Shown piece after piece: positions 1 through 64,000 of a stretch of 64,000 bases of DNA. Made by a program: the position numbers and the translations under genes. Source of the DNA: Bryobacterales bacterium (GTDB lineage: Bacteria; Acidobacteriota; Terriglobia; Bryobacterales; UBA6623); assembly GCA_028819215.1 (NCBI GenBank), contig JAPPMG010000042.1, positions 62,001 through 126,000 on the forward strand. Reading direction: 5' to 3'. The notes beneath the pieces are model-generated. The model had not been told where the DNA came from. It saw nothing but the letters and a program-made list of their open reading frames with translations, and searched no databases. How positions within the stretch are numbered: position 1 is the first letter of the stretch; each line of letters begins with the position of its first letter.

Positions 1-518
1 CCTTCGTATTGCACGGTGACCTGGGACTTGCCGTCCGGGCGCAGGAAGTTCAACTGGCCCGCTTTGCGGACGTCGGTGAGACGCTGTACCAGTTCGTGGG
101 CAAGCATGATCGGCAGCGGCATCAACGCGGCGGTTTCGCGGCAGGCGAAGCCGAACATCAGCCCTTGGTCGCCCGCTCCGCCCGTGTCGACACCCATGGC
201 GATGTCGGCCGACTGCTTGTGCAGATGCGTCTTGACGGTGCAAGTGCCGGCGTCGAACCCATAGGCCGGGTCGGTGTAGCCGATCTCGCGAATCGTATCC
301 CGTGCGATCTCCTCGAAGTCCAGCTTCGCGTTGGTCCGGATTTCGCCAGCGATCACGCAGAGGTCGGTCGTTACGAGCGTCTCGCATGCAACCCGACCGA
401 GCGGATCTTGGGCTAGAACTGCATCGAGGACAGCATCGGAAATCTTGTCGGACAGCTTGTCAGGATGGCCCTCACTCACTGACTCTGATGTGAACAACTG
501 CGTAGCGCTATGCGGCAA
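1..518 (-). CDS. metK: S-adenosylmethionine synthetase, 3' end outside window
   Basis: MetK makes S-adenosylmethionine from ATP and methionine in the cytoplasm. Reading the minus strand gives the family N-terminus [20 protein letters not shown], then the conserved [12 protein letters not shown] and [10 protein letters not shown] segments, so the call is secure. About 172 residues of a usual 380-400 are visible; the gene runs off the left edge of the window and is not shown to be broken. I place the start at a TTG codon (516-518), because a GGAGG ribosome-binding site lies 6 bases upstream. The alternative TTG at 495-497 immediately before [11 protein letters not shown] has no such site. The divergent AbrB-like gene begins 267 bases away. 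Confidence 0.96.
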
Positions 519-785
519 AGCGATCCTCCGACGGGGGAGCCACCAACGCTCTCAGGCCGCAGCTACAGCTCGAGGGGCGGCAGATTCCTTGGTGGCGACC
601 GGCCTAACGGAACTAGGTGCGTGTCACCTGCAAGCTCCCATTCTTCAGGTTCAAGCACGTACTTGTCAATGCGGGCTCGCATCCTCAATCCGCAGACCCA
701 GTTGCGAGTGCGCCGAGCAAACGACGGGACGAACAACCTTGCGATCCGTTTACCGCACGGGCACGCTAAGAGTAAGGCGCCAATT

Positions 786-1028
786 GTGGTGGTCAAGATC
801 ACGTCAAAACGCCAGATCACGTTGCCCGCACGAGTCTTGGATGCACTGGGCCTGGGCACCGGTGACCAAATCGAACTGATAGAGTGCTCCGACGGGTTCA
901 TGCTGAGGCCCCGTCGAATCGACCCGGCCCGTCTCGCGCCTCTGCGATCCAAGATTCGACCGGAGCGGATTCCGTTCGATCTGGAGTCGTTCCGCAATCA
1001 AGCACATGACCCCGCGCTACGGGATTGA
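786..1028 (+). CDS. AbrB/MazE-type antitoxin-like DNA-binding protein
   Basis: The 80-residue product starts VVVKITSKRQITLPARVLDA, the swapped-hairpin AbrB/SpoVT fold of VapB/MazE antitoxins, and ends with a charged tail suited to toxin binding. A longer reading frame extends upstream, but its residues look like chance coding; I prefer the tandem GTG codons at 786 or 789. Its last 23 bases overlap the PIN-domain gene that follows, the usual order and coupling of an antitoxin-toxin pair. It would neutralise the PIN protein and probably represses its own promoter (family knowledge). Confidence 0.75.
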   Translation: MVVKITSKRQITLPARVLDALGLGTGDQIELIECSDGFMLRPRRIDPARLAPLRSKIRPERIPFDLESFRNQAHDPALRD

Positions 1029-1524
1029 CACCTCCGTGCTCGTTCGGCCGGCTACCGGCCACCCTGAACCTAGTTTCGAGCATTCCGTGACCACACTGAG
1101 AGCGTTGATCGAGAACGAAGGAGCCGAGGTCTTCGCGTCGAATCAGGTCATCGGAGAGGCCTACGTTGCCATTCAGCGTCAGTGCGGGATATCCAAGGTC
1201 GAATCACGGGCCGGACTGCTTGAAGTGTTGCAGAGCGGGCTCGTCGCGCCCCTAAACGGTGTGTCAGTCATCGCCGCTCTCGACGCATCCCGCGGTGCTG
1301 GGCTCCTTGACCGGCTGATCGCTAACGACTACGCGCGAACTGATCTTTCCGTCCCTACACTCGACGAGCGAATTGCTGCACTGCCTTGCCCCGAACGCTC
1401 TAGCAAGCCCCGGGAGCGAAACCGCTCTCGCGACGCTTGGTCAGATGCCCCCTCGGCCCCTCTCACCTCAGCTGGCAGTTCGCCAGGGGACATCAGAGGC
1501 CTGGCATTTGCCTGTGGACCGTAG
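1006..1524 (+). CDS. PIN-domain (VapC-like) toxin
   Basis: PIN-domain proteins are metal-dependent ribonucleases, often cutting tRNA or rRNA. The N-terminus MTPRYGIDTSVLVRP carries the first acidic residue in the IDTSVLVR motif, an SNQVIGEAYVA segment follows, and a C-terminal LLDRLIANDYARTDLSVPTL stretch carries the later acidic residues. The PIN fold ends near residue 130; the last 40 or so residues are low-complexity, Arg/Ser/Pro-rich and unlike the family, so the original stop may have been lost. The start overlaps the upstream AbrB-like antitoxin gene by 23 bases, supporting a TA pair. Confidence 0.75.
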   Translation: MTPRYGIDTSVLVRPATGHPEPSFEHSVTTLRALIENEGAEVFASNQVIGEAYVAIQRQCGISKVESRAGLLEVLQSGLVAPLNGVSVIAALDASRGAGLLDRLIANDYARTDLSVPTLDERIAALPCPERSSKPRERNRSRDAWSDAPSAPLTSAGSSPGDIRGLAFACGP

Positions 1525-1736
1525 CTGAGAGTAGTGCGTATCCGGCGGCAACGCGATGAATCCTTGATGGCACGGATTTGAGGCACCCCGGACCGAGCGG
1601 CAGGGAGGCTTCACCTGTCAGTTGGGCAATGCTGCCGTGCGGAAGCACACACGATCGAGGGCTCGCGCCAAGACGATCTTCACACTCGATTGTCCGGAGG
1701 GCCGACACTGGCGGAACAAAATGTTGCCAGCCTGGA

Positions 1737-2006
1737 TCAGGCTGCGCGTTGTTGGCGCAGACACTCTTGCGCCAGATCGTAGTAGGCTTGGAGCCGCACC
1801 CAGAACAGGGCGGTTGACCAGCCTGCGGAAGCCATTTTCAAGGCTAGGGCGGGAGAAATCCCGCAACCTCCGTCCAAAAGGAGCTGCAATTCGGTCCGGC
1901 TTACGTCCAAGTGCTTGGCGGCGGTCTCGAGGCTCATGCCGTCCATCCACAAATCGCGAATTACGATGCCGGGATGCGGCGGGTCACGCATCAGCTCGGG
2001 TTCCAT
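1737..2006 (-). CDS. higA: HigA-type antitoxin
   Basis: This XRE-family HTH protein follows the HigA pattern: MRDPPHPGIVIRDLWMDGMS, then an HTH (SLETAAKHLDVSRTELQLLL), then the PALALKMASAGWSTALFW segment. The start is the ATG at 2004-2006, which leaves 5 bases after the toxin stop; a longer frame would add 12 unconserved residues. In this family the toxin gene comes first and HigA both binds HigB and represses the operon. The gene order here matches that. Confidence 0.88.
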   Translation of the reverse strand: MEPELMRDPPHPGIVIRDLWMDGMSLETAAKHLDVSRTELQLLLDGGCGISPALALKMASAGWSTALFWVRLQAYYDLAQECLRQQRAA

Positions 2007-2011
2007 CGATA

Positions 2012-2287
2012 CTAATGATAATCGACTAGGTCGACATCCCAAACATCACCGTCTCTGAACCGGAATGTGATTCGCCAATTGGCGGAGACCCATAGGGACC
2101 AGAACCGAGCTCGATCGCCGCGCAAAGGATGAAGGCCGGGCACCCCATCGAGGTCTCCCGGCCCGGAGGCATTCTCCAGCGCCAGCAAGATTGATCTGAT
2201 CTTGCCGATATGAGTGGAAAGTGCCCGACTCGCATCGACGCGATTACGTATCCTCTTCAGCCCGCTATGGCGAAAAGACTGAATCAA
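2012..2287 (-). CDS. higB: HigB/RelE-family toxin
   Basis: The sequence IQSFRHSGLKRIRNR near the N-terminus, the central GLHPLRGDRARFWSLWVSAN stretch and the C-terminal WRITFRFRDGDVWDVDLVDYH are diagnostic of HigB, a RelE-fold mRNA interferase acting with ribosomes. I choose the TTG at 2285-2287 as start because a GAGG lies upstream and HigB proteins normally begin two or three residues before the SFRH motif. An alternative start at 2344 would add 19 atypical residues. It lies directly upstream of higA. Confidence 0.85.
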   Translation of the reverse strand: MIQSFRHSGLKRIRNRVDASRALSTHIGKIRSILLALENASGPGDLDGVPGLHPLRGDRARFWSLWVSANWRITFRFRDGDVWDVDLVDYH

Positions 2288-2702
2288 GACGCCCTCAGTG
2301 GGAAAGCGCTGTCCTCGTGAAGCATGCGACACATCCTTTGACATGCAAAGCGCACGCGGACGAATTGCATAGCACTAGCATTTCTCCGTGCCGAGCAGAT
2401 CCCCGAAAGACGTTCGCGAACTTGACGAGGTGTCAGTGGGTTGAGAACTGCTAGTCAGTCGGAGCGATAGCAGCGACGTATACGCCGAGAAAGCTGCCTT
2501 GTTTCCCGTAGCTCGATGAAGCAGCGTAGATTCTGAGACGCACCCGCAGTTGAGGACTTGGCAACCTCTGGCGTGTCCAAACGCTTGCGCGCGAAGCGCT
2601 AGCCATCGGCACTTGTGTTGGTCGAGCGGCGCAAGGATTCGCTTTCGAGGCATCTGTAAGGGCAGGCATCTTGCAGTGGCAGACAGGCTAAGATGGCACT
2701 CG
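2288..2702. other. Intergenic stretch without a supported gene
   Basis: Short frames exist on both strands, but none has a recognisable domain or a convincing ribosome-binding site. A minus-strand frame ending near 2451 has a mildly protein-like tail (YGKQGSFLGVYVAAIAPTD) and could be a decayed gene end; I could not place it. The region holds the upstream sequences of higB on one side and of the sulfatase on the other. Confidence 0.4.
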
Positions 2703-4481
2703 GTGACCGCGCAGTCCATCACTCGTCGCGGCTTTCTGGGAGCGGCGTCCCTGGTCGCCGCCTGCTCTCAGCCCGCACTGGGCCGGAAACCGAACATCGT
2801 CCTGGTCATCACCGACGACCAAGGCTACGGCGACCTCGGCTGCCACGGCAATCCCGTCATCAACACGCCGAACATGGACCGCTTGCATGCCAACGCGGTG
2901 CGGTTCACCGACTTCCATGTCGACCCTCTGTGCGCTCCCACGCGCGCCGCGCTGCTAACCGGGCGCCACGCCTTCCGCTGCGGCGTCACGGCGGCGTTCG
3001 CCGGCCGCTCGATCATGCGACTTGAGGAGACGACACTGGCCGAGATCCTCCAGCACAATGGCTACGCAACCGGCCTGTTCGGCAAGTGGCACTTGGGTGA
3101 CAACTTCCCCTTCCGGCCGAACGAACGCGGCTTCGACGAGACGGTCGTCTGCTGGAGCGGCGGCGCCACCCAAGCGGCCGATGCCTGGGGCAACGACTAC
3201 TTCGATGACCGCTACTCGCACAACAACGTGGTGGAGCAGTACGAAGGCTATTGCACGGACGTTTTCTTCCGCGAAGGCCTCGCATGGATCGAGAAGAACC
3301 ACGACCGGCCGTTCTTCGCCTACTTCCCGCTGAATGCTCCGCACGCGCCGTACTTTGTCGACGAGCGTTACAGCGAACCCTATGAAGCGAAAGGCGCACC
3401 CCCGCAGATGGCGAAGTTCTACGGGATGATCGAGAACATCGACGAAAACCTCGGCGCCCTGCGAACGAGGCTCGACGAGCTCGGCCTCTCGGACAACACG
3501 ATATTCATCTTCATGACCGACAACGGCACCGCTGCCGGGTTGTCGAACGAAGGCGAATGGAGGGGCCACTCCGCCGGCATGCGCGCGCGCAAGGGATCGG
3601 TCTATGACGGCGGACACCGCGTGCCGTTCTTCGTGCAGTGGGCAGCGTCCGGCATCGGCGGCGGAAGGGACGTCGGTCGCTTGGCGGCCGGCATAGACGT
3701 CGTCCCGACACTGGTGGAGCTTGCCGGCCTGGAGCTGCCGAAGCCGATCGAGTTTGACGGACGCAGCCTGGGCCCGCTGCTGCGGGACGAGCCCGGGTGG
3801 GCCGACGGCCGCCTTCACTTCACGCAGCACACGCAGTTCTACGTCGCGGGCAAGCGCCAGATGCACGACCCGCAGCCGTATCTCAATAGCGCCGTGCTGG
3901 ACGAGCGCTGGCGGCTGGTCGAGGGCGAGGAGCTGTACGACATCAAGGCCGATCCAGCGCAGGCCAGCGACGTGGCCGCCGAGCACCCCGAAGAAGTCGC
4001 GAGGCTGAGGGCCGCCTACGACGAATGGTGGGCAGAAGTCTCCGGACCCGCGCACGAGTATGTCGAGATACCCATCGGAGCCGAGGGCGGGAACCCGACC
4101 AGGCTGACTAGCTTCGACTGGCGCCCGGACGGCGGGCCGCCCAACCAGTTCGCAATCCAGGATCCGGAACGGTTTCGCGGCTACGACGGCGACTCCTTTT
4201 GGGCCGTTCGTGTCGCCGAACCCGGAAGCTACGCCTTCACCTTGATGGAGCGGCCGCCCGAGGCTGACTACCCGATCGAAGGCGTCTCGGCCCGCATCAC
4301 GATCGGGGCATTCGAGGCCGGACGATCGATCCCGTCCGGCGCTCGCTCGATGCGTTTCGAAGCCGAGCTAGAAGCGGGCTCGACCGAGCTGAGGACCTGG
4401 CTCGATCGTGCCGATGGCACGACCCGCGGGGCGTACTTCGTAGACGTAGAGAGACTAGATCCCGGACGGGGCTCGGCCTGA
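2703..4481 (+). CDS. Type I sulfatase, exported lipoprotein
   Basis: Arylsulfatase-superfamily enzyme of about 592 residues that hydrolyses a sulfate ester. The metal site NIVLVITDDQGYGDLG lies at residues 31-46, and the CAPTR motif (77-81) has the Cys that becomes formylglycine. A GKWHLGD motif and a late TDNGT motif complete the site. The GTG start at 2703 is chosen because a signal follows at once: SITRRGFLGAASLVAAC, a twin-arginine signal ending in a lipobox Cys, predicting an exported lipoprotein. About 130 C-terminal residues form an extra beta-rich region. The enolase-family gene follows after 45 bases. Substrate cannot be read from sequence; a sulfated glycan is inferred from neighbours. 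No formylglycine-generating enzyme lies in the window. Confidence 0.92.
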   Translation: MTAQSITRRGFLGAASLVAACSQPALGRKPNIVLVITDDQGYGDLGCHGNPVINTPNMDRLHANAVRFTDFHVDPLCAPTRAALLTGRHAFRCGVTAAFAGRSIMRLEETTLAEILQHNGYATGLFGKWHLGDNFPFRPNERGFDETVVCWSGGATQAADAWGNDYFDDRYSHNNVVEQYEGYCTDVFFREGLAWIEKNHDRPFFAYFPLNAPHAPYFVDERYSEPYEAKGAPPQMAKFYGMIENIDENLGALRTRLDELGLSDNTIFIFMTDNGTAAGLSNEGEWRGHSAGMRARKGSVYDGGHRVPFFVQWAASGIGGGRDVGRLAAGIDVVPTLVELAGLELPKPIEFDGRSLGPLLRDEPGWADGRLHFTQHTQFYVAGKRQMHDPQPYLNSAVLDERWRLVEGEELYDIKADPAQASDVAAEHPEEVARLRAAYDEWWAEVSGPAHEYVEIPIGAEGGNPTRLTSFDWRPDGGPPNQFAIQDPERFRGYDGDSFWAVRVAEPGSYAFTLMERPPEADYPIEGVSARITIGAFEAGRSIPSGARSMRFEAELEAGSTELRTWLDRADGTTRGAYFVDVERLDPGRGSA

Positions 4482-4526
4482 GCCGCTTCAGATCCGAGGA
4501 GGAACCGGAAGAGCCCGATCCCAGCC

Positions 4527-5624
4527 ATGAAGATTACCGACATCACCCTCACGCCGCTCAAGATGGGCAAGAACCTCTTGCGCGTCCAGACCGACGCGGG
4601 CGTCGAAGGATGGGCCGAAGCACTAGGCCCCAATCGGATCATTCCAGGACGGGAAGCGGTCTTCAGCGCCTATCTCGAGCAAGTCGTCAAACCCACCCTC
4701 GTCGGCGAGAACCCGCTCGCCATCGACCGCCACTGGAACGCGCTCGCGCTCGGGCGCGGCGAGGTCTTCCACCGCATGCCCGGCTGGGCAGTCGGCATAA
4801 TCGACGTCGCCCTGTGGGACCTGATGGGCAAGGAAACCGGCCTGCCCGTCTTCAGGCTGCTCGGCGGCGCGGCACGCACCACCATTCCGCTCTACTGGAG
4901 CACGGGCTCGGGCTGGCGGATGGAGCCGGACGAGATGCTTGACCAGGTCAAGGCCGGCTGGGATATGGGCTTTCGCGCCTTCAAGATCCGGATGGACTGG
5001 CGCGGCTGGCGCCAAGACATCGACCCGGACAAGGATTTCGCACTGTTCCGGCGCGTGCGAGACTTCCTGCCGCCCGAGATCTACCTCGCATTCGATGCCA
5101 ACAACGGGTACTCGGTCTCAACGGCCATCCAGCAAGGGCGGCGCTTCGAGGCGCTCGGCATCGATCACTTCGAAGAGCCGATTCCCAACTACGACCTGCC
5201 CGGACTCAAGCAAGTCGCCGACGCCCTCGACGTGGCCGTCTCCGCAGGCGAGCAGGACGCCTACCGCTGGTGGTTTCACCAATTGGTCCTGCTCGGCGAC
5301 CCCGACATCCTGCAGCCGGACGTTCTCAACGCGGGGGGCGTCTCGGAAGTGAAGCGCATCTACGACATGGCAACAACGCTGGACAAGCCGGTGATGCCCC
5401 ACAGCCCCCACGCCGGGATCAACTCCATGGCCTCGCTGCACGTCTACGCGACGGTCGAAAACGCCACCCGGCCGCACGAGTTCTCGGCGGAGTTTTCTGG
5501 TCCGCTGGACGAGGTGGCCGAGCTCTACGGCGAGCACGTGCTGCCCAAGAACGGAATCATGGAGCTGACCGAGAAGCCGGGCCTCGGGATCGAGTTGAAC
5601 GAGGCCGCGGTTGGCACTACCTGA
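4527..5624 (+). CDS. Mandelate racemase/muconate lactonizing enzyme family protein
   Basis: Enolase-superfamily enzyme of 365 residues, typically a sugar-acid dehydratase or racemase acting through a Mg-stabilised enolate. The metal ligands are visible in AFDANNGYS, HFEEPIP and SAGEQD. The His-Asp dyad is represented by QPDVLNAGG and MPHSPH. The general-base motif reads KIR rather than the usual KxK of mandelate racemase. The N-terminal capping domain begins MKITDITLTPLKMGKNLLRV. It sits between a sulfatase and a CehA/McbA-like gene, so processing of a sugar acid released from a sulfated glycan is plausible but not shown. Specific substrate unknown. Confidence 0.9.
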   Translation: MKITDITLTPLKMGKNLLRVQTDAGVEGWAEALGPNRIIPGREAVFSAYLEQVVKPTLVGENPLAIDRHWNALALGRGEVFHRMPGWAVGIIDVALWDLMGKETGLPVFRLLGGAARTTIPLYWSTGSGWRMEPDEMLDQVKAGWDMGFRAFKIRMDWRGWRQDIDPDKDFALFRRVRDFLPPEIYLAFDANNGYSVSTAIQQGRRFEALGIDHFEEPIPNYDLPGLKQVADALDVAVSAGEQDAYRWWFHQLVLLGDPDILQPDVLNAGGVSEVKRIYDMATTLDKPVMPHSPHAGINSMASLHVYATVENATRPHEFSAEFSGPLDEVAELYGEHVLPKNGIMELTEKPGLGIELNEAAVGTT

Positions 5625-5704
5625 GGCACAAATCGCGCGAAGCAAGCGGCTTCGGCGGCAGCGGGCGCGATTTTGAACTATTCTCGCACCAGGGAGGTCT
5701 CGAT

Positions 5705-7366
5705 ATGGAGCGCCACCACCGGGCTCGACGGTTTCGGCTGGTTTCCCTCGCAGTCTTCGCAGGCTGTTCGGCCATCTGGCTGGCACTGGACAGTGACGCG
5801 CAGATCGAAAGCGACCGCGCGTGGAGCCCGATTCTCGTACTGAACGTCGTTGAGGAAGCCACGGGTGAATGGAGCGCCGCACGGTTTTCCATATCCGTTG
5901 ACGGCAAGCCGCACGAGCCTCGTTGGATCGGGCCCCACGGGTTGCGATTCGTTTCCGTGCACGTGTCCAAGCGCCAAACGAAAGTCGTCACCTACGCTCG
6001 GGGCACCGGCCCGGTTTGGGTACCCCTTACGCCTGGCGCGAAGCGGGTGAAGGTCGACGTCGTTAAGGGACTCGACTATTTGCCCGTGTCGCTGGAGGCA
6101 GACGTCAGCGAGGACCCGGTTGAGGTCAGAGCCCGCCTGCGGCGTTGGAATCGCCTTCGCGAGCAGGGCTGGCGCGCAGCCGATGCCCACCTGCACTACG
6201 ACCGCATCGGGCCGGACGGGGATCGTGACTGGTTCGCAATGATGGCTGGCGACGACATCGCGCACAGCCAGTTCATGACTCTCAGGGGAGGCATGGTGCC
6301 CGGCACTTGGGCGCGGCAGTTCGCCTTCGGAGAGCAGGGGGAGGCCGCCGATGGCACGAGAACGATCGTGGCAGGCGAAGAGTATCGGGACAGAATGCAA
6401 GGCCATATCCTCCTGTTCGGTCTCGGCGATCTGATTGCACCGATCATGGCCGGTGTGCCCGATGCGCCGTACAACTTCCCGACCCTCGCGAGCGTGATGA
6501 GGCGGGCCCGCGCCACAGGAGCCTTGGCCGGAATCGCCCATGGCGGCACCATGGGAACCAGTTCCACCGCCCTGGCGGATGCGGTGGGAGGAGCAGCCGA
6601 GTTCGTTGAAATCGCAAACTGGAGCTGGGAGCTGTGGCCGCTCGACAACTGGTATCGTCTCTTGAATTGCGGCTACGCGCTGCCCGCAACTGCCGGCACA
6701 GACTTGCCGAACAATCCGCGCCGGGAGCCTTGGCAACCCTTCCTCGGCGGGATGCGCATGTACGCGAAGACCGGAGATTCGACCGGCTCTCCAACTTGGA
6801 ACGAAGCCGTTCGACGGGGCGAGACGTTTGTCAGCAGCGGTCCCGTGCTCGAGTTCGCCGCGAACGGTGTGGGACCTGGCGGAACGCTCTGCCTGCCCGC
6901 CGAGGGCGGGAGTGTCCGCGTGAGCGCGGCCATGCGGAGTCCGCGAGACCTGCAACGGCTCGAGCTCGTCCGAGACGGAGCGGTCGTAGCGATGGCATCC
7001 GAGCAGGTTCGCGAAGGGGAAGTGCGTTCGCTGCGACTTGAGACTGAAGTGCAATTCGATCGCAGCGGATGGATCGCGGCCCGCGGGGAAGGCGCGCCCT
7101 CCTTGCTCCCCGGAGGTAACGAGGTTGCGCACACAAGCGCGGTGCGAGTGCTTGTCGATGGGGAGCCGATCTGGTCGGCGGAAGACGGCGAAGCCCTCGT
7201 CTCGACTCTGCGGCAGCAGCGGAATCACTACGAGCGCAACGGGCGCTACGCTACCGCCAGCGACCGCGAGGAAGCACTTGCCGTGTTCGACCAAGCGCTC
7301 GACAGGCTGCACGCCAAGACCCGTGGAGCAAAGCAACGCGAAGTCGGGCCGTGTCCAGGGGGCTGA
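5705..7366 (+). CDS. CehA/McbA-like metallohydrolase, exported
   Basis: A 553-residue protein with a secretory N-terminus (LVSLAVFAGCSAIWLAL) and a PHP-like amidohydrolase region starting at ADAHLHYDR, followed by AGIAHGG and ATAGTDLPNNP, a pattern seen in the CehA/McbA group. These enzymes hydrolyse carbaryl in the founding members, but most relatives have unknown substrates. The N-terminal 150 residues look like a beta-sandwich. The ATG at 5705 follows a GGGAGG ribosome-binding site, 7 bases away. It lies 80 bases after the enolase-family gene on the same strand, suggesting co-expression. Confidence 0.78.
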   Translation: MERHHRARRFRLVSLAVFAGCSAIWLALDSDAQIESDRAWSPILVLNVVEEATGEWSAARFSISVDGKPHEPRWIGPHGLRFVSVHVSKRQTKVVTYARGTGPVWVPLTPGAKRVKVDVVKGLDYLPVSLEADVSEDPVEVRARLRRWNRLREQGWRAADAHLHYDRIGPDGDRDWFAMMAGDDIAHSQFMTLRGGMVPGTWARQFAFGEQGEAADGTRTIVAGEEYRDRMQGHILLFGLGDLIAPIMAGVPDAPYNFPTLASVMRRARATGALAGIAHGGTMGTSSTALADAVGGAAEFVEIANWSWELWPLDNWYRLLNCGYALPATAGTDLPNNPRREPWQPFLGGMRMYAKTGDSTGSPTWNEAVRRGETFVSSGPVLEFAANGVGPGGTLCLPAEGGSVRVSAAMRSPRDLQRLELVRDGAVVAMASEQVREGEVRSLRLETEVQFDRSGWIAARGEGAPSLLPGGNEVAHTSAVRVLVDGEPIWSAEDGEALVSTLRQQRNHYERNGRYATASDREEALAVFDQALDRLHAKTRGAKQREVGPCPGG

Positions 7367-7772
7367 AGCAAGCGGGACTGCAGTCTGAGGAGATGGTGCG
7401 CGGCGCAGAGAGAAGCACCCCTGGTAGAGGACACGCTGGCTGGTCCTACAGGTCTCTTCAGCTGTATCGAGCCAACGACGAAGACGCGGTCGGATGCTGA
7501 AACCGGGCTGGACGGCGATCTCGCTCCGCCGTCCTTCAGCCGACGAAAGGTAGCCTGATGAGCATATCGCGGCCATGGTGCCAATGAGTCGGCGGTCTCT
7601 GTCCCACAACCGCCCCGACTCCGAACCTTGGCGAACCCGAAGGGGAACCCGCGTTGCCCCGCGGGCCTGATCTCGGTCTGGCCCACGCCGACAACGAGGG
7701 ACCGCGATTGCAGAAGGATTCTCCCCGGCGTCATGCAGAGGCGCCCAGTCGCCTGCTGCTCCTTTTTCTACC
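7367..7772. other. Intergenic stretch between convergent genes
   Basis: This 406-base segment lies between the ends of the CehA/McbA-like gene and the sialidase-like gene. I see no supported coding region, and no hairpin followed by a T-run that would make a standard terminator. Confidence 0.4.
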
Positions 7773-9020
7773 CTACGACGGCGTGTCGATCCACCAGTGA
7801 TACACGTTGGTTAGGTTCTGTTCATAGGCATGCGACGCCTGAACCAGCAGCCGATTCCGCTTTCGTGGATTCAGCGATCCGACCACGATGCTGTTCGAAT
7901 ATGCCGCGATTCCCTCCTCGCGCATCTTCAGGTAAACGCCGTCATCCCAAGCAATGCCATCGCGTGAAGCATACAGAACCAAGTGACCTCGTTCCTCTTT
8001 CTTGCCCTGCAAGAAGGCACTGCGTCCGTGCATGAAATAACAGCCGTTCAGCGACGCCATCTGGGGATTTCGGATTCTCTTCCGGAAGTGTGCGATATTC
8101 CCGTCGGACCAAGTGCGGCCGCCGTCGGCGCTCACCACATAGTCCATCGTGTCTTCGGCTTTGCTGTTGTAGATATAGACAACGAGCTTGCCGGAATCGA
8201 GCATGCCCATCGTTCCGTACGACCTCCCGGCGGTGTCGAACGGAAGCTCGCTGCGCTTCACGAACGTCCGGCCGCCGTCGCGACTCGCGTACAACTCGTA
8301 CACATGCTCGGGCTTGTTGCCCAAGAAATTGATCTCGTTGTCGTTCTTGAAGTGCAACACGAGTATCTCTCCGTTGAAATACCGTGCATCGTAAACCCTG
8401 CCCCGACCGTCGCACAGTGCGGACGGCTCGCTCCATGTGCGCCCCCCGTCCGGACTGCTGATGTATGTCGGCACTTGGAACTGCCTCCAAATGACATTGG
8501 TCGTGATGTCGCACACAAGGAAAAATAGGACGATCTCGCCCGCGTCCGTCCGAACTGCCTTCTCGGCGAACGCGGACAGCTTCTTGCTGGTCTTCCCGCT
8601 CTGCCCCGTGTCGAACAGGTTCTTCGAATAGGCAACCACGTTCCGATGGCTCCATGTTTCGCCGCCGTCGTCGGAACGCTTGTATTCCATCCAGCCCCTG
8701 GCCGAGTGGCCCTTGCTAGGCCTTTCCAAGTTGTGACGTTCACCGGAGCAGTTTGGATAGAAGGCGAGGATCTTCCCGTCGTCGTACTCGACAAGTGCGT
8801 GCCCGAGATGTCCGCTTCTTCCGGCCGGGGAGTTGTCGACGAATAGGATTCCATCGTTGGGCGGGTTCTCTGGGGTGACGTGGTAACGACACGCGAGGCC
8901 CGTGCTGTCGGAGACGCTATCGCTGATCTGGGCGGTTTGGGGAAATGCGGGCCGCGAAAGAAGAGTCAGCCCGCCCCCTATCACGAAGCATCGGCGGTCC
9001 ATCATGGTCCGATCCATCAT
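7773..9020 (-). CDS. Sialidase-like (BNR/Asp-box) secreted protein
   Basis: A 415-residue six-bladed propeller protein with at least four Asp-boxes: SDDGGETW, SPDGGRTW, SRDGGRTF and SADGGRTW. Such proteins are sialidases or other glycan-active hydrolases, but Asp-boxes alone do not prove catalysis. The N-terminus RRCFVIGGGLTLLSRPAFPQ looks like an export signal, possibly Tat. The ATG at 9018-9020 is preceded by AAGGAG at about 9 bases. It lies opposite to and between two sulfatase genes. A decayed partial copy of its 3' half lies just beyond its start in inverted orientation. Confidence 0.82.
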   Translation of the reverse strand: MMDRTMMDRRCFVIGGGLTLLSRPAFPQTAQISDSVSDSTGLACRYHVTPENPPNDGILFVDNSPAGRSGHLGHALVEYDDGKILAFYPNCSGERHNLERPSKGHSARGWMEYKRSDDGGETWSHRNVVAYSKNLFDTGQSGKTSKKLSAFAEKAVRTDAGEIVLFFLVCDITTNVIWRQFQVPTYISSPDGGRTWSEPSALCDGRGRVYDARYFNGEILVLHFKNDNEINFLGNKPEHVYELYASRDGGRTFVKRSELPFDTAGRSYGTMGMLDSGKLVVYIYNSKAEDTMDYVVSADGGRTWSDGNIAHFRKRIRNPQMASLNGCYFMHGRSAFLQGKKEERGHLVLYASRDGIAWDDGVYLKMREEGIAAYSNSIVVGSLNPRKRNRLLVQASHAYEQNLTNVYHWWIDTPS

Positions 9021-9186
9021 GGTCTTCGTCTCCTTGCGTTGCGCGCTATTCTAGCGCCACGGCTTGTGGGCACAGGACTGCGCCTGTCCCCACGAGGCCC
9101 CGTCAGAACATCAGGCGCAGAGCGAACTGCACCTAGCGCGGATCGTTCTGCTGGCTGGTGAAGCGACCGAAGTTGCGTTGCCGAAG

Positions 9187-9492
9187 ATGGACTATGTGGT
9201 GAGCGCCGACGGTGGCCACACTTGGTCCGCCCCGAAGATCGCGCACTTTCAGAAGAGGATTCGAAGCCCCCAGATGGCCTTGCTGAACCGCTGTCACTTC
9301 ATGCACGGACGCAGCGGAAGCTTCGGCGATGAAGCGGGGAAAGGCCACTTCACGCTATATTCGTCGCGGGTTCACTGAACCCAAGCAAGCGAAATCGGTT
9401 GCTCATGCGGGCGTCACACGCCTATGCGCCTATGAGGATCACCTGACCAACGTGTATCACCGGCGACCCGACACGCCACACGAGAGGCAGTG
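9187..9492 (+). pseudogene. Inverted, decayed partial copy of the adjacent sialidase-like gene
   Basis: The plus strand encodes MDYVVSADGGHTWSAPKIAH and then KRIRSPQMALLNRCHFMHGR, nearly identical to residues in the last third of the neighbouring minus-strand protein (MDYVVSADGGRTWSDGNIAH; KRIRNPQMASLNGCYFMHGR). A stop at 9376-9378 interrupts the frame. Homology resumes in another frame (SLNPSKRNRLLMRASHAY, matching SLNPRKRNRLLVQASHAY) after loss of about 25 residues, and shifts again to give LTNVYH. The remnant has no own start region and ends against the second sulfatase gene. It is a dead paralogue fragment. Confidence 0.88.
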
Positions 9493-11289
9493 AATACGAA
9501 AATGAGCCCCTTCGCCAAGATCGCGCTCGTGGCTGCTCTGGCCACGGGCGCCACCGCGGCCGGCGGGCGGCCCAACGTTGTACTGATCATCACCGACGAC
9601 CAGGGCTACGGCGATCTCAGCTGCCACGGCAATCCCGTGTTGCAGACGCCCAACCTCGACCGCCTCCACGGCGAGTCTGTGCGCTTGATCGACTACCACG
9701 TGGCCCCCACGTGCTCGCCTACCCGCGCCGCGCTGCTGACCGGCCATTGGACCAACCGCACTGGAGCCTGGCACACAAGCGGCGGCCGCTCCCTGCTGCT
9801 GGAATCCGAGGTCACGATGGGTCAGGTCTTCCTCGACGCCGGCTATGCCACGGGAATGTTCGGCAAGTGGCATTTGGGCGATAACTACCCCTTCCGGGCC
9901 GAGGATCGCGGCTTCAGCGAAGTCATGCGCCACGGCGGCGGGGGCGTTGGCCAGACGCCTGACTTCTGGGACAACTCCTACTTCGACGGCACGTATTTCC
10001 ACAACCTGGAGCCGGAAGCGGTCCAAGGCTACTGCACCGACGTGTGGTTCGACTACGCTCAGCGGTTCATCACTGCACAAGAGAAGGCAGGCAAGCCGTT
10101 CTTTGCCTATATCTCCACCAACGCCCCGCATTGGCCCATGCACGCGCCGCAAGAGTTTGCCGCACCCTACGAAGAGCAATTCGGCACCCACGTGGGGCAC
10201 TTCCTCGGCATGATCGCCAACATCGACCACAACGTGGGCCGCTTGCGGACCTTCCTCGAGCGGGAGGGCCTGGCCGAGAATACGATCTTCATCTTCACCA
10301 CCGACAACGGCACAGGCCAGGGGCACCAAGTATTCAATGCCGGCATGCGTGGCAGGAAACAAAGCGAGTTTGACGGAGGGCATCGGGTGCCGCTATTCAT
10401 CCACTGGCCCGCCGGCGGTCTGGTTGGCGGGCGCGACGTCGAACCGATCACTGCACACGTGGACATCCTCCCCACCCTGATCGATCTTGCAGGGATCGCC
10501 CAGCCGGACGGAGTGAAGTTCGACGGACGCAGCATTCGTCCGCTGCTGGAGGGCAAGGCCAGCCTGGCGGACGGCTCGTGGCCCGACCGCATCCTGGTGA
10601 CCGACTCGCAACGTGTCCTGGAGCCGATCAAGTGGCGGAAGAGCGCCGTGATGACCGCCCGCTGGCGACTGGTCAACGGTACCGAGCTCTATGACATCAA
10701 GCGGGATCCGAAACAGGAGAACGACGTGGCGGGAGACCAACCTGGCGTGGTTGCCCGTTTGAAGGCCTTTTACGAAGCGTGGTGGGCGGAGTTGGAGCCG
10801 ACCTTCAGGCAGGTCCCCGCGATCTACCTGGGTCACGCCGCAGCGAATCCCGTCCTATTGACCAGCCACGACTGGATCACGACGGAGGGGCGGGAGCCTT
10901 GGAACCAGTCCTTGGTCCGCAAGGCGTTGGACAATTCTTCCAGCACCGGCTATTGGAACGTGCAGGTGGTTACGGCCGGCGACTATGAAGTTCGCTTGCG
11001 TCGCTGGCCCGAGGAGTCCGACACGGCGATTGACGCCCCGCTCCCCCCTGGGGCCAACGTGCCGGGCGACAGTCCGTTTCGTGCGAGCCCCGGCAAGGCA
11101 GTGCCGGCAGTTAAGGCCTCGGTCCGAATTGGCGAAGCTCGGGCTGAGACTCCAGTCGAGGCCGGGCCGAAGGAGGTGACGCTACGAATGACCTTGCCCG
11201 CCGGCACGGCTCGCATGACCGCCGTCTTTACCACCCGAGACGGTGGGGCCGTAGGAGCCTTTTACGCCTACGTACGTAAAGTGCCGTGA
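9490..11289 (+). CDS. Type I sulfatase, secreted
   Basis: Arylsulfatase-superfamily protein of 599 residues with a signal peptide (IALVAALATGATAAGG), metal site NVVLIITDDQGYGD and formylglycine motif CSPTR (about residues 75-79). GKWHLGD and TTDNGTG motifs are also present. It is clearly related to the sulfatase at 2703-4481, including matching C-terminal extensions, so the two look like paralogues. The start is either the GTG at 9490 or the ATG at 9502; the latter still keeps the full signal peptide, and neither has a well-spaced ribosome-binding site. Its upstream region consists of the sialidase remnant, so its original promoter may have been displaced. Confidence 0.92.
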   Translation: MNTKMSPFAKIALVAALATGATAAGGRPNVVLIITDDQGYGDLSCHGNPVLQTPNLDRLHGESVRLIDYHVAPTCSPTRAALLTGHWTNRTGAWHTSGGRSLLLESEVTMGQVFLDAGYATGMFGKWHLGDNYPFRAEDRGFSEVMRHGGGGVGQTPDFWDNSYFDGTYFHNLEPEAVQGYCTDVWFDYAQRFITAQEKAGKPFFAYISTNAPHWPMHAPQEFAAPYEEQFGTHVGHFLGMIANIDHNVGRLRTFLEREGLAENTIFIFTTDNGTGQGHQVFNAGMRGRKQSEFDGGHRVPLFIHWPAGGLVGGRDVEPITAHVDILPTLIDLAGIAQPDGVKFDGRSIRPLLEGKASLADGSWPDRILVTDSQRVLEPIKWRKSAVMTARWRLVNGTELYDIKRDPKQENDVAGDQPGVVARLKAFYEAWWAELEPTFRQVPAIYLGHAAANPVLLTSHDWITTEGREPWNQSLVRKALDNSSSTGYWNVQVVTAGDYEVRLRRWPEESDTAIDAPLPPGANVPGDSPFRASPGKAVPAVKASVRIGEARAETPVEAGPKEVTLRMTLPAGTARMTAVFTTRDGGAVGAFYAYVRKVP

Positions 11290-11337
11290 GTTCCTTTGCG
11301 GACTTCGGCCAGCCGTGCTTGGTCGACCTCGACTCGG

Positions 11338-11475
11338 TCACGGATAGCGCCGCAAGATCAAATCCACCACGCCAGCCGCGCAAGTCAGCGCCACGATCGC
11401 CAGCACCCACACCACCACGGCAGTCAGGCAGTCGAACACCAGATTCCAGAATCGTTGTCGTTTCTTCGAGCGCAC
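11338..11475 (-). CDS. Possible small single-pass membrane protein (45 aa)
   Basis: A frame of 45 codons begins at GTG (11473-11475) with a basic head, RSKKRQRFW, followed by a continuous hydrophobic helix (LTAVVVWVLAIVALTCAAGV) and ends LRRYP. This is the pattern of an inner-membrane small protein with the N-terminus inside. It is in the same frame as, and 6 bases after, another short hydrophobic frame (11479-11667). I cannot assign a family; composition bias alone could produce it. Confidence 0.3.
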   Translation of the reverse strand: MRSKKRQRFWNLVFDCLTAVVVWVLAIVALTCAAGVVDLILRRYP

Positions 11476-11478
11476 GGC

Positions 11479-11667
11479 CTATTGCTCCAACTTCGCCGCG
11501 ATGCGGGCCCAGACCGTGCTGGATGCCAGCTGTATGGGAATTATAGTTCCCAACAAATACGCCGCTTGGTTCGCCTCATCGCTGTCTTTCGACGAGCGCA
11601 CGCCGCGAACGGTCGAAGCTTCGAGCTTCGTCTTGACCCGAACGTTCGGGCGGCCTGCTTGTTCCAA
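11479..11667 (-). CDS. Possible small hydrophobic protein (62 aa)
   Basis: The 62-residue frame has a polar first half and a hydrophobic second half (AAYLLGTIIPIQLASSTVWA) that could be one membrane helix. A TAG stop separates it from the downstream 45-codon frame in the same register, so the two may be halves of one interrupted gene or two coupled small genes. A short inverted repeat, GGGAA-6-TTCCC, lies inside it. No family is recognised. Confidence 0.22.
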   Translation of the reverse strand: MEQAGRPNVRVKTKLEASTVRGVRSSKDSDEANQAAYLLGTIIPIQLASSTVWARIAAKLEQ

Positions 11668-11743
11668 GCTCGGCCGGGCAGGTTTCAGCCGACAGGCCTA
11701 AGGCTTGGCCGCGCTCGACTGCGTAAGATCAGATCGGTACGAC

Positions 11744-11950
11744 ATGCGTTTCACAATCGAAACGGAACGAGAGCAAGACGGGCGCTGGATCGCCGAAGTG
11801 ATTGGCCTGCCCGGCGTGATGAAGTACGGCGAGACCCAGGCCGACGCGATCGCCAAAGCTGAGGCGCTGGTACTTCGTGTGTTGGCGGAACGAATCGAGG
11901 CAGGCGAGGGACCTCTCGAATCGATCGAGATCCGGTTTGCTGCTGCCTGA
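11744..11950 (+). CDS. HicB-like antitoxin (UPF0150/DUF1902 type), orphan
   Basis: A 68-residue protein, MRFTIETEREQDGRWIAEVI then LPGVMKYGETQADAIAKAEA, follows the HicB beta-alpha-beta pattern in which a partial RNase H-like fold binds the HicA toxin. The ATG at 11744 is chosen because the fold begins there; a longer frame adds 13 unrelated residues. No C-terminal DNA-binding domain is visible and no hicA lies beside it, so it is either an orphan or a stand-alone member. It converges on the VapBC remains 20 bases downstream. Confidence 0.7.
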   Translation: MRFTIETEREQDGRWIAEVIGLPGVMKYGETQADAIAKAEALVLRVLAERIEAGEGPLESIEIRFAAA

Positions 11951-11969
11951 ATCCGTGACGGAGTTCGTG

Positions 11970-12358
11970 CTAGCCGGCTGCTTCTACGTCTGTGCGGGTG
12001 AAGTCGTCGCCCTTGTACAACAGCGGCTCGCCGCAGACATGAGCGAGCGCGTAGGCGAAACAGTCGCCGAAGTTCAGAGCTGCCGGATGCCTGCCCTTTC
12101 CGAACTGCCGCCAAGCCTGTCGGGCCGCCACAAGGTGTTCGGCGGTCACCGGCGTGGGCTCGATCTCCGCGAATTCGAGGAACTCGTCAAGTTCATGTCC
12201 GGCCTCGGCACCCCCCGACTCTCCACCATGATCGAAGTCTCCAGCAGGTTCGCCACCGAAATGCGGCATCGCGGCGCCGTTAGGATCGCCGTCACGTACC
12301 GCTCCGCATCGACTTGCCGGTTCAGCACCGCAAGCAGCGCAGAACTATCGACGATCAT
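11970..12358 (-). pseudogene. vapC: vapC toxin gene with a one-base frameshift in a homopolymer
   Basis: The first frame gives MIVDSSALLAVLNRQVDAER, with the first PIN acidic residues, through ETSIMVESRGVP. A second frame then supplies the rest: GHELDEFLEFAEIEPTPVTA, ARQAWRQFGKGRHPAALNFG and DCFAYALAHVCGEPLLYKGD, a complete VapC C-terminus. The frames join at a run of six C on the plus strand (12211-12216); seven would restore an intact protein of about 129 residues. The start overlaps the vapB stop as ATGA. This is a recent inactivation, a phase-variable tract or a base-calling error. Confidence 0.85.
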
Positions 12359-12612
12359 CTTGGAAGACCCCGCTCGTCATAGAGCATGTCGCCGTGCTCC
12401 ACCGAAGCTGGCCCGGGTCCCATGAGATTCGCACAGCGCTGGGCGATCGCACGGAGTTTTCGAGCGCGAGCCTCAACACCGCGCCTGCGCTGTTCTTGCA
12501 CCAGTCGCTCGCGCAGCGCGACCGTGATCGCGCACGTCATGGATTCGCCAGTCAGCCGCGCTAGTTCGCGAGGAAGCCGACAAGTCTCGTCGTTCTTGAT
12601 ATTGAGGCCCAT
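12355..12612 (-). CDS. vapB: VapB-type antitoxin (Rv0623-like)
   Basis: The 85-residue protein begins MGLNIKNDETCRLPRELARL and continues TGESMTCAITVALRERL, the ribbon-helix-helix signature of the Rv0623-like VapB family. Its C-terminal half would wrap the PIN toxin. It overlaps vapC by 4 bases (ATGA), indicating translational coupling. Since vapC appears frameshifted here, the antitoxin may now stand alone. Confidence 0.88.
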   Translation of the reverse strand: MGLNIKNDETCRLPRELARLTGESMTCAITVALRERLVQEQRRRGVEARARKLRAIAQRCANLMGPGPASVEHGDMLYDERGLPR

Positions 12613-13051
12613 AGCGCTCTAGGTAGAACAATTGTGGCAGTTCTACCCTGCGTGGATCATCAATCAGGACCGATGATCCGGGCGCTTCCTCTCGCCAAGG
12701 CCGACCGTCCGTAGCAAATACGCATGCGGAGTGGGAGCAGGCGAAGGCGGTGGACGATCTGACCCGAACCCGCGGACTTGGCCGCCAATGCGACCGCCGC
12801 GCCACACCCTCTGGCCGACCTCCCCGACGTTCTGCGTAGTCGCCCGTACAACGCCAATTCGACGCGGAGAATTCCAGCCCCCCAGGGCTTGTCACCCTGC
12901 TGCCCCGCGCCCCAAGTCCGGAGAATGTGTCCAGACAGCCTTGCGGCATTGAGAAAGAGTGGGCGATACCACTCGTCATTGTCCGCGCATTTCGCGTGGG
13001 CTGGCAGGATTGCCCGGCCCCAGCCTTGTCGGGCGGTGCCTCTCTCAAGGG
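12613..13051. other. Intergenic stretch without a supported gene
   Basis: A long minus-strand frame crosses this 439-base segment, but its residues look like GC-driven chance coding and it runs on into the vapB coding region in another frame. I see no RNA gene, repeat or domain. It should contain the promoter of vapBC. Confidence 0.4.
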
Positions 13052-13567
13052 CTAACCGTTACACCCATCCCCACGGCTCCGACGCCGAGCGAAGAACGAC
13101 TGCAGCAAGTCCAGGCACTCGCCCGCCAAGACCCCTTCCTCGACCTCTAGCCTGTGATTGAGCAACTCCGAGTCTGCGAGCCGGAACTTGCTGCGCACCG
13201 CGCCAAATCTCAGATCCCGCGATCCGAAAACGAGTCTGGCAATGCGGGCCGTCACCAAGGCTCCCGCGCACATGGCGCACGGCTCCAGTGTCGAATACAC
13301 TGTCGCGTCGCGAAGGCGATAGTCACCGATCTCCCGCGCCGCTTGCCGCAGGGCGACGATCTCGGCATGGGCCGTGGGATCCGCGTCGCGGATCTGCCGG
13401 TTCGCGCCGCGGCCGACGACTCTGCCATCATGCACGACGACAGCGCCGACCGGAACCTCTTCGGCCTCGTCAGCCTCGCGCGCGAGCGCGAGCGCCTCGC
13501 GCATGTACCGCTCGCTGTCGCCCGGCAAGTCAGTGCCCGCCGGCGCCCTCTCCGAGCCAGTACTCAA
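13052..13567 (-). CDS. tadA: tRNA-specific adenosine deaminase
   Basis: TadA converts A34 to inosine in tRNA-Arg(ACG). The zinc-dependent deaminase signature is complete: AHAEIVALR supplies the His and catalytic Glu, and EPCAMCAGALV the two Cys. The fold starts near residue 18 (ERYMREALALAREADEAEEV), so the first 17 residues are extra and an internal start is possible. Length of 171 is normal. Its 5' end overlaps the 3' end of the upstream sugar-binding protein gene by 38 bases, an unusual overlap for functionally unrelated genes. Confidence 0.95.
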   Translation of the reverse strand: MSTGSERAPAGTDLPGDSERYMREALALAREADEAEEVPVGAVVVHDGRVVGRGANRQIRDADPTAHAEIVALRQAAREIGDYRLRDATVYSTLEPCAMCAGALVTARIARLVFGSRDLRFGAVRSKFRLADSELLNHRLEVEEGVLAGECLDLLQSFFARRRSRGDGCNG

Positions 13568-14513
13568 GGTCGGGCAACACCACAGCCTGCATCTCCGGCG
13601 AATCGACGTTGCTCGGCTCGAGCAGGTACGCTCCGGAATCGATGTGGGCCTCCGTCGGCTCGCCGTTCAGGTGCAGGAACATCTGGCGCGTGCTCTCGTA
13701 GCCCATCTTGAAGGGGTCTTGGACCACGATCGAGTCGATCACGCCCGCCCGCATGTCTTCGATCAACGTTTCAGAGGCATCGAAGCCCACGATCTTGACC
13801 TTGCCCGCCATGCCGCGCTGCTTGACGGCCTGCACGGTGCCATCGACGCTCGATTCATTGTCGGCGAAGAACCCGGCGAGGTCGGGGTGGGCTGTCATCA
13901 GGTTCTCGGCTTCCGCCAGGGCCTTGGCGCGATCGGCCATGTTGAACTTGACGCCGACGATTTCGATGTCCGGATACTTTTCTTCAACCGTCTCGACGAA
14001 CCCCGCCTCGCGCTTCATCGTCGAAGCGCTGCCGGGCATGAAGCCGATCACTCCGACTTTGCCCCGGCCGTCAATAATCTGCGCCATGCGATCGGCCGCC
14101 ATGACGCCTCCGAGGTAGTTGTCGGTCACTACGAACGTGATGATCTTGTCCGTGTTGATGGCTGAATCGAAGATCGCGACCGGTATGCCGCGATCAGCCG
14201 CGCGCTCGACGACTGTGACCAGCGCCTCGGAGTCCACCGGCGCCAGCACTATGCCATCGGCCTGGCGGGTGATGAAGTTCTCGACGATAGCGATCTGACG
14301 CGCCGCATCGATTTCCATCTGGGGCGCGTTCCACTCGATGTCGAGGCCGAACTCCTGGCCCGCCTTGATCGCGCCGGCATGCACAGATTGCCAGAACGTG
14401 TGGTTCGTGCCCTTGGGCACTACGCCGATGACGGGCATTCCCGCCCGGTCCGCACAACCGCTGACGGCGCCCAGACCGGCACTCGCTGCCAATAGTTCCC
14501 TGCGCGTGAGCAT
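13530..14513 (-). CDS. Sugar-binding periplasmic lipoprotein, RbsB-like (PBP1 family)
   Basis: A periplasmic-binding-protein-like domain typical of ribose/galactose ABC importers: IGVVPKGTNHTFWQSVHAGA at the N-lobe, ADGIVLAPVDSEALV and VDGTVQAVKQRGMAGKVKIV later. The start is taken at the ATG 14511-14513, giving LTRRELLAASAGLGAVSGC, a Tat-like signal with a lipobox Cys; a start at 14534 would add seven residues. No ATPase or permease genes lie nearby, so its transporter is elsewhere or it serves as a receptor. It overlaps tadA by 38 bases. Confidence 0.88.
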   Translation of the reverse strand: MLTRRELLAASAGLGAVSGCADRAGMPVIGVVPKGTNHTFWQSVHAGAIKAGQEFGLDIEWNAPQMEIDAARQIAIVENFITRQADGIVLAPVDSEALVTVVERAADRGIPVAIFDSAINTDKIITFVVTDNYLGGVMAADRMAQIIDGRGKVGVIGFMPGSASTMKREAGFVETVEEKYPDIEIVGVKFNMADRAKALAEAENLMTAHPDLAGFFADNESSVDGTVQAVKQRGMAGKVKIVGFDASETLIEDMRAGVIDSIVVQDPFKMGYESTRQMFLHLNGEPTEAHIDSGAYLLEPSNVDSPEMQAVVLPDLEYWLGEGAGGH

Positions 14514-14608
14514 GCTGCCATTATGGCGCAGCATCTGCTAAACCGGGCGGGCGCTCGTTCGCGGTTCTGCGGGCGGCGGGGAGCAACTCCGCGCGCCCGA
14601 ACTGTATG

Positions 14609-15226
14609 TCACAAAGTGGTGTTGGGCTGCCATTGCACTTCCGCGTCGCCCATGCATTGGCAAACCCACCGGCTCCACACGAACAGAGCATCTGAGAGCC
14701 GATTCAGGTATCGTGCCGCTAGCTGCAAGTCCTGCTCAGAGCCCATCAGAGTCACGACTCTACGCTCGGCTCTGCGGCAGACGGTTCGGCAAACGTGCAG
14801 CTCGGCATTCGCAGCCGAGCCACCGGGCAAAACAAACGATTCCAGCGGCCGTAGTTCGGCATTCATGGAATCGATCTCGGTTTCCAGGCGCTCCACTTGC
14901 GACGCAAGGACTCGCGGCTGGCGCTCGCGCACAGCACCGGGATCCGTAGCGACCTCAGATCCGAGATTGAACAGTTCGTGCTGCACGCGCAGCAGGATCC
15001 CGTCCAAGCGCCCGAGTTCCGCGCAGCGGCTGGTCGCGGTCCGCAGGCACTCCCGCGACCGACCGATACAGGCGTTCAGCTCGTCAACCGTTCCGTAAGC
15101 CTCCACGCGAGGATCGTCTTTGCTCACCCGGCGGCCATTGACCAATAAAGTGGTGCCGGAATCCCCGCTGCGGGTATAGATGCGCGTCAGTGCGATGCTC
15201 GGCTCGCGGAATTCGTTGTCAGCCAT
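14609..15226 (-). CDS. Cob(I)alamin adenosyltransferase, PduO type
   Basis: ATP:corrinoid adenosyltransferase that makes adenosylcobalamin. The N-terminus IYTRSGDSGTTLLVNGRRVS with VEAYGTVDELNACIG, and the late AARYLNRLSDALFVWSRW, are hallmark PduO motifs, with the R-x-x-D and LNRLSD residues in place. Length 205 is typical. It lies alone on the minus strand between the binding-protein and kinase-deaminase genes with no cobalamin pathway neighbours. Confidence 0.95.
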   Translation of the reverse strand: MADNEFREPSIALTRIYTRSGDSGTTLLVNGRRVSKDDPRVEAYGTVDELNACIGRSRECLRTATSRCAELGRLDGILLRVQHELFNLGSEVATDPGAVRERQPRVLASQVERLETEIDSMNAELRPLESFVLPGGSAANAELHVCRTVCRRAERRVVTLMGSEQDLQLAARYLNRLSDALFVWSRWVCQCMGDAEVQWQPNTTL

Positions 15227-15274
15227 TGCAGAGGATCATACGCCAGCAGGCAGCGAAAGCGGACAGGCAAGAGC

Positions 15275-16276
15275 CTAGGGAAGCGCCACGTGGCACGATT
15301 CCACGCCCGTCTCGGTCAGCAGTTCCTGGGCTGTTTCGTTGAGCGAGTACTCAAGGTTGTAGACCACGCGCGAAATTCCGGCGTTGATGATCATCTTGGT
15401 GCAGATCAGGCAGGGCGAGCAGGTCGAGTAAATGGTCGCGCCCTTGACATTGATGCCGTGGTAGGCAGCCTGCACGATCGAGTTCTCCTCGGCGTGACTG
15501 CACAGGCACTCGCCGAGCATCGTGCCGCTGTCCGCGAGCGAATTGCATCTAGGGCAGCCCCCCTCGTTGCAGTTCTTCGCTCCACGCGGGGTCCCGTTGT
15601 AACCGGTTGAGATGATTCGCCGGTCACGCACAATCACGGCGGCGACCTTGCGCTTCATGCAGTTGGAGCGCATGGCAACGATGCGGGCGATCTGCATGAA
15701 GTACTCATCCCATCCCGGCCGATCCGCTCCCATCATCCAGCGCTTGACGAGTTCGGTGACGGCGGCCTTGAATCCTTCCAACGTGCCGCTGTTGTGCAGC
15801 GTCTCGTCGGCTTCGGCCCAGGTCGCGCGCAGCCGCTGGTGCGCTTCGTTGGCGCCGTCAATCTCGCGATCTTCCTGTTCGGCAAACTCTTCGAAGGACG
15901 CAGGCACGCGCTCGCCGCCGCGGCGCACCACGCGCTCGTAGCGCAGTTCTCGCGGAGCGTCAAGGTGCAGCAGTCGGAACTCGCCCCACTCTCGCAGGGC
16001 CTGCACCTCGCGCGGGTTGCGGATCGAGTCGATCACGTAGTTCTGGTCGGGGCGGAGCTTGCGTCCCACGCGGTGTGCCAGAATCGCCGAACCCAGCTCG
16101 GCACGCAGACGGTTACCCTCGGCGATCAGGTTCTCGCGATTGGCGGCCAGGCCCTTCTCTGCCAACTCTTCCCGGATGACGTCCGAGAGCGAGTAGGACT
16201 CAAACCCCTTGCGCTTCAGCAGTTCGCAAGCAACCGTCTTGCCCGAGCCGTTCGTGCCGGTTAGTCCAATGATCAT
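15275..16276 (-). CDS. P-loop kinase-dCMP deaminase fusion protein
   Basis: A 333-residue two-domain protein. Residues 1-180 form a nucleoside/dephospho-CoA-kinase-like P-loop domain with Walker A GTNGSGKT (7-14). Residues 185-333 form a zinc-dependent dCMP deaminase domain with SHAEENS (260-266) and SPCLICTK (287-294), plus extra Cys at about 236, 241, 244, 257 and 259 that may bind a second zinc. The start is the ATG 16274-16276, right before the P-loop; an upstream frame adds 16 unlikely residues. The order kinase then deaminase is that of the DcdV/AvcD antiphage proteins, which deplete dCTP/dCMP; those are longer. It could instead be a housekeeping dCMP deaminase. Confidence 0.9.
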   Translation of the reverse strand: MIIGLTGTNGSGKTVACELLKRKGFESYSLSDVIREELAEKGLAANRENLIAEGNRLRAELGSAILAHRVGRKLRPDQNYVIDSIRNPREVQALREWGEFRLLHLDAPRELRYERVVRRGGERVPASFEEFAEQEDREIDGANEAHQRLRATWAEADETLHNSGTLEGFKAAVTELVKRWMMGADRPGWDEYFMQIARIVAMRSNCMKRKVAAVIVRDRRIISTGYNGTPRGAKNCNEGGCPRCNSLADSGTMLGECLCSHAEENSIVQAAYHGINVKGATIYSTCSPCLICTKMIINAGISRVVYNLEYSLNETAQELLTETGVESCHVALP

Positions 16277-16583
16277 CGCGACCAGAATCCATCGTAATGC
16301 AACGGCCAAACCCTCTCGTGTCAAGTCGCCCGCTCCGGAACGCTTCCGCGTGCACCAGCTGAGGTGACAATCTCTCGCAATCCGAGTCCCCGCGTGCTAT
16401 CTGGGCCGATGACGCTCCTCTGGTCGGGACCGCGTTAGCGAGGTGGCTTGCGAATGCAAACCGATCGCCGTCGTGATGTCGGTAGCTCCCAGATCGAGGC
16501 TCAAGCCGAGAATCCGATCCGCTGGGCTCACTGTTGAAGACTCGAACCTGTAACTCAAGAACTTGAGGCGCAGAAATCCGAAT

Positions 16584-16814
16584 ATGCGAATTAACTCCAA
16601 GGGCCAAGTGACGATTCCAGTGAGCCTTCGGCTCCGCCTCGGGCTACTCCCCAACACCGAGGTCGTATTCGAGGAATCTCAGGGCGGAGCCCTGATCCGT
16701 CCTGCTGCAAGATTCAGAGAATTGTTGGAAGAGCGCCTTCGCAAGGCTAGCGGAGTCGCTGCCGACGGCCCCTCAACCGACGAAATCTTGCAGCTGACTC
16801 GCGGGGAGAAGTAG
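16584..16814 (+). CDS. AbrB/MazE-type antitoxin
   Basis: The 76-residue protein starts MRINSKGQVTIPVSLRLRLG, the classical AbrB-fold antitoxin opening, and ends with a charged toxin-binding tail. The ATG at 16584 is used; an upstream start adds seven unconserved residues. What follows is only a broken stub of the matching PIN-domain toxin, so the antitoxin appears to be left over from a decayed TA locus. Confidence 0.82.
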   Translation: MRINSKGQVTIPVSLRLRLGLLPNTEVVFEESQGGALIRPAARFRELLEERLRKASGVAADGPSTDEILQLTRGEK

Positions 16815-16875
16815 TGTCGCGCTCGTCGACTCGAGTGTGCTGCTGGACATTCTCACTGACGCCCCGACTTGGTGA
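16814..16875 (+). pseudogene. 5' stub of a PIN-domain toxin gene
   Basis: Immediately after the AbrB-like antitoxin stop, one frame reads VALVDSSVLLDILTDAPTW and then a stop, which is the exact beginning of a PIN toxin (first acidic residue in LVDSS). The only candidate start codon, a GTG overlapping the antitoxin stop, is one base out of register, and nothing PIN-like follows the stop. The toxin gene is therefore lost or truncated. Confidence 0.72.
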
Positions 16876-16937
16876 CTGTGGCCGGAGACTGTTCCAATTG
16901 TCATACCGACTGGGAGCTGCCGTGATTACCTGCTGGT

Positions 16938-18197
16938 TCACGAGTGAGCACTTGCCGTGATCCGCCGCGCGCTACGAGTCTCTTCGTGGTCGAAAGCAGG
17001 TTGGTAGAGTGCGATTTCATCGGCTGTCATGCCCACTGCAAGGCAGTTTGGCCGCCATTGTTCGTCGATGACCGAGGTGATTCGCGAGAGCTCTTCAGCC
17101 GCTGCGTCCCGGGACACCCCAAAAAGGGGACTCGCCTCAAGAGCGGCCTCGATGGAGGCTGTGTTGCCGCTGAGGTCGCTGATGCCCGTCTCCAATTGCC
17201 GCCGTCGGAATGGCTGTGGATTGATATCGAAGGCTGGGGAGAGAATCCAGCGGCCGCCGCCAGCGTGAAGCAGTCCGTGGTTCTTCAGGTGGTCATCCGT
17301 ATTCGAGACGAGGATCGTGAACAGGACCCTGCGATAGAGTTCCGCCATCTGTCCGCGAGGATCAAGAGCATGCGCCCGCAAGCTGTCCGAAATGTCCGTG
17401 TAGAATGCGCCTGTGGCAGCCTCCGCCCCTAGGAACGATTGGGCGGAGAGATAGCTGAGGCGTTCCGCCGCAGTGCGGTCGAATCGCTTGATCAGAGCGA
17501 CCGGGCGATTCGTGTCAGAGAGCTCGAGCCGCGCCGAGGCGGCACGAATGCCTGCCGCCCGAGCGAGTTTCAGCGTTGCAACCTCGGCGCGTTCGATCGG
17601 CATGGAGTCCTCGTCGGTCGTGAACTTGGCGATGTGCAAGTGGCCGCCCTCGTCGCGGACACTCGCTTTAGGCCGGGTCCCGCCGAGGGAACCCGCGCTC
17701 CCCAAGAGTTGATCCATGTCCGCTGCGGCCATTGCCGCAGCTCTGCCGGCGGCACTCGCCAAGCTCCTGAGCCGCGCGAGCTCGCTCAGGCGGGGAACGG
17801 GGGGATACGAACGAGCAAGCGGTGTCCCGTGTTCATCGAGATACCGCAGCGAACCTTGCCGGGTCAGATCGTCCACGGCGAGCAGATAGTCAAGTTCCGT
17901 CAATGTGCCGCCCCGTGCTCTACGGATCAAGCCGCGCCCCCAAGAGTCTGGCGAGCCGTCACTGACCGGCCCAAGCAGGGCGTTGCGCGGATTGACGCGC
18001 GACGCGGATGCGTAGAACTGGGACTCGCCGAGGGGCATCGAAGGCGCGATGGGAAATCGCTGTGGATTCTCAAGCCATTGGACGGCGTAGCGGAACATGC
18101 TTGTCTGGCGTCTGCCGTCCGTCTCGAAGACGATCTCGCCAACTGGCTGGAGCCGTTCGCCAATCGCGATTCGCACACGCTTGGTTTGCTTGCTCAT
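16938..18197 (-). CDS. hipA: HipA-type serine/threonine kinase toxin
   Basis: HipA toxins phosphorylate glutamyl-tRNA synthetase or related targets. This 419-residue protein has the HipA N-terminal subdomain, the Gly-rich loop LGGTRPKAS (171-179), an ATP-binding Lys in IAKF (189-192), the catalytic NTDDHLKNHG (299-308) and the metal-binding Asp in SPAFDINP (320-327). All key residues are present, so it should be active. Its start overlaps the hipB stop by 4 bases (ATGA), so translation is coupled to the antitoxin. Confidence 0.94.
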   Translation of the reverse strand: MSKQTKRVRIAIGERLQPVGEIVFETDGRRQTSMFRYAVQWLENPQRFPIAPSMPLGESQFYASASRVNPRNALLGPVSDGSPDSWGRGLIRRARGGTLTELDYLLAVDDLTRQGSLRYLDEHGTPLARSYPPVPRLSELARLRSLASAAGRAAAMAAADMDQLLGSAGSLGGTRPKASVRDEGGHLHIAKFTTDEDSMPIERAEVATLKLARAAGIRAASARLELSDTNRPVALIKRFDRTAAERLSYLSAQSFLGAEAATGAFYTDISDSLRAHALDPRGQMAELYRRVLFTILVSNTDDHLKNHGLLHAGGGRWILSPAFDINPQPFRRRQLETGISDLSGNTASIEAALEASPLFGVSRDAAAEELSRITSVIDEQWRPNCLAVGMTADEIALYQPAFDHEETRSARRITASAHS

Positions 18198-18550
18198 TCG
18201 GTACCCTCGGCGATGCCCTCGCGCTCAAAGACCAAGGCCTTGGGCCTGCGTATCCGTTGCGGCAGGCTTCCAACATCGAGCATCAAGCCGGTGTCGTCGG
18301 TGGAAACGTCGATGATCGTCCCAAGGCGATGCAGCTCGCCAAGAGCCAGCAGGGCCATCGCCACGGCGCCGATGGCCACGCCGGGATCCCCTTTCTCCAG
18401 GCGAAGGACGGTGCCTTGGGACACGCCCATGCGTACAGCGAAATCCGCCACTGGCATGCGTCGTTTCTTGCGCGCGATCCGAATGTCTTGACCGAGCTCT
18501 CGCAATGCGCGCCGGACGGATGGTGGGTAGAGCCGCTGCCCCATAAACAT
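18194..18550 (-). CDS. hipB: HipB-type HTH antitoxin
   Basis: An XRE-family HTH is visible: LRELGQDIRIARKKRRMPVA then DFAVRMGVSQGTVLRLEKGD. Family members bind HipA and repress the operon. The ATG at 18548-18550 is used, with another in-frame ATG two codons later and a TTG one codon earlier. The C-terminal 40 residues are longer than in E. coli HipB. The region upstream is AT-rich with an inverted repeat that could be the operator. Confidence 0.86.
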   Translation of the reverse strand: MFMGQRLYPPSVRRALRELGQDIRIARKKRRMPVADFAVRMGVSQGTVLRLEKGDPGVAIGAVAMALLALGELHRLGTIIDVSTDDTGLMLDVGSLPQRIRRPKALVFEREGIAEGTE

Positions 18551-18558
18551 CAATATAC

Positions 18559-18596
18559 AGAGTCTTAAAATACTTTGTATGTCGTAAACAGACTCT
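18559..18596. promoter_or_regulatory. Inverted repeat upstream of hipBA, candidate operator
   Basis: AGAGTCT (18559-18565) and its reverse complement AGACTCT (18590-18596) flank an AT-rich 24-base centre, 9 bases upstream of the hipB start. HipB proteins bind palindromic operators over their own promoter, so autoregulation here is likely. That this repeat is the site is inference. Confidence 0.5.
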
Positions 18597-18689
18597 TATT
18601 AACGAAAACACACTTTTCTGACCCCAATCTGCCAAGCCTTTCGACAAGCTCACAGCCGTGACAACGGAATTCGAAGTCGCAAGCGGTCG

Positions 18690-19787
18690 CTAGGCCCCCC
18701 ACCAACCGAGCAGTTGCTGCGCATCGCAATGCCCCTGCTCAGCGGCACGTTCCAACCACCTGTCTGCTTCGGCTGCGTCTCGCAATTCGGTCGGACCATC
18801 CCTGTAGATCTTGCCGGCTTGGAACTGGGCGTCGCTGTGGCCCTGCTTGGCGGCCTTGACCAGCCACTCCAGAGCAGCAGCTGGATCGGCGGCGACGCCT
18901 CGGCCGTCGAGATATAGCATTCCAACGCTGTATTGGGCAGGCGCGTACCCACCGCCGGCTGCCTGTCGCCACCAACGCTCGGCCTCGGCGTCATTCGCAT
19001 CGACACCGACACCTTCTCGATAGAGATCTCCTAGCTCACGGGCCGCTTGCTGGCTGCCCAGTTCGGCAGCGCGAAGCAACCACTCGGCTGCCTTGACGCT
19101 GTCTCGAACGCCAGGCGGGCCCTGCATGAGCAGCTGTCCAAGCCTGAAACATGCCTCCTCATGCCGCTGCCGGGCCGCCAAGCCCAGCCAGCGTGCCGCT
19201 TCTGACTCGTCTTTGCGGACGCCTCGGCCCTCCAAATAGGTCAGGGCCAGTTCCCACTGCGCCTCCAAGTCGCCTGTCTCGCCGCTTCTGCGCTTGAGCT
19301 GCAGCCTGGCCTCCGCATCGCCTTGGGCAGCTGCCCGCTGCCACCAGCGCTCGGCCTCGGCATCATCGCGGCTAACACCCCGGCCTGCGGCGTACATCTT
19401 GCCCAGATTGAGCTGCGCCTCCGCATCGCCGGCTTCCGCGAACGAACGCTCATACTCAAACCACCACCGAGCGATTGCGTCGTCCTCTGTTTCAAAGCCG
19501 AGGCCACTCCGGAGCAGGTGGCCTAGTTGCGTCCGTGCCTGGACATGGCCTTGCCTGGCGGCTTCCAGCCACCAATCGGCGGCCTCGTCAAGGTCTTGGT
19601 CGACAAGATTGCCCTCGTAGCAGAAGCGCCCGTAGTTGAACTGTGCGTCCACACTGCCCTCCTCGGCCCGTTTCCGGACAAGCTCTGCTTGCGCACTGCC
19701 GGCCTGGCGGATCATACGTGCCACTGGCGTTCCCTGCCGCTGCGAAGACTGCACTTTATCGCACCCTGATCCGACTTCGGTCGTCAT
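18690..19787 (-). CDS. Sel1-like repeat protein
   Basis: At least eight tandem Sel1/TPR-like repeats of about 36 residues are seen, such as DAQFNYGRFCYEG, EAQLNLGKMYAAGRGVSRDD, EAQWELALTYLEGRGVRKDE and PAQYSVGMLYLDGRGVAADP. They form an alpha-solenoid that scaffolds protein interactions. I start at the ATG 19785-19787; a TTG at 19859 would add 24 residues without a signal peptide. No signal peptide is seen in the chosen product, so it is probably cytoplasmic. It is transcribed away from the pyrophosphatase gene. No specific partner can be named. Confidence 0.88.
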   Translation of the reverse strand: MTTEVGSGCDKVQSSQRQGTPVARMIRQAGSAQAELVRKRAEEGSVDAQFNYGRFCYEGNLVDQDLDEAADWWLEAARQGHVQARTQLGHLLRSGLGFETEDDAIARWWFEYERSFAEAGDAEAQLNLGKMYAAGRGVSRDDAEAERWWQRAAAQGDAEARLQLKRRSGETGDLEAQWELALTYLEGRGVRKDESEAARWLGLAARQRHEEACFRLGQLLMQGPPGVRDSVKAAEWLLRAAELGSQQAARELGDLYREGVGVDANDAEAERWWRQAAGGGYAPAQYSVGMLYLDGRGVAADPAAALEWLVKAAKQGHSDAQFQAGKIYRDGPTELRDAAEADRWLERAAEQGHCDAQQLLGWWGA

Positions 19788-20033
19788 GCATGAGAACTCA
19801 GTCGAGCGCGCGCGGATGCATCGAATCTCAATACCCGCGCGTGCTAGCCTAAAGAGCAAGCTGAGCGCTAGGGTCGGCCCACGCGGGAAACCGTGCCGGG
19901 GCTAGCCTGTTCCTCGAAAAATGAAGGCTCGCGGAACCCGCCCTGCGCCGGCCCAGATCTATCGCCCTGCGGCCGCCGAGGACAGTCCCTCGCGGCAGGC
20001 AGGAACCGCGCCCGCACTCGATTCGGCTTTGCC

Positions 20034-22085
20034 ATGGACAACTACCTAGCGCCTACCCTCGCACTCGGGGCCATCGGATTGTTGGCCTCCTTCCTGACCT
20101 TCCTCGCGATCGGCAAGCGCCCTGCTGGAACAGACCAAATGCGTGAAGTCGCCGGCCTGATCCGCGTCGGGGCGATGGCCTTCCTATACCGCGAGTACCG
20201 CATTCTGGCAATCTTCGTGGTCGTCGTCGCCGGGTTGATCGGCTGGCAGTTGGGCGCGCCCATGGCCCTGAGCTTCGCAGTCGGCGCTGCCTGCTCGGTA
20301 ATCGCCGGACTGATCGGCATGCAAGCGGCCACGCTGGCGAATTCGCGCACCAGCGAGGCCGCCCGCTCGGGGAGTCTGGCGGCGGCGCTGACCGTTGCCT
20401 TCAGCGGCGGCACGGTCATGGGTCTGGCGGTGGCCGGGCTGGGCCTGCTGGGCGTGGGCCTGTTGGCGGTCAATTTTCAAGGTGCCGAGAACGCGGTCTA
20501 CCTGAACGGCTTCGCTATGGGGGCCAGTTCAATCGCGCTGTTCGCCCGCGTCGGCGGCGGCATTTATACCAAGGCGGCGGACGTGGGAGCCGACTTGGTG
20601 GGCAAGGTGGAAGCCGGCATCCCGGAAGACGACCCGCGCAATCCGGGCGTGATCGCCGACAACGTCGGTGACAACGTCGGCGACGTCGCGGGCATGGGGG
20701 CCGATATCTTCGAGTCGTTCGCGGGCTCGATGATCGCGACCATCGCGATCGCCGCCACCCTCCCGGCAGCAGTGCTCGGACAACTCGCGGCGGGAGGAGA
20801 AGAGGCCGCTAGATCGGCGCTAATGGCTTTGCCGCTGGTGCTCTCCGCGGTTGGCCTGGCCGCTTCGCTGATAGGCATCGGAGCGATTCGCGCGTTGAAG
20901 TCCTTGGGGCCGGCTGCCGCGCTGCGCTACGCGGCATGGTTGAGCGCGCTGCTGTTCTTGGTCGGCGGATACTTCACGGGTCAATCGATGGGAGTCGGCA
21001 CCGGAATTTTCGGCGCGGTCGTCGCCGGATGCCTCGCGGGCGTGGCAATCGGCTACATCACCGAGTACTACACGTCCATGAAGCCCGTCATGGAGATCGC
21101 AGAGGCCTCGCGGATGGGCACCGCGACCAACATCATCGAGGGCTTGGCGGTGGGATTCCGCAGCTGCGCCCTGCCCGTGCTCGTGATTTGCGCGGCGATC
21201 TTCGTGGCGCACGAATCGGCCGGACTGTACGGCATCGGCATCGCCGCCGTGGGGATGTTGGCGACCGTGGGCATCACCATGAGCGTGGACGCCTACGGCC
21301 CGATCGCAGACAACGCCGGCGGCATCTCGGAGATGTGCGGGCTGCCGGGGGAAGTGCGCGCGATCACCGACAAGCTGGACTCGATCGGCAACACCACCGC
21401 CGCGATGGGCAAGGGGTTCGCCATTGGCTCGGCCGCGCTGGCCGCCCTGGCCCTCTTCTCTGCCTACACCCAGGCACTCGACAGCACCCGTGCCGCCGCC
21501 GGCTTGGAGCCCATCTCGATCCCTCTCAACTCCGCGAGCGTGGTCATCGGCCTGCTTCTCGGCGGCATCCTGCCGTTCGTTATCGCAGCCCTGACGATCA
21601 AGGCGGTTGGCCGGGCCGCTGGCAAGATCATCGACGAGATTCGGAGACAATTCCGCGAGATCAAGGGGCTGCTAGACGGTGCTCCAGGAGTCCAGCCGGA
21701 CGCGCGGCGATGCGTTGATATCGCCACGGCGGCGGCACTGAGAGAGATGGTGGTGCCCGGTGTGATCGCGGTCTTGGCGCCTGTCGTGGTGGGCTTCACG
21801 CTCGGCCCGGAAGCGCTGGGCGGCACCCTCGCCGGAGCAACTGTCACCGGCGTGTTGCTGGCCCTGTTCATGGCGAATTCCGGCGGAGCCTGGGACAACG
21901 CCAAGAAAGAGATCGAGCAAGGCAGCGTCCCCGGCGAAGGCAAGGGCTCGGAAGGGCACAAGGCCTCGGTGGTCGGCGACACCATCGGTGACCCCTTCAA
22001 GGACACGTCCGGCCCGTCGATGAACATCCTGATCAAGCTGATGTCGATCGTGGCGCTGGTCATCGCGCCTTTGATCGCTCTGTAG
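20034..22085 (+). CDS. hppA: Membrane-bound ion-pumping pyrophosphatase, K+-dependent type
   Basis: A 683-residue polytopic inner-membrane enzyme that couples pyrophosphate hydrolysis to H+ or Na+ pumping. The substrate-site stretch [20 protein letters not shown] and the [19 protein letters not shown] region are intact. The sequence [18 protein letters not shown] has Ala where K+-independent enzymes have Lys, so it belongs to the K+-dependent class. Whether it pumps H+ or Na+ I cannot decide. The ATG at 20034 starts the first membrane helix; a longer frame adds 47 non-conserved residues. Confidence 0.96.
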
Positions 22086-22256
22086 CCGTCCGCGGACACA
22101 CAGCTAGCGTCCGGACACACTTGAGACGGGCATGGGTTGCGTGCAGAGCGGCGGCTGCGGATTGAGCCCCGCACCTTGAAGCCGGAGACGGTGGCGTGGC
22201 CGCGGCGGGAGTCGCGGCGAGCGCCCTTGACCGCACCCGGACCGAGTGCGGAACCC

Positions 22257-23852
22257 TCAGTCGTAGTACTCCAAGCCCAGGTGAGTGATCATCTGCTCGC
22301 CGGCCACCCAGCGAAGCGTGTTCTTCAGCTTCATCAGCTGGATGAATATGTCGTGCTCGGGATACAGTTCCGGGGCCACCATAGGGGACTTGAAGTAGAA
22401 AGAGAGCCACTCTTGGATGCCGCTGAGTCCGGCGCGCTGGGCAAGATCAAGGAACAGCGCTAGGTCCAGCACGAGCGGAGCGGCGAGAATCGAGTCACGA
22501 CACAGGAAATTGACCTTCAGTTGCATCGGGTAGCCCAGCCAGCCCCTCAGGTCGATGTTGTCCCAGCCCTCCTTGTTGTCCCCGCGCGGAGGGTAATAGT
22601 TGATCCGGACCATGTGGGAGAAGTCGCCGTACAGGTCGGGGTACTGGTCAGGCTGGAGGATCACGTCCAGCGCTCCCAGCTTGCTCTCTTCCTTGGTCCG
22701 GAAGGCCTCGGGCTCCTCCAGCACGACGCCGTCGCGGTTTCCCAGGATGTTTGTCGAGAACCAGCCCTCGACGCCGAGCAAGCGCGTCTTGAGCCCCGGA
22801 GCGACGAGGGTCTTCATGAAGGTCTGGCCGGTCTTGAAGTCCTTGCCGCAGATCGGGACTGAGTTCTGCTTCGCAAGCTCCTGGAGGGCCGGGGTGTCGG
22901 CGCTCAGGTTCGGAGCTCCATTGGCAAAGGGAACCCCGGAGCGGATCGCCGCATAGGCGTAGATCTGCGAGGGAGCGATCTCCGGGTGGTTGTTGAGCAA
23001 CCCGGTCTCGAACGCGCCCAAGGATGCGTGGACGGTTCCGGGCCGCTGGTGGGTTTCGGTCGACCCGCACCACACCATCACGGCCCGGTCCAGCCTGTTG
23101 GCACGCTTGAAGTCCTCGATGTCCTGGATCAGTGCTTCCGCGAGCGCCATCTTGTTCGTGCCAGGCTTGACGTGCGAGCCCTCCAAGCGCGGCACGAAGC
23201 GATGCTCGAATACCGCCGGCATCGGACGGACGGCGCGAAGGTCCGCCTCGACCTCCGCGAGCAGTGACGGCTCGATCACGGCGGCACCGCTGGCGGAGTC
23301 AAAGCAATCGATGTCCCGGATATCCCACCCGCCGAACACCAGGCTTCCAATGTCCTGAAGCTGCAGCAGCTCCCGAATCAGCGGATTGCGCCTGTCAGTG
23401 CGCTTGCTAAGGCGGATCCGCCCCATCTGGGTCAGCGAGCCGACCGGCTTGCCCAGGCCCTTGTTGACCAGTGCGACGCCGGCGATCACGGTCGTGGCGA
23501 CAGCCCCCAGACCCGGCAGCAGAACGCCCAGCCGCCCTTCGGGAGACGCCAGCGGTGGCGGGGTCTTGCGGGAAACGAAGCGTTCCTCGAACCCCGCTTT
23601 CTCCCCTGGGACCTTCCGTCGGTTTCCCTCCAGCAAGCCATCCTGACGGCTGTCCGCCACGAATCTTCCCTGCTCCAAGCAACGGCGGAGTTCCTCCAGC
23701 GAAAGTCCGAGCGCATCCGAAATCTCAGCGGCATCGCGGAACTTAAGTTCCCGCTTCCGCCGGACGAGCCCCAAGTAGAGTTGCTGATAGCCGATCCGTG
23801 TCCGTTCGGCCAGCATCTTCAGATTGACGGAGTACACCTCCTGATGGATCAT
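22257..23852 (-). CDS. Inositol-3-phosphate synthase with N-terminal HTH domain
   Basis: Residues 105-531 are a myo-inositol-1-phosphate synthase: the NAD site RLGVLLPGLGAVATTVIAG, then SLTQMGRIRLSKRT, CGKDFKTGQTFMKT and NILGNRDGVVL. It converts glucose 6-phosphate to inositol 3-phosphate, a precursor of inositol lipids and solutes. Residues 9-60 add an XRE-like helix-turn-helix (LKMLAERTRIGYQQLYLGLV, DAAEISDALGLSLEEL), joined by a 40-residue linker. Other synthases I know start near the Rossmann motif, so the extra domain is unusual. The ATG 23850-23852 lacks a ribosome-binding site but sits 6 bases from a good -10 box, so the message may be leaderless. Confidence 0.93.
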   Translation of the reverse strand: MIHQEVYSVNLKMLAERTRIGYQQLYLGLVRRKRELKFRDAAEISDALGLSLEELRRCLEQGRFVADSRQDGLLEGNRRKVPGEKAGFEERFVSRKTPPPLASPEGRLGVLLPGLGAVATTVIAGVALVNKGLGKPVGSLTQMGRIRLSKRTDRRNPLIRELLQLQDIGSLVFGGWDIRDIDCFDSASGAAVIEPSLLAEVEADLRAVRPMPAVFEHRFVPRLEGSHVKPGTNKMALAEALIQDIEDFKRANRLDRAVMVWCGSTETHQRPGTVHASLGAFETGLLNNHPEIAPSQIYAYAAIRSGVPFANGAPNLSADTPALQELAKQNSVPICGKDFKTGQTFMKTLVAPGLKTRLLGVEGWFSTNILGNRDGVVLEEPEAFRTKEESKLGALDVILQPDQYPDLYGDFSHMVRINYYPPRGDNKEGWDNIDLRGWLGYPMQLKVNFLCRDSILAAPLVLDLALFLDLAQRAGLSGIQEWLSFYFKSPMVAPELYPEHDIFIQLMKLKNTLRWVAGEQMITHLGLEYYD

Positions 23853-23858
23853 ATGATA

Positions 23859-23886
23859 ATTGTATGGTCATTTAATATACTGTCTG
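23859..23886 (-). promoter_or_regulatory. Candidate promoter of the HTH-inositol-phosphate synthase gene
   Basis: In an AT-rich island on the minus strand, CAGACA (23881-23886) and TACAAT (23859-23864) are 16 bases apart and fit a sigma-70 promoter at four of six -35 positions and five of six -10 positions. The start codon lies 6 bases downstream of the -10 box, so transcription would begin at or near the ATG. The surrounding ATCATATGAT is a perfect 10-base palindrome overlapping the start, a possible operator for the encoded HTH. Confidence 0.42.
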
Positions 23887-24219
23887 ATAATATATTCCGA
23901 ATTTGGCGTGGCCTTGACTTCGGATCCTTTCTCGATGGAATACGGGCAACACCACCGAACCGGTCTTGATAGTGGCTGCCCCCTTCCATCCGAACCGGGC
24001 GGGCCTTCCGAGAAGGATCCGCAGCCGGGTACCGCTGCCAGCGGGCGGGCGCGCCCGCAGACGATGGCGGTCGGCCCGCAAGCGCTACGCCGTCCCCGAC
24101 CGGGATTGCGCCGGGCGCAGAATTCCGGGCCAGTCTGCGCTGGGCACCTCCATCTGGTGTGACGGGTCGCTAGACCGCGCAGGTTAGGCGCCCGCACGCT
24201 CTGATAGAGTGGGAATTCG
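23887..24219. other. Divergent intergenic region upstream of inositol-phosphate synthase and hemQ
   Basis: About 330 bases, AT-rich on the left and GC-rich on the right. Frames here have no recognisable domain. It should contain the hemQ promoter, but I see no clear -10/-35 pair on the plus strand. Confidence 0.4.
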
Positions 24220-25119
24220 ATGGCGGGCAAACCTCCACATACCGGCGGCGGCCCCCCCAGCGCGGCAGCGAGACCCCCCGGAATCCCACCCCATCCGCAG
24301 ACGCTGGATGGCGCGGCGCTGCTGCACCAGATGTTTCGGTTCGACCGGGCGGCCTGGCGAATGCTGGATGGCGGCGAACGGCACGAGATCGCGAGCGAGG
24401 CCTCCTCGGCCTTGCACAAGATGGAAGACAGCGACACCGGCGGCTCGGCGCTGTTTTCGCTGCTGGGCCACAAGGGCGACCTGCTCGTGCTGCATTTCCG
24501 ACCCGACCTCGAGCAGGTCCATCGGGCGGAACTCGACGTTGAGAACCTGCGCCTGGCGGAGTTTCTGGAGCCGACCACATCGTATGTCTCGGTGGTCGAG
24601 CTCGGCCTGTACGACTCGTCCTTCAAGCTTTATCAGGAACTGGCAGAGCAGGAGATTTCCCCGGACAGCGACGAATGGGCGGAGCGCGTGCGCGCCCGCA
24701 TGGACGAGCAGGCTGCGGCCATGGCGCCTCGCCTCGATCCGTCCGTGCCCGCGCACAAGTACTTGTGCTTCTATCCAATGGACAAGAAGCGTGGCGAGCA
24801 AATCAATTGGTACACCCGTCCCATTCGCGAGCGCTTGCAAATGATGCGCGAGCACGGAATGATCGGCCGGCGCTACGCCGGCAGGGTCAAGCAGATCATC
24901 TCCGGCTCGATCGGGTACGACGACTGGGAATGGGGCGTGGACTTGTTCGCCGACGACCCGCTGGTGTTCAAGGAGCTGATCTACGAGATGCGCTTCGACG
25001 AAGCCAGCGCGGTCTATGCGGACTTCGGTCCCTTCTACATCTCCATTCGCCTGCCCGCGGCCGAGCTCGCCAATTGGCTGGAGGCCGGCAACCCGCAATT
25101 CGGCACGCTCGCGCCCTGA
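24220..25119 (+). CDS. hemQ: Coproheme decarboxylase HemQ (chlorite dismutase-like fold)
   Basis: HemQ turns coproheme into haem b in the coproporphyrin-dependent pathway. The segments INWYTRPIRERLQMMREHGM, IGRRYAGRVKQIISGSIGYD and DDWEWGVDLFADDPLVFKEL match the family, including the catalytic Tyr in NWYT and a candidate proximal His in REHGM. The first 30 residues are Pro/Gly-rich and extra, so the ATG at 24322 (MFRFDRAAW) is possible instead. Length 299 is slightly above the usual 250. The PQQ-associated trio with a dihaem protein follows on the same strand. Confidence 0.92.
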   Translation: MAGKPPHTGGGPPSAAARPPGIPPHPQTLDGAALLHQMFRFDRAAWRMLDGGERHEIASEASSALHKMEDSDTGGSALFSLLGHKGDLLVLHFRPDLEQVHRAELDVENLRLAEFLEPTTSYVSVVELGLYDSSFKLYQELAEQEISPDSDEWAERVRARMDEQAAAMAPRLDPSVPAHKYLCFYPMDKKRGEQINWYTRPIRERLQMMREHGMIGRRYAGRVKQIISGSIGYDDWEWGVDLFADDPLVFKELIYEMRFDEASAVYADFGPFYISIRLPAAELANWLEAGNPQFGTLAP

Positions 25120-25220
25120 GGGCCGCGATTCGTGCCTGCCGAAGGCGCGGCGCCCCCAGACTGCTATAGAATCGATCTAAGTCAGCGGGTGCGCTCAGCG
25201 CGCCCACATGCTGTCACCTC

Positions 25221-25994
25221 ATGCGGAGTTATCTCTACGCGATCGCGACCGCTACGGTCCTGATCGCAGCGGCACCTGCCGCTGAGTTCGAACTGGCCTA
25301 CATCGGATCGGCCGATAGCGCGTCGCTGCGCGGCCTGAAACTGGGCATCGACGAATCGAACCACCAAGGCGCATTCCTCGACGTCAATCTGAAGCTGACC
25401 GAACTTACGGGCGAGACCGTGCCGGACGGCGCTGTCGCGGTGTTCGTGGACAGGCCGGGCTCGATCACAGACATCGCTGCCAGTGCAGGCGGCAGGGCCG
25501 TATTCAACCTCAGCGACGACTCCGACGAACTGCGCTCCGCTTGCTTGGCCAACGCTCTGCACGTCATTCCCAGTGCCAAGATGAGGGCCGACGCAGTGGC
25601 GCAGTGGCAAGCCGGCAATCCCGGCAGCAAGGTTTCTGCCGCCGCCTGGCACAGTGCGGCGGTGAAGTTCGCCGCGCGCGACCTCAACCGGCGCTACTCG
25701 GATCTATACGGTAGCCCAATGGACGGTCTTGCCTGGGCCGGCTGGTTCGCCGCGCGCGCCGTGGGCGACACCTTGATGCGCGAGCCAGCCTCCGATGCCG
25801 CAGCACTGCTGGAAGCTCTCAAGCAAGCTGACGGCTTGGATGGCCAGAAGGGCGATCCTCACAGCTTTCGAGCCAGCGGACAGCTGCGGCAGCCGTTGGT
25901 CCTTGTCGGCGCCGCCGGAGAATTGCTCGGCGAGGCCCCCGTGCGCGGTGCGCAAGGTGGCCTGGACAGCTTGGGAAGCTCACCCTGCCAATAA
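25221..25994 (+). CDS. Periplasmic binding-like protein of a PQQ-associated system
   Basis: A 257-residue exported protein with signal MRSYLYAIATATVLIAAAPA and an opening FELAYIGSADSASLRGLKLG that resembles a reduced branched-chain amino-acid-binding protein. Its partners (propeller then dihaem c protein) are the set usually found with PQQ-dependent alcohol oxidation, where a substrate-binding protein of this kind accompanies an ABC exporter. It is shorter than the 350-residue norm, so parts of the second lobe may be missing. Stop and next start are 4 bases apart. No ABC genes or alcohol dehydrogenase lie beside it. Confidence 0.68.
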   Translation: MRSYLYAIATATVLIAAAPAAEFELAYIGSADSASLRGLKLGIDESNHQGAFLDVNLKLTELTGETVPDGAVAVFVDRPGSITDIAASAGGRAVFNLSDDSDELRSACLANALHVIPSAKMRADAVAQWQAGNPGSKVSAAAWHSAAVKFAARDLNRRYSDLYGSPMDGLAWAGWFAARAVGDTLMREPASDAAALLEALKQADGLDGQKGDPHSFRASGQLRQPLVLVGAAGELLGEAPVRGAQGGLDSLGSSPCQ

Positions 25995-25998
25995 CACC

Positions 25999-26958
25999 AT
26001 GCTCCGAATCCTCACTGCCCTCGTACTCCTGCCGCTCGCGCAAGCGCTAGCGGAGCCCACGCACAGGCTCTTTGTCACCAACGAAGCCGGCGACTCGGTA
26101 ACCGTGATCGACACCCGCAGCGGTGCGGTCGAGGCGACGGTCCCGGTCGGGGGGCGTCCGCGCGGGATCGGTTTCAGCCCCGACCGCAAGCTGGTCTACG
26201 TTGCCCTCGGCAATGACAACGCTATCGGCGTGCTCAACACCGCCACCCTCAAGCTGGAACGCACCATCCCTGCCGGCTCGGATCCGGAAGCGTTCGCCGT
26301 CCATCCCGACGGAACGATCTACCTGTCGAACGAAGACGACGGCCTGGCCACCGCCCTGAACCCGGAATCGGGCGAGATCCTCGCCGAGATCAAGGTCGGT
26401 CTGGAGCCCGAGGGCGTGGGCGTCAGCCCGGACGGCCAACAGGTGCTGGTGACCAGCGAATCCTCCAACATGGTGCACGTCATCTCGGTGGCCGACAAGA
26501 AGCTGGTTGCCAACATCCTGGTAGGCGCCCGCCCCCGCGAGGTCGCATTCAGCCCGGACGGCAAGTACTTCTGGGTCACGTCGGAGGTTGCCGGTCACGT
26601 TTCCAAGGTCGACCGCGCTACCAACCGCATCGTGGTCGCCAACAAGCAGCTGCGCCGCCAGATCAGCCCGCGAGTCAAGCCGAAGGGCGTCCTGCTGAGC
26701 CACGATGGCGAGCGCCTGTACGTGTCCATGGGCCGGGGCAACTCGATCGCAGCGCTGGACCCGGAGACGCTCGAAGTGCTTGAAACCGTCGAGACCGGTG
26801 TCCGCACTTGGGGCATCGCGCTGTCACGGGATGGCACGCGCCTCTACGCAGCCAACGGTCCCGATGCCACGGTTTCGGTGGTCGATACCACCACGATGTC
26901 CGAGATCAAGACGATCCCGACCGGCGAGATGCCGTGGGGCGTTGCACTGGATGACTAG
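25999..26958 (+). CDS. PQQ-catabolism-associated YVTN-type beta-propeller
   Basis: A 319-residue secreted propeller: signal MLRILTALVLLPLAQALAEP, then seven repeats of the type RLFVTNEAGDSVTVIDTRSG and KLVYVALGNDNAIGVLNTAT. It matches the propeller commonly linked to PQQ-dependent catabolism. The ATG at 25999 is chosen at the signal peptide. It overlaps the next gene by 8 bases, so the three genes form an operon. It may act as a periplasmic scaffold or electron-transfer partner; this is inference. Confidence 0.82.
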   Translation: MLRILTALVLLPLAQALAEPTHRLFVTNEAGDSVTVIDTRSGAVEATVPVGGRPRGIGFSPDRKLVYVALGNDNAIGVLNTATLKLERTIPAGSDPEAFAVHPDGTIYLSNEDDGLATALNPESGEILAEIKVGLEPEGVGVSPDGQQVLVTSESSNMVHVISVADKKLVANILVGARPREVAFSPDGKYFWVTSEVAGHVSKVDRATNRIVVANKQLRRQISPRVKPKGVLLSHDGERLYVSMGRGNSIAALDPETLEVLETVETGVRTWGIALSRDGTRLYAANGPDATVSVVDTTTMSEIKTIPTGEMPWGVALDD

Positions 26959-27901
26959 TCGCCGCCGGGCACTGGCCGGCTTGGCCTTGGCCGCCGTCGC
27001 GCTGCCGGCGCAATCCGCCGTGCGCGAGGTCAGCCCGCTCGAAGCAATCGGCTGGAAGCTGTTCTTCGACCCGCTGCTGTCCAAGCCCCGCAACACTTCC
27101 TGCGCAAGCTGCCACATTCCCGAGAAGGGTTTCGAGTCCGGGGTCGCTCTGGGCGAAGGCGCGTACGGCGACATCCTGCCGCGCAACACTCCGACCGTGG
27201 TCAACCTGGCCGATGCGGAGTTCTTCTTCTGGGACGGCCGGGCCGGGTCGCTGGAAGAGCAAGCCAAGGGCCCCATCGAGAACCCGATCGAGATGGATCT
27301 CGCTCACGACGAAGCGGCCCGGCGCGTGCGCGACGAAGCGGCCTATGTCAAGGCCTTCGCGCAAGCTGGAATCGACGACATCACGATTGACGCGATCACG
27401 CAGGCGATCGCGGCGTTCGAGCGCGGTCTCGCGACCGGCCCGACACTGTTCGACAAGTGGCTCGAGGGAGACCGTACGGTCTTCAACGAAGCGCAGGAAC
27501 GGGGCCGCATGATCTTCTTCACGCGGGGCCAGTGCGCCACCTGCCATTTCGGCCCGAACTTCACGGACGGATGGTTCCACAATATCGGCACCGGCACGGC
27601 GGACGACCCCGGTCGTTCGAATATCAGCAACGACGACTACGATATCGGCGCGTTCAAGACCCCGGCGCTGCGCAACTGGAAGGGTCGCGAGCCGTTCATG
27701 CACGATGGCCGATTCGAGACACTGGACGACGTGCTCGCGTTCTACAACGAGCCCAAGACGGACGCCTTGGGCCAGACCGAGCTCGACCCCCTCGATCTGA
27801 GCAAGCAGGATCATTCCGACATCAAGGCGTTCCTCGAGACTCTCAACGGAGCATGGCCCGATCTGGCGGCTTACGAAGCGGCCTGGCAAGCGCTGCAATA
27901 G
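26951..27901 (+). CDS. Dihaem cytochrome c peroxidase/MauG-family protein
   Basis: A 316-residue periplasmic protein with signal MTSRRRALAGLALAAVALPA and two haem-binding motifs, CASCH (51-55) and CATCH (195-199). The FKTPALRNWKGREPFMHDGR stretch is the usual distal-ligand region of the bacterial cytochrome c peroxidase/MauG family. It could reduce peroxide or modify a partner protein. The start overlaps the propeller stop by 8 bases. Haem c maturation genes are not in the window. Confidence 0.92.
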   Translation: MTSRRRALAGLALAAVALPAQSAVREVSPLEAIGWKLFFDPLLSKPRNTSCASCHIPEKGFESGVALGEGAYGDILPRNTPTVVNLADAEFFFWDGRAGSLEEQAKGPIENPIEMDLAHDEAARRVRDEAAYVKAFAQAGIDDITIDAITQAIAAFERGLATGPTLFDKWLEGDRTVFNEAQERGRMIFFTRGQCATCHFGPNFTDGWFHNIGTGTADDPGRSNISNDDYDIGAFKTPALRNWKGREPFMHDGRFETLDDVLAFYNEPKTDALGQTELDPLDLSKQDHSDIKAFLETLNGAWPDLAAYEAAWQALQ

Positions 27902-27937
27902 CCGCTTGCGGCTCGCAGCGGGATTCGTGAGGCCGTA

Positions 27938-29143
27938 ATGCTGGACGAGCGCAAGTGGCGGGAGTGGACGGCTTGGTCCGCCCTCGGCGCCACTGCTGCG
28001 AACTTCGCCTCGATTGCCGCGGCCCATAGCATTCTGGGCGCGGGGTTGGGACTGTTGCTGCTGCGGCCGCGGGCAGTGCGGTTGCCGCGCGTCGCTTGGC
28101 CGCTGATTGCGCTGCTGGTGTGGACGCTCGTGTCCGCCGCGGCCTCGGATGACCCGGCGGCGGCCCTGCCCCAGGTCAAGAAGCTCTACGTGTTCGCAAT
28201 TCTGCCGCTGGCGTACACGGCGCTGCGCACGGCCGACACGTGCAGAAGGGTGACGGAAGCTTGGTTTGTCGTGCTCGTGGCTGCCTGCGGGCTGGCCATT
28301 GCCGAGTTCGGCGCCTCGGCCGCCCAGGAGTTGGGACGGGGCGGAGATTTCCACGGGCTCCTGATCGCCGACCGCATCCGAGGCTTCTACAGCCACTGGA
28401 TGACGTTCAGCCAGGCCGCGACGCTGGGCGCGCTGACGCTGGCGTGCTACCTGCTGTACGGGCGGCGGCGCCCGGGATCCGGAATCTGGTTCGCGTGCGG
28501 CGTTGTCATGGCAGTCGCGCTCGTGCTCAGTTTCACGCGCAGCGCGTGGCTGGCCCTGCTGGCCGGCGGGCTGTACCTGTTGGCCGGCGCCAAGCCGAAG
28601 ACGCTCGCGCTCGTGCCGGTCGCTGCCGTCGCACTGTACTTCTGCGGGCCGTCCGGCCTGCAGGAACGCATCCGGTCCATCCGTCCCGAGGCGAATCATG
28701 CGCGCATCTTGATGTGGCGCACCGGCCTGAATATGATCGCGGCCCACCCCTTGCTGGGAGTCGGGCCGGAACGCGTGGGGCCGCGGTTCGAGGAATTCCA
28801 ACCGGAAGGCGTCGAAGAGCTTCCACCCGGATTCTACGGGCACCTGCATAACCTCTACATCCACTACGCAGCCGAGCGCGGCCTGCCGGCCGCGCTCATC
28901 GTCCTGTGGCTGTTCGGACAGGTCTTGTTCGACACGCGGCGCGGTTTGACGAGGCTGCCGGAAGCACACGACGACCGCCGCTTCCTGCTGCAGGCTGGCG
29001 CTGCCGGGACGCTCGCCATGGCCGTCCTGAGCTGTTTCGACGTGACCCTGGGAGACAGCGAGGTGCTCGCGGCGTTCCTTGCGCTCGCGGCCGTGGCCTA
29101 CCGGGGCTTGGCCGAAACACCCTCCGTTTCGAGCGCGGAGTGA
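27938..29143 (+). CDS. O-antigen ligase/polymerase-like membrane protein
   Basis: A 401-residue polytopic protein with about ten hydrophobic helices and, near residues 250-310, the periplasmic loop of the Wzy_C/WaaL family (ILMWRTGLNMIAAHPLLGVG, GFYGHLHNLYIHYAAERGLP). The HNLYIHYAAERG motif includes the conserved His. WaaL joins O-polysaccharide to lipid A-core; Wzy polymerises it, and sequence alone does not separate them. The ATG follows GAGG at 5 bases. It starts 36 bases after the MauG-like gene. Confidence 0.85.
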   Translation: MLDERKWREWTAWSALGATAANFASIAAAHSILGAGLGLLLLRPRAVRLPRVAWPLIALLVWTLVSAAASDDPAAALPQVKKLYVFAILPLAYTALRTADTCRRVTEAWFVVLVAACGLAIAEFGASAAQELGRGGDFHGLLIADRIRGFYSHWMTFSQAATLGALTLACYLLYGRRRPGSGIWFACGVVMAVALVLSFTRSAWLALLAGGLYLLAGAKPKTLALVPVAAVALYFCGPSGLQERIRSIRPEANHARILMWRTGLNMIAAHPLLGVGPERVGPRFEEFQPEGVEELPPGFYGHLHNLYIHYAAERGLPAALIVLWLFGQVLFDTRRGLTRLPEAHDDRRFLLQAGAAGTLAMAVLSCFDVTLGDSEVLAAFLALAAVAYRGLAETPSVSSAE

Positions 29144-29174
29144 CACCTCGCCGGGATCGCTTCTCGCCTATGCC

Positions 29175-30671
29175 ATGATTGACGAAAGACCCATGCAATT
29201 CACGCTGACCGACACGGCATTGCAACAGATCGAGGCGGACGCCGCGATCGGATTCGTCTACGAAGGAGGCGACGACTGCACTGCTGCCACCGACTGGAAC
29301 GAACTCACTGCAGGCTTGGCGCGCGAGCTCGCGGAAAGCGGCGAATTCCGGGCAAAGCACCAATCCACATCGCTCGTGCACCGCCCCGCGGGCATGCGTG
29401 CCGGACGCCTGCTGCTGGTCGGCTGCGGCACCCATGCCAAAGCCAGCACCGTGCGCCTGCGCGAAGCCGCCAGCGCGGGCTGGCGGCGCTTGCGCACGGC
29501 CGGCGTGCGTAGCCTGGCCACCGCGCTGCCAGACGGGATGGCCCGCGACGACGCCCTCATGGCCGTCGTTGAGGGCATCGCGGCAGCCGACTACGAGCCG
29601 GATGTCCACAAGACCGAGGACAAGCAGGCTTCCTCGCTCGAGCGCGTCATCATCGCCTGCCCCGGCGATGCGCAAGCGGCCCTGGACCGCGCAACGGCCG
29701 TGGCTCAGGGCCAGCTTCGCGCGCGCGAGTTGGTCAACGAACCGGGCAACCTGCTGCCGCCGCCGGAATTGGCCGCCCGGACCGCGGCGCTGGCGGCCGA
29801 GGCCGGCTTGGAGTGCGAGGTTCTGGACGAGTCCCAGATCGAAGAACTCCGCATGGGCGCCCTGCTCGGCGTCGCCCGCGCCAGCGTCGAGCCGCCCGTG
29901 CTGATCGTGCTGCGCTACAGGCCGGACGGGAGCGGCTCCGACGCTAAGGCGCACCTCGGGCTGGTCGGCAAGGCGGTCACGTTCGACACCGGCGGAATCT
30001 CGCTCAAGCCAGCGGCCGACATGCACCTGATGAAGCATGACATGGCGGGCGGCGCGGCGATGATCGGCACGATGCTGGCCTTGGCTTCGATTCGCCCCGA
30101 GCTGCCCGTCACCGCCGTGATCCCGTCCGTGGAGAACATGCCCGGGGGGGCCGCCCAGCGGCCCGGAGACGTCGTGACCTCGCGCAGCGGCAAGACCGTA
30201 GAAGTGCTCAACACGGATGCGGAGGGCCGCCTGATCCTGGCGGATGCCCTGACTTACGCCAAGGAGCAGGGATGCACGCACCTCGTTGATGCCGCCACCC
30301 TGACGGGCGCCGTTGTCGTGGCCCTGGGCACTGACTACACAGGCGTGTTCAGCAACAACGACGCGTGGAGCGAACAACTCCTCGCAGCGGCCGGAAAGGC
30401 CGGCGAGAGAATGTGGCCCATGCCGCTCGGCGAAGAATACACCAAGCTGCTGGAGAGCCCGATCGCCGACATGGCCAATATCGGACCGCGCTGGGGAGGG
30501 GCCTGCACGGCTGCCGCCTTTCTCGAGAACTTCGTCGGCGACACGCCGTGGGCGCACCTCGACATTGCCGGCACCGCGTGGTACGAGAAAAAGATGCCGC
30601 ACGCGCCCGTCGGACCGAGCGGCGCTGGAGTCCCGACCCTCGTGCAGCTGGCCCTGGCCATGAGCCACTGA
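29175..30671 (+). CDS. pepA: Leucyl aminopeptidase (M17)
   Basis: A two-zinc (or Mn) cytosolic aminopeptidase of about 498 residues. The active-site segments GKAVTFDTGGISLKPAADMH, MKHDMAGGAAM and NTDAEGRLILADAL are intact. The ATG at 29175 or the one at 29193 may start the protein; neither has a strong ribosome-binding site. Some PepA proteins also bind DNA, which cannot be judged here. It faces the small ATPase gene convergently. Confidence 0.95.
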   Translation: MIDERPMQFTLTDTALQQIEADAAIGFVYEGGDDCTAATDWNELTAGLARELAESGEFRAKHQSTSLVHRPAGMRAGRLLLVGCGTHAKASTVRLREAASAGWRRLRTAGVRSLATALPDGMARDDALMAVVEGIAAADYEPDVHKTEDKQASSLERVIIACPGDAQAALDRATAVAQGQLRARELVNEPGNLLPPPELAARTAALAAEAGLECEVLDESQIEELRMGALLGVARASVEPPVLIVLRYRPDGSGSDAKAHLGLVGKAVTFDTGGISLKPAADMHLMKHDMAGGAAMIGTMLALASIRPELPVTAVIPSVENMPGGAAQRPGDVVTSRSGKTVEVLNTDAEGRLILADALTYAKEQGCTHLVDAATLTGAVVVALGTDYTGVFSNNDAWSEQLLAAAGKAGERMWPMPLGEEYTKLLESPIADMANIGPRWGGACTAAAFLENFVGDTPWAHLDIAGTAWYEKKMPHAPVGPSGAGVPTLVQLALAMSH

Positions 30672-30693
30672 ATCCGCCGGCTACGCGAACGGA

Positions 30694-31293
30694 TCAGTGG
30701 ATGGTGGACGCGCCCTCCATGCCAAGCGGACCCGTGGTGACATTGCGGTTGACGTGCCGGTCTAGGTTGATGATGTAGGTTTCGGGCGAGTTCAGCAGGT
30801 GCGCCGAGTGTGTCGCCGCGACGATGCGAAAGTTCTTCGTGTCCACAAGTTCCTTGAGCATCTTCAGGATGCGCAGCTGGTTCGACTGCGATAGCGCCAT
30901 TTCGGGCTCGTCCAGCAGCAGCACCGAGCCGTCGGGCAGCTGCGGGAACAGGTCCTTGAACAGCGAGAGCATGACCTGCCCGTGGCTGGCTGTGAGCAGG
31001 AATTCCTTCATTGCCGGCTGGTCTTCATACAGCGACGGAGTGTTGCGCGGGTTGTGCTGCTCGGCATCGAACAGCAGCACCTTCGGGATTTCCGCATTGC
31101 CCCTGTCCAAGCGGTAGGCGTAGTTCTCCACTTCCTCACCCTGCAGGGCGTAGTAGATCGAGTGCAGGAGAGTCGACTTGCCCGAGCCGTTCTCGCCCTC
31201 CAGCATGATCAGAGGATGGGACAGGTCCACCACCATCGGCATGTGGAAGTTCAGGTTCATGAAGACCGGGTGGCTGAGAATCTTGAGGTACAT
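30694..31293 (-). CDS. Small ABC/SMC-type AAA ATPase
   Basis: A 199-residue single-domain ATPase with Walker A GENGSGKSTLL (33-43), an ABC-like signature region, Walker B SVLLLDEPE and the H-loop AATHSAHLL. This is the OLD/RecF-like predicted ATPase fold without a coiled coil or TOPRIM domain. It stands alone, so its partner is unknown; similar stand-alone ATPases occur in defence systems and in general repair. No catalytic residue is missing. Confidence 0.85.
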   Translation of the reverse strand: MYLKILSHPVFMNLNFHMPMVVDLSHPLIMLEGENGSGKSTLLHSIYYALQGEEVENYAYRLDRGNAEIPKVLLFDAEQHNPRNTPSLYEDQPAMKEFLLTASHGQVMLSLFKDLFPQLPDGSVLLLDEPEMALSQSNQLRILKMLKELVDTKNFRIVAATHSAHLLNSPETYIINLDRHVNRNVTTGPLGMEGASTIH

Positions 31294-31488
31294 GCGCTCT
31301 CATCAGCATAGCTTGGGGTACGGCCCGCCCAACACGCCCTTTCGCGACTCACGGCGGAGTTCGCGCAATGCGGAAGCAGCCAGCGATGGGCTGCATGCCC
31401 CGGCCCGGTTGCGCGGGGTCCGACCGCGTCCCTGCTCGGGCCGGGCCAGAGCGCGACCGGCCGGCGGCTCGCTAAGATTGGAACTGCC

Positions 31489-32328
31489 ATGCGGCCGACG
31501 CGACGTAGGTGCCTGCCGGTCACCCCTGGGCCCGAGTTCGCGGGCTGCGAAATCGAGGTGCTCGGCTCGGGAACGAGCGTGGGAGTGCCCACGATCGGCT
31601 GCCAGTGCAAGGTCTGCACCTCGGACGACCCCCGGGATCGGCGCCTCCGCCCCTCCGTCGTGGTTCAGTTCCACGACGAAGACATCCGGCGGACCGTGGT
31701 CATCGACACATCGCCCGACTTTCGGCAGCAAGCGCTGCGCGCCAAGCTCAAGCGCGTCGACGCGGTGATCTACACCCACGATCACGCAGATCACATCATG
31801 GGACTGGACGACATCCGGCCTTTCAACTACGGCCGGCCGGATCGCATTCCGGTATACGCTTCTTCCAGCACGCTGCAATCCCTGCGCCGCGTGTTTCCCT
31901 ATGCTTTTGCGGGCGAGGGCAACCACCCCGGCGGCGTGCCGCGATTGGACGCCAAGCCGGTCAGCACCGCCCCGATCGACCTGTTCGGAATGGAATTCCA
32001 GCCGGTGCAGGTGGACCACGGACCCAAGAAGATCCTTGGCTTTCGCTTCGGCCGCGCCGCATACGTCACCGACCAGACTGGATTCCCGCCGGAATCCGTG
32101 GCGCAACTCAAGGATCTCGACGTGCTCTTCCTCGGCGCCCTGCGCCACCTTCCGCACCCCATGCACTCGACCGTCGAGCAGGCGCTCGAGCTCGTGGAGA
32201 TGCTGCGGCCCAATCGGGCGTTCTTCACCCACGTGTGCCACGAACTCTCGCACAAGGAGACCATTCGTCAGCTCCCCAGCGGTGTCTCGCTTGCCTATGA
32301 CGGGCTCCGCATCGAGGTCGAGGGCTAG
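31489..32328 (+). CDS. Metallo-beta-lactamase-fold hydrolase, PhnP-like
   Basis: A 279-residue enzyme with the dinuclear metal site THDHADHIMGLDDIRPF (about 95-111) and the opening VLGSGTSVGVPTIGCQCKVC, whose Cys pair after TIGC is typical of PhnP-like phosphodiesterases, then TSDDPRDRRLRPS. Substrate is unknown; relatives hydrolyse cyclic phosphate diesters. It precedes ribF by 3 bases and should be co-transcribed with it. Confidence 0.9.
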   Translation: MRPTRRRCLPVTPGPEFAGCEIEVLGSGTSVGVPTIGCQCKVCTSDDPRDRRLRPSVVVQFHDEDIRRTVVIDTSPDFRQQALRAKLKRVDAVIYTHDHADHIMGLDDIRPFNYGRPDRIPVYASSSTLQSLRRVFPYAFAGEGNHPGGVPRLDAKPVSTAPIDLFGMEFQPVQVDHGPKKILGFRFGRAAYVTDQTGFPPESVAQLKDLDVLFLGALRHLPHPMHSTVEQALELVEMLRPNRAFFTHVCHELSHKETIRQLPSGVSLAYDGLRIEVEG

Positions 32329-32331
32329 CGC

Positions 32332-33300
32332 GTGGACAGCGGATGGGAAGGTCTTAACGACCTAGGCAACAGCTTCGGCCCCTCATCGGTAACGATCGGG
32401 AACTTCGACGGCGTACATCGAGGGCACTGCAAGATCCTGCGCACGGTGGCGGAACTGGCCCGCAAGGACGGGCTGACTTCCGTGGCGCTGACATTCGACC
32501 CCCACCCGCTGGCAGTCGTGGCTCCGGCGAAGACCCCGAAGAGCCTGACCAGCATCCTGCAAAGAGCCGCCTTGATTCGGCAACAGGGCATCGACAAGGT
32601 CGTGGTAATGCGCTTCACCCCGGAAATCGCGAGCCTGTCGCCGCGAGGGTTCGTCGAGAGAGTCTTGGTCCGAAGCCTGCGGGCAGCGCGCGTAACGGTC
32701 GGTGCCAACTTTCGCTTCGGCCAGGGGCAGTCCGGCACTACGGACACGCTCCGGGCGCTCGGATCGGAATTCGGCTTCGCGGTGGGCGATGCCGGCATCG
32801 TGACGGTCGGCGGAGTGCCCGTCAGCAGCACCCGGGTGCGCGAACTGGTCGGCTGCGGGGAGATGAGCCGGGCCCGCCGCTTGCTCGGACGGGTGTTCTG
32901 CCTGAATGGCACGATCCGGAAGGGAGCCGGCATCGGATCCAAGCAGACGGTGCCCACGCTGAACCTCGTCCCGGATAGCGAGGTCCTGCCTGCCGACGGT
33001 GTCTATGTGACGCTGACGCGTATCGCGGGCGAGGGACGCTGGCGCGACTCGATCACCAATGTCGGCATGCGGCCCACCTTTGCGGGACGGGACCGCACGA
33101 TCGAGACCTACGTCTTGGACGATCTGGGAGCGGCCGCCCCGACCGCGCTAGAATTAGGGTTCGTCCGGAAGCTGCGGGACGAGCGCCCGTTCCCGTCCGC
33201 CGAGTCGCTGCGGGATCAGATTGGCATTGATATCGAGGCGGCCCGGCGCTTCTTTCGCAGGCTGCGGTCACTGCCGAGCAGAATTCCGACGAACTCCTGA
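32332..33300 (+). CDS. ribF: Riboflavin kinase/FAD synthetase
   Basis: Bifunctional enzyme that makes FMN and FAD. The adenylyltransferase half has TIGNFDGVHRGH (residues 21-32) and a VGANFRFGQGQSG motif; the C-terminal kinase half has VPTLNL and GVYVTL motifs. The kinase motif upstream of PTLNL reads GAGIGSKQTV rather than the usual GRGR-type, a variation I regard as lineage-specific. The start is GTG, 3 bases after the previous stop. Length 322 is typical. Confidence 0.95.
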   Translation: MDSGWEGLNDLGNSFGPSSVTIGNFDGVHRGHCKILRTVAELARKDGLTSVALTFDPHPLAVVAPAKTPKSLTSILQRAALIRQQGIDKVVVMRFTPEIASLSPRGFVERVLVRSLRAARVTVGANFRFGQGQSGTTDTLRALGSEFGFAVGDAGIVTVGGVPVSSTRVRELVGCGEMSRARRLLGRVFCLNGTIRKGAGIGSKQTVPTLNLVPDSEVLPADGVYVTLTRIAGEGRWRDSITNVGMRPTFAGRDRTIETYVLDDLGAAAPTALELGFVRKLRDERPFPSAESLRDQIGIDIEAARRFFRRLRSLPSRIPTNS

Positions 33301-33342
33301 ACAGATGCGGAGCACACGCGCTCCCAAGAAACGAGAAGACCC

Positions 33343-34371
33343 ATGAGCATCAAACTCACCGCTGCAAAACGCGCGCACCTCCAGGCATTGGCCACGGAGC
33401 GAGGAATCATCGGCGCCGCCGCGATGGACCAGCGCGGATCACTGAAGAAGGCGATTGCCAAAGGCAAGGGCATCGAGCCGGGCGACGTCACCGACGACAT
33501 GATGAGCGAGTTCAAGCTCAGCGTGTCGAGGGCGCTGACTCCGCATGCGAGCGCCATTTTGCTCGATCCCATCTGGGGCATGCCGGGCGCGAAGGCGCGA
33601 GCCTCGAACGCCGGCCTGCTGCTGTCGTACGAAGAGAGCGGGTATGACAATACCCAGCCGGGACGGCTGGCCACGCTGGTGAACGACCTGTCCGTGCGGC
33701 GCATCAGCAGGCTTGGCGCCAACGCTGTCAAGATCCTGCTGTACTACACGCCGTTCGAAGATGCCCGGATCAATGACGTCAAGCATGCGTTCATCGAGCG
33801 CATCGGCGACGAGTGCGCCGCGAACGACATCCCGTTCTTTCTCGAGTTCGTCGGGTACGACCCTGCGGGCGGCGACGAGAAGGGTCTCGAGTTCGCCCGG
33901 CGCAAGCCGGAAGTGGTTCGCGAGAGCATGCGCGAATTCTCCAAGGACAGGTACGGCGTCGACGTGCTCAAGGTCGAGATCCCCGTCAACATGAAGTTCG
34001 CAGCGGGTTCGCGCGCCTGCAGCGGTCCGAGCGCCTATTCAAAGTCCGAGGTGATGGAACACTTCCGCGCCGCCGCCGAAGCGGCCTCGCGCCCGTTCAT
34101 CTACCTCAGTGCGGGCGTGACCAACGAGGTGTTCACCGAGTCGCTCGAATGGGCTGCCGAATCGGGCACCAACTTCTCCGGCGTGCTATGCGGCCGGGCT
34201 ACTTGGCAAGAAGCGATCCCGATCTACTGCCAACAGGGGGTCGCCGCGCTGGACGACTGGCTGGGCACGCACGGCGTCGAGAACATCGGCCATATCAACG
34301 ACCGCCTGGAAGCGGCCGCTCCTTGGTATTCCTTCTACGGCGCGGAGAGCCCGGACGCTCTCGTCGCCTAG
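33343..34371 (+). CDS. lacD: Tagatose-1,6-bisphosphate aldolase-like protein
   Basis: Class I aldolase of the LacD family, 342 residues, splitting tagatose 1,6-bisphosphate. The segment AAAMDQRGSL near the N-terminus, the Schiff-base region DVLKVEIPVNMKF and the C-terminal SGVLCGRATWQEAIP are characteristic. Other Lac genes are absent, so its role may be in degradation of galactose-type or deoxy sugars freed by the glycan enzymes nearby (inference). The ATG follows AGAAGACCC. Confidence 0.92.
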   Translation: MSIKLTAAKRAHLQALATERGIIGAAAMDQRGSLKKAIAKGKGIEPGDVTDDMMSEFKLSVSRALTPHASAILLDPIWGMPGAKARASNAGLLLSYEESGYDNTQPGRLATLVNDLSVRRISRLGANAVKILLYYTPFEDARINDVKHAFIERIGDECAANDIPFFLEFVGYDPAGGDEKGLEFARRKPEVVRESMREFSKDRYGVDVLKVEIPVNMKFAAGSRACSGPSAYSKSEVMEHFRAAAEAASRPFIYLSAGVTNEVFTESLEWAAESGTNFSGVLCGRATWQEAIPIYCQQGVAALDDWLGTHGVENIGHINDRLEAAAPWYSFYGAESPDALVA

Positions 34372-35477
34372 ACAGCCACGCCTAGGTCGGGCGGAGCGGC
34401 GCGCTGCTTCGCGAATTGCAGCAAGGCCCCCTCCGCCGAGCGGCTGGGGGACCCGTCCGCTTGAAGCGGCAGGCGAATCAGCAGCCGTGCGCCCAGCTGG
34501 GCGGCCGCGCGCTGGCCGTCGAGCAAGATGCGGACGCCGGACGCCCCGTCCGTGGCAAGCCGGCAGGTCAGCTCGAGCGGCTTGTCCCGGTTGCGCGCCC
34601 AAGCTTGCTTGGCCAGTTCGGTCTCGGGATTCGGCAGCCCGAGCCCCTGCGCCGCGGCAAAGTCCTCGCCCCCGTTCACACCCGAGCCGAAAGCGATCAG
34701 CAGTCCGGGCTGAGCCTCCCTGATGATGGAGTAGGTCTGATCGACCGGGAACAGATCCGGGCGGGCCAAGTAGCCCTCTTGAGGTTCCAGGCGGATTGCG
34801 GCGAGCGGGACGTAGCGATAGACGATTTCCTGCAGCTGGTTGTGGACATGCCGAATGTAGAGCAAGAAATCCTCGTCCTTCTCGAAGCGGTACTCGGCCG
34901 GAGTTGACGCGTAGCCGGGGCGCGCGCCCGTCCAAGCCGTCTGCGCGGTCTCGGCCGGATAGAAATACGCATGCCTCCAGTCCGCCGCGTAGGAAAACGA
35001 GATGACGAGGCCAAGCCCCCGCTTGCTGCAAGCCTCGCACAGCTCGCTCAAGAGGTCGCGTCCACTGGCCTCCAAGCAGTTGAAATCGGTCTGGACCGTC
35101 CGAAACAGGCAGAATCCGTCCGCGCCGCGGGCGGTGATCCCGATGTAGCCCATGCCGCACGTGACCGCCAGGTCTGCCAAGCGCTCGGCGTCAAAGCCGC
35201 TGGGATCGAACGTGGATCGGAGCTGCGTGTACTGCGCGATAGGGATTCGCTCGTCGAACTGCACCGACGGCCCCCGGCCCAGCTGGGTGAACACGCCGTA
35301 CTCAAGACTCAGGCCGAGGTCGCAAGATCGGAACCACTCCGAAGCGGCGCTCCCCGGGCTCCCCGCGTACAGAGCCCGCCAGTCCTCCAAGTACCGCGGT
35401 GCCGAAGACTTCGGGCGGGGCGGCGTGGAGCAGCCAACGAGCCCGCTCGCCGCCGCGATGAACGTACGTCGGCGCAT
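34368..35477 (-). CDS. GH29 (alpha-L-fucosidase)-like lipoprotein lacking catalytic motifs
   Basis: A 369-residue protein with a Tat-like lipoprotein signal RRRTFIAAASGLVGC (start ATG 35475-35477). The TIM-barrel backbone follows GH29: SGFDAERLADLAVTCGMGYI and SELCEACSKRGLGLVISFSY. But the substrate-binding motifs differ: the HWG motif reads EYG, the KHHDGF motif reads RGADGF, and the usual nucleophile segment reads AAIRLEPQEG. It is therefore likely a non-catalytic relative or a glycan-binding protein. It overlaps the lacD stop by 4 bases convergently and diverges from a sialidase gene 52 bases away. Confidence 0.7.
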   Translation of the reverse strand: MRRRTFIAAASGLVGCSTPPRPKSSAPRYLEDWRALYAGSPGSAASEWFRSCDLGLSLEYGVFTQLGRGPSVQFDERIPIAQYTQLRSTFDPSGFDAERLADLAVTCGMGYIGITARGADGFCLFRTVQTDFNCLEASGRDLLSELCEACSKRGLGLVISFSYAADWRHAYFYPAETAQTAWTGARPGYASTPAEYRFEKDEDFLLYIRHVHNQLQEIVYRYVPLAAIRLEPQEGYLARPDLFPVDQTYSIIREAQPGLLIAFGSGVNGGEDFAAAQGLGLPNPETELAKQAWARNRDKPLELTCRLATDGASGVRILLDGQRAAAQLGARLLIRLPLQADGSPSRSAEGALLQFAKQRAAPPDLGVAV

Positions 35478-35529
35478 GGGTTGAATTCTATCGCGGCAGC
35501 GCGTCGAACCGGGCTGATAGACTTGCACC

Positions 35530-36729
35530 GTGCGAAACGCCCTCCCTGCTCTTTCGATCGTGTTCTTGCTGGCAGCCTGTACAGCCGGTCCCGATCCTGA
35601 GGAGCCGACGCCGGTGGCCAGCTCGGTTCATATCTTCGAAGCCGAGAAAGGCGGCTACGCCCACTACCGGGTGCCCGCCATCGCAGTCTCTCCCGCTGGA
35701 ACCGTCATGGTCGTGACCGAAGCGCGCGCCAGCGAGCGAGGCGACTGGGGGCTGCAAGACATCTTAATGGTCCGCAGCAAGGATGGCGGGCGCACTTGGG
35801 ACGAGCCTCGCAAGATCGTGGCTCTGGAGGGCGAACCGGAACAGAACGAGGCGGCCCTGGCACAGGGCCTGGCGGAGCCGGGAGTCACAACGTACAACAA
35901 CATCGTGCCGATCGTCGACGCGGAGGAGAAAGTCGTCCACTTCCTGTTCTGCAGCGCGTACAAGCGCGCCTACTACATGCGCAGCTCGGACGATGGCGAG
36001 ACATTCTCGGAGCCAGTGGACATCACGGAGACTTTCGAACGCTTCAGGGATGAGTACGACTGGAAAGTCATCGCGACCGGCCCGGGCCACGGCATCCGCC
36101 ACAGCAACGGCCGATTGATCGTGCCGGTATGGCTCTCAGACGGCACGGCCGGACATGCACACCGACCATCGATCGTCTCTACGATCTACAGCGACGATGG
36201 CGGTGCTAGCTGGGAGCGCGGCGATGTGGTTGTACGTCACCCCGACCTGAAGAACCCTTCAGAGACGCTGGCCGTCGAACTCTCCGACGGAAGCGTCATG
36301 CTCAACATCCGCCATGAGTCACCGAATCATCGACGCGCCGTGACCGTGAGCCCGGACGGCGCGGCAGGGTGGTCGGAGCTGCGGTTCGACGAGGCCCTCT
36401 TCGAGCCAATCTGCATGGCGAGCCTGTTGCGCGTGGGCGACGCGCTCGTGTTCGCGAACCCAGATAGCAAAGAGCCCCGCGATCCGGAAAATCCCGATGG
36501 CAACTGGAAGCGGCACAACCTGACGGTGCGATTGAGCGAGGACGAGGGTGCCACTTGGCCGTACAAACGGGTCATCGAGCCGGACGTGAGCGGTTACAGC
36601 GACCTAGCCGCCGGCCCCGATGGGACGATCTACCTGGTGTACGAGGACGGCACGCCCACTGATCGCGGAACGCACGTGAAATACTTGACCGTGGCGAGTT
36701 TCGACGCGGACTGGGTCCGAGGGCAGTGA
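35530..36729 (+). CDS. Exo-alpha-sialidase, lipoprotein
   Basis: A 399-residue GH33-type propeller. Signal and lipobox LSIVFLLAACT anchor it to a membrane. The YRVPAIAV motif is the Arg-Ile-Pro motif of sialidases; Asp-boxes SKDGGRTW, SSDDGETF, SDDGGASW and SEDEGATW follow, with ETLAVELSDGSVMLNIRHE carrying the Glu and Arg of the active site. Unlike the 7773-9020 protein the catalytic frame looks complete. The start is GTG. It would remove terminal sialic acid from glycans (family knowledge). Confidence 0.9.
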   Translation: MRNALPALSIVFLLAACTAGPDPEEPTPVASSVHIFEAEKGGYAHYRVPAIAVSPAGTVMVVTEARASERGDWGLQDILMVRSKDGGRTWDEPRKIVALEGEPEQNEAALAQGLAEPGVTTYNNIVPIVDAEEKVVHFLFCSAYKRAYYMRSSDDGETFSEPVDITETFERFRDEYDWKVIATGPGHGIRHSNGRLIVPVWLSDGTAGHAHRPSIVSTIYSDDGGASWERGDVVVRHPDLKNPSETLAVELSDGSVMLNIRHESPNHRRAVTVSPDGAAGWSELRFDEALFEPICMASLLRVGDALVFANPDSKEPRDPENPDGNWKRHNLTVRLSEDEGATWPYKRVIEPDVSGYSDLAAGPDGTIYLVYEDGTPTDRGTHVKYLTVASFDADWVRGQ

Positions 36730-36957
36730 CTGGACGCCAGCCGCGATCCCGGGACTGTCCAGCGCGGCCGCCAGCTTTGCGGGCAGACGCCCTAGATTGA
36801 ATCTGGCACACACAGTCGCAAGCACCTCGCCGAGCGCGCGGGCCGCGGGAGCGGCCTTTGCGCTTCCAAGGGGCTAGGGCGGCAGAGACTGAAGGGAGAG
36901 CGTCGCGATGACCCGTTATACATTGCAGATTTAATATTTTGTGTTAAATTTACATAG

Positions 36958-38148
36958 ATGATTCGCCGAATTCTACAACCGGAGTTGTTGTCGATGTTGC
37001 GGTACAACCCTGCCATCGTCCTAATGGGTCCTCGTCAGGTTGGCAAGACAACCTTGGCCTTGGAGATCGCGCGCGAGCGAAAGAGCGTCTATTTGGATCT
37101 CGAACGGCCGAGTGAAATAGCGAAAATCGCCGACATCGAGTGGTTCTGCGACCTGAACAAGGCCAATCTGTTGATCTTTGACGAAGTGCAGCTTGTTCCG
37201 GGCCTGTTTGCTCCCCTTCGAGGAGTCATCGACGCTCGCATACGCGCTGGAGATCGGTCGGCGCAGTTCCTTTTCCTCGGGTCCGCGAGCATCGAACTGC
37301 TGCGCCAATCAAGTGAGACGCTGGCTGGTCGTGTCGCGTACTGCGAACTGCGGCCGTTCGATCTGAGAGAAGTCGGACACGGAGCCGTGCACAGGCTATG
37401 GCATCGCGGGGGCTTCCCGGAGAGCTTCCTCGCGGACAGCGACGCAAGGAGTCTTGACTGGAGGCTCGACCTCATCCGCACCTATTTGGAACGGTACATG
37501 CCGCAACTCGGCCCACGCATCCCCGCCGAGACATTGCGGCGCTTCTGGACCATGCTCGCCCATAGCCAAGGGCAGGTCTTCAACGCTTCGGCGCTCGGAC
37601 GAGGGCTGGGCCTGAGGAGCGTTACGATCAGCCGCTATCTCGACTTCATGGTTGATCTCTTGCTCGTCCGCCGACTCCAGCCGTGGACAAGCAATCTGGG
37701 CAAGCGTCTCATTCGCGCTCCCAAGACCTACCTGCGGGACAGCGGAATTTGCCACGCATTGCTGGGAATCGGGTCGCTCAACGCCTTGCTGGGGCATCCC
37801 GTGGTCGGGGGCAGCTGGGAAGGGTTCGTCATTGAGACCATAGTCGGCATACTGCCAAGGCACGCTCACTACGGCTACTACCGCACATCCGGCGGGGCGG
37901 AGGTGGATCTGGTGGTGGATCTCGGAGCAGGTACGCTCGTGGCGATCGAGATTAAACGCAGTCGAGCGCCCACTGTCTCGAGGGGCTTCTTCAGTGCTTG
38001 CGAGGACCTCAAGCCGACGCTGCGACTGGTCGTGCATGCCGGTGGTGAGAGTTTTCCGCTATCGAGGGAGGTCGAGGCCGTTTCCGTGGAAGGAGCCCTC
38101 TCGCGAATCCAGGACTTCCTACCGATCGCTGGCAGCGAGACGACGTGA
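36958..38148 (+). CDS. AAA-type ATPase with DUF4143 domain
   Basis: A 396-residue protein with Walker A GPRQVGKTTLA (residues 24-34), Walker B LLIFDEVQ and a C-terminal DUF4143 domain (GSWEGFVIETIVGI, GGAEVDLVVDL, VAIEIKRS). The last motif resembles a PD-(D/E)xK nuclease core (E-x-K). Members of this family are mobile accessory ATPases of unknown role. It sits alone with an AT-rich upstream stretch (36915-36957) that may hold its promoter. Confidence 0.88.
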   Translation: MIRRILQPELLSMLRYNPAIVLMGPRQVGKTTLALEIARERKSVYLDLERPSEIAKIADIEWFCDLNKANLLIFDEVQLVPGLFAPLRGVIDARIRAGDRSAQFLFLGSASIELLRQSSETLAGRVAYCELRPFDLREVGHGAVHRLWHRGGFPESFLADSDARSLDWRLDLIRTYLERYMPQLGPRIPAETLRRFWTMLAHSQGQVFNASALGRGLGLRSVTISRYLDFMVDLLLVRRLQPWTSNLGKRLIRAPKTYLRDSGICHALLGIGSLNALLGHPVVGGSWEGFVIETIVGILPRHAHYGYYRTSGGAEVDLVVDLGAGTLVAIEIKRSRAPTVSRGFFSACEDLKPTLRLVVHAGGESFPLSREVEAVSVEGALSRIQDFLPIAGSETT

Positions 38149-38280
38149 TTTGGCCGGATGCATCCGATCCTGAGGAGCTGTCGCGTGCTTGGGCGCCACG
38201 ACTCTTCAGGCGGGAAGGGCCCTATGCATACGGGGAGGCCTCCTACTCTTCGCGAGGATTGATGCAGGCGTGCGGTCGGC

Positions 38281-39681
38281 TCACGCAGGCCGACTCGTCG
38301 ATTCAGCGATCTTGGTTAACTCGTTCACGATACCCGCATTGCCGACATCGTCGATTACGTTGCGAAACTCCCCCGGATCGTTCTCGAGATCGAATAATTC
38401 GCTGCGCTCCCAGCTGAGGTAATTCAGCTTCCAGCGGTCGGTGCGGACCATGACGATCGGCGGCTTGCCTACGAATCGGTCATCCGCCGTGAACACCCTG
38501 CGGCAGAAGTAGTATTCCGAATAGGCGAACTCGCGCCCTGCGTGCCGCTCCCCCCGAACTGACGCCGCGAACGAGCGCCCGTCAATTTCGGTGGGCGCGT
38601 CCAATCCGCACAATTCCGCCAAAGTCGGCAGCAGGTCGACCTGTTCGACGATGTGCTCCCTCGCCGTACCGGCACCGAGATGGTCGGGGGTGCGAACGAT
38701 CAGCGGCACCCGCACCGACTGCTCGTACATGTTGTGCTTGGTCCACATGCGGTGAGCGCCGGCCATCTCGCCGTGATCCGAGGTGTAGACCACCACCGTG
38801 TTCTTGTCTAGGCCAAGCTCGCGCAGCGTGTCAAAGACCCGTCCCACGTTGGCATCCATCTGAGAGACGTTGCCGTAGTAGCCGCGAATCGCATCGCGCA
38901 CTTCCTCGTCTGTCTGCTGATACCAGCCCCGCTCCTTGGCCCGCACCAAGTGTCCGTGGAAGCCCGTCTGCAGCGCGTTCGGCGCCCGCTCGGGCAGCTC
39001 GATATCAGTGTCTTCGTAGCGGTCCCAGTACTTGCGGTGGGGCACGAGCGGCGTGTGCGGCATGAAGAACGAGGCCCACAGGCAGAAGGGCCGGTCCTTG
39101 TGCTCCCGGAGGAACTGCACCGCTTCCTCCGCGTAGAACGTGTCCCGGAAGAGCCGTTCGGGCATTGCCGACGGCCGTCCGCTTGTGGCTCCTCCCTCGC
39201 CTTGGTCTGCTCGAAACGCCTGGACTTCCTGCTTCGTGAGGCGTGCCTGATGCGAAGCCGCGTTGACCCGGTGCGCGAAGCCGTGCTTGCGGCTCTCGTC
39301 GACAAAGTGCATCTTGCCGACAGCCGCCGTGGAGTATCCGTGGTCTCGGAAGAGGTGGGCCACGGTGCGAGCGTCTGACGAGAGCGCGTCCTGCAAGATC
39401 TTTGCGCCGTGCCGACTGGCGTAGTTCCCGGTGATGATGGAGCCCCGCGACGGCACGCAGACCGGAGACTGGCAGAAGGCCCGCTCGAAGCGAACGCCCT
39501 CTGCCGCGATCTCATCGATATGCGGAGTCTGGGCTTGCTCGTGCCCGTAGCAGCCGGAGGCAGCTGCCTGGTGTTGGTCCGAGCACAAAAACAGCAGGTT
39601 CGCGCGGCTTGTCTTGGAAAACGCGAAGAACGGCCCGGTCGAGGCCGCGGCCAGGGTACGGATGACGACTCGCCTGTCCAC
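38281..39681 (-). CDS. Type I sulfatase, exported
   Basis: A 466-residue sulfatase with the metal motif NLLFLCSDQHQAAASGCYGH and the formylglycine motif CVPSR (75-79), followed by GKMHFVD and TSDHGEMAG. It belongs to the choline-sulfatase/iduronate-type branch rather than the one of the two upstream sulfatases. A secretory N-terminus (VVIRTLAAASTGPFFAFS) follows the GTG start. It is separated from the next minus-strand gene by 38 bases. Substrate unknown. Confidence 0.92.
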   Translation of the reverse strand: MDRRVVIRTLAAASTGPFFAFSKTSRANLLFLCSDQHQAAASGCYGHEQAQTPHIDEIAAEGVRFERAFCQSPVCVPSRGSIITGNYASRHGAKILQDALSSDARTVAHLFRDHGYSTAAVGKMHFVDESRKHGFAHRVNAASHQARLTKQEVQAFRADQGEGGATSGRPSAMPERLFRDTFYAEEAVQFLREHKDRPFCLWASFFMPHTPLVPHRKYWDRYEDTDIELPERAPNALQTGFHGHLVRAKERGWYQQTDEEVRDAIRGYYGNVSQMDANVGRVFDTLRELGLDKNTVVVYTSDHGEMAGAHRMWTKHNMYEQSVRVPLIVRTPDHLGAGTAREHIVEQVDLLPTLAELCGLDAPTEIDGRSFAASVRGERHAGREFAYSEYYFCRRVFTADDRFVGKPPIVMVRTDRWKLNYLSWERSELFDLENDPGEFRNVIDDVGNAGIVNELTKIAESTSRPA

Positions 39682-39719
39682 GGCAGCCCACTATAGCAGC
39701 GGTCCTGCGTGCTGACGCC

Positions 39720-40847
39720 CTAGTCGGCTCGCCTGAAGCAATACACCTCGCCGCTGCGAGAGCCGATCACCAAGCGTCCATCGGCGATTGCAGGAGAGGC
39801 GACAACGCGACCTCCGATCGCGAACTTCCATAGCAGCTCGCCGTCTCGGTGACCGAGCGCGTACAGGTGGCCGTCCATCGAACCCACCCAGATGACGCCT
39901 CCGGCGAGCAAAGGTGAGGAATCCACCCGCGAGCGCGTCTCGAAGTCCCAGCGCAACTCGCCGGTCTCCTCGTCGATCGCATGCACGCGCTTGTCGCGGC
40001 CACCGATGACGACCAAGCCGTCGCTGACCACCGGTGACGCGAAGAATTCGTAATCCGTGTCGGGGTGGTCGTAGCGCCACGCGATCCGCCTTTCGTCCCA
40101 GTCGATCTTCAGCACCTGATAGCCGAACGTTCCGACATAGGCCGACCCGCCCACAACCGCGGGAGAGGCCGCGACGTAGTCCTGCATGTCGACCCACGCG
40201 TCCTCTTCGCCGGTCTGGATGTCGATGATGCGGAACTTGCCGTCGCAACCGGTGATGAACGTCTTGCCATCCACCACGGCCGGACTCGAATTGACCCGAT
40301 CCTCCGTCTGGTACTTCCAGAGCAACTCGCCGGTCTGCGGTTCGAATGCATACAGGTGGGTGTCATAGGAGGCCACCAGCACGGCCTCCTCGCTGCAGTG
40401 CGGCGAGGAAAGGATCTCGGCGAACGTCTGGTAGACCCAGATCGATTCCCCGGTCTCCACGCTGACCGCGTGGAAATAGCCCTCCTCGTCCCCGAAGAAG
40501 ACCATGCCCCGCGCTACGCAGCCAGAAGCGGGCACGCCCAACTTCGCCTGGTAGACCCAGTTGGCCTTCCCGCTCTCCAGGTCCACCGAATGGAAGCGCC
40601 CGTCCATCTCGCCGAAGTAGACGGTGCCGTCGACGATGATCGCGGTGGAGTCCACGCCGCCCGGGGCGTCGTAGACCCATTCGACTTCCAGCGGCGGATC
40701 GTAGGCCGACTCAGCGATCGCGTTGCGCGCGCTATTGCCGAGGAACAGCGGCCAGTCGGACGCCAGCGACAGCGGCGCTGCGAGAGCGGCACCCGCAAGC
40801 CACGCCGCCCAAGTCCTGCCAAGGGCAGACAGAAATCGCTTTAGCAC
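39720..40847 (-). CDS. Secreted PQQ-like beta-propeller protein
   Basis: A 375-residue protein with signal peptide (WAAWLAGAALAAPLSLAS) and seven or more repeats of PQQ/BamB type, e.g. VYFGEMDGRFHSVDLESGKA, VFFGDEEGYFHAVSVETGES and IWVGSMDGHLYALGHRDGEL. It is an eight-bladed-type propeller; no catalytic PQQ-dehydrogenase motif is obvious. It could be a scaffold or a sensor. It starts at GTG and precedes the sulfatase by 38 bases on the minus strand. Confidence 0.82.
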   Translation of the reverse strand: MLKRFLSALGRTWAAWLAGAALAAPLSLASDWPLFLGNSARNAIAESAYDPPLEVEWVYDAPGGVDSTAIIVDGTVYFGEMDGRFHSVDLESGKANWVYQAKLGVPASGCVARGMVFFGDEEGYFHAVSVETGESIWVYQTFAEILSSPHCSEEAVLVASYDTHLYAFEPQTGELLWKYQTEDRVNSSPAVVDGKTFITGCDGKFRIIDIQTGEEDAWVDMQDYVAASPAVVGGSAYVGTFGYQVLKIDWDERRIAWRYDHPDTDYEFFASPVVSDGLVVIGGRDKRVHAIDEETGELRWDFETRSRVDSSPLLAGGVIWVGSMDGHLYALGHRDGELLWKFAIGGRVVASPAIADGRLVIGSRSGEVYCFRRAD

Positions 40848-40901
40848 TCTCTTAGCTTATGCAACGCCGGCTGCTTCGCCGCGCGATCGGCGCGGCGGCG
40901 C

Positions 40902-41870
40902 TCAGAAGGTCGCGATCGGATTGAAGGGACTTCCGGTGCCGCCTCCGACCGCGATCGGCGCGGCGGTCACCAAGAACTCCCAGCGGTTCTGCCGAGCCGC
41001 CTCCGCGGCGACGGCCTCGAGATCGAGGTTGTCGAAAATCGGCATGCCCATGGCGATGATAACCAGCTGATGGATCGGTTGGTTGACGCCGTCGACCAGC
41101 GACGGCGCCACGTCACTGGCGGCATCGCTGCCGAGAATCGCGGCATCGCGGTCCTTGAGCCACTTCGCGCTCGAGGCATGCAGGCCGGCCGATTTCTTCG
41201 AGACGTCCCACGGCCCTTCGGCATCTCGCCGTGCCCAGCGGCCGGTGCGGATCAGCACGATGTCCCCGCTCTGCACCTTCGCTCCGGACTGCTCCTCCCA
41301 CGCATCCAAGTCCGCCGGGTAGATCGGCGTGCCCGGCTCCAGCCAGTCCACGCCCTTCAGGCGGGGAATGTCCATCAGCACGGCCCGCGCGAAGATGCCC
41401 TCCTTGAAGTTCGTCACGGCCAGTTTCGGGGCACCCTCGGCTACGACCTCGGCCTGCGGGAAGCCGTTGTACATCTTGCCGTTAAAGGCCATGTGGCAGA
41501 GCGAGTCCATGTGGGTGTGCGCATAGCCGTGATAGCTGACTTGGTAATTGTCGGAAACGAACTGGCCCGGATTTTCCAGGCCGACGTTCAACATCTTGTG
41601 CAAGAACGGGCGCGGGTTGTCCACCGCGCTGTCCTTCTCGACGTCGCGCGCCAGCGACACCGAAACGCCCTGTGTGACAAGCTTGGCGGCGGCCAAGCGC
41701 GTCTCGGGCGTGATCAGGTTGACGGCCCCGCGCTGGTCATCGTCACCCCAGCGCCCCCAGTTGGAGAGCGATTCCATCCAGCCGTCCACGTCCGCCTTGG
41801 TCACGGTCGGCTGGCCGTACGCGCAGGCGAGCGAGAGCAAGATGGTGGTTAAGAGGATCTTCTTTATCAC
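40902..41870 (-). CDS. Cyclase-family (kynurenine formamidase-like) exported protein
   Basis: A 322-residue protein of the metal-dependent cyclase/formamidase family with signal MIKKILLTTILLSLACAYGQ (GTG start). The metal motif is YHGYAHTHMDSLCHMAFNG, a HGxxxTHxDxxxH variant found in a large subgroup. Members hydrolyse amide or lactone bonds; substrate here is unknown. It lies 54 bases before the PQQ-like propeller on the same strand. Confidence 0.88.
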   Translation of the reverse strand: MIKKILLTTILLSLACAYGQPTVTKADVDGWMESLSNWGRWGDDDQRGAVNLITPETRLAAAKLVTQGVSVSLARDVEKDSAVDNPRPFLHKMLNVGLENPGQFVSDNYQVSYHGYAHTHMDSLCHMAFNGKMYNGFPQAEVVAEGAPKLAVTNFKEGIFARAVLMDIPRLKGVDWLEPGTPIYPADLDAWEEQSGAKVQSGDIVLIRTGRWARRDAEGPWDVSKKSAGLHASSAKWLKDRDAAILGSDAASDVAPSLVDGVNQPIHQLVIIAMGMPIFDNLDLEAVAAEAARQNRWEFLVTAAPIAVGGGTGSPFNPIATF

Positions 41871-42036
41871 GCCAACAGCTTACCAGTGCGGCCTGATCGG
41901 CGGGAGACAAGAAACGGCATCTTCAACACATGGTTCGCCCCTGAGTTGCCTCTGCCGGACGACAGGGGAAACCGATTGATGTTCTTTAACCGACAGCTAG
42001 CCCCGCCATTCCATCGCCGCGCGGGCACATGCCTGC

Positions 42037-42066
42037 AATACATGTATTAACCTTGAAGAGTTCAAG
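42037..42066. promoter_or_regulatory. Two palindromes upstream of relBE, candidate operators
   Basis: AATACATGTATT (42037-42048) is a perfect 12-base palindrome, and CTTGAA-GAG-TTCAAG (42052-42066) is a second inverted repeat ending 11 bases before the relB start. RelB antitoxins bind such sites in pairs to autorepress. The AAGGAG within the second repeat is also the ribosome-binding site, so repression and translation would be linked. Confidence 0.6.
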
Positions 42067-42077
42067 GAGATAGAGCC

Positions 42078-42308
42078 ATGAAGCCCGTCGCCCTTCGCTT
42101 GCCCGATGAAGTCTCCCGACGGTTACAACGCTTGGCTGACCTCACCGGACGTAGCAAGACCTTCTACATGATCGAAGCCATCACGGAGCATCTGGACGAC
42201 CTTGAAGACTTGTACCTCGCCGAGCAACGGCTGATTGACAGTCGAGCCGCGAAGTCTCCTGCCGTGCCACTTGAAGATGTGATGAAACGGTATGGCATGG
42301 AAGATTGA
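42078..42308 (+). CDS. relB: RelB/ParD-type antitoxin
   Basis: A 76-residue protein with a ribbon-helix-helix start, MKPVALRLPDEVSRRLQRLA, TGRSKTFYMIEAITEHLDDL, and a charged C-terminal region. An AAGGAG lies 8 bases upstream of the ATG. It overlaps the toxin gene by 17 bases. It should neutralise RelE and repress the operon. Confidence 0.85.
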   Translation: MKPVALRLPDEVSRRLQRLADLTGRSKTFYMIEAITEHLDDLEDLYLAEQRLIDSRAAKSPAVPLEDVMKRYGMED

Positions 42309-42561
42309 GCTGGACCCCGCCGCTGTACGCGACTTGGACAAGCTCGACCCTCAGTCAGCCCGGCGCATCCTTGCTTTCTTGAACGACCGAGTCGCTCAGC
42401 TGATGAATCCGCGCACTATCGGCGAGGCCCTCAGGGGTCCGAGGCTGGGCGAGTTCTGGAAATACAGGGTCGGCCACTACCGCGTTATCGCACACATCGA
42501 GGACGAGGCCTTGAGGGTGCTGGTGGTCCGAGTCGGGATTCGCGACAAGGTGTATCGCTGA
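42292..42561 (+). CDS. relE: RelE-type toxin
   Basis: An 89-residue RelE/ParE-superfamily toxin: MAWKIELDPAAVRDLDKLDP at the start, ALRGPRLGEFWKYRVGHYRV in the middle and VVRVGIRDKVYR at the end. The basic residues that bind mRNA or ribosome in RelE are present, so it is probably active. Its start lies within the antitoxin gene, coupling translation. Confidence 0.88.
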   Translation: MAWKIELDPAAVRDLDKLDPQSARRILAFLNDRVAQLMNPRTIGEALRGPRLGEFWKYRVGHYRVIAHIEDEALRVLVVRVGIRDKVYR

Positions 42562-42676
42562 GCAAGCACCGCAGCAGTCTGTCGCAACCGTCAGTCGACC
42601 GATCCCGGCAGCAGGATGCGAACGCCGCAATCGCCCTGAATGTCAGCGACTCGCTGGTGTACTCTGGGACTCGGCA

Positions 42677-43279
42677 ATGTTCGTTAGCAGTGAGCGCAAG
42701 CGCTTGGAGCGAGAGCGTCGCAGCGAGGGCAGGCTGCCTCCGGGCCAGTCTCTGACACTCAAATGGCCCGTGCTGCACGCGGGCGCCGTTCCGCAATTCG
42801 ATCCCGACACTTGGAAGTTCGCGGTATTCGGCCTGGTCGATCGCCCGTTCGAACTGACGTGGCAGGAATTCCAGGCCCTGCCGCGCAAGCGCGTGCAGGC
42901 GGACTTTCACTGCGTCACGACTTGGAGCAAGTTCGACAACGTCTGGGAAGGCGTCGCCATGCGCACCATCGCCGAGCGCGCGATGCCAAAGCCCGAGGCG
43001 CGTTTCGTCATCCAGCATTGCGAGGGCGGCTACACCACCAACACGCCCCTAGCAGACTTGCTACGCGATAACGTGCTGCTCGCCGACACCCACAGCCCGG
43101 AACCGCTGACTCCGGAGCACGGCGCTCCGCTGCGGATGATCGTTCCGCACTTGTACGCCTGGAAGAGCTCGAAATGGATTCGCGGACTGGAATTCACGGC
43201 GGACGACCGGGCCGGGTACTGGGAGCAGCGCGGCTACCACATGTATGGCGACCCCGTCCGCGAGCAGCGCTTTCGCTAG
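42677..43279 (+). CDS. Molybdopterin-dependent oxidoreductase, sulfite-oxidase-like domain
   Basis: A 200-residue single-domain protein of the oxidoreductase molybdopterin-binding family: RPFELTWQEFQALPRKRVQA then DFHCVTTWSKFDNVWEGV, whose Cys is the usual molybdenum ligand of the sulfite oxidase fold. It lacks a haem or dimerisation domain, as in stand-alone YedY-like or short homologues. No signal peptide is seen. Molybdopterin synthesis genes are not in the window. Confidence 0.88.
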   Translation: MFVSSERKRLERERRSEGRLPPGQSLTLKWPVLHAGAVPQFDPDTWKFAVFGLVDRPFELTWQEFQALPRKRVQADFHCVTTWSKFDNVWEGVAMRTIAERAMPKPEARFVIQHCEGGYTTNTPLADLLRDNVLLADTHSPEPLTPEHGAPLRMIVPHLYAWKSSKWIRGLEFTADDRAGYWEQRGYHMYGDPVREQRFR

Positions 43280-43288
43280 CGGCCTGCG

Positions 43289-43708
43289 ATGCTTGCAAAG
43301 TTCCTCGAACGGCTGCGGCGCGGCCGCCAGGAAGCCACGCCGGAACTTCGCGGCCGACCGCCGATCCGGCGCGAAAAAGCGTACGCCGCCGATAGCGGAT
43401 ACGTCTACCAGTACACCTACGAAGGCTACCGTGCCGCCACGCGCTCCGATTCCGTCGGCAGCGAGTTCGTGTTCGAGTGCACGTCCGACAGGGCCGCGCG
43501 CTTTCGCCTAGCCGTGTTCGCTCCCGACGAGAGCTTCGCAGCCTGGGAACGGAGCACGGGCCGCGAATTGAACGCAGTCGAGCGCTACGCGATCGTCAAG
43601 ATGCAGCTCTTCGCGATCCTTGACGAGTCCGAGCATATCCAGCGCGACGGCGAGTGGCTGCTGACCGAGGGGCAGGTCGGGCACCATGTCGCCGAACTCG
43701 ATCTCTGA
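43289..43708 (+). CDS. Conserved-looking hypothetical protein (139 aa)
   Basis: A soluble, mixed-charge protein (RRGRQEATPELRGRPPIRRE start, SEFVFECTSDRAARFRLAVF and YAIVKMQLFAILDESEHIQR later), without a signal peptide or a motif I know. It begins 9 bases after the molybdopterin-domain gene and ends 26 bases before the DUF885 gene, so it may belong to the same transcript. Codon usage matches the neighbours. Confidence 0.72.
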   Translation: MLAKFLERLRRGRQEATPELRGRPPIRREKAYAADSGYVYQYTYEGYRAATRSDSVGSEFVFECTSDRAARFRLAVFAPDESFAAWERSTGRELNAVERYAIVKMQLFAILDESEHIQRDGEWLLTEGQVGHHVAELDL

Positions 43709-43734
43709 CGACGGGCCGAACGTACAATGAGCGC

Positions 43735-45459
43735 ATGCAGACGCGCGCCAGCTTGCTCGTCGCGGCCCTTGCGGCGACGCTGTCTTGTTCGGGGCCGCCG
43801 CCCCAGGACGAGCGGTTCGTGGCCCTGGCGGAGAGCTACATCGAGGAGTTTCTCGAGCGCTATCCCGAATACGCCACGGCCTTGGGCGACCACCGCTACG
43901 ACGGCAGGCTCAACGACTACACGGCAGCAGGGGTGAGCTCGGGCCTGGAGTGGAACAAGCGCAATCTGGAGGAGCTGGCAGCGATCGATCCGGTTCGCCT
44001 GGGCGCTGCCAACGCCATCGACTACGAGATCCTGCGCAATTACGTTGAATTCAGCATCTGGTCCTCCGAGGTCCTGCGGGAGCACGAATGGAATCCGATG
44101 CGCTACGGCGTGGGCGATGCTCTCTACGGGCTGCTGGCGCGGGAGTTCGCGCCGCTCGAGGAGCGCCTGCAGAGCCTCCACCAGCGGCTGCAGGGAATCC
44201 CCGCGGTGCTGTCGGCGGCCCGCGAGAACCTGATCGACCCTCCCAGAATCCACACCGAGACGGCGATTCGCCAGAACGATGGCGCGATCGCCCTAGTGTC
44301 GAAGAACCTCGATGAATTCCTCGCGCTGGCCCCAAGTATGGAAGGGGAGCTCGCCACGGCCCGGGAAGCGGCGCTGCAAGCACTGGAAGAACACGGCCGG
44401 TGGATGCACGAAGAACTGCTGCCTCGCTCGACCCGCTCATTCCGCATCGGCGAGGAGAAATACCGCGCCAAACTCTCTTACACACTGCATTCCGATCTGT
44501 CGATGGAGGAGATCCTGCAACGCGCGCTGCGCAGGCTGGACGAACTACAGGAAGAACTCTACAGCACGGCCCTGCCGCTGTACCGCGAACACCGCCCCGA
44601 CGCTGGAGAGGAGGCTCTCGCAGACCGCCCTGCCGTGATTCGGGCGGTGCTCGACATGCTGGCGGATTCCCATCCCACGGACTCGTCCATCGTTGAAGAT
44701 GCCAAGCAGGATCTGGCGGAAGTCACCGAGTTCACGCGGGAAAGCAAGCTGGTCTCGGTCCCGGAGGAGCCGCTGCAGATTATCGTGATGCCGGAATTCC
44801 GCAGAGGCGTCTCCACCGCCTACTGCGATTCGCCCGGTCCGCTGGAAGAGCACGGCGAGACCTTCTACGCCATCTCGCCGACCCCGCAAGACTGGACGCC
44901 CGAGCGCAAGCTTTCGTTCTACCGCGAATACAACGATTTCATGCTGCAAGACCTGACCGTCCACGAGGCAATCCCGGGACACTACTTGCAGCTCGCCCAT
45001 TCCAACCGCCTGGAGGCACCGACGATGGTCCGGTCAATCTTTTCCTCGGGCACCTTTATCGAAGGCTGGGCTGTGTACGCGGAGCAAGTCATGGTCGAGC
45101 ACGGCTTCGGCGGGGCGCGCTTCAAGATGCAGCAGCTCAAGATGCTGACCCGCGCCGTGATCAACGCCATACTCGACCAGAAAATCCACGCGGGCTCGAT
45201 GACTGAACAGGAAGCGATGGACATGATGATGGGCCAAGGCTTCCAAGAAGAAGGCGAGGCGGCGGGCAAGTGGATCCGGGCCCAACTCACGTCCGCCCAG
45301 CTCTCGACCTATTTCGTCGGCATCGCAGAACACAATGACATGCGGTCTGCTTGGATCGAGCGCAACGGCCCGGTCCAAGACTGGCAGGCGTACCACGACA
45401 TGGTGCTCTCGTTCGGCTCGCCGCCGGTGCGGTTCGTGCGCGGGCTGCTGGAGCTGTAA
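43735..45459 (+). CDS. DUF885 metalloprotease-like lipoprotein
   Basis: A 574-residue exported protein with signal and lipobox LVAALAATLSCSG and the zinc-protease motif HEAIPGHYLQ with a downstream Glu (FIEGWAVYAEQ), as in gluzincin-like DUF885 proteins. They are probably peptidases of the cell envelope. The ATG at 43735 is chosen at the signal peptide. It is 4 bases from tatT. Confidence 0.92.
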   Translation: MQTRASLLVAALAATLSCSGPPPQDERFVALAESYIEEFLERYPEYATALGDHRYDGRLNDYTAAGVSSGLEWNKRNLEELAAIDPVRLGAANAIDYEILRNYVEFSIWSSEVLREHEWNPMRYGVGDALYGLLAREFAPLEERLQSLHQRLQGIPAVLSAARENLIDPPRIHTETAIRQNDGAIALVSKNLDEFLALAPSMEGELATAREAALQALEEHGRWMHEELLPRSTRSFRIGEEKYRAKLSYTLHSDLSMEEILQRALRRLDELQEELYSTALPLYREHRPDAGEEALADRPAVIRAVLDMLADSHPTDSSIVEDAKQDLAEVTEFTRESKLVSVPEEPLQIIVMPEFRRGVSTAYCDSPGPLEEHGETFYAISPTPQDWTPERKLSFYREYNDFMLQDLTVHEAIPGHYLQLAHSNRLEAPTMVRSIFSSGTFIEGWAVYAEQVMVEHGFGGARFKMQQLKMLTRAVINAILDQKIHAGSMTEQEAMDMMMGQGFQEEGEAAGKWIRAQLTSAQLSTYFVGIAEHNDMRSAWIERNGPVQDWQAYHDMVLSFGSPPVRFVRGLLEL

Positions 45460-45463
45460 GCGC

Positions 45464-46420
45464 ATGGGTCCAAATCCGCTGTGCACCACAAATGGCAATA
45501 CCTCGCGGACGCGCGCCGGACGCGCGTGCCGGTGGGGCGTGACTCTGGCCGCCTGCCTCTGCCTGGCCTCCGCTTGCTCGGTGAAAAAGTTCGCTGTCCG
45601 CCAAGTCGGTGACGCGCTAGCGTCGGGACCGTCGACGTTCGAGACCGATCCGGATGTCGATCTGGTGGGCGACGCCCTGCCCTTCAGCCTCAAGTTCGTC
45701 GAGAGCCTGCTTGAAATCACGCCTCGCCACCGCGGGCTGCTGGTAACGGCCGCCAAGGGGTTCGCCCTGTACGCGCTGGCCTATGTCGACACGCCGGGCG
45801 AGATGCTCGCCGACGAGGACTACCTAGAGGGCAAGCGACTGCGGGAGCGGGCCAAACTGCTCTACATGCGCTCCCTGGCCTTCAGCATGCGCGGGCTCGA
45901 GGCGGCCTACCCGGGAATCTCCGAGGAATTTCGAACCAGCCCCAGCTCGGCTGCGGGGCGCGTGGCGAAGAAACACATCGACCTGCTGTACTGGGCCGGG
46001 GCCGCGCTTGGCCTGTCGATCTCGTCCGATCCGACCGACGCGTCCATGGTCGTACGCTTGCGCGAGGTCGACGCGATGCTGGAGCGCGCGCTGGAGCTGA
46101 ACGAGGCGTGGGATCGCGGGGCCTTCCACGAATTCCGGCTGAGCTTGGAGTCGGCCAAGCCGGGGGGCGGTACCGAGAGTGTCATGGAGGAGAGCTACCG
46201 GCGCGCGCTGGAATTGTCCGCAGGGGAGCGCGCTGGCCTTTTCGTGACCTATGCGGAGGTGCGCGCGATACCGGAGCAAGACCGCGCGCTCTTCGACGAA
46301 ATGCTGGATAAGGCCCTCGCGGTGGATCCAGACGCGCACGAGCAATACCGGTTGCTCAACCACATCGCGCAGCGCCGAGCCCGGTGGCTGCGTTCCAAGG
46401 TCGACGACCTGTTCTTCTGA
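45464..46420 (+). CDS. TRAP transporter-associated TatT-like lipoprotein
   Basis: A 318-residue lipoprotein (lipobox LCLASACS) of all-alpha repeats (CSVKKFAVRQVGDALASGPS, DPDVDLVGDALPFSLKFVES, GVALPALE-free TPR-like middle and AEVRAIPEQDRALFDEMLDK end). The TatT family, described in Treponema, forms trimers that bind the TRAP substrate-binding protein TatP. In related genomes its partner gene usually follows directly. Here the TRAP binding-protein gene dctP is 6 kb downstream, beyond an accessory block. Confidence 0.85.
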   Translation: MGPNPLCTTNGNTSRTRAGRACRWGVTLAACLCLASACSVKKFAVRQVGDALASGPSTFETDPDVDLVGDALPFSLKFVESLLEITPRHRGLLVTAAKGFALYALAYVDTPGEMLADEDYLEGKRLRERAKLLYMRSLAFSMRGLEAAYPGISEEFRTSPSSAAGRVAKKHIDLLYWAGAALGLSISSDPTDASMVVRLREVDAMLERALELNEAWDRGAFHEFRLSLESAKPGGGTESVMEESYRRALELSAGERAGLFVTYAEVRAIPEQDRALFDEMLDKALAVDPDAHEQYRLLNHIAQRRARWLRSKVDDLFF

Positions 46421-47188
46421 TTCAAGGCCGCCGATCAGGGAGTCCCAAGCACGAGACACGCAAAGATATTCGAAGTCCGGCGGTATCGTATGCAGATCAA
46501 AAACGCGACCTGCGGCCTGTTCGACATCTTGGGCACCTACGATCCGACTCGCGAAGGATTGCCTGCGATTTGGCATCACTGTGCGGGCCGGATCACGACA
46601 GCTGATGCGCGAGCGACTGCGAAGCTACGGGCTGGCTCGGACAGAGACCCGTATCGACGTTCCGAAATATTGGGGAGAGCAAGCCGCCTGCAACTGGCCG
46701 CAGAACTCGAAGCGCACCCGGTAAAACGGGGCCGCGCTGCCTTGGGTTGCGGGCGCCAGTGCCAGCCATGCCAACCCGAGTTGCTTTACCAAGCGCGAAT
46801 CTTGGGAGACTTGACCGGAGGCCAAGGTCCACTCCGGAGCCGAGGTAGGCACTCTGCACATCTTGGGTGCCCCGCCTTGATTCACCTCCGCGGGCAGACC
46901 GAAGACGAACGGGAGCGGAAACACCGAAGATCTCGAGCGCCAGCCCGGTCGAGCTGCCGGCTCATAGTGAGAAGGACATCGAGCGATCCTAGCAATCTCG
47001 TCGTAGGTGGTCTGACTTCGACGGCCATTGGTGTCGCAGCCCTGAGCGAGGCTGCAGGTTGTCCAGCCAGATCGATTTCTTGACTAACGGCACGGTCCCG
47101 AACTTCCTGCCTTCTGTCCTTGGTCGAGTCCGGCTCAATAGGTTCGAGTTGCGCCTCTGAGCCTCGGAGCCTTCCTCGCCGATAATGG
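46421..47188. other. Gene-poor segment with repeat copy A
   Basis: No gene is supported in this 768-base stretch. A plus-strand frame of 197 codons starting at 46490 exists but lacks a ribosome-binding site or known domain. The main recognisable feature is the diverged repeat copy beginning at 46487. Its proximity to tatT marks the left edge of the accessory block. Confidence 0.5.
46487..46640. repeat. Diverged direct repeat, copy A
   Basis: TATGCAGATCAA at 46489 and the bases that follow align without a gap to 52187-52340, exactly 5,700 bases away; I counted 79 of 130 identical positions. The plus strand of both copies reads MQ(I/V)KN with shared LxDI, TxDPxRxG and PAI. On the minus strand both encode PNR, DVE and RVxDLH. 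The absence of gaps suggests that both derive from one coding sequence or mobile element. Confidence 0.62.
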
Positions 47189-48274
47189 TTGGTCTTGCTT
47201 CAGGAAAAAGAATTCGACTTCCCTATCGTCCCCAGTCCTGCCCTGGAGCGCGCGGCGCAAGACTGCTGTCCGCTCTTGGCAGATGACGAAGCGCGAGAGG
47301 AGTGGATTGCCTGCTGCTCGCGGCGATTCTTCCCTCTGGCCAAACGCATCGCCGACGATGACGATCTTGCCCGCGAAGCACTGCAAGTCAGCTGGATCAA
47401 GATCTTCCAAGCGGCCAACGTCAGCGTGAGAGGCCCTACGGCTTGCCCGTGGGTCGCCTCGGTCGTCGCAAACAGCGCCAAGGATCTTCGACGCCAGCAG
47501 CGACGACGCAGGGAAGTGTCCCTTGAGGCGGTGGGGACTCGTAGCGCAGGTCAAGACTTAGAAGCCATGGTGCAGGAACGTCAGTTGCTCACATTTCTGC
47601 ACGAGATGATCGCGATGCTCCCCGACACATACCGGCGAGTTGTGGAGTTGCGGCTACAAGAGGGCGTCTCCACCAAGCAAACGGCCCGGCGCCTCGGAAT
47701 CTCTCGCTCCAACGTGACTACTCGCCTGAACCGGGCCGTGCGGATGCTCAAACGCAGTATCAAGTCCCGCATGGAGCCACGCAATCCGCATCGCTGGACC
47801 GGAGATCTCAATGCGCCGTGGGAAGGCTTGTTTCCTCATTGGGTTCAAGTTCTCGAAACTCCTTTGTGTAGGAGCCTTTTGCAAAATTCGCGCTGCATAG
47901 TCAGAATCGTCCATATGTCGCGCTGTCGAGAGGCGTGTCTGCTAGATCTTGAGATCCTCACTGTGGACGAACGAATTTTGCAAAAGCCTCGTAGGCCTTC
48001 ATATAGGCACTCGTGCCCATCGTTGGGGCCTCGTAGTCCCGAACACCCTTGGCGAACAACCCACTCCCTGTCAAGCTATCCATACTTTGGAGCGAATGTG
48101 AAGAAACTTGTGACCGTTCCGCCATTACTGACGTTTATTGAAGTAGGGGAGCACGAAAATGCGACTGCAACTCATCGCCGTTATCGTCTTGACAGGCTCT
48201 GTATCCGCTATCGCGGCCACACAGCCTATCGTAGTCATGCCCAACATCGATCTGTTCGACGGCCTCGAGCCTGA
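47189..48274 (+). CDS. ECF-like RNA polymerase sigma factor, 3' end altered by MITE
   Basis: Residues 30-110 show sigma region 2 (WIACCSRRFFPLAKRIADDD, LAREALQVSWIKIFQ) and residues 135-190 region 4 (LPDTYRRVVELRLQEGVSTK, QTARRLGISRSNVTTRLNRA), as in extracytoplasmic-function sigma factors. After residue 195 the sequence loses all family character. A 119-base MITE begins at codon 228 and the frame runs through it into the next gene's region. The native stop has therefore probably been lost. The start is a TTG at 47189 with poor context. It precedes the Cys-rich/propeller pair and could control it. Confidence 0.78.
   Translation: MVLLQEKEFDFPIVPSPALERAAQDCCPLLADDEAREEWIACCSRRFFPLAKRIADDDDLAREALQVSWIKIFQAANVSVRGPTACPWVASVVANSAKDLRRQQRRRREVSLEAVGTRSAGQDLEAMVQERQLLTFLHEMIAMLPDTYRRVVELRLQEGVSTKQTARRLGISRSNVTTRLNRAVRMLKRSIKSRMEPRNPHRWTGDLNAPWEGLFPHWVQVLETPLCRSLLQNSRCIVRIVHMSRCREACLLDLEILTVDERILQKPRRPSYRHSCPSLGPRSPEHPWRTTHSLSSYPYFGANVKKLVTVPPLLTFIEVGEHENATATHRRYRLDRLCIRYRGHTAYRSHAQHRSVRRPRA
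47872..47990. mobile_element. MITE with 19-bp terminal inverted repeats and 4-bp target duplication
   Basis: GAGCCTTTTGCAAAATTCG at 47872-47890 and the reverse complement of 47972-47990 (GAGGCTTTTGCAAAATTCG) match at 18 of 19 bases. Both ends are flanked by GTAG (47868-47871 and 47991-47994), a 4-base target duplication. The element is 119 bases and encodes no transposase. The TIR sequence and 4-base duplication with central TA resemble IS5-family elements (inference). It lies within the 3' part of the sigma-factor gene. Confidence 0.85.
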
Positions 48275-48707
48275 TGCGCGAGTGACGGCGTTTCTCAAGG
48301 CTACCGAATCGCCTAATCAATCCGGCTCCTGCATTCCCAGGTCATCCGAGGCAGGCGTACCGGAACGTCTTCCTTGGCTGGACTCGGTCTTCGGGTGGGT
48401 CGAGGCGCATGTGCTGAGAGTTGAAACGGCCCTAGCATCCGGAATAGAGTGCGATACCGGCTGTTCGGGGCATTACCAAGGCCCGAAGCACCTTCTCGGC
48501 TGTGGTCTCTACGGAGGTTGCGGGACCTACTGTGCCTCCGACCCCACCGAGTTCTATTGGGAAGATGGCTGCATCGACTGCACCATCCAGGATCCCGATA
48601 ACGATTGCGATGGGTGTTCCGTCGATCAAGCATGCCAGCACCCGCCTATTGGCGGGTCGGACAGCAATTCGGGAGCGAGCCCCAGCCCAGGAGGAGAAAC
48701 CCCATGA
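48159..48707 (+). CDS. Secreted cysteine-rich protein
   Basis: A 182-residue protein with signal MRLQLIAVIVLTGSVSAIAA and eleven Cys, ten of them in the C-terminal half in CxxxC and CxxC arrangements (IECDTGC, CGLYGGCGTYC, CIDC, CDGC). A Gly/Ser/Pro-rich tail ends it. GGGGAG lies about 8 bases before the ATG. It overlaps the following gene by 4 bases (ATGA). No family recognised; disulfide-bonded or metal-binding secreted protein is likely. Confidence 0.82.
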   Translation: MRLQLIAVIVLTGSVSAIAATQPIVVMPNIDLFDGLEPDARVTAFLKATESPNQSGSCIPRSSEAGVPERLPWLDSVFGWVEAHVLRVETALASGIECDTGCSGHYQGPKHLLGCGLYGGCGTYCASDPTEFYWEDGCIDCTIQDPDNDCDGCSVDQACQHPPIGGSDSNSGASPSPGGETP

Positions 48708-49708
48708 AGACACCCTATCTCACGATCCACGGAACTTGCATCCTGCTGGCCTTGCTTGTTCTGAACACAATTAGTGCTGCCGGTCCTGACCGTTTAGACA
48801 TCGGAATCCATCTCATTCCAGGACCCGCCGAACTACGTGTCGAGACCGCCGGCATCTGCCGCTGGCGGGTTTCGGTGATTCGCGCGGATGCCAAGAACGA
48901 ACCGCACTATGCGCTCATCCGCCATGATGGCACAGTGGCGTTCCGTAACAGCTTCTGGGCAGATGGCGCGATACAGTCCACGATCATGGACATGGCACCG
49001 CTCGACAGGGGTGGGGCGGTCGTTTCGGGGGGGATGGTCCAAGCGGACGGAGCGATTGCACGGGGTGCGATGATCGTTCGACCGGACGGCAGCATCGAGC
49101 GCTTCATCCGCACGGATGACTATATCCCTCATCGGGTAGCGGCCGGGGAAGACGACTCGGTCTGGGTGTTCGGACGGCAGCGAGGGGACGAGGCGGGGAT
49201 CGTCCGCAAGTACAGTCTCGACGGCGAATTCCTAGGGGAGTTCCTACCTCGCTCGATGTTTGGCTCGGAGTTGCATCCGTCCATGCCGGCCGGCAGAGCT
49301 GGCCGTTCGTTCGCGAGACGACTCGGGGAAGGTGTCGGCTTCTATTCCGGGGTGGCGAGTGAATGGGTCGAGCTAGACGCCAACGGGGGACTCGTTCGGC
49401 GGGTTCCCCTGCCGTTGGTCCAAGTTCAGTTCCTCGCGGTGACGAGTTCGGGACGGGTACTGGCATGGATCTCAGGCCAAAGATTCGGAATCTACGAACT
49501 CGCGCCTGGCAAGGAATCTTGGGCAGCGATTCCGGGCTGGGTCGGCAGTATTGATGCACCTCCGTCCGTGGGGTTGTTGCACGGTGCCAGGGGAGAACGC
49601 GTAGCGCTGCAGGAACTGCCTGCGCTGCCCAACCTACGCTTCAGCAGCGTCCCGGGACAAAGGCAAGTCGATCACCTCTCTCCACATGATTCTCCCGTGC
49701 GGAAATAG
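48704..49708 (+). CDS. Secreted propeller-like protein coupled to the Cys-rich protein
   Basis: A 334-residue exported protein (signal YLTIHGTCILLALLVLNTIS) whose body shows repeated short strands, e.g. YALIRHDGTVAFRNSFWADG, GAMIVRPDGSIERFIRTDDY and GIVRKYSLDGEFLGEFLPRS, like NHL/six-bladed propellers. The ATG at 48704 overlaps the upstream stop (ATGA) and GGAGGAG lies 7 bases before it, so the two are translated together. No enzyme motif is visible. Confidence 0.75.
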   Translation: MKTPYLTIHGTCILLALLVLNTISAAGPDRLDIGIHLIPGPAELRVETAGICRWRVSVIRADAKNEPHYALIRHDGTVAFRNSFWADGAIQSTIMDMAPLDRGGAVVSGGMVQADGAIARGAMIVRPDGSIERFIRTDDYIPHRVAAGEDDSVWVFGRQRGDEAGIVRKYSLDGEFLGEFLPRSMFGSELHPSMPAGRAGRSFARRLGEGVGFYSGVASEWVELDANGGLVRRVPLPLVQVQFLAVTSSGRVLAWISGQRFGIYELAPGKESWAAIPGWVGSIDAPPSVGLLHGARGERVALQELPALPNLRFSSVPGQRQVDHLSPHDSPVRK

Positions 49709-50284
49709 CCGTTCTCCGGTCCTTAGGTGGAGCGGCTGCTCGGCTTCATCGCCTTGATCCGCGACTGCGATCGCCCAGTTGTCCCTGTCCGCGAGCTGAG
49801 AGCTCGGATGTTCTGCGAAGACTGCAGTCTTCCTGCGACGCGTGCGATCGTCAGGGCCACGAGCGCTACCACTCCATCATCGTTTCGCGGGCATACCTCG
49901 CATTGCAGGGAATTTCAATTCTCCGAGGATGCTGGAGCTAGCGACGGAGCAGACAGCAATCGTTGATTCCCCAACACCGAAAACGGGCGTCAAGACGCCG
50001 ATCACTCGCGCAAGGAGCGATCTGGAGCCGCCAATGATGTCTCACCGAGCCTCCCCTCGTCGTTGCGAAGCCCCGTTTCGCCGGAATCTGGGCTGGCATG
50101 TCGAGAATTGAATTTGCCTGCCTCGCATTGATCCCGATCAGGTCGTCCGCAACTACCGCTGAATGTGCCTAGCATCGGAAACGCAGTCGAGCGGGAGGGG
50201 CGTTACCGCGCACCTACCTCATGGATCCGAGTGTGCGCGACCGAAGCACTCGGTTCCTCAGATGGCAGACCTCGCTACGCGGGC
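49709..50284. other. Intergenic stretch without a supported gene
   Basis: About 576 bases between the propeller-like gene and the AbiEii-type gene, which end toward each other. Short frames exist, but none has a ribosome-binding site, a domain or a match to neighbours. No repeat with the flanking copies was seen. Confidence 0.4.
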
Positions 50285-51415
50285 CTAGCGTGACGGCCCG
50301 AACTCCCTCTCCGGTTCGGCCCGACGTGGGACCGGGCGGTAGCGAACGTAGCGAGGTGGATCGGGCTTGGCAACTCTCGCGAGTGCCTCGGCAAGCCCCT
50401 TGCTGGCCGGTCCAGCGTTGCAATCGCGCATCAAGATGTCTGTGAGGTCCGCGCCGGAGAAGTCGGCTCCCCGCAGGTCGGCGCTGGCCAATACCGCCCC
50501 GCTCAGGTCGGCGTTCCGAAGGTTGGCGTTCCGAAGATCCGCGCTCGAAAAGTCGGCCCTTCGCAGGTCTGCCCGCTCGAAGTTCATGCCACACAAGACA
50601 GCCCCGACGAATTTCCCGTCGCTAAGATCCGCTCGGGAACCTCGCTGGCCATCCGATTCGAGCCAGATCTTGTGCAGAGCCAGTACGTCCGCAAGCGACC
50701 GTTCGCCGGAAATGGACTGCTCAATGATCAGTTGCCCGCGATGGTGCATCTGCTCGACAATCGCGATCCTGAACGCCAGCGCTCGATCATCAGCGGTGGC
50801 TACGTCTCCTAGCAGTGCGTCGTCTTGGAATACCCGGCGATACCGATCTGCCAGGCGCTCGTGGTGCCTGCTGAATCGGTCAGCTCGCAGAATCTGCTCG
50901 GTTGAGAAACTGTCTCCATAGGACTCTGCCAAGAACCCCAGGTCGTAGAGGTCTCTCGCCTTGGTCCGGTCGTCCGCGGCATTCATCTTCTGATCGAACA
51001 AGGCCGGAATCTTGTAGGTGCGAATTCCATCCACGATTTCGATATCGTCCGCTTGCGGTATGTTTCTGAAACTCAACTCCACCTTCAGCAATTGATCTGC
51101 GTTGTTCGCACGGTTGATGTAGTGGACATGGAATCGTCGTCCCTTCCACATGGGGAGACCCCGCCTGAAGGCAGACATCGGAACATCGACCTCTCGCAGG
51201 CCACGCCGTACACGGTTCTTTATCCGGACCCGCTTTGCGCGGCCGCAATCGAAGTCGAGGTCGACAGAATGACGGTCCAACCCATAAAGCAACGCCAGCG
51301 CAGTCCCTCCCTTCAGCACGAGGGGGGTGTCTTGCATCTCGAGAGCGATCTCTCGCATGATGCGTTCGTGGAGTGCTTGTTCCGCGCTCAGCCGAACACT
51401 ACGGTGGGGAGCCAT
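50285..51415 (-). CDS. AbiEii-type nucleotidyltransferase fused to pentapeptide repeats
   Basis: Residues 1-240 are an AbiEii/AbiGii toxin-like nucleotidyltransferase with all four family motifs: LKGGTAL (34-40), DLDF (52-55), KVELSFR (111-117) and QKMNAADDRTKARDLYDL (142-159). Residues 261-329 are about 14 pentapeptide repeats (ADLRRADFSSADLRNANLRN and following), forming a right-handed beta-helix. AbiEii proteins inactivate tRNA and cause growth arrest in phage exclusion; the repeat domain is not part of the known proteins I recall. It overlaps the upstream gene by 28 bases, implying a two-gene unit. The basic C-terminal tail (351-376) is probably disordered. Confidence 0.9.
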   Translation of the reverse strand: MAPHRSVRLSAEQALHERIMREIALEMQDTPLVLKGGTALALLYGLDRHSVDLDFDCGRAKRVRIKNRVRRGLREVDVPMSAFRRGLPMWKGRRFHVHYINRANNADQLLKVELSFRNIPQADDIEIVDGIRTYKIPALFDQKMNAADDRTKARDLYDLGFLAESYGDSFSTEQILRADRFSRHHERLADRYRRVFQDDALLGDVATADDRALAFRIAIVEQMHHRGQLIIEQSISGERSLADVLALHKIWLESDGQRGSRADLSDGKFVGAVLCGMNFERADLRRADFSSADLRNANLRNADLSGAVLASADLRGADFSGADLTDILMRDCNAGPASKGLAEALARVAKPDPPRYVRYRPVPRRAEPEREFGPSR

Positions 51416-51948
51416 GCGTCGTGGAGTTCCTTTTCTTCAGGGGACAGCTGGTTCCGGAGCGGCTTGAGGTACTCCTCGACCAAATGTTCTACGTGCTCAG
51501 GGGCAAAAAGCCATTGGTTGATGTTGTGGACCGGGACGTGCCTTGGAAACTCGGCGCACCAGCACCCTTGGGTATCGACAAGCACGTAGTCCGCAATCGC
51601 ACGATAGTGGTTCGCCACCCACACCGGCCCGCAGCCGGGCGGGATATACAGTCCCGCAATGACGTGGGCCATGTCGCGGACGCCCTTGCTTCCGAGGCTC
51701 GGAGTTGTGTCCGACCAGCCGCCCGGCCCGGCGAGCTTCAGGGTACGGGGATTGTCAATGGACGTGACGAACGGCACGTCTCCGTGCCAATCTCCGGTGT
51801 CCTCGCCGGGAAGGCGAAGATTGAGGGCCACCGAATATGACAAATAGCGTGTTGGAGTCGTGACCGGAAACCGGACGGCTTGGTGGTACTTTCCGATCCC
51901 TGGATTCCAGAAAGTCGGTAGAAGATCCTCTGAGCTGGAGTCGGACAC
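51388..51948 (-). CDS. Unknown protein paired with the AbiEii-pentapeptide toxin
   Basis: A 186-residue soluble protein without signal or membrane segment (FPVTTPTRYLSYSVALNLRL, GEDTGDWHGDVPFVTSIDNP, EEYLKPLRNQLSPEEKELHD). It is not the winged-helix AbiEi antitoxin. Its position directly upstream and 28-base overlap with the toxin-like gene make it the obvious candidate for the antitoxin or regulator. A Gly-Pro-Trp-rich middle and a WCAEFPRHVPVHNINQWLF stretch are distinctive, but no family is recognised. Confidence 0.75.
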   Translation of the reverse strand: MSDSSSEDLLPTFWNPGIGKYHQAVRFPVTTPTRYLSYSVALNLRLPGEDTGDWHGDVPFVTSIDNPRTLKLAGPGGWSDTTPSLGSKGVRDMAHVIAGLYIPPGCGPVWVANHYRAIADYVLVDTQGCWCAEFPRHVPVHNINQWLFAPEHVEHLVEEYLKPLRNQLSPEEKELHDAWLPTVVFG

Positions 51949-52481
51949 TGTTCACTATTGAAGCACGCGCTATCTCGCTTGGCAAGCGTTTGGGCAGGAA
52001 TTTTCATAGAAAATTGTTATTTTATTCGTAAATTATACTCTCGACCAAGTCCCCCGGCACACTGTCATCGTAGGGACCCGATCGACGTGCGCGTGTTCGG
52101 AAAAAGCGCTCCGAGAGCGGGGCCCGAGGCACGATCCGGCTCCAGGCAAGTCGGTGTCGCCGAGGGCTGGATCTGTGATCTGGGACCATATGCAGGTCAA
52201 GAACCCGAGACAGCGACTCCTCGACATCGTGGACACTAAAGACCCTCCCCGCAGAGGCTCGCCCGCGATTCGGCGGCATCAGTCGGACTGCGTCACAACG
52301 CTCGAGACCGGCGCCAGCGCGAGGCTCCGGCCGTGCGCTGGCCAAGGTGCGATCCGAGCTGGAATGTTGGAATGAGAGCGGCTCCCGGAAGCCATTTGGC
52401 GGGATCTCGCCCCAACCTATACTAAGAATGTCCCTGTCCCAGGCTTGAGGTTGAGGTGCTTGGGCCGGTGCAATCGGCGCG
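51949..52481. other. Divergent intergenic region with AT-rich promoter zone and repeat copy B
   Basis: The first 85 bases are strikingly AT-rich (around 52005-52035) compared with the genome and should contain the promoter of the minus-strand AbiEii unit. The rest includes repeat copy B and the upstream region of dctP. No gene is supported. Confidence 0.5.
52187..52340. repeat. Diverged direct repeat, copy B
   Basis: Aligns without gaps to 46487-46640 (offset 5,700). TATGCAGGTCAAGAAC, TCGACATC and CCCGCGATT are the best kept stretches. With copy A it brackets the accessory block. Confidence 0.62.
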
Positions 52482-53528
52482 ATGAGAAGACTTGGCTTCC
52501 TGCTGGCAATAGCCGTGTTGACTAGCTTGGTGCCGACTGCGGGCCTGGAATCGTTGCTAGGCCAGAGACGTCGCGCCAGCAAGCTGAAGCTCGGGACGGT
52601 CGCCCCCAAGAACAGCGTCTTTCACGAGATGCTGCTCAAGATGCGCCAGGAATGGCGCGAGATCACCAACGGAGCGGTCGATCTGGCGATCTACCCCGGG
52701 GGCGTGGCGGGCGACGAGATCACGATGCTGCGCAAAATGCGCAACGGGCAGATGCAGGCGGCTCTGCTGTCAGGAAGCGGCATGGGCTTCCTCGACGAGG
52801 GCGTCAGCGCGCTGCAGGTGCCCCTAATGTTCGAGTCGCTTGAAGAATTCGACTACGTGCTCGACAAGATGGCGCCGATCTTGGAGAAGCGCCTGCGTGA
52901 GAAGGGCTTCACGGCCTTGGGATGGGGCGACGCCGGCTGGGCGCGCTTCTTCGCGGTCAAGGAGTTCCGGACTCCGGCGGAGCTGCGCGATATGAAGCTC
53001 TACACCTCCAAGGGCGACGATGACATGCTCCGGCTGTTCGGCGAGTTCGGCTTCCTCGCGGTCCCGCTGGATCTGACCGAGCTCCAGGCCAATCTCGAGA
53101 CCGGACTGGTGGATGTCTTCGCGGTGCCGCCGCTGATCGCGGCCGGCTACCAGTGGTTCGGCTCTGCGCCGAACATGCTCGACATGCGCTTCGTCCCGAT
53201 CCTGGGCTCGCTGCTGATCAACAACGACGTCTGGGACGCCATCCCGGCCGACCAGCAGCGGCAGATGCGGGAAGTCGCTACCGATCTCACGGCTGAGATC
53301 GAAACGGCAGCGCGAGCTCAGGAAGCGTCCGCAATCCGCTCGATGCAAGGGTACGGGCTGCGCGTGATCGAGCTCGACGAGCCTACTCTGGCCGAGTGGA
53401 GGCGCGAAATGGAGATCGTGCATCCGCGCTTGCGCGATCGCTACGCTCCAGGCGAGCTGCTCGACGCGGCGGTCCGCTGGCGAGACAAATACCGCGCCGA
53501 GAGGTCAGACCCCCAAGCCCCAAAGTGA
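52482..53528 (+). CDS. dctP: TRAP transporter substrate-binding protein (DctP/TatP type)
   Basis: A 348-residue periplasmic binding protein (signal RLGFLLAIAVLTSLVPTAG) of the DctP family: LKLGTVAPKNSVFHEMLLKM, ITNGAVDLAIYPGGVAGDEI and TPAELRDMKLYTSKGDDDML with the conserved Arg region. Ligand is unknown; the TatP-type works with TatT. No DctQ/DctM membrane genes follow; a TIM-barrel gene does, so the importer is elsewhere or the block is rearranged. Confidence 0.92.
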   Translation: MRRLGFLLAIAVLTSLVPTAGLESLLGQRRRASKLKLGTVAPKNSVFHEMLLKMRQEWREITNGAVDLAIYPGGVAGDEITMLRKMRNGQMQAALLSGSGMGFLDEGVSALQVPLMFESLEEFDYVLDKMAPILEKRLREKGFTALGWGDAGWARFFAVKEFRTPAELRDMKLYTSKGDDDMLRLFGEFGFLAVPLDLTELQANLETGLVDVFAVPPLIAAGYQWFGSAPNMLDMRFVPILGSLLINNDVWDAIPADQQRQMREVATDLTAEIETAARAQEASAIRSMQGYGLRVIELDEPTLAEWRREMEIVHPRLRDRYAPGELLDAAVRWRDKYRAERSDPQAPK

Positions 53529-53538
53529 GGGAACGCCG

Positions 53539-54456
53539 ATGCCTGCCTTGACCCGCCGCGAACTGCTCGCCGCCTCCGCCGCAGCCGCCGCGGCAACCGG
53601 CAGCGCGGCCGAAAACAAGCCGACGCTTTGCCTGTTCACCAAGCACCTGCCCCATCTCGGCTACAAGGAACTCGCAGCCACGCTGCGCTCGCTGGGCTTT
53701 GCGGGAGCCGACCTGACGACACGCCCGCGGGGACACGTGCTGCCGGAGAATGTTGAGCGCGACCTGCCGCGGGCATTCGAGGCGCTGGCGGCCGAAGGGA
53801 TCGCGCTGCCGATGATCTCGACCGCGCTGCTGTACAGCCGGGACCCTGCGGCGCGCCCTACGCTGTACACCGCCGCCGAGCTGGGCATCCCATTCTTCAA
53901 GCTCGGCTACTACCGCTATCGTGAATACTCCGACTTCGACGCCCACCTGTCCAAGATCAAGAAGGATGTGGAGAGCCTAGCCGCGATCGCCGGCCATGCC
54001 GGCATCACGGGCGGCTTCCACAATCACTCGGGCACGTATGTCGGCAGCGCGCTATGGGACCACTGGTGGCTGTTGCGCGACACCGATCCCGCGCAGATCG
54101 GCTTCTACTTCGATCCTTGCCACGCGACGATCGAGGGCGGCTCGGCGGGCTGGGAAATCGGCTTCCACCGGCTGCAGGATCGGCTCAAGATGGTCGCTTG
54201 CAAGGACTTCTACTGGGAGAAAAGCGGCGGCAAGTGGCACTCCCGCATGTGCCCGCTCGGCCAAGGAATGGTCGATTACCCGAAGTTCTTCAAACTGTTG
54301 GCGGCCAGCGGATTCAGCGGGCCGATCTCGCTGCATGTCGAGTACAAGATCGAGGCCCCCACCGAGGCGCAGCGCATCGAGAAGGAGATGCACGCCATCG
54401 AATCGGACTTCGCCTACCTGAAGTCTGTCTACGACTCCGCCTACGGTCCTGCCTGA
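53539..54456 (+). CDS. Sugar phosphate isomerase/epimerase-like TIM barrel, exported
   Basis: A 305-residue AP-endonuclease-2-type TIM barrel. The Tat-like signal LTRRELLAASAAAAAATGSA directs export, unlike cytoplasmic isomerases. Metal-binding motifs are GFHNHSG, YFDPCHATIEG, MVACKDFYW and ISLHVEYKIE. The GAGGGA before the ATG fits a good start. It follows dctP by 10 bases, so the TRAP ligand may be its substrate or product (inference). Confidence 0.88.
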   Translation: MPALTRRELLAASAAAAAATGSAAENKPTLCLFTKHLPHLGYKELAATLRSLGFAGADLTTRPRGHVLPENVERDLPRAFEALAAEGIALPMISTALLYSRDPAARPTLYTAAELGIPFFKLGYYRYREYSDFDAHLSKIKKDVESLAAIAGHAGITGGFHNHSGTYVGSALWDHWWLLRDTDPAQIGFYFDPCHATIEGGSAGWEIGFHRLQDRLKMVACKDFYWEKSGGKWHSRMCPLGQGMVDYPKFFKLLAASGFSGPISLHVEYKIEAPTEAQRIEKEMHAIESDFAYLKSVYDSAYGPA

Positions 54457-54630
54457 TCCGCGTACTGCACCCGCGACGGCGAACCTGTCCGCGATACACC
54501 GTAACCCGCTGCTCTCTCGGCAGCGGCCTGAGATCCACCTATTCGTCGAGGTGCCCGCAGGGTCCGAGGTCAGATTTGCCGTCAAAGACACGGAAATCGA
54601 GCTTCCGCCAAGAAATTAGACACACTCCCC

Positions 54631-54960
54631 CTTGACAAGGTTAGCCGGGCGGTCAAACTGCGACCGCAGTTCTCCGAAGCGCGCGTCGCGCTGGGCACGC
54701 TGCTGCTTGACATGGATCGAACTGCCGATGCCGTCCGCGAGCTGGAAAGGGCGGTCGAGCTGAATCCAACGGATGCCAGCTCGCGCTACCAGCTGGCGCG
54801 CGCGTACCGCAAGGCGGGGGACATGTCCGCTCAAGAGGTCCAGCTGGCCGAGTACCGACGACTACAGACCGAGCGCCGGCAGCTCGATCAGCGAATCCTG
54901 CTCGGCTCGCCGCAGCCGAATGACCCAAGCGAGAGCGAATCCCCCGGTAATTCACAATAG
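54631..54960 (+). pseudogene. 3' remnant of a TPR protein gene
   Basis: The frame reads SRAVKLRPQFSEARVALGTL and AVRELERAVELNPTDASSRY then QLARAYRKAGDMSAQEVQLA: two clear TPR units and a C-terminal tail as in larger TPR proteins. Upstream in this frame no TPR and no start codon fit; the first ATG at 54712 would begin inside a repeat. A different frame just before it (54541-54619) ends PAGSEVRFAVKDTEIELPPRN and may be another piece of gene debris. It abuts the PQQ-like propeller gene by 11 bases. Confidence 0.6.
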
Positions 54961-54971
54961 GACCATCCATC

Positions 54972-56561
54972 ATGAGACACCTCCAAACTCTACTGATCGC
55001 ACTGCTGGCGGCAGCCGCGCCCGGCTGGGCCGGGGATTGGCTTACGTTCGGGTACGACGCTAGGCGCAGCGGCTGGGCGCGCTCCGAGGTCACGCTCAAC
55101 CGCGACAACGTCGGCGACATGGTCCTGAAGTGGAAGACCACGGTGGAGAACGAGGAGAAGTCGCTGGCGGCGCTCACCGCGCCCATCGTGGTTACGGACG
55201 TGCGGGTCGGAGAGGGGCGTCGCGCCCGCAAGGACCTTGTCTACATCGCCGGCACCGGCGATGTCTTCTACGCGATCGACGCGCTCAGCGGAGAGATCGT
55301 CTGGGAGAAGAAATTCCGGACGGACGTCGCGAACAAGGTTCCCGGCATGTGGCTCTGCCCGAAGGGGCTGAACGCCACGCCCACGGTCGACCGCTCCAAG
55401 AACACGATCTACGCGATCTCGACAGACGGCCGTCTGTACGCTCTGGACCTCGCCACGGGGAAGGAGAAGTACCGCTCCCAGCAATGGGTGCCGGCGTTTG
55501 CCAAGACGTGGAGCCTCAACCGCATCGGTGACGTGCTGTACACACCCATCTCGCAGAACTGCGGCGACACGGTCTCGGGCGTGACTTCGATCGACGTGTC
55601 GGATCCGGAGAACATCGTGATCCGCGTGTGGCGCTCCACGCCCGAGTACGGCGCGGGAGTGTGGGGCCGGGCCGGCGTCGCAATCGGCAAGGACGGGGGG
55701 ATCTATGCCGGGACCGGGGATGCGCCGTATAACCCCGGCTTGCGCATCTTCGGCAACACCATGTTCCGCTTGGATCCCGACACGCTCAAGCTGGTCGACT
55801 ACTACACGCCGACCAACTGGGAGTACGTCTGGAAGCGGGACTTCGACATCACGGCATCGGCCTTGGTGCTCGACTACAAGAGCCGGGAACTGGTGGTCAT
55901 CGGCGGCAAGGAGGGCGTGCTCTACCTAATGGACGCCGAGGACATGGGCGGCCTGACTCACCACGACAACCTCTACACCACGCCGCTGCTCTCCAACGAC
56001 GACGAGTGGTTCGAAGCGAAGGGGCTGTGGGGCGGCTTCTCAAGCTACGTGGACGCCCGAGGGCGGGTCTGGGTCTACGCTCCCACGTGGGGGCCGGTAT
56101 CTGTGCAGGCCCCCAAGTTCCCGATCGAGAACGGGCCGAACCCGAACGGTTCCGTGATGGCATTCACCGTAGCCGACCATCCCGACACTGGCGACCCGTA
56201 CCTGAAGCCCGAGTGGGTCAGCGGCGATTCGGCCGTGCCCGAGCCGGTGGCAATCGCCAACGACGTCGTGTTCGTGCTGTCCAACGGCGAGAACGCGCGG
56301 CAATCGATCAATGCCGGCATCATGCCGTTCGGGGAATTCAATTCCGAAGAGCTACTGAAGGATTCCCAGCGGATCGAGCACGAAGATAGCGCCCGCTTGC
56401 AGGCCCTGGACGCTCAGACGGGCAAGGTATTGTTCGATTCCGGTCCGGATGCGATCGACACTTGGAGCCACTTCACCGGAATCGCGGTCGCGGACGGGCA
56501 GGTATACGCAGTGGACTTCTCATCGACTCTGTACTGCTTCGGACTCCAGGACGAGGAATAG
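54972..56561 (+). CDS. Secreted PQQ-binding-type beta-propeller protein
   Basis: A 529-residue exported protein (signal LQTLLIALLAAAAPGWAG) of the PQQ-dependent dehydrogenase propeller type, with repeats such as DVFYAIDALSGEIVWEKKFR, RLYALDLATGKEKYRSQQ and the C-terminal VYAVDFSSTLYCFGL. It resembles quinoprotein dehydrogenases, but neither the vicinal Cys pair nor a catalytic Asp motif is evident, and PQQ genes are absent. It may be a structural or electron-transfer protein. Confidence 0.82.
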   Translation: MRHLQTLLIALLAAAAPGWAGDWLTFGYDARRSGWARSEVTLNRDNVGDMVLKWKTTVENEEKSLAALTAPIVVTDVRVGEGRRARKDLVYIAGTGDVFYAIDALSGEIVWEKKFRTDVANKVPGMWLCPKGLNATPTVDRSKNTIYAISTDGRLYALDLATGKEKYRSQQWVPAFAKTWSLNRIGDVLYTPISQNCGDTVSGVTSIDVSDPENIVIRVWRSTPEYGAGVWGRAGVAIGKDGGIYAGTGDAPYNPGLRIFGNTMFRLDPDTLKLVDYYTPTNWEYVWKRDFDITASALVLDYKSRELVVIGGKEGVLYLMDAEDMGGLTHHDNLYTTPLLSNDDEWFEAKGLWGGFSSYVDARGRVWVYAPTWGPVSVQAPKFPIENGPNPNGSVMAFTVADHPDTGDPYLKPEWVSGDSAVPEPVAIANDVVFVLSNGENARQSINAGIMPFGEFNSEELLKDSQRIEHEDSARLQALDAQTGKVLFDSGPDAIDTWSHFTGIAVADGQVYAVDFSSTLYCFGLQDEE

Positions 56562-56647
56562 CCCGGCTATCGCAATGACCGTGCGGTGCCCGCGGCACCT
56601 GCCCCGCCCCGGTCCGGCCGAAGTGCGAGCTCGACCCTGGCCCGGCC

Positions 56648-57559
56648 TCAAAAGGTCTCCGCTTCCGAGCGCTGTCTGAGTTCGCGAAACCTGTTCAGCG
56701 CTTCTTCTGCCCGTGCGCTGTCGCCAAGCCTCCGGTGGATCCGGGCCAGTGCGTAGTGCGGGCGATGGTCGGTGGGAGCCAGCGCCGCCGCGCGGTCCAA
56801 GGAGCGTATCGCCGCTCGGAGCTCCGACTCCCGCTCGAAGAGCAGTCCGAGCCAGTAGTGGGGCAGCGCTTGCGAGTCATCGTATTCGAGTGCTTGCCTG
56901 AGATAGCGCTCGGCTTCGTCAAGGCGGCCCTGCCGGAACAGCAGAGTCCCCAACAGCAGAGGTGGGTCCGCGGAGGGCGGAGAGCGCCGCTGATTGAGCT
57001 CGCTGGCGACCAAGTAATGCTTGCGGGCGAGGTCGATCTGGCCCAGCGCTTCGTAGCTCCTGCCCAGATAGCTATGGTTCTCCGCCGCTGCGGGTCGCAA
57101 GCGCACCGCTTCGCGAAAGGCCTCCCTCGCCTCGTCAAATCGCTTGGTCGTGTAGGCGTTCAAGCCGAGATAGTAGCGGGCCATCGCGTCGTCCGGCGCA
57201 AGTCTGACCGCGATCTGGAAGAAGGTGTCGGCCAGATCCTCGCGGCCCAGCCTGACCAAGCACATGCCGAGGGCCTTGCTGGTATCGGGATCCCGCTCGT
57301 CGAGAGCAAAGCTCTGCTTCAGGTCGGGCAGCGCTGCCTCATACCGGCCGCTGCGGTAGGCGACGAGCCCGCGCAGCAGCAGATTGCGGGCCGTCAGGCC
57401 GGAGTCGGCGACACGCGCCTCCAGAGCCGTGGCCGCCTCGGACAGGCTTCCGTCGTCGATCAGTTTCTCGATCGCCAGAGCGCCGCCAGACTCCGTGTGG
57501 CTCGCGGCGCGGACGCAGGGCGTCCTCGAGGAGGCTACCCGACGGGCGCAAGCACGCAT
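56648..57559 (-). CDS. Tetratricopeptide repeat protein
   Basis: A 303-residue solenoid with at least six TPRs, e.g. RGLVAYRSGRYEAALPDLKQ, ARYYLGLNAYTTKRFDEARE and PHYWLGLLFERESELRAAIR. The N-terminus is basic with a Cys near residue 15 but no clear signal, so the true start may be internal. It lies 30 bases after the RNase gene on the same strand and may be in the rod/RNase transcript. Partner unknown. Confidence 0.85.
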   Translation of the reverse strand: MRACARRVASSRTPCVRAASHTESGGALAIEKLIDDGSLSEAATALEARVADSGLTARNLLLRGLVAYRSGRYEAALPDLKQSFALDERDPDTSKALGMCLVRLGREDLADTFFQIAVRLAPDDAMARYYLGLNAYTTKRFDEAREAFREAVRLRPAAAENHSYLGRSYEALGQIDLARKHYLVASELNQRRSPPSADPPLLLGTLLFRQGRLDEAERYLRQALEYDDSQALPHYWLGLLFERESELRAAIRSLDRAAALAPTDHRPHYALARIHRRLGDSARAEEALNRFRELRQRSEAETF

Positions 57560-57589
57560 CCGGGGCGGGCTTGCGCCAGCGACCGCGGG

Positions 57590-59866
57590 CTAGCGCAGGC
57601 TGAAGTTCTCCGGATGCATCGAGACGTCGCCGCGCACCGTGACGGTGGCCCCGGCAACCGTTTGCAGGGTGTCCAGGTGCGTGCCCTTCTTCTTGAGGGA
57701 CTTCGCAACCTCCGGATGGACTCGCAGTGTCAGTGCCTTGTCCGACGCGTCATCGTCGGAATCGCCGTTCTTCGCTTGCCGGCTAGCGGCCGAGAAGATC
57801 TCCGACAGCACGGTTTCCGACGACTTGACCGTCCCAGCCCCGGAGCAGGAGGGACAAGGCATGCACAGGGACCGCTCCAAGGACTGCCGCACGGACTTGC
57901 GCGTGATGACCACCAGCCCGAAGTCGTTGAACGGCAGCACGCGAGTCGGCGAGCGCATGTTGCGCAATGCCTCCTGGATCATCTGGTGGACTTGCTGTCG
58001 GCTCTTGCGATCCTCCATGTCAATGAAGTCAACCACGATGATTCCCCCTAGGTCGCGCAGGCGCAGCTGTCGGACGATTTCTTCGGCGGCTTCCAGATTC
58101 GTCTTCAGCACCGTGTCCTCGAGCCGATCCGACTGCCCGACGTAGCGCCCCGTGTTGACATCGATCGCTACCAGGGCTTCAGTCTGGTTGATCACCAAGT
58201 AGCCGCCCGACTTGAGCCAGACCTTCGGCCTGAGGGCCTTCTTCAGGTCCTTGGTGATGCCAAAGGCATCATGGATGGGCTGCTTCTTGGTGTAGAGCTT
58301 GACGCGCTCTGCCAAGTTCGGCTGGAAGCGTTCCACGAATTTCACGATCCGCTTGTGCTCGTCCTTCGAGTCGACCCACACGGCCTTGAAATCCTCGCTG
58401 AGGCGCTCTCGCAGCACCCGCTGGCCGATGTCTAGGTCGCTGTGGAGCTGAGCGGGTGCCTTGGCCTGGCCTGCCTTTTCGGAAATCTCGGCCCACAGGG
58501 AGTGCAACTGTTCCATGTCGGCCAAGAGCTCGTCGTCGCCGACGCCGCTACAGGAGGTCCGCACGACGAAGCCGCCCTCCTTGCCCTCGGAGTGCTTGTC
58601 CACCAGCTTGCGCAGACGGCGGCGCTCCGACTCGGACTGGATCTGCTTGGTCACGCCATTGTGCTCGCCTCTAGTCATGTAGACCATGTAGTGGCCCGGC
58701 AGCGAAACGTGGCAGGTGATCCGGGCACCCTTCACCCCGACCGGCTCCTTGCTCACCTGAACGATCAATTCCTGCCCGGGCTCGAGCAGCTCTGCGATGT
58801 TGGGCGGCGGCTGGGGAGGCTCGACGGGCTTGGCCTCCCTCGCCCTGGGACGGGCGGCCCGGCCGGCCGGCCTGGACTGGGGACGCTGCTGCCGCTTGGC
58901 CTCCGGCGGGCGGCGCCCGGTCCGTCGACGCTGGGGCTCGGCTGCCGGGGCTTCGGCCCTTTGCCCGCGCTCGCCCCGGCGCGCAGCGCTTGCACCAGCG
59001 GCACGGCCTTCGCCAGCGGCCCTGGCAGGCTTCCGACGCCTCGACCGCGAGGGCCGACTGTCTCCGCGCGGCGCTGCAGAGCGCGCCTTGGGCGCATCCT
59101 CAGACCCCTTTTTTAGCCACTTCAGCGGATTCCAAAACTGTGCAAGGATCGAGGGCGGATCCAGCTTGGCCGTATTCTCTGGGGGTTCCAGCGCACCATC
59201 GTCGGCATGCTTGCCGGAACCGTCGCTGACTGCTTCGGCCGTGGTTGCTTCCCCATCTTCAGCAGCGACGGCACCTTCAGGCGCCTCGGTCCCGGAGCCG
59301 CCTCGGTATTTGGCCAGCGATTCGCCGGGCAAGAGCGCCCTTCTGCGTCGCGGACGGTTCGCCGGAGGACCCGCCGCCGCAGCCTCGGACTCAGGATTTT
59401 CGGGGCTGGGCTCGCCCGCACCTCCCGTCGGCTTGTCAGCCTGGGCCCGCTTGCTTCGACGGCGGCCACGGCGCGAGCGCCCGCGCGAGCCGTCCGAAGC
59501 GTCTTCATCGGACGCTTGCGCTGTGGTTGTCGATGACGGCTCGGGATCGGCGTCGCCCAATTCGTCCACCGGCATTCCCGGCTCGGGCTGGGCCGGTGGG
59601 GCCGAACCGTCGTCGGCTGTGTCGATCTCAGGCGCCGCCGACCGGGCTACGTCCGTGACATACAGGAACGCATCGCGCTCCAAGCCGATGTCGACGAAAG
59701 CCGACTGCATGCCCGGAAGCACCCGGGTCACTCGCCCCTTGTAGATGTTGCCGACTATCGCCTTGTTTCCGTGGCGCTCGACATGGATTTCGGCTAGGCG
59801 ATCATTCTCGCGGATCGCGACTGTCGTCTCAATCGGGTTCGATGAGATGACCAAATCTTGAGACAT
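57590..59866 (-). CDS. rng: RNase G/E family endoribonuclease with a long insert
   Basis: A 758-residue enzyme that processes rRNA and mRNA. The S1-type start GNKAIVGNIYKGRVTRVLPG, the catalytic Asp pair in LVAIDVNTGR and GIIVVDFIDMED, and the Zn-link CMPCPSC are intact. Between residues 75 and 355, within the S1 domain, lies a 280-residue Arg/Pro/Ala/Glu-rich insert, far longer than in E. coli RNase G. It holds SILAQFWNPLKWLKKG (239-254), a possible amphipathic membrane-binding helix as in RNase E. The ATG 59864-59866 follows GGAGG. Confidence 0.94.
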   Translation of the reverse strand: MSQDLVISSNPIETTVAIRENDRLAEIHVERHGNKAIVGNIYKGRVTRVLPGMQSAFVDIGLERDAFLYVTDVARSAAPEIDTADDGSAPPAQPEPGMPVDELGDADPEPSSTTTAQASDEDASDGSRGRSRRGRRRSKRAQADKPTGGAGEPSPENPESEAAAAGPPANRPRRRRALLPGESLAKYRGGSGTEAPEGAVAAEDGEATTAEAVSDGSGKHADDGALEPPENTAKLDPPSILAQFWNPLKWLKKGSEDAPKARSAAPRGDSRPSRSRRRKPARAAGEGRAAGASAARRGERGQRAEAPAAEPQRRRTGRRPPEAKRQQRPQSRPAGRAARPRAREAKPVEPPQPPPNIAELLEPGQELIVQVSKEPVGVKGARITCHVSLPGHYMVYMTRGEHNGVTKQIQSESERRRLRKLVDKHSEGKEGGFVVRTSCSGVGDDELLADMEQLHSLWAEISEKAGQAKAPAQLHSDLDIGQRVLRERLSEDFKAVWVDSKDEHKRIVKFVERFQPNLAERVKLYTKKQPIHDAFGITKDLKKALRPKVWLKSGGYLVINQTEALVAIDVNTGRYVGQSDRLEDTVLKTNLEAAEEIVRQLRLRDLGGIIVVDFIDMEDRKSRQQVHQMIQEALRNMRSPTRVLPFNDFGLVVITRKSVRQSLERSLCMPCPSCSGAGTVKSSETVLSEIFSAASRQAKNGDSDDDASDKALTLRVHPEVAKSLKKKGTHLDTLQTVAGATVTVRGDVSMHPENFSLR

Positions 59867-60162
59867 GGAAAAATCCTCCGGGAAGGGATGGCTCCGTGGC
59901 TGCAAGCCCTCGCGGCAACTGTCAGAACCCTACAGCTCATACACCTACCTCTCAATCGGAACTCGGCCCTCGGGCCGCGCTGCGGCGGGCTGTGACTAGC
60001 TGAGGCCGGCCGGAACGTTCGCGGCAAGCGGAGCACCACACGCGAGCGGGGCTCTTACGCTTTGCACGGCCAGATCCGTCCAGCTCTTCGACCGCAGGTT
60101 GACTCCTTCCCTGTTACCCTTCTTCCGCCGCCGACGCCGCTGCCCGAGCCGGCGAGCGAGAT

Positions 60163-61272
60163 TCAATTCGCGAATCGGCTGATCCGCACACTGTTGACAA
60201 TGCCTAGCATGATCGCAACCGTCAACAGGTTGGACCCCCCGTAACTCATCAACGGCAATGGCAGGCCGGTGACTGGCAGCTTGTTGACCACCATTCCGCC
60301 ATTCACCATGATGTGGAAGAGCAGCACGCTGGCGACACCCATCGCAAGCAGAGTCCCCTCCGGATCCCGCGCTGACCGGGCTGTGTCGACTACCCGCATC
60401 AGCAGCACGAAATACAGCCCCAGAATGAACGCAACGCCCGCGAAGCCCCGCTCTTCGGCGAACGAGGCCAAGATGAAGTCGGTGTGGGGCGTGGGCAGGA
60501 ATCGCAGTTGGGTCTGCGATCCCTGGGAGAATCCCTGACCCCACATGCCACCGGTGCCCACGGCAATCCTTGACTGTCGAACTTGGTAGCCGATTCCCAG
60601 CGGCGCATCGCCCGGATTCTGAAAGCCGACTATCCTAGCCCGCTGGTAGGGCTTGAGCGAAGCCCACAGCATAGGTGCCAGCAGGACAAGCGCAAGCGCT
60701 CCCAGCAGCCAGTACTTCTTGGGGATTCTTGACAGGAACAGCACGGTGACTGCAATCGGCAACATGCTCAGCGAGGTGCCGAGGTCTGGCTGCAGCACAA
60801 CGAGCAGGAACACCGCCAAGAATGACAGCAGGGCACGCAGGTAACCCCACGGGCGGAAAAGCTTGGCTGCGAACCCAGCGCAGTACTTCGCTGCTACTAA
60901 GAGTAGCACCACCTTCATGAACTCCGACACTTGGATGCTCAAGTCGAAAGGGAGCGGCAGCCAGCGTTTAGATCCGTTCACCGGTTCGGCCAGCAGCAGG
61001 GTCGCCACCAGAAGCAGCACGCCGATCGCCCACAGCACCGGCGAGAGCAAGACCAGATGGCGATAGTTGGTGTACGACACGGTCGCGAAGATGACGACCG
61101 CGAGCGCAAGCCAGACGACATGCTGCGAGAAGGCCGCGTGAAACTTCGTGTTGAACGTTGCGCTGTACACCTGGAATAATCCCAGGATGCCGACCAACAG
61201 GGCCGCGCCAGCCATCAGCCAGTCAAAATCCCGGTGCCAGCGCGAGCCGCCGCGTATGGACACAGCGTTCAT
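60163..61272 (-). CDS. rodA: RodA, SEDS peptidoglycan glycosyltransferase
   Basis: A 369-residue polytopic SEDS protein that polymerises lateral-wall peptidoglycan with PBP2. Signature loops: AEPVNGSKRWLPLPFDLSIQ, SEFMKVVLLL, LQPDLGTSL and the C-terminal LPVTGLPLPLMSYGGSNLL. The start overlaps the mrdA stop by 4 bases (ATGA). Confidence 0.96.
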   Translation of the reverse strand: MNAVSIRGGSRWHRDFDWLMAGAALLVGILGLFQVYSATFNTKFHAAFSQHVVWLALAVVIFATVSYTNYRHLVLLSPVLWAIGVLLLVATLLLAEPVNGSKRWLPLPFDLSIQVSEFMKVVLLLVAAKYCAGFAAKLFRPWGYLRALLSFLAVFLLVVLQPDLGTSLSMLPIAVTVLFLSRIPKKYWLLGALALVLLAPMLWASLKPYQRARIVGFQNPGDAPLGIGYQVRQSRIAVGTGGMWGQGFSQGSQTQLRFLPTPHTDFILASFAEERGFAGVAFILGLYFVLLMRVVDTARSARDPEGTLLAMGVASVLLFHIMVNGGMVVNKLPVTGLPLPLMSYGGSNLLTVAIMLGIVNSVRISRFAN

Positions 61273-63116
61273 AGCCCCCCCGCGAGCGCCTGGGACAGTG
61301 TCTTGCTACTGTCGGTCACGGGCGCGTGAGGCCGGTTGAGCAGCCAGACCTGCAGCAAGTCTCGCACTACCGCCGCCGCATAGTAGCTGTGCGCGCCGTT
61401 CTCCAGCAGCGCCGCCACGACGATCTCGGGACTCGCGCACGGCGCGAATCCGACGAACCAAGCGTCATCCTCGAAGTCTGCCCGGCCAGATTTCAGCCGT
61501 AGTTCGTTCGAAACACGCTGCGCCGTGCCCGTCTTGCCGCACACCTCCACGCCGGACAGGCGCGCTTGGCGGCCGGTGCCGGAACCGTTGACGACCTGCC
61601 ACATGGCCTCGCGCAACGTCGCCAGATGCTCTTGGTCGATCGACGCCACACGTGGCTGGGGCGGCTCGTAACTCGGATCGATCAAGCGCATCTGGTCGTC
61701 TGACACCATGCGCGGCTGATGCCACACGCCACCCATGGCCAAGCCGCCGATGGCGTGCGCGGCTTGGATCGGCGTGACCGACATCGCGCCCTGCCCGATC
61801 GAAACTACGACGGTTTCGCTTGGGTACCATGGCTGCAAGGAACGCCGCACCTTCCAACGCACGGACGGGACCAAGCCGGGAACCTCGCCTGGCAGGTCTA
61901 CGTTGGTTCGCTCCCCAAAGCCGCCCAAGCGAGCGTAGCGCCCCAGCACATCGATCCCCAACTTGGCGCCGAGGTGGTAGAAGTAGACGTCGCAAGATTG
62001 CGCGATCGCCTCGACTAGCGCCACCGTGCCGTGGCCGCCACGCTTGTGACAGCGGAAGTAGTGCCCTCCGTAGTTCAAGCCCCCAGGGCAGTGAGCCTCA
62101 AAGTCCGGTCCGGCCACGCCAGCCTGCAAGCCCGCCAAGCCGATGATCGGCTTGATCACTGATCCGATCGCCCACGTTCCCTGGATGGCACGGTTCAGCA
62201 GCGGCGTGGCTGGATCAGAGTTCACGGCGCGCCACTCGGCCTCTCGGAATCCCACCACGAATTGATTCGGGTCGAAGCTGGGCGCACTGGCCATGGCGAG
62301 AATCTCGCCATTTCGGGGATCCAAGGCGATGACTGCCCCCTTGCGCCCCGCCAAGCCGAGCTCGGACACGGCCTGCAGGTCGAGATCAATGGTCAGCCGG
62401 AGGTTGTTGCCCGTAACGGGGGCTACGTCGCGCAGCATCTCGACGGACTGGCCAAGACTGTCGACCAGAAACTGCTGTCTGCCGTCTGTACCGGCCAGCC
62501 AGTGGTGGTACTGCCGCTCGATGCCGCTCTTGCCGACTTCCGAGCCAAAGTCGACGAGCAGGAACTCCCGCATCGCGAGTTCGCGCCGACTAGCCTTGCC
62601 GACATATCCCGTGGCATGCACGGCGACTTGGCGGGCTGGGTATCTGCGGCGCATCCTTTCGACCAGATCCACCTCGCGAAAGGTCTTGCGGCGCGCCTGC
62701 AGGAACGCGAGCTCGCGCTGCGAGAGACTCTCCTTGAGCAAGATCTGCTCGAACTCGCCGTACTCCGAGGCGTCTTGCAGCCTCTGCCAGATCGCGTCGA
62801 TTTCCAGATCGAGCCCGGAGGTGATCCTCTGCAAGTTCGCCAAGGAAGTAGTGACTAGATCAATGACTGCCGTATGGGCCATCTCGCTTCCTGCTATAGA
62901 GCGGCCATGGCGGTCCAAGATTTCGCCACGGGCCGCAGCGATGGGGAGCCTCCTGACGCGGTTTTCGCGCGCCTGTTCTCGATAGCGCTGATGGTCGACG
63001 ATTTGGATCTGCCAGAAAGAGCCCAGCAAGCCGACAAACACGGCGGTCGCGAACACCTCAAACAGGCGTAGGCGTCGACGCGGCGCCCGGTATCGTGAAT
63101 CGCCGAAGGCGGTCAT
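61269..63116 (-). CDS. mrdA: Penicillin-binding protein 2 (transpeptidase)
   Basis: A 615-residue class B PBP with an N-terminal membrane helix (FEVFATAVFVGLLGSFWQI), a pedestal domain and a transpeptidase domain. The active-site motifs are GSVIK (SxxK), SCD (the SxD form used by PBP2) and CGKTGTAQR. It cross-links lateral wall with RodA. The ATG 63114-63116 overlaps the mreD stop as ATGA, favoured over the TTG at 63123-63125. Confidence 0.96.
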   Translation of the reverse strand: MTAFGDSRYRAPRRRLRLFEVFATAVFVGLLGSFWQIQIVDHQRYREQARENRVRRLPIAAARGEILDRHGRSIAGSEMAHTAVIDLVTTSLANLQRITSGLDLEIDAIWQRLQDASEYGEFEQILLKESLSQRELAFLQARRKTFREVDLVERMRRRYPARQVAVHATGYVGKASRRELAMREFLLVDFGSEVGKSGIERQYHHWLAGTDGRQQFLVDSLGQSVEMLRDVAPVTGNNLRLTIDLDLQAVSELGLAGRKGAVIALDPRNGEILAMASAPSFDPNQFVVGFREAEWRAVNSDPATPLLNRAIQGTWAIGSVIKPIIGLAGLQAGVAGPDFEAHCPGGLNYGGHYFRCHKRGGHGTVALVEAIAQSCDVYFYHLGAKLGIDVLGRYARLGGFGERTNVDLPGEVPGLVPSVRWKVRRSLQPWYPSETVVVSIGQGAMSVTPIQAAHAIGGLAMGGVWHQPRMVSDDQMRLIDPSYEPPQPRVASIDQEHLATLREAMWQVVNGSGTGRQARLSGVEVCGKTGTAQRVSNELRLKSGRADFEDDAWFVGFAPCASPEIVVAALLENGAHSYYAAAVVRDLLQVWLLNRPHAPVTDSSKTLSQALAGGL

Positions 63117-63640
63117 AGCTTCCAATCCGCCTTGTTCAGCATAGTGAAGACGAACAAGCCGGCGCCAGCGTGCAGCGCTGTCAAGACGAAGCCGAGCGCG
63201 AGGTTCGTCTCCCCGCCCTCGGTCACCAGAAAGCTGCGGGCCAGCCCGTAGACGAATTCGTGGGTCGCGTACGCTGCGGCGAAGAGCAAGCCTAGCTCGA
63301 GCGCGCGACGGTGCCAGAAGTACGGGCCGAAGCGCACCGCCAAGTAGCCGCAGATCGTGTACACGATCCCGTACAGCCCCACTGGGCCGTGGTTCAGGCC
63401 GTCATGCATGCAACCGATAAGCGCACCCAGCAGCATGGCCGACGCCGCAGAACGGCACCAAAGCATCAGATTGAACGTTGCAACGAACGGTAGGTTGAGC
63501 AGGGCAAGAGCTGGCTCGAGCGTGGAAAGCAGCGTCTGGAGGCCCAGTGCCACTGTCGGCAGGCCGATGAACCACGGCCACCAAACACGCGTGCGAGGCT
63601 TGGATTCTAACTCCGGGACCGCTCTAAGCCCAGTGCTCAC
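63113..63640 (-). CDS. mreD: Rod shape-determining protein MreD
   Basis: A 175-residue inner-membrane protein with five or six hydrophobic helices, e.g. FIGLPTVALGLQTLLSTL, AMLLGALIGCMHDGLNHGPV and GLYGIVYTICGYLAVRF; the GxxxDxxxxxxxG pattern in the third helix is typical of MreD. The GTG start overlaps the mreC stop by 4 bases, with GGAGAGG upstream. It is part of the elongasome with MreC, PBP2 and RodA. Confidence 0.9.
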   Translation of the reverse strand: MSTGLRAVPELESKPRTRVWWPWFIGLPTVALGLQTLLSTLEPALALLNLPFVATFNLMLWCRSAASAMLLGALIGCMHDGLNHGPVGLYGIVYTICGYLAVRFGPYFWHRRALELGLLFAAAYATHEFVYGLARSFLVTEGGETNLALGFVLTALHAGAGLFVFTMLNKADWKL

Positions 63641-64000
63641 TCAGCCTCTCCGGAGGCACCCGACATCTCTCCGCGTGCGGCGCGCAGCGAGTCGGCGGCG
63701 GCGCTGAAGTTGGGCGGGCGCCCGCTGAGGAGGCCGATCGTCTTCCGCTGTGCCTCCAAGGCAATCTCGTAAGTCCGCTTGACGCGATCCGCAGGGCCAT
63801 CTCCAGATCCAGCGCGCAGCTCTCCTTCGACACCGGGCTCGGAAGGCTCTGGCAGCTGGGCTAGGATCTGTCGCACCGAGTCTGGGAGTACTGCATGTTC
63901 CGTTTGCAACACAACTGCTACCTCTCGGATGCGATCCAAGTCAGTGTGGAAGTTTACCGCGATCGTGTGCATCTCAGGAGTAGTCTCGACGCTGACGACC
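63637..64000 (-). CDS. mreC: Rod shape-determining protein MreC, 5' end outside window
   Basis: The visible 120 C-terminal residues begin VVSVETTPEMHTIAVNFHTD LDRIREVAVVL, the last beta-strands of MreC, followed by a charged, probably disordered extension of about 80 residues. The gene order mreC-mreD-mrdA-rodA confirms the call. The 5' part lies beyond the right edge. Confidence 0.88.
   Translation of the reverse strand, partial: VVSVETTPEMHTIAVNFHTDLDRIREVAVVLQTEHAVLPDSVRQILAQLPEPSEPGVEGELRAGSGDGPADRVKRTYEIALEAQRKTIGLLSGRPPNFSAAADSLRAARGEMSGASGEAE

What the first reader, a model, noticed from the sequence alone, without database searches (positions are those of the whole stretch)
47189..49708. 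Sigma factor, secreted Cys-rich protein and coupled propeller: possible undescribed secreted system
Seen: an ECF-like sigma gene is followed by a signal-peptide protein with eleven Cys and, with an ATGA overlap and a strong ribosome-binding site, a secreted propeller-like protein. The small Cys-rich partner and large propeller recall the pairing of Cys-rich NVEALA-type peptides with six-bladed propellers in Bacteroidota, but the sequences are different. Inference: the propeller may handle, display or recognise the Cys-rich product.
Basis: partly seen in the sequence, partly recalled or inferred. Interest (0 to 1): 0.65.

Follow-up and report, generated by a model that had tools for sequence, protein, structure and literature searches.

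The report
Paired secreted Cys-rich and propeller proteins
Acidobacteriota carry a recurrent, apparently undescribed gene pair, one gene for a small secreted cysteine-rich protein and the next for a secreted beta-propeller; in this genome's lineage a dedicated sigma factor probably switches the pair on, but what the pair does is still unknown.

Summary
The window (Acidobacteriota, Bryobacterales) has an ECF-like sigma gene, a secreted 11-Cys protein and, with an ATGA overlap, a secreted beta-propeller. The sigma ORF's last ~155 codons are read-through, not gene. Neither partner matches a curated family searched. The pair is conserved: in 257 Bryobacterales genomes all 38 matches to the Cys-family profile lie within 620 bp of a propeller of the same family (32 directly upstream, same strand); 17 are independent of the seed set. 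More pairs occur in other Terriglobia families and one further Acidobacteriota lineage. The Cys proteins share a hydrophobic N-terminus, an LF.G motif, a V.A step and framework Cys around a highly variable domain. Seven of 67 loci add a membrane-anchored thioredoxin-like gene. All five sigma-linked modules (four independent) carry a TGTGAY-N16-18-NGTT promoter-like motif; 19 others lack it. The module is accessory: 94%-identical relatives lack it here, and two congeners keep a propeller but have deleted the Cys protein. Best reading: an exported disulfide-rich precursor with a dedicated propeller partner; binding, processing and target are untested. Methylamine-dehydrogenase-type cofactors are ruled out by missing tryptophans; NVEALA membership is not met by sequence.

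The parts
47189..47803 (+). ECF-like sigma factor (regions 2 and 4); start codon uncertain; the ORF is open to 48274 but the C-terminal extension is not conserved
   Evidence: families; G012 homologue stops near 47800; homologues near four other modules
47869..47993 (.). small insertion with 22-bp terminal inverted repeats (91% complementary), absent from the G012 copy of the locus
48108..48135 (+). putative promoter of the linked sigma factor, TTGTGAC-N17-CGTT
   Evidence: 2 exact hits in the 5.86-Mb genome; 5 of 5 sigma-linked modules, 0 of 19 others
48159..48707 (+). secreted Cys-rich protein (182 aa, 11 Cys): signal peptide, LFDGLEP motif, ALA step, variable Cys domain
48704..49708 (+). 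secreted beta-propeller protein (334 aa), overlapping the Cys gene by ATGA
46446..50260 (.). accessory segment carrying the module between the TRAP genes TAtT and DctP; absent from 94%-identical congeners

Best explanation
It is an accessory secretion module. The first gene makes a small exported Cys-rich protein that looks like a precursor: an N-terminal signal or anchor, a conserved LF.G..P motif, a V.A (here ALA) step that looks like a cleavage site, then a variable Cys-rich domain. The second gene makes an exported beta-propeller that most likely is its dedicated binding partner (handling, presenting or recognising it). Shown here: gene pairing, conserved framework, selection on all three genes, accessory status, and linkage of a sigma factor with a shared promoter-like motif. 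Read from sequence: export signals. Inferred: disulfide formation (in some loci by the adjacent membrane-anchored thioredoxin-like protein), cleavage at the V.A step, binding of the Cys protein by the propeller, and sigma control. The target (signal, antagonism or surface structure) is not determined.
For: All 38 Cys-family matches in 257 Bryobacterales genomes lie within 620 bp of a same-family propeller, 32 directly upstream on the same strand; 18 were not in the seed alignment, one of these being the mirror copy of a seed on a palindromic contig, so 17 are independent. Pairs also occur in other Terriglobia families and one further Acidobacteriota family. Conserved framework: F and G of LF.G, V.A before the domain, and Cys columns 58, 98, 102, 115, 125, 150, 159. 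Divergences of the two partners are correlated: Mantel r 0.37 in f2 pairs alone, 2 of 5000 permutations as high. A thioredoxin-like gene with CxWC adjoins 7 of 67 propeller loci. Promoter-like motif in 5 of 5 sigma-linked modules, 0 of 19 others. Purifying selection. Propeller fold.
Against: No complex could be modelled and the Cys protein did not fold (pLDDT 30), so the interaction is untested. About half of the propeller loci have no detectable Cys partner, and G010 and G011 keep an intact propeller with the Cys protein deleted, so the propeller has a role of its own or other partners. The Mantel correlation may partly reflect shared species history, and nearest relatives of the two partners often differ. 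The V.A step is read from sequence only.
Confidence: 0.5

Rival explanations
1. Toxin and immunity: the variable Cys-rich protein is an antagonistic effector against related bacteria and the propeller neutralises it in the producer.
For: Variable domain behind a conserved leader; accessory site beside an AbiE toxin-antitoxin pair; G010 and G011 lost the Cys protein but kept the propeller, as an orphan immunity gene would be kept.
Against: No toxin or defence family match; at over 300 aa the propeller is long for an immunity protein; orphan propellers are about as common as paired ones.
Confidence: 0.17
2. Surface or matrix component: the Cys-rich protein is a structural or adhesive protein displayed through the propeller.
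For: Both proteins carry export signals; conserved framework with variable residues; lineage-specific sigma control.
Against: No repeat, anchor or sorting domain was seen; location not tested.
Confidence: 0.17
3. Two-subunit redox enzyme built like methylamine dehydrogenase: Cys-rich light chain, propeller heavy chain, MauD-like thioredoxin.
For: Same division of labour: small Cys-rich protein, propeller, and a thioredoxin-like gene in 7 of 67 loci.
Against: No Pfam match for the Cys proteins and none above cut-off for the propellers scanned. Three of 20 Cys proteins have no tryptophan at all, which excludes Trp-derived cofactors (TTQ, CTQ) as the family's chemistry. Orphan propellers persist.
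Confidence: 0.07

Closest known systems
NVEALA-type Cys-rich peptides with neighbouring six-bladed propellers in Bacteroidota (from memory; no paper in the library mentions NVEALA)
   Same: Small exported Cys-rich protein encoded beside an exported propeller; a short conserved motif just before the Cys-rich part.
   Different: No sequence match of 20 Cys proteins to any Pfam family; motif is LF.G..P plus V.A, not NVEALA; different phylum; sigma-linked in this lineage.
Methylamine dehydrogenase (MauA light chain, MauB propeller, MauD) (from memory)
   Same: Cys-rich small protein, propeller and thioredoxin-like protein in one locus in some genomes.
   Different: No Pfam match for either chain; no conserved Trp; thioredoxin-like gene in a minority of loci only and absent in the window.
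ECF sigma factors with linked target genes
   Same: Sigma gene near a gene carrying a shared -35/-10-like motif with near-constant spacing.
   Different: No anti-sigma gene was recognised beside it (no dedicated search), and the target is this two-gene module.

Membership tests
NVEALA family (Bacteroidota) | Match of the Cys-rich protein to the family's Pfam model | tested here: not met
   20 members scanned against all of Pfam-A, no credible match up to E 1; presence of the NVEALA model in this copy was not checked separately
NVEALA family (Bacteroidota) | Neighbouring exported propeller | tested here: met
   38 of 38 matches; homology to the Bacteroidota propellers was not tested
Methylamine dehydrogenase | Conserved Trp pair in the light chain (TTQ cofactor) | tested here: not met
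   3 of 20 Cys proteins contain no Trp; no Trp column is conserved
Methylamine dehydrogenase | Match of light or heavy chain to Pfam models | tested here: not met
Methylamine dehydrogenase | Linked thioredoxin-like maturation protein | tested here: inconclusive
   AhpC/TSA-type CxWC protein in 7 of 67 loci, none in the window
ECF sigma factor | Match to the ECF model above its cut-off | tested here: met
   TIGR02937, 59.3 bits against 42.9
ECF sigma factor | Adjacent anti-sigma factor | not tested
   None obvious among neighbouring ORFs, but no dedicated search was made
Beta-propeller | Propeller fold | tested here: met
   Model pLDDT 55.7, pTM 0.61; NHL and WD40 chains at Z about 14, rmsd 3.0-4.5 over about 170-230 residues; number of blades not settled

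The most novel reading that the evidence does not exclude
A phylum-wide, undescribed class of exported disulfide-rich precursors, each with its own propeller receptor or carrier, that diversifies its Cys-rich domain behind a constant leader and acts between cells (signalling or antagonism).
Probability: 0.25. Interest if true: 0.8.

Novelty: new variant of a known kind. Interest (0 to 1): 0.6.

Why it matters
Acidobacteriota are abundant and little of their secreted biology is known. This gives a defined two-gene family with a recognisable signature, a candidate dedicated sigma factor with its promoter, and natural deletions (G010, G011) that can be tested directly. If the Cys domains are variable ligands read by cognate propellers, it would be a new type of ligand-receptor or effector-immunity system.

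Tried and rejected
Fragment of a larger protein: rejected; free-standing gene with its own start and a conserved partner. Chance Cys-rich ORF: rejected by dN/dS and family conservation. Known family: Pfam, NCBIfam and PADLOC gave nothing for the Cys protein or the window propeller above cut-off; a PDB sequence search gave only weak propeller hits and nothing credible for the Cys family. Viral copies of the propeller: none found. Structure of the Cys protein: failed (pLDDT 30). The second exact genomic hit of the promoter pattern (C90:12055) lies in what looks like another sigma gene read antisense, by eye, not upstream of a module. Literature: nothing on such a pair in the library searched. 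The methylamine dehydrogenase heavy chain was not among the fold matches shown; that is not proof of absence.

Full report
Observation. The window lies in a Bryobacterales genome (Acidobacteriota, Terriglobia; taxon inferred from record titles of close relatives), at G000:C28:62001-126000. The sigma ORF is 361 codons but only about the first 205 are sigma factor. In congener G012 the homologue ends there; in the window the frame runs on through a 117-bp element with 22-bp inverted ends that G012 lacks.

Pair conservation. A propeller profile (A1, 8 proteins) hits 83 of 257 genomes of the order. Looking upstream of these hits showed short exported Cys-rich ORFs in many unrelated loci. A profile of 20 such proteins (A3) hits 38 places in 32 genomes. 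Every one is next to a propeller: 32 upstream on the same strand, 5 downstream, 1 on the other strand, all within 620 bp. The seed proteins were chosen because they lie beside propellers, so only the 18 non-seed hits count as a test; one of these is the mirror copy of a seed on the palindromic G012 contig, leaving 17. The wider propeller profile (A4) finds 69 of 399 genomes of the class and 13 of 396 drawn across the phylum. Cys partners were seen in several of these further loci (L115, L117, L118, L119, L121, L124; L143). In the phylum sample the Cys profile finds one genome besides the window's own, so its reach outside the order is limited.

Anatomy. The Cys proteins of the seed set are 147-187 aa with 7 to 16 Cys; the L118 ORF has 23 Cys in 256 codons. 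Constant parts: hydrophobic N-terminus, LF.G (F in 18 of 20, G in 16 of 20), one Cys, V.A (V in 15, A in 18 of 20), then framework Cys. The rest varies; nearest-neighbour identities are mostly 25-41 percent. A constant leader before a variable domain suggests a precursor; cleavage is inferred. The window protein departs from V.A and has ALA-S instead. The propeller has a signal peptide and a propeller fold in a moderate-confidence model. Seven of 67 propeller loci also have a thioredoxin-like protein with a hydrophobic N-terminus, in six of them with the motif CxWC visible, usually directly after the propeller.

Regulation. Sigma factors of one subgroup lie near five modules of this family (G000, G012, G010:C54, G002:C1 at 3.63 Mb, G016:C4). 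G000 and G012 are close copies, so four are independent. All five have a TGTGAY-spacer-NGTT motif upstream of the first gene; none of 19 other modules has it; the shuffle frequency per region is about 0.005. The motif was spotted by eye in these regions before it was counted, so the contrast with the 19 controls matters more than the shuffle value. The exact form TTGTGAC-N17-CGTT occurs twice in the whole genome, once here. This supports sigma control but was not tested by experiment.

Evolution. Relatives at about 94 percent DNA identity lack the module at this site: G008 lacks 46447-50260 and G009 lacks 46446-51387. G010 and G011 carry the propeller on contigs away from this TRAP locus (86-87 percent protein identity), with the Cys gene cut down to its signal-peptide start and no sigma gene beside it. 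The propeller stays intact; dN/dS between these two is 0.31. The module is therefore accessory and the propeller can persist alone.

Interpretation. Co-occurrence, gene overlap and export of both proteins make a physical partnership the simplest reading. Orphan propellers and the deletion in G010 and G011 keep a toxin-immunity arrangement open. A methylamine-dehydrogenase-like enzyme is unlikely because three Cys proteins contain no tryptophan and no Pfam model matches. NVEALA membership was not met by sequence; the resemblance is of arrangement and rests on memory (one search found no paper).

Limits. G002's Cys gene is frameshifted. About half of the propeller loci have no partner that these searches can see, which may mean absence or divergence. 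The interaction, the processing and the target are untested.

Noticed in passing
window 50288-51415 (-) and 51391-51948 (-): AbiEii-type nucleotidyl transferase fused to pentapeptide repeats, with an AbiEi-like gene beside it, in the same accessory region.
   Followed up: partly
window 47869-47993: 117-bp element with 22-bp terminal inverted repeats; similar 27-mers at G000:C68:117237 and near a contig end, C52:34.
   Followed up: partly
L015/L016 (G012:C462): The 34,864-bp contig is a perfect reverse-complement palindrome, probably an assembly artefact.
   Followed up: no
L020:6385-6897 (-): Cys-family gene in G002 broken by a frameshift near homopolymer runs; sequencing error or real loss not resolved.
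   Followed up: no
L063:4285-5986 (-): In G002 a sigma gene is followed directly by a propeller, with the promoter motif but no Cys gene between.
   Followed up: partly
window about 46490 and 52200: Similar short stretches (translations MQIKN... and MQVKN...) flank the accessory region; possible repeat family.
   Followed up: no
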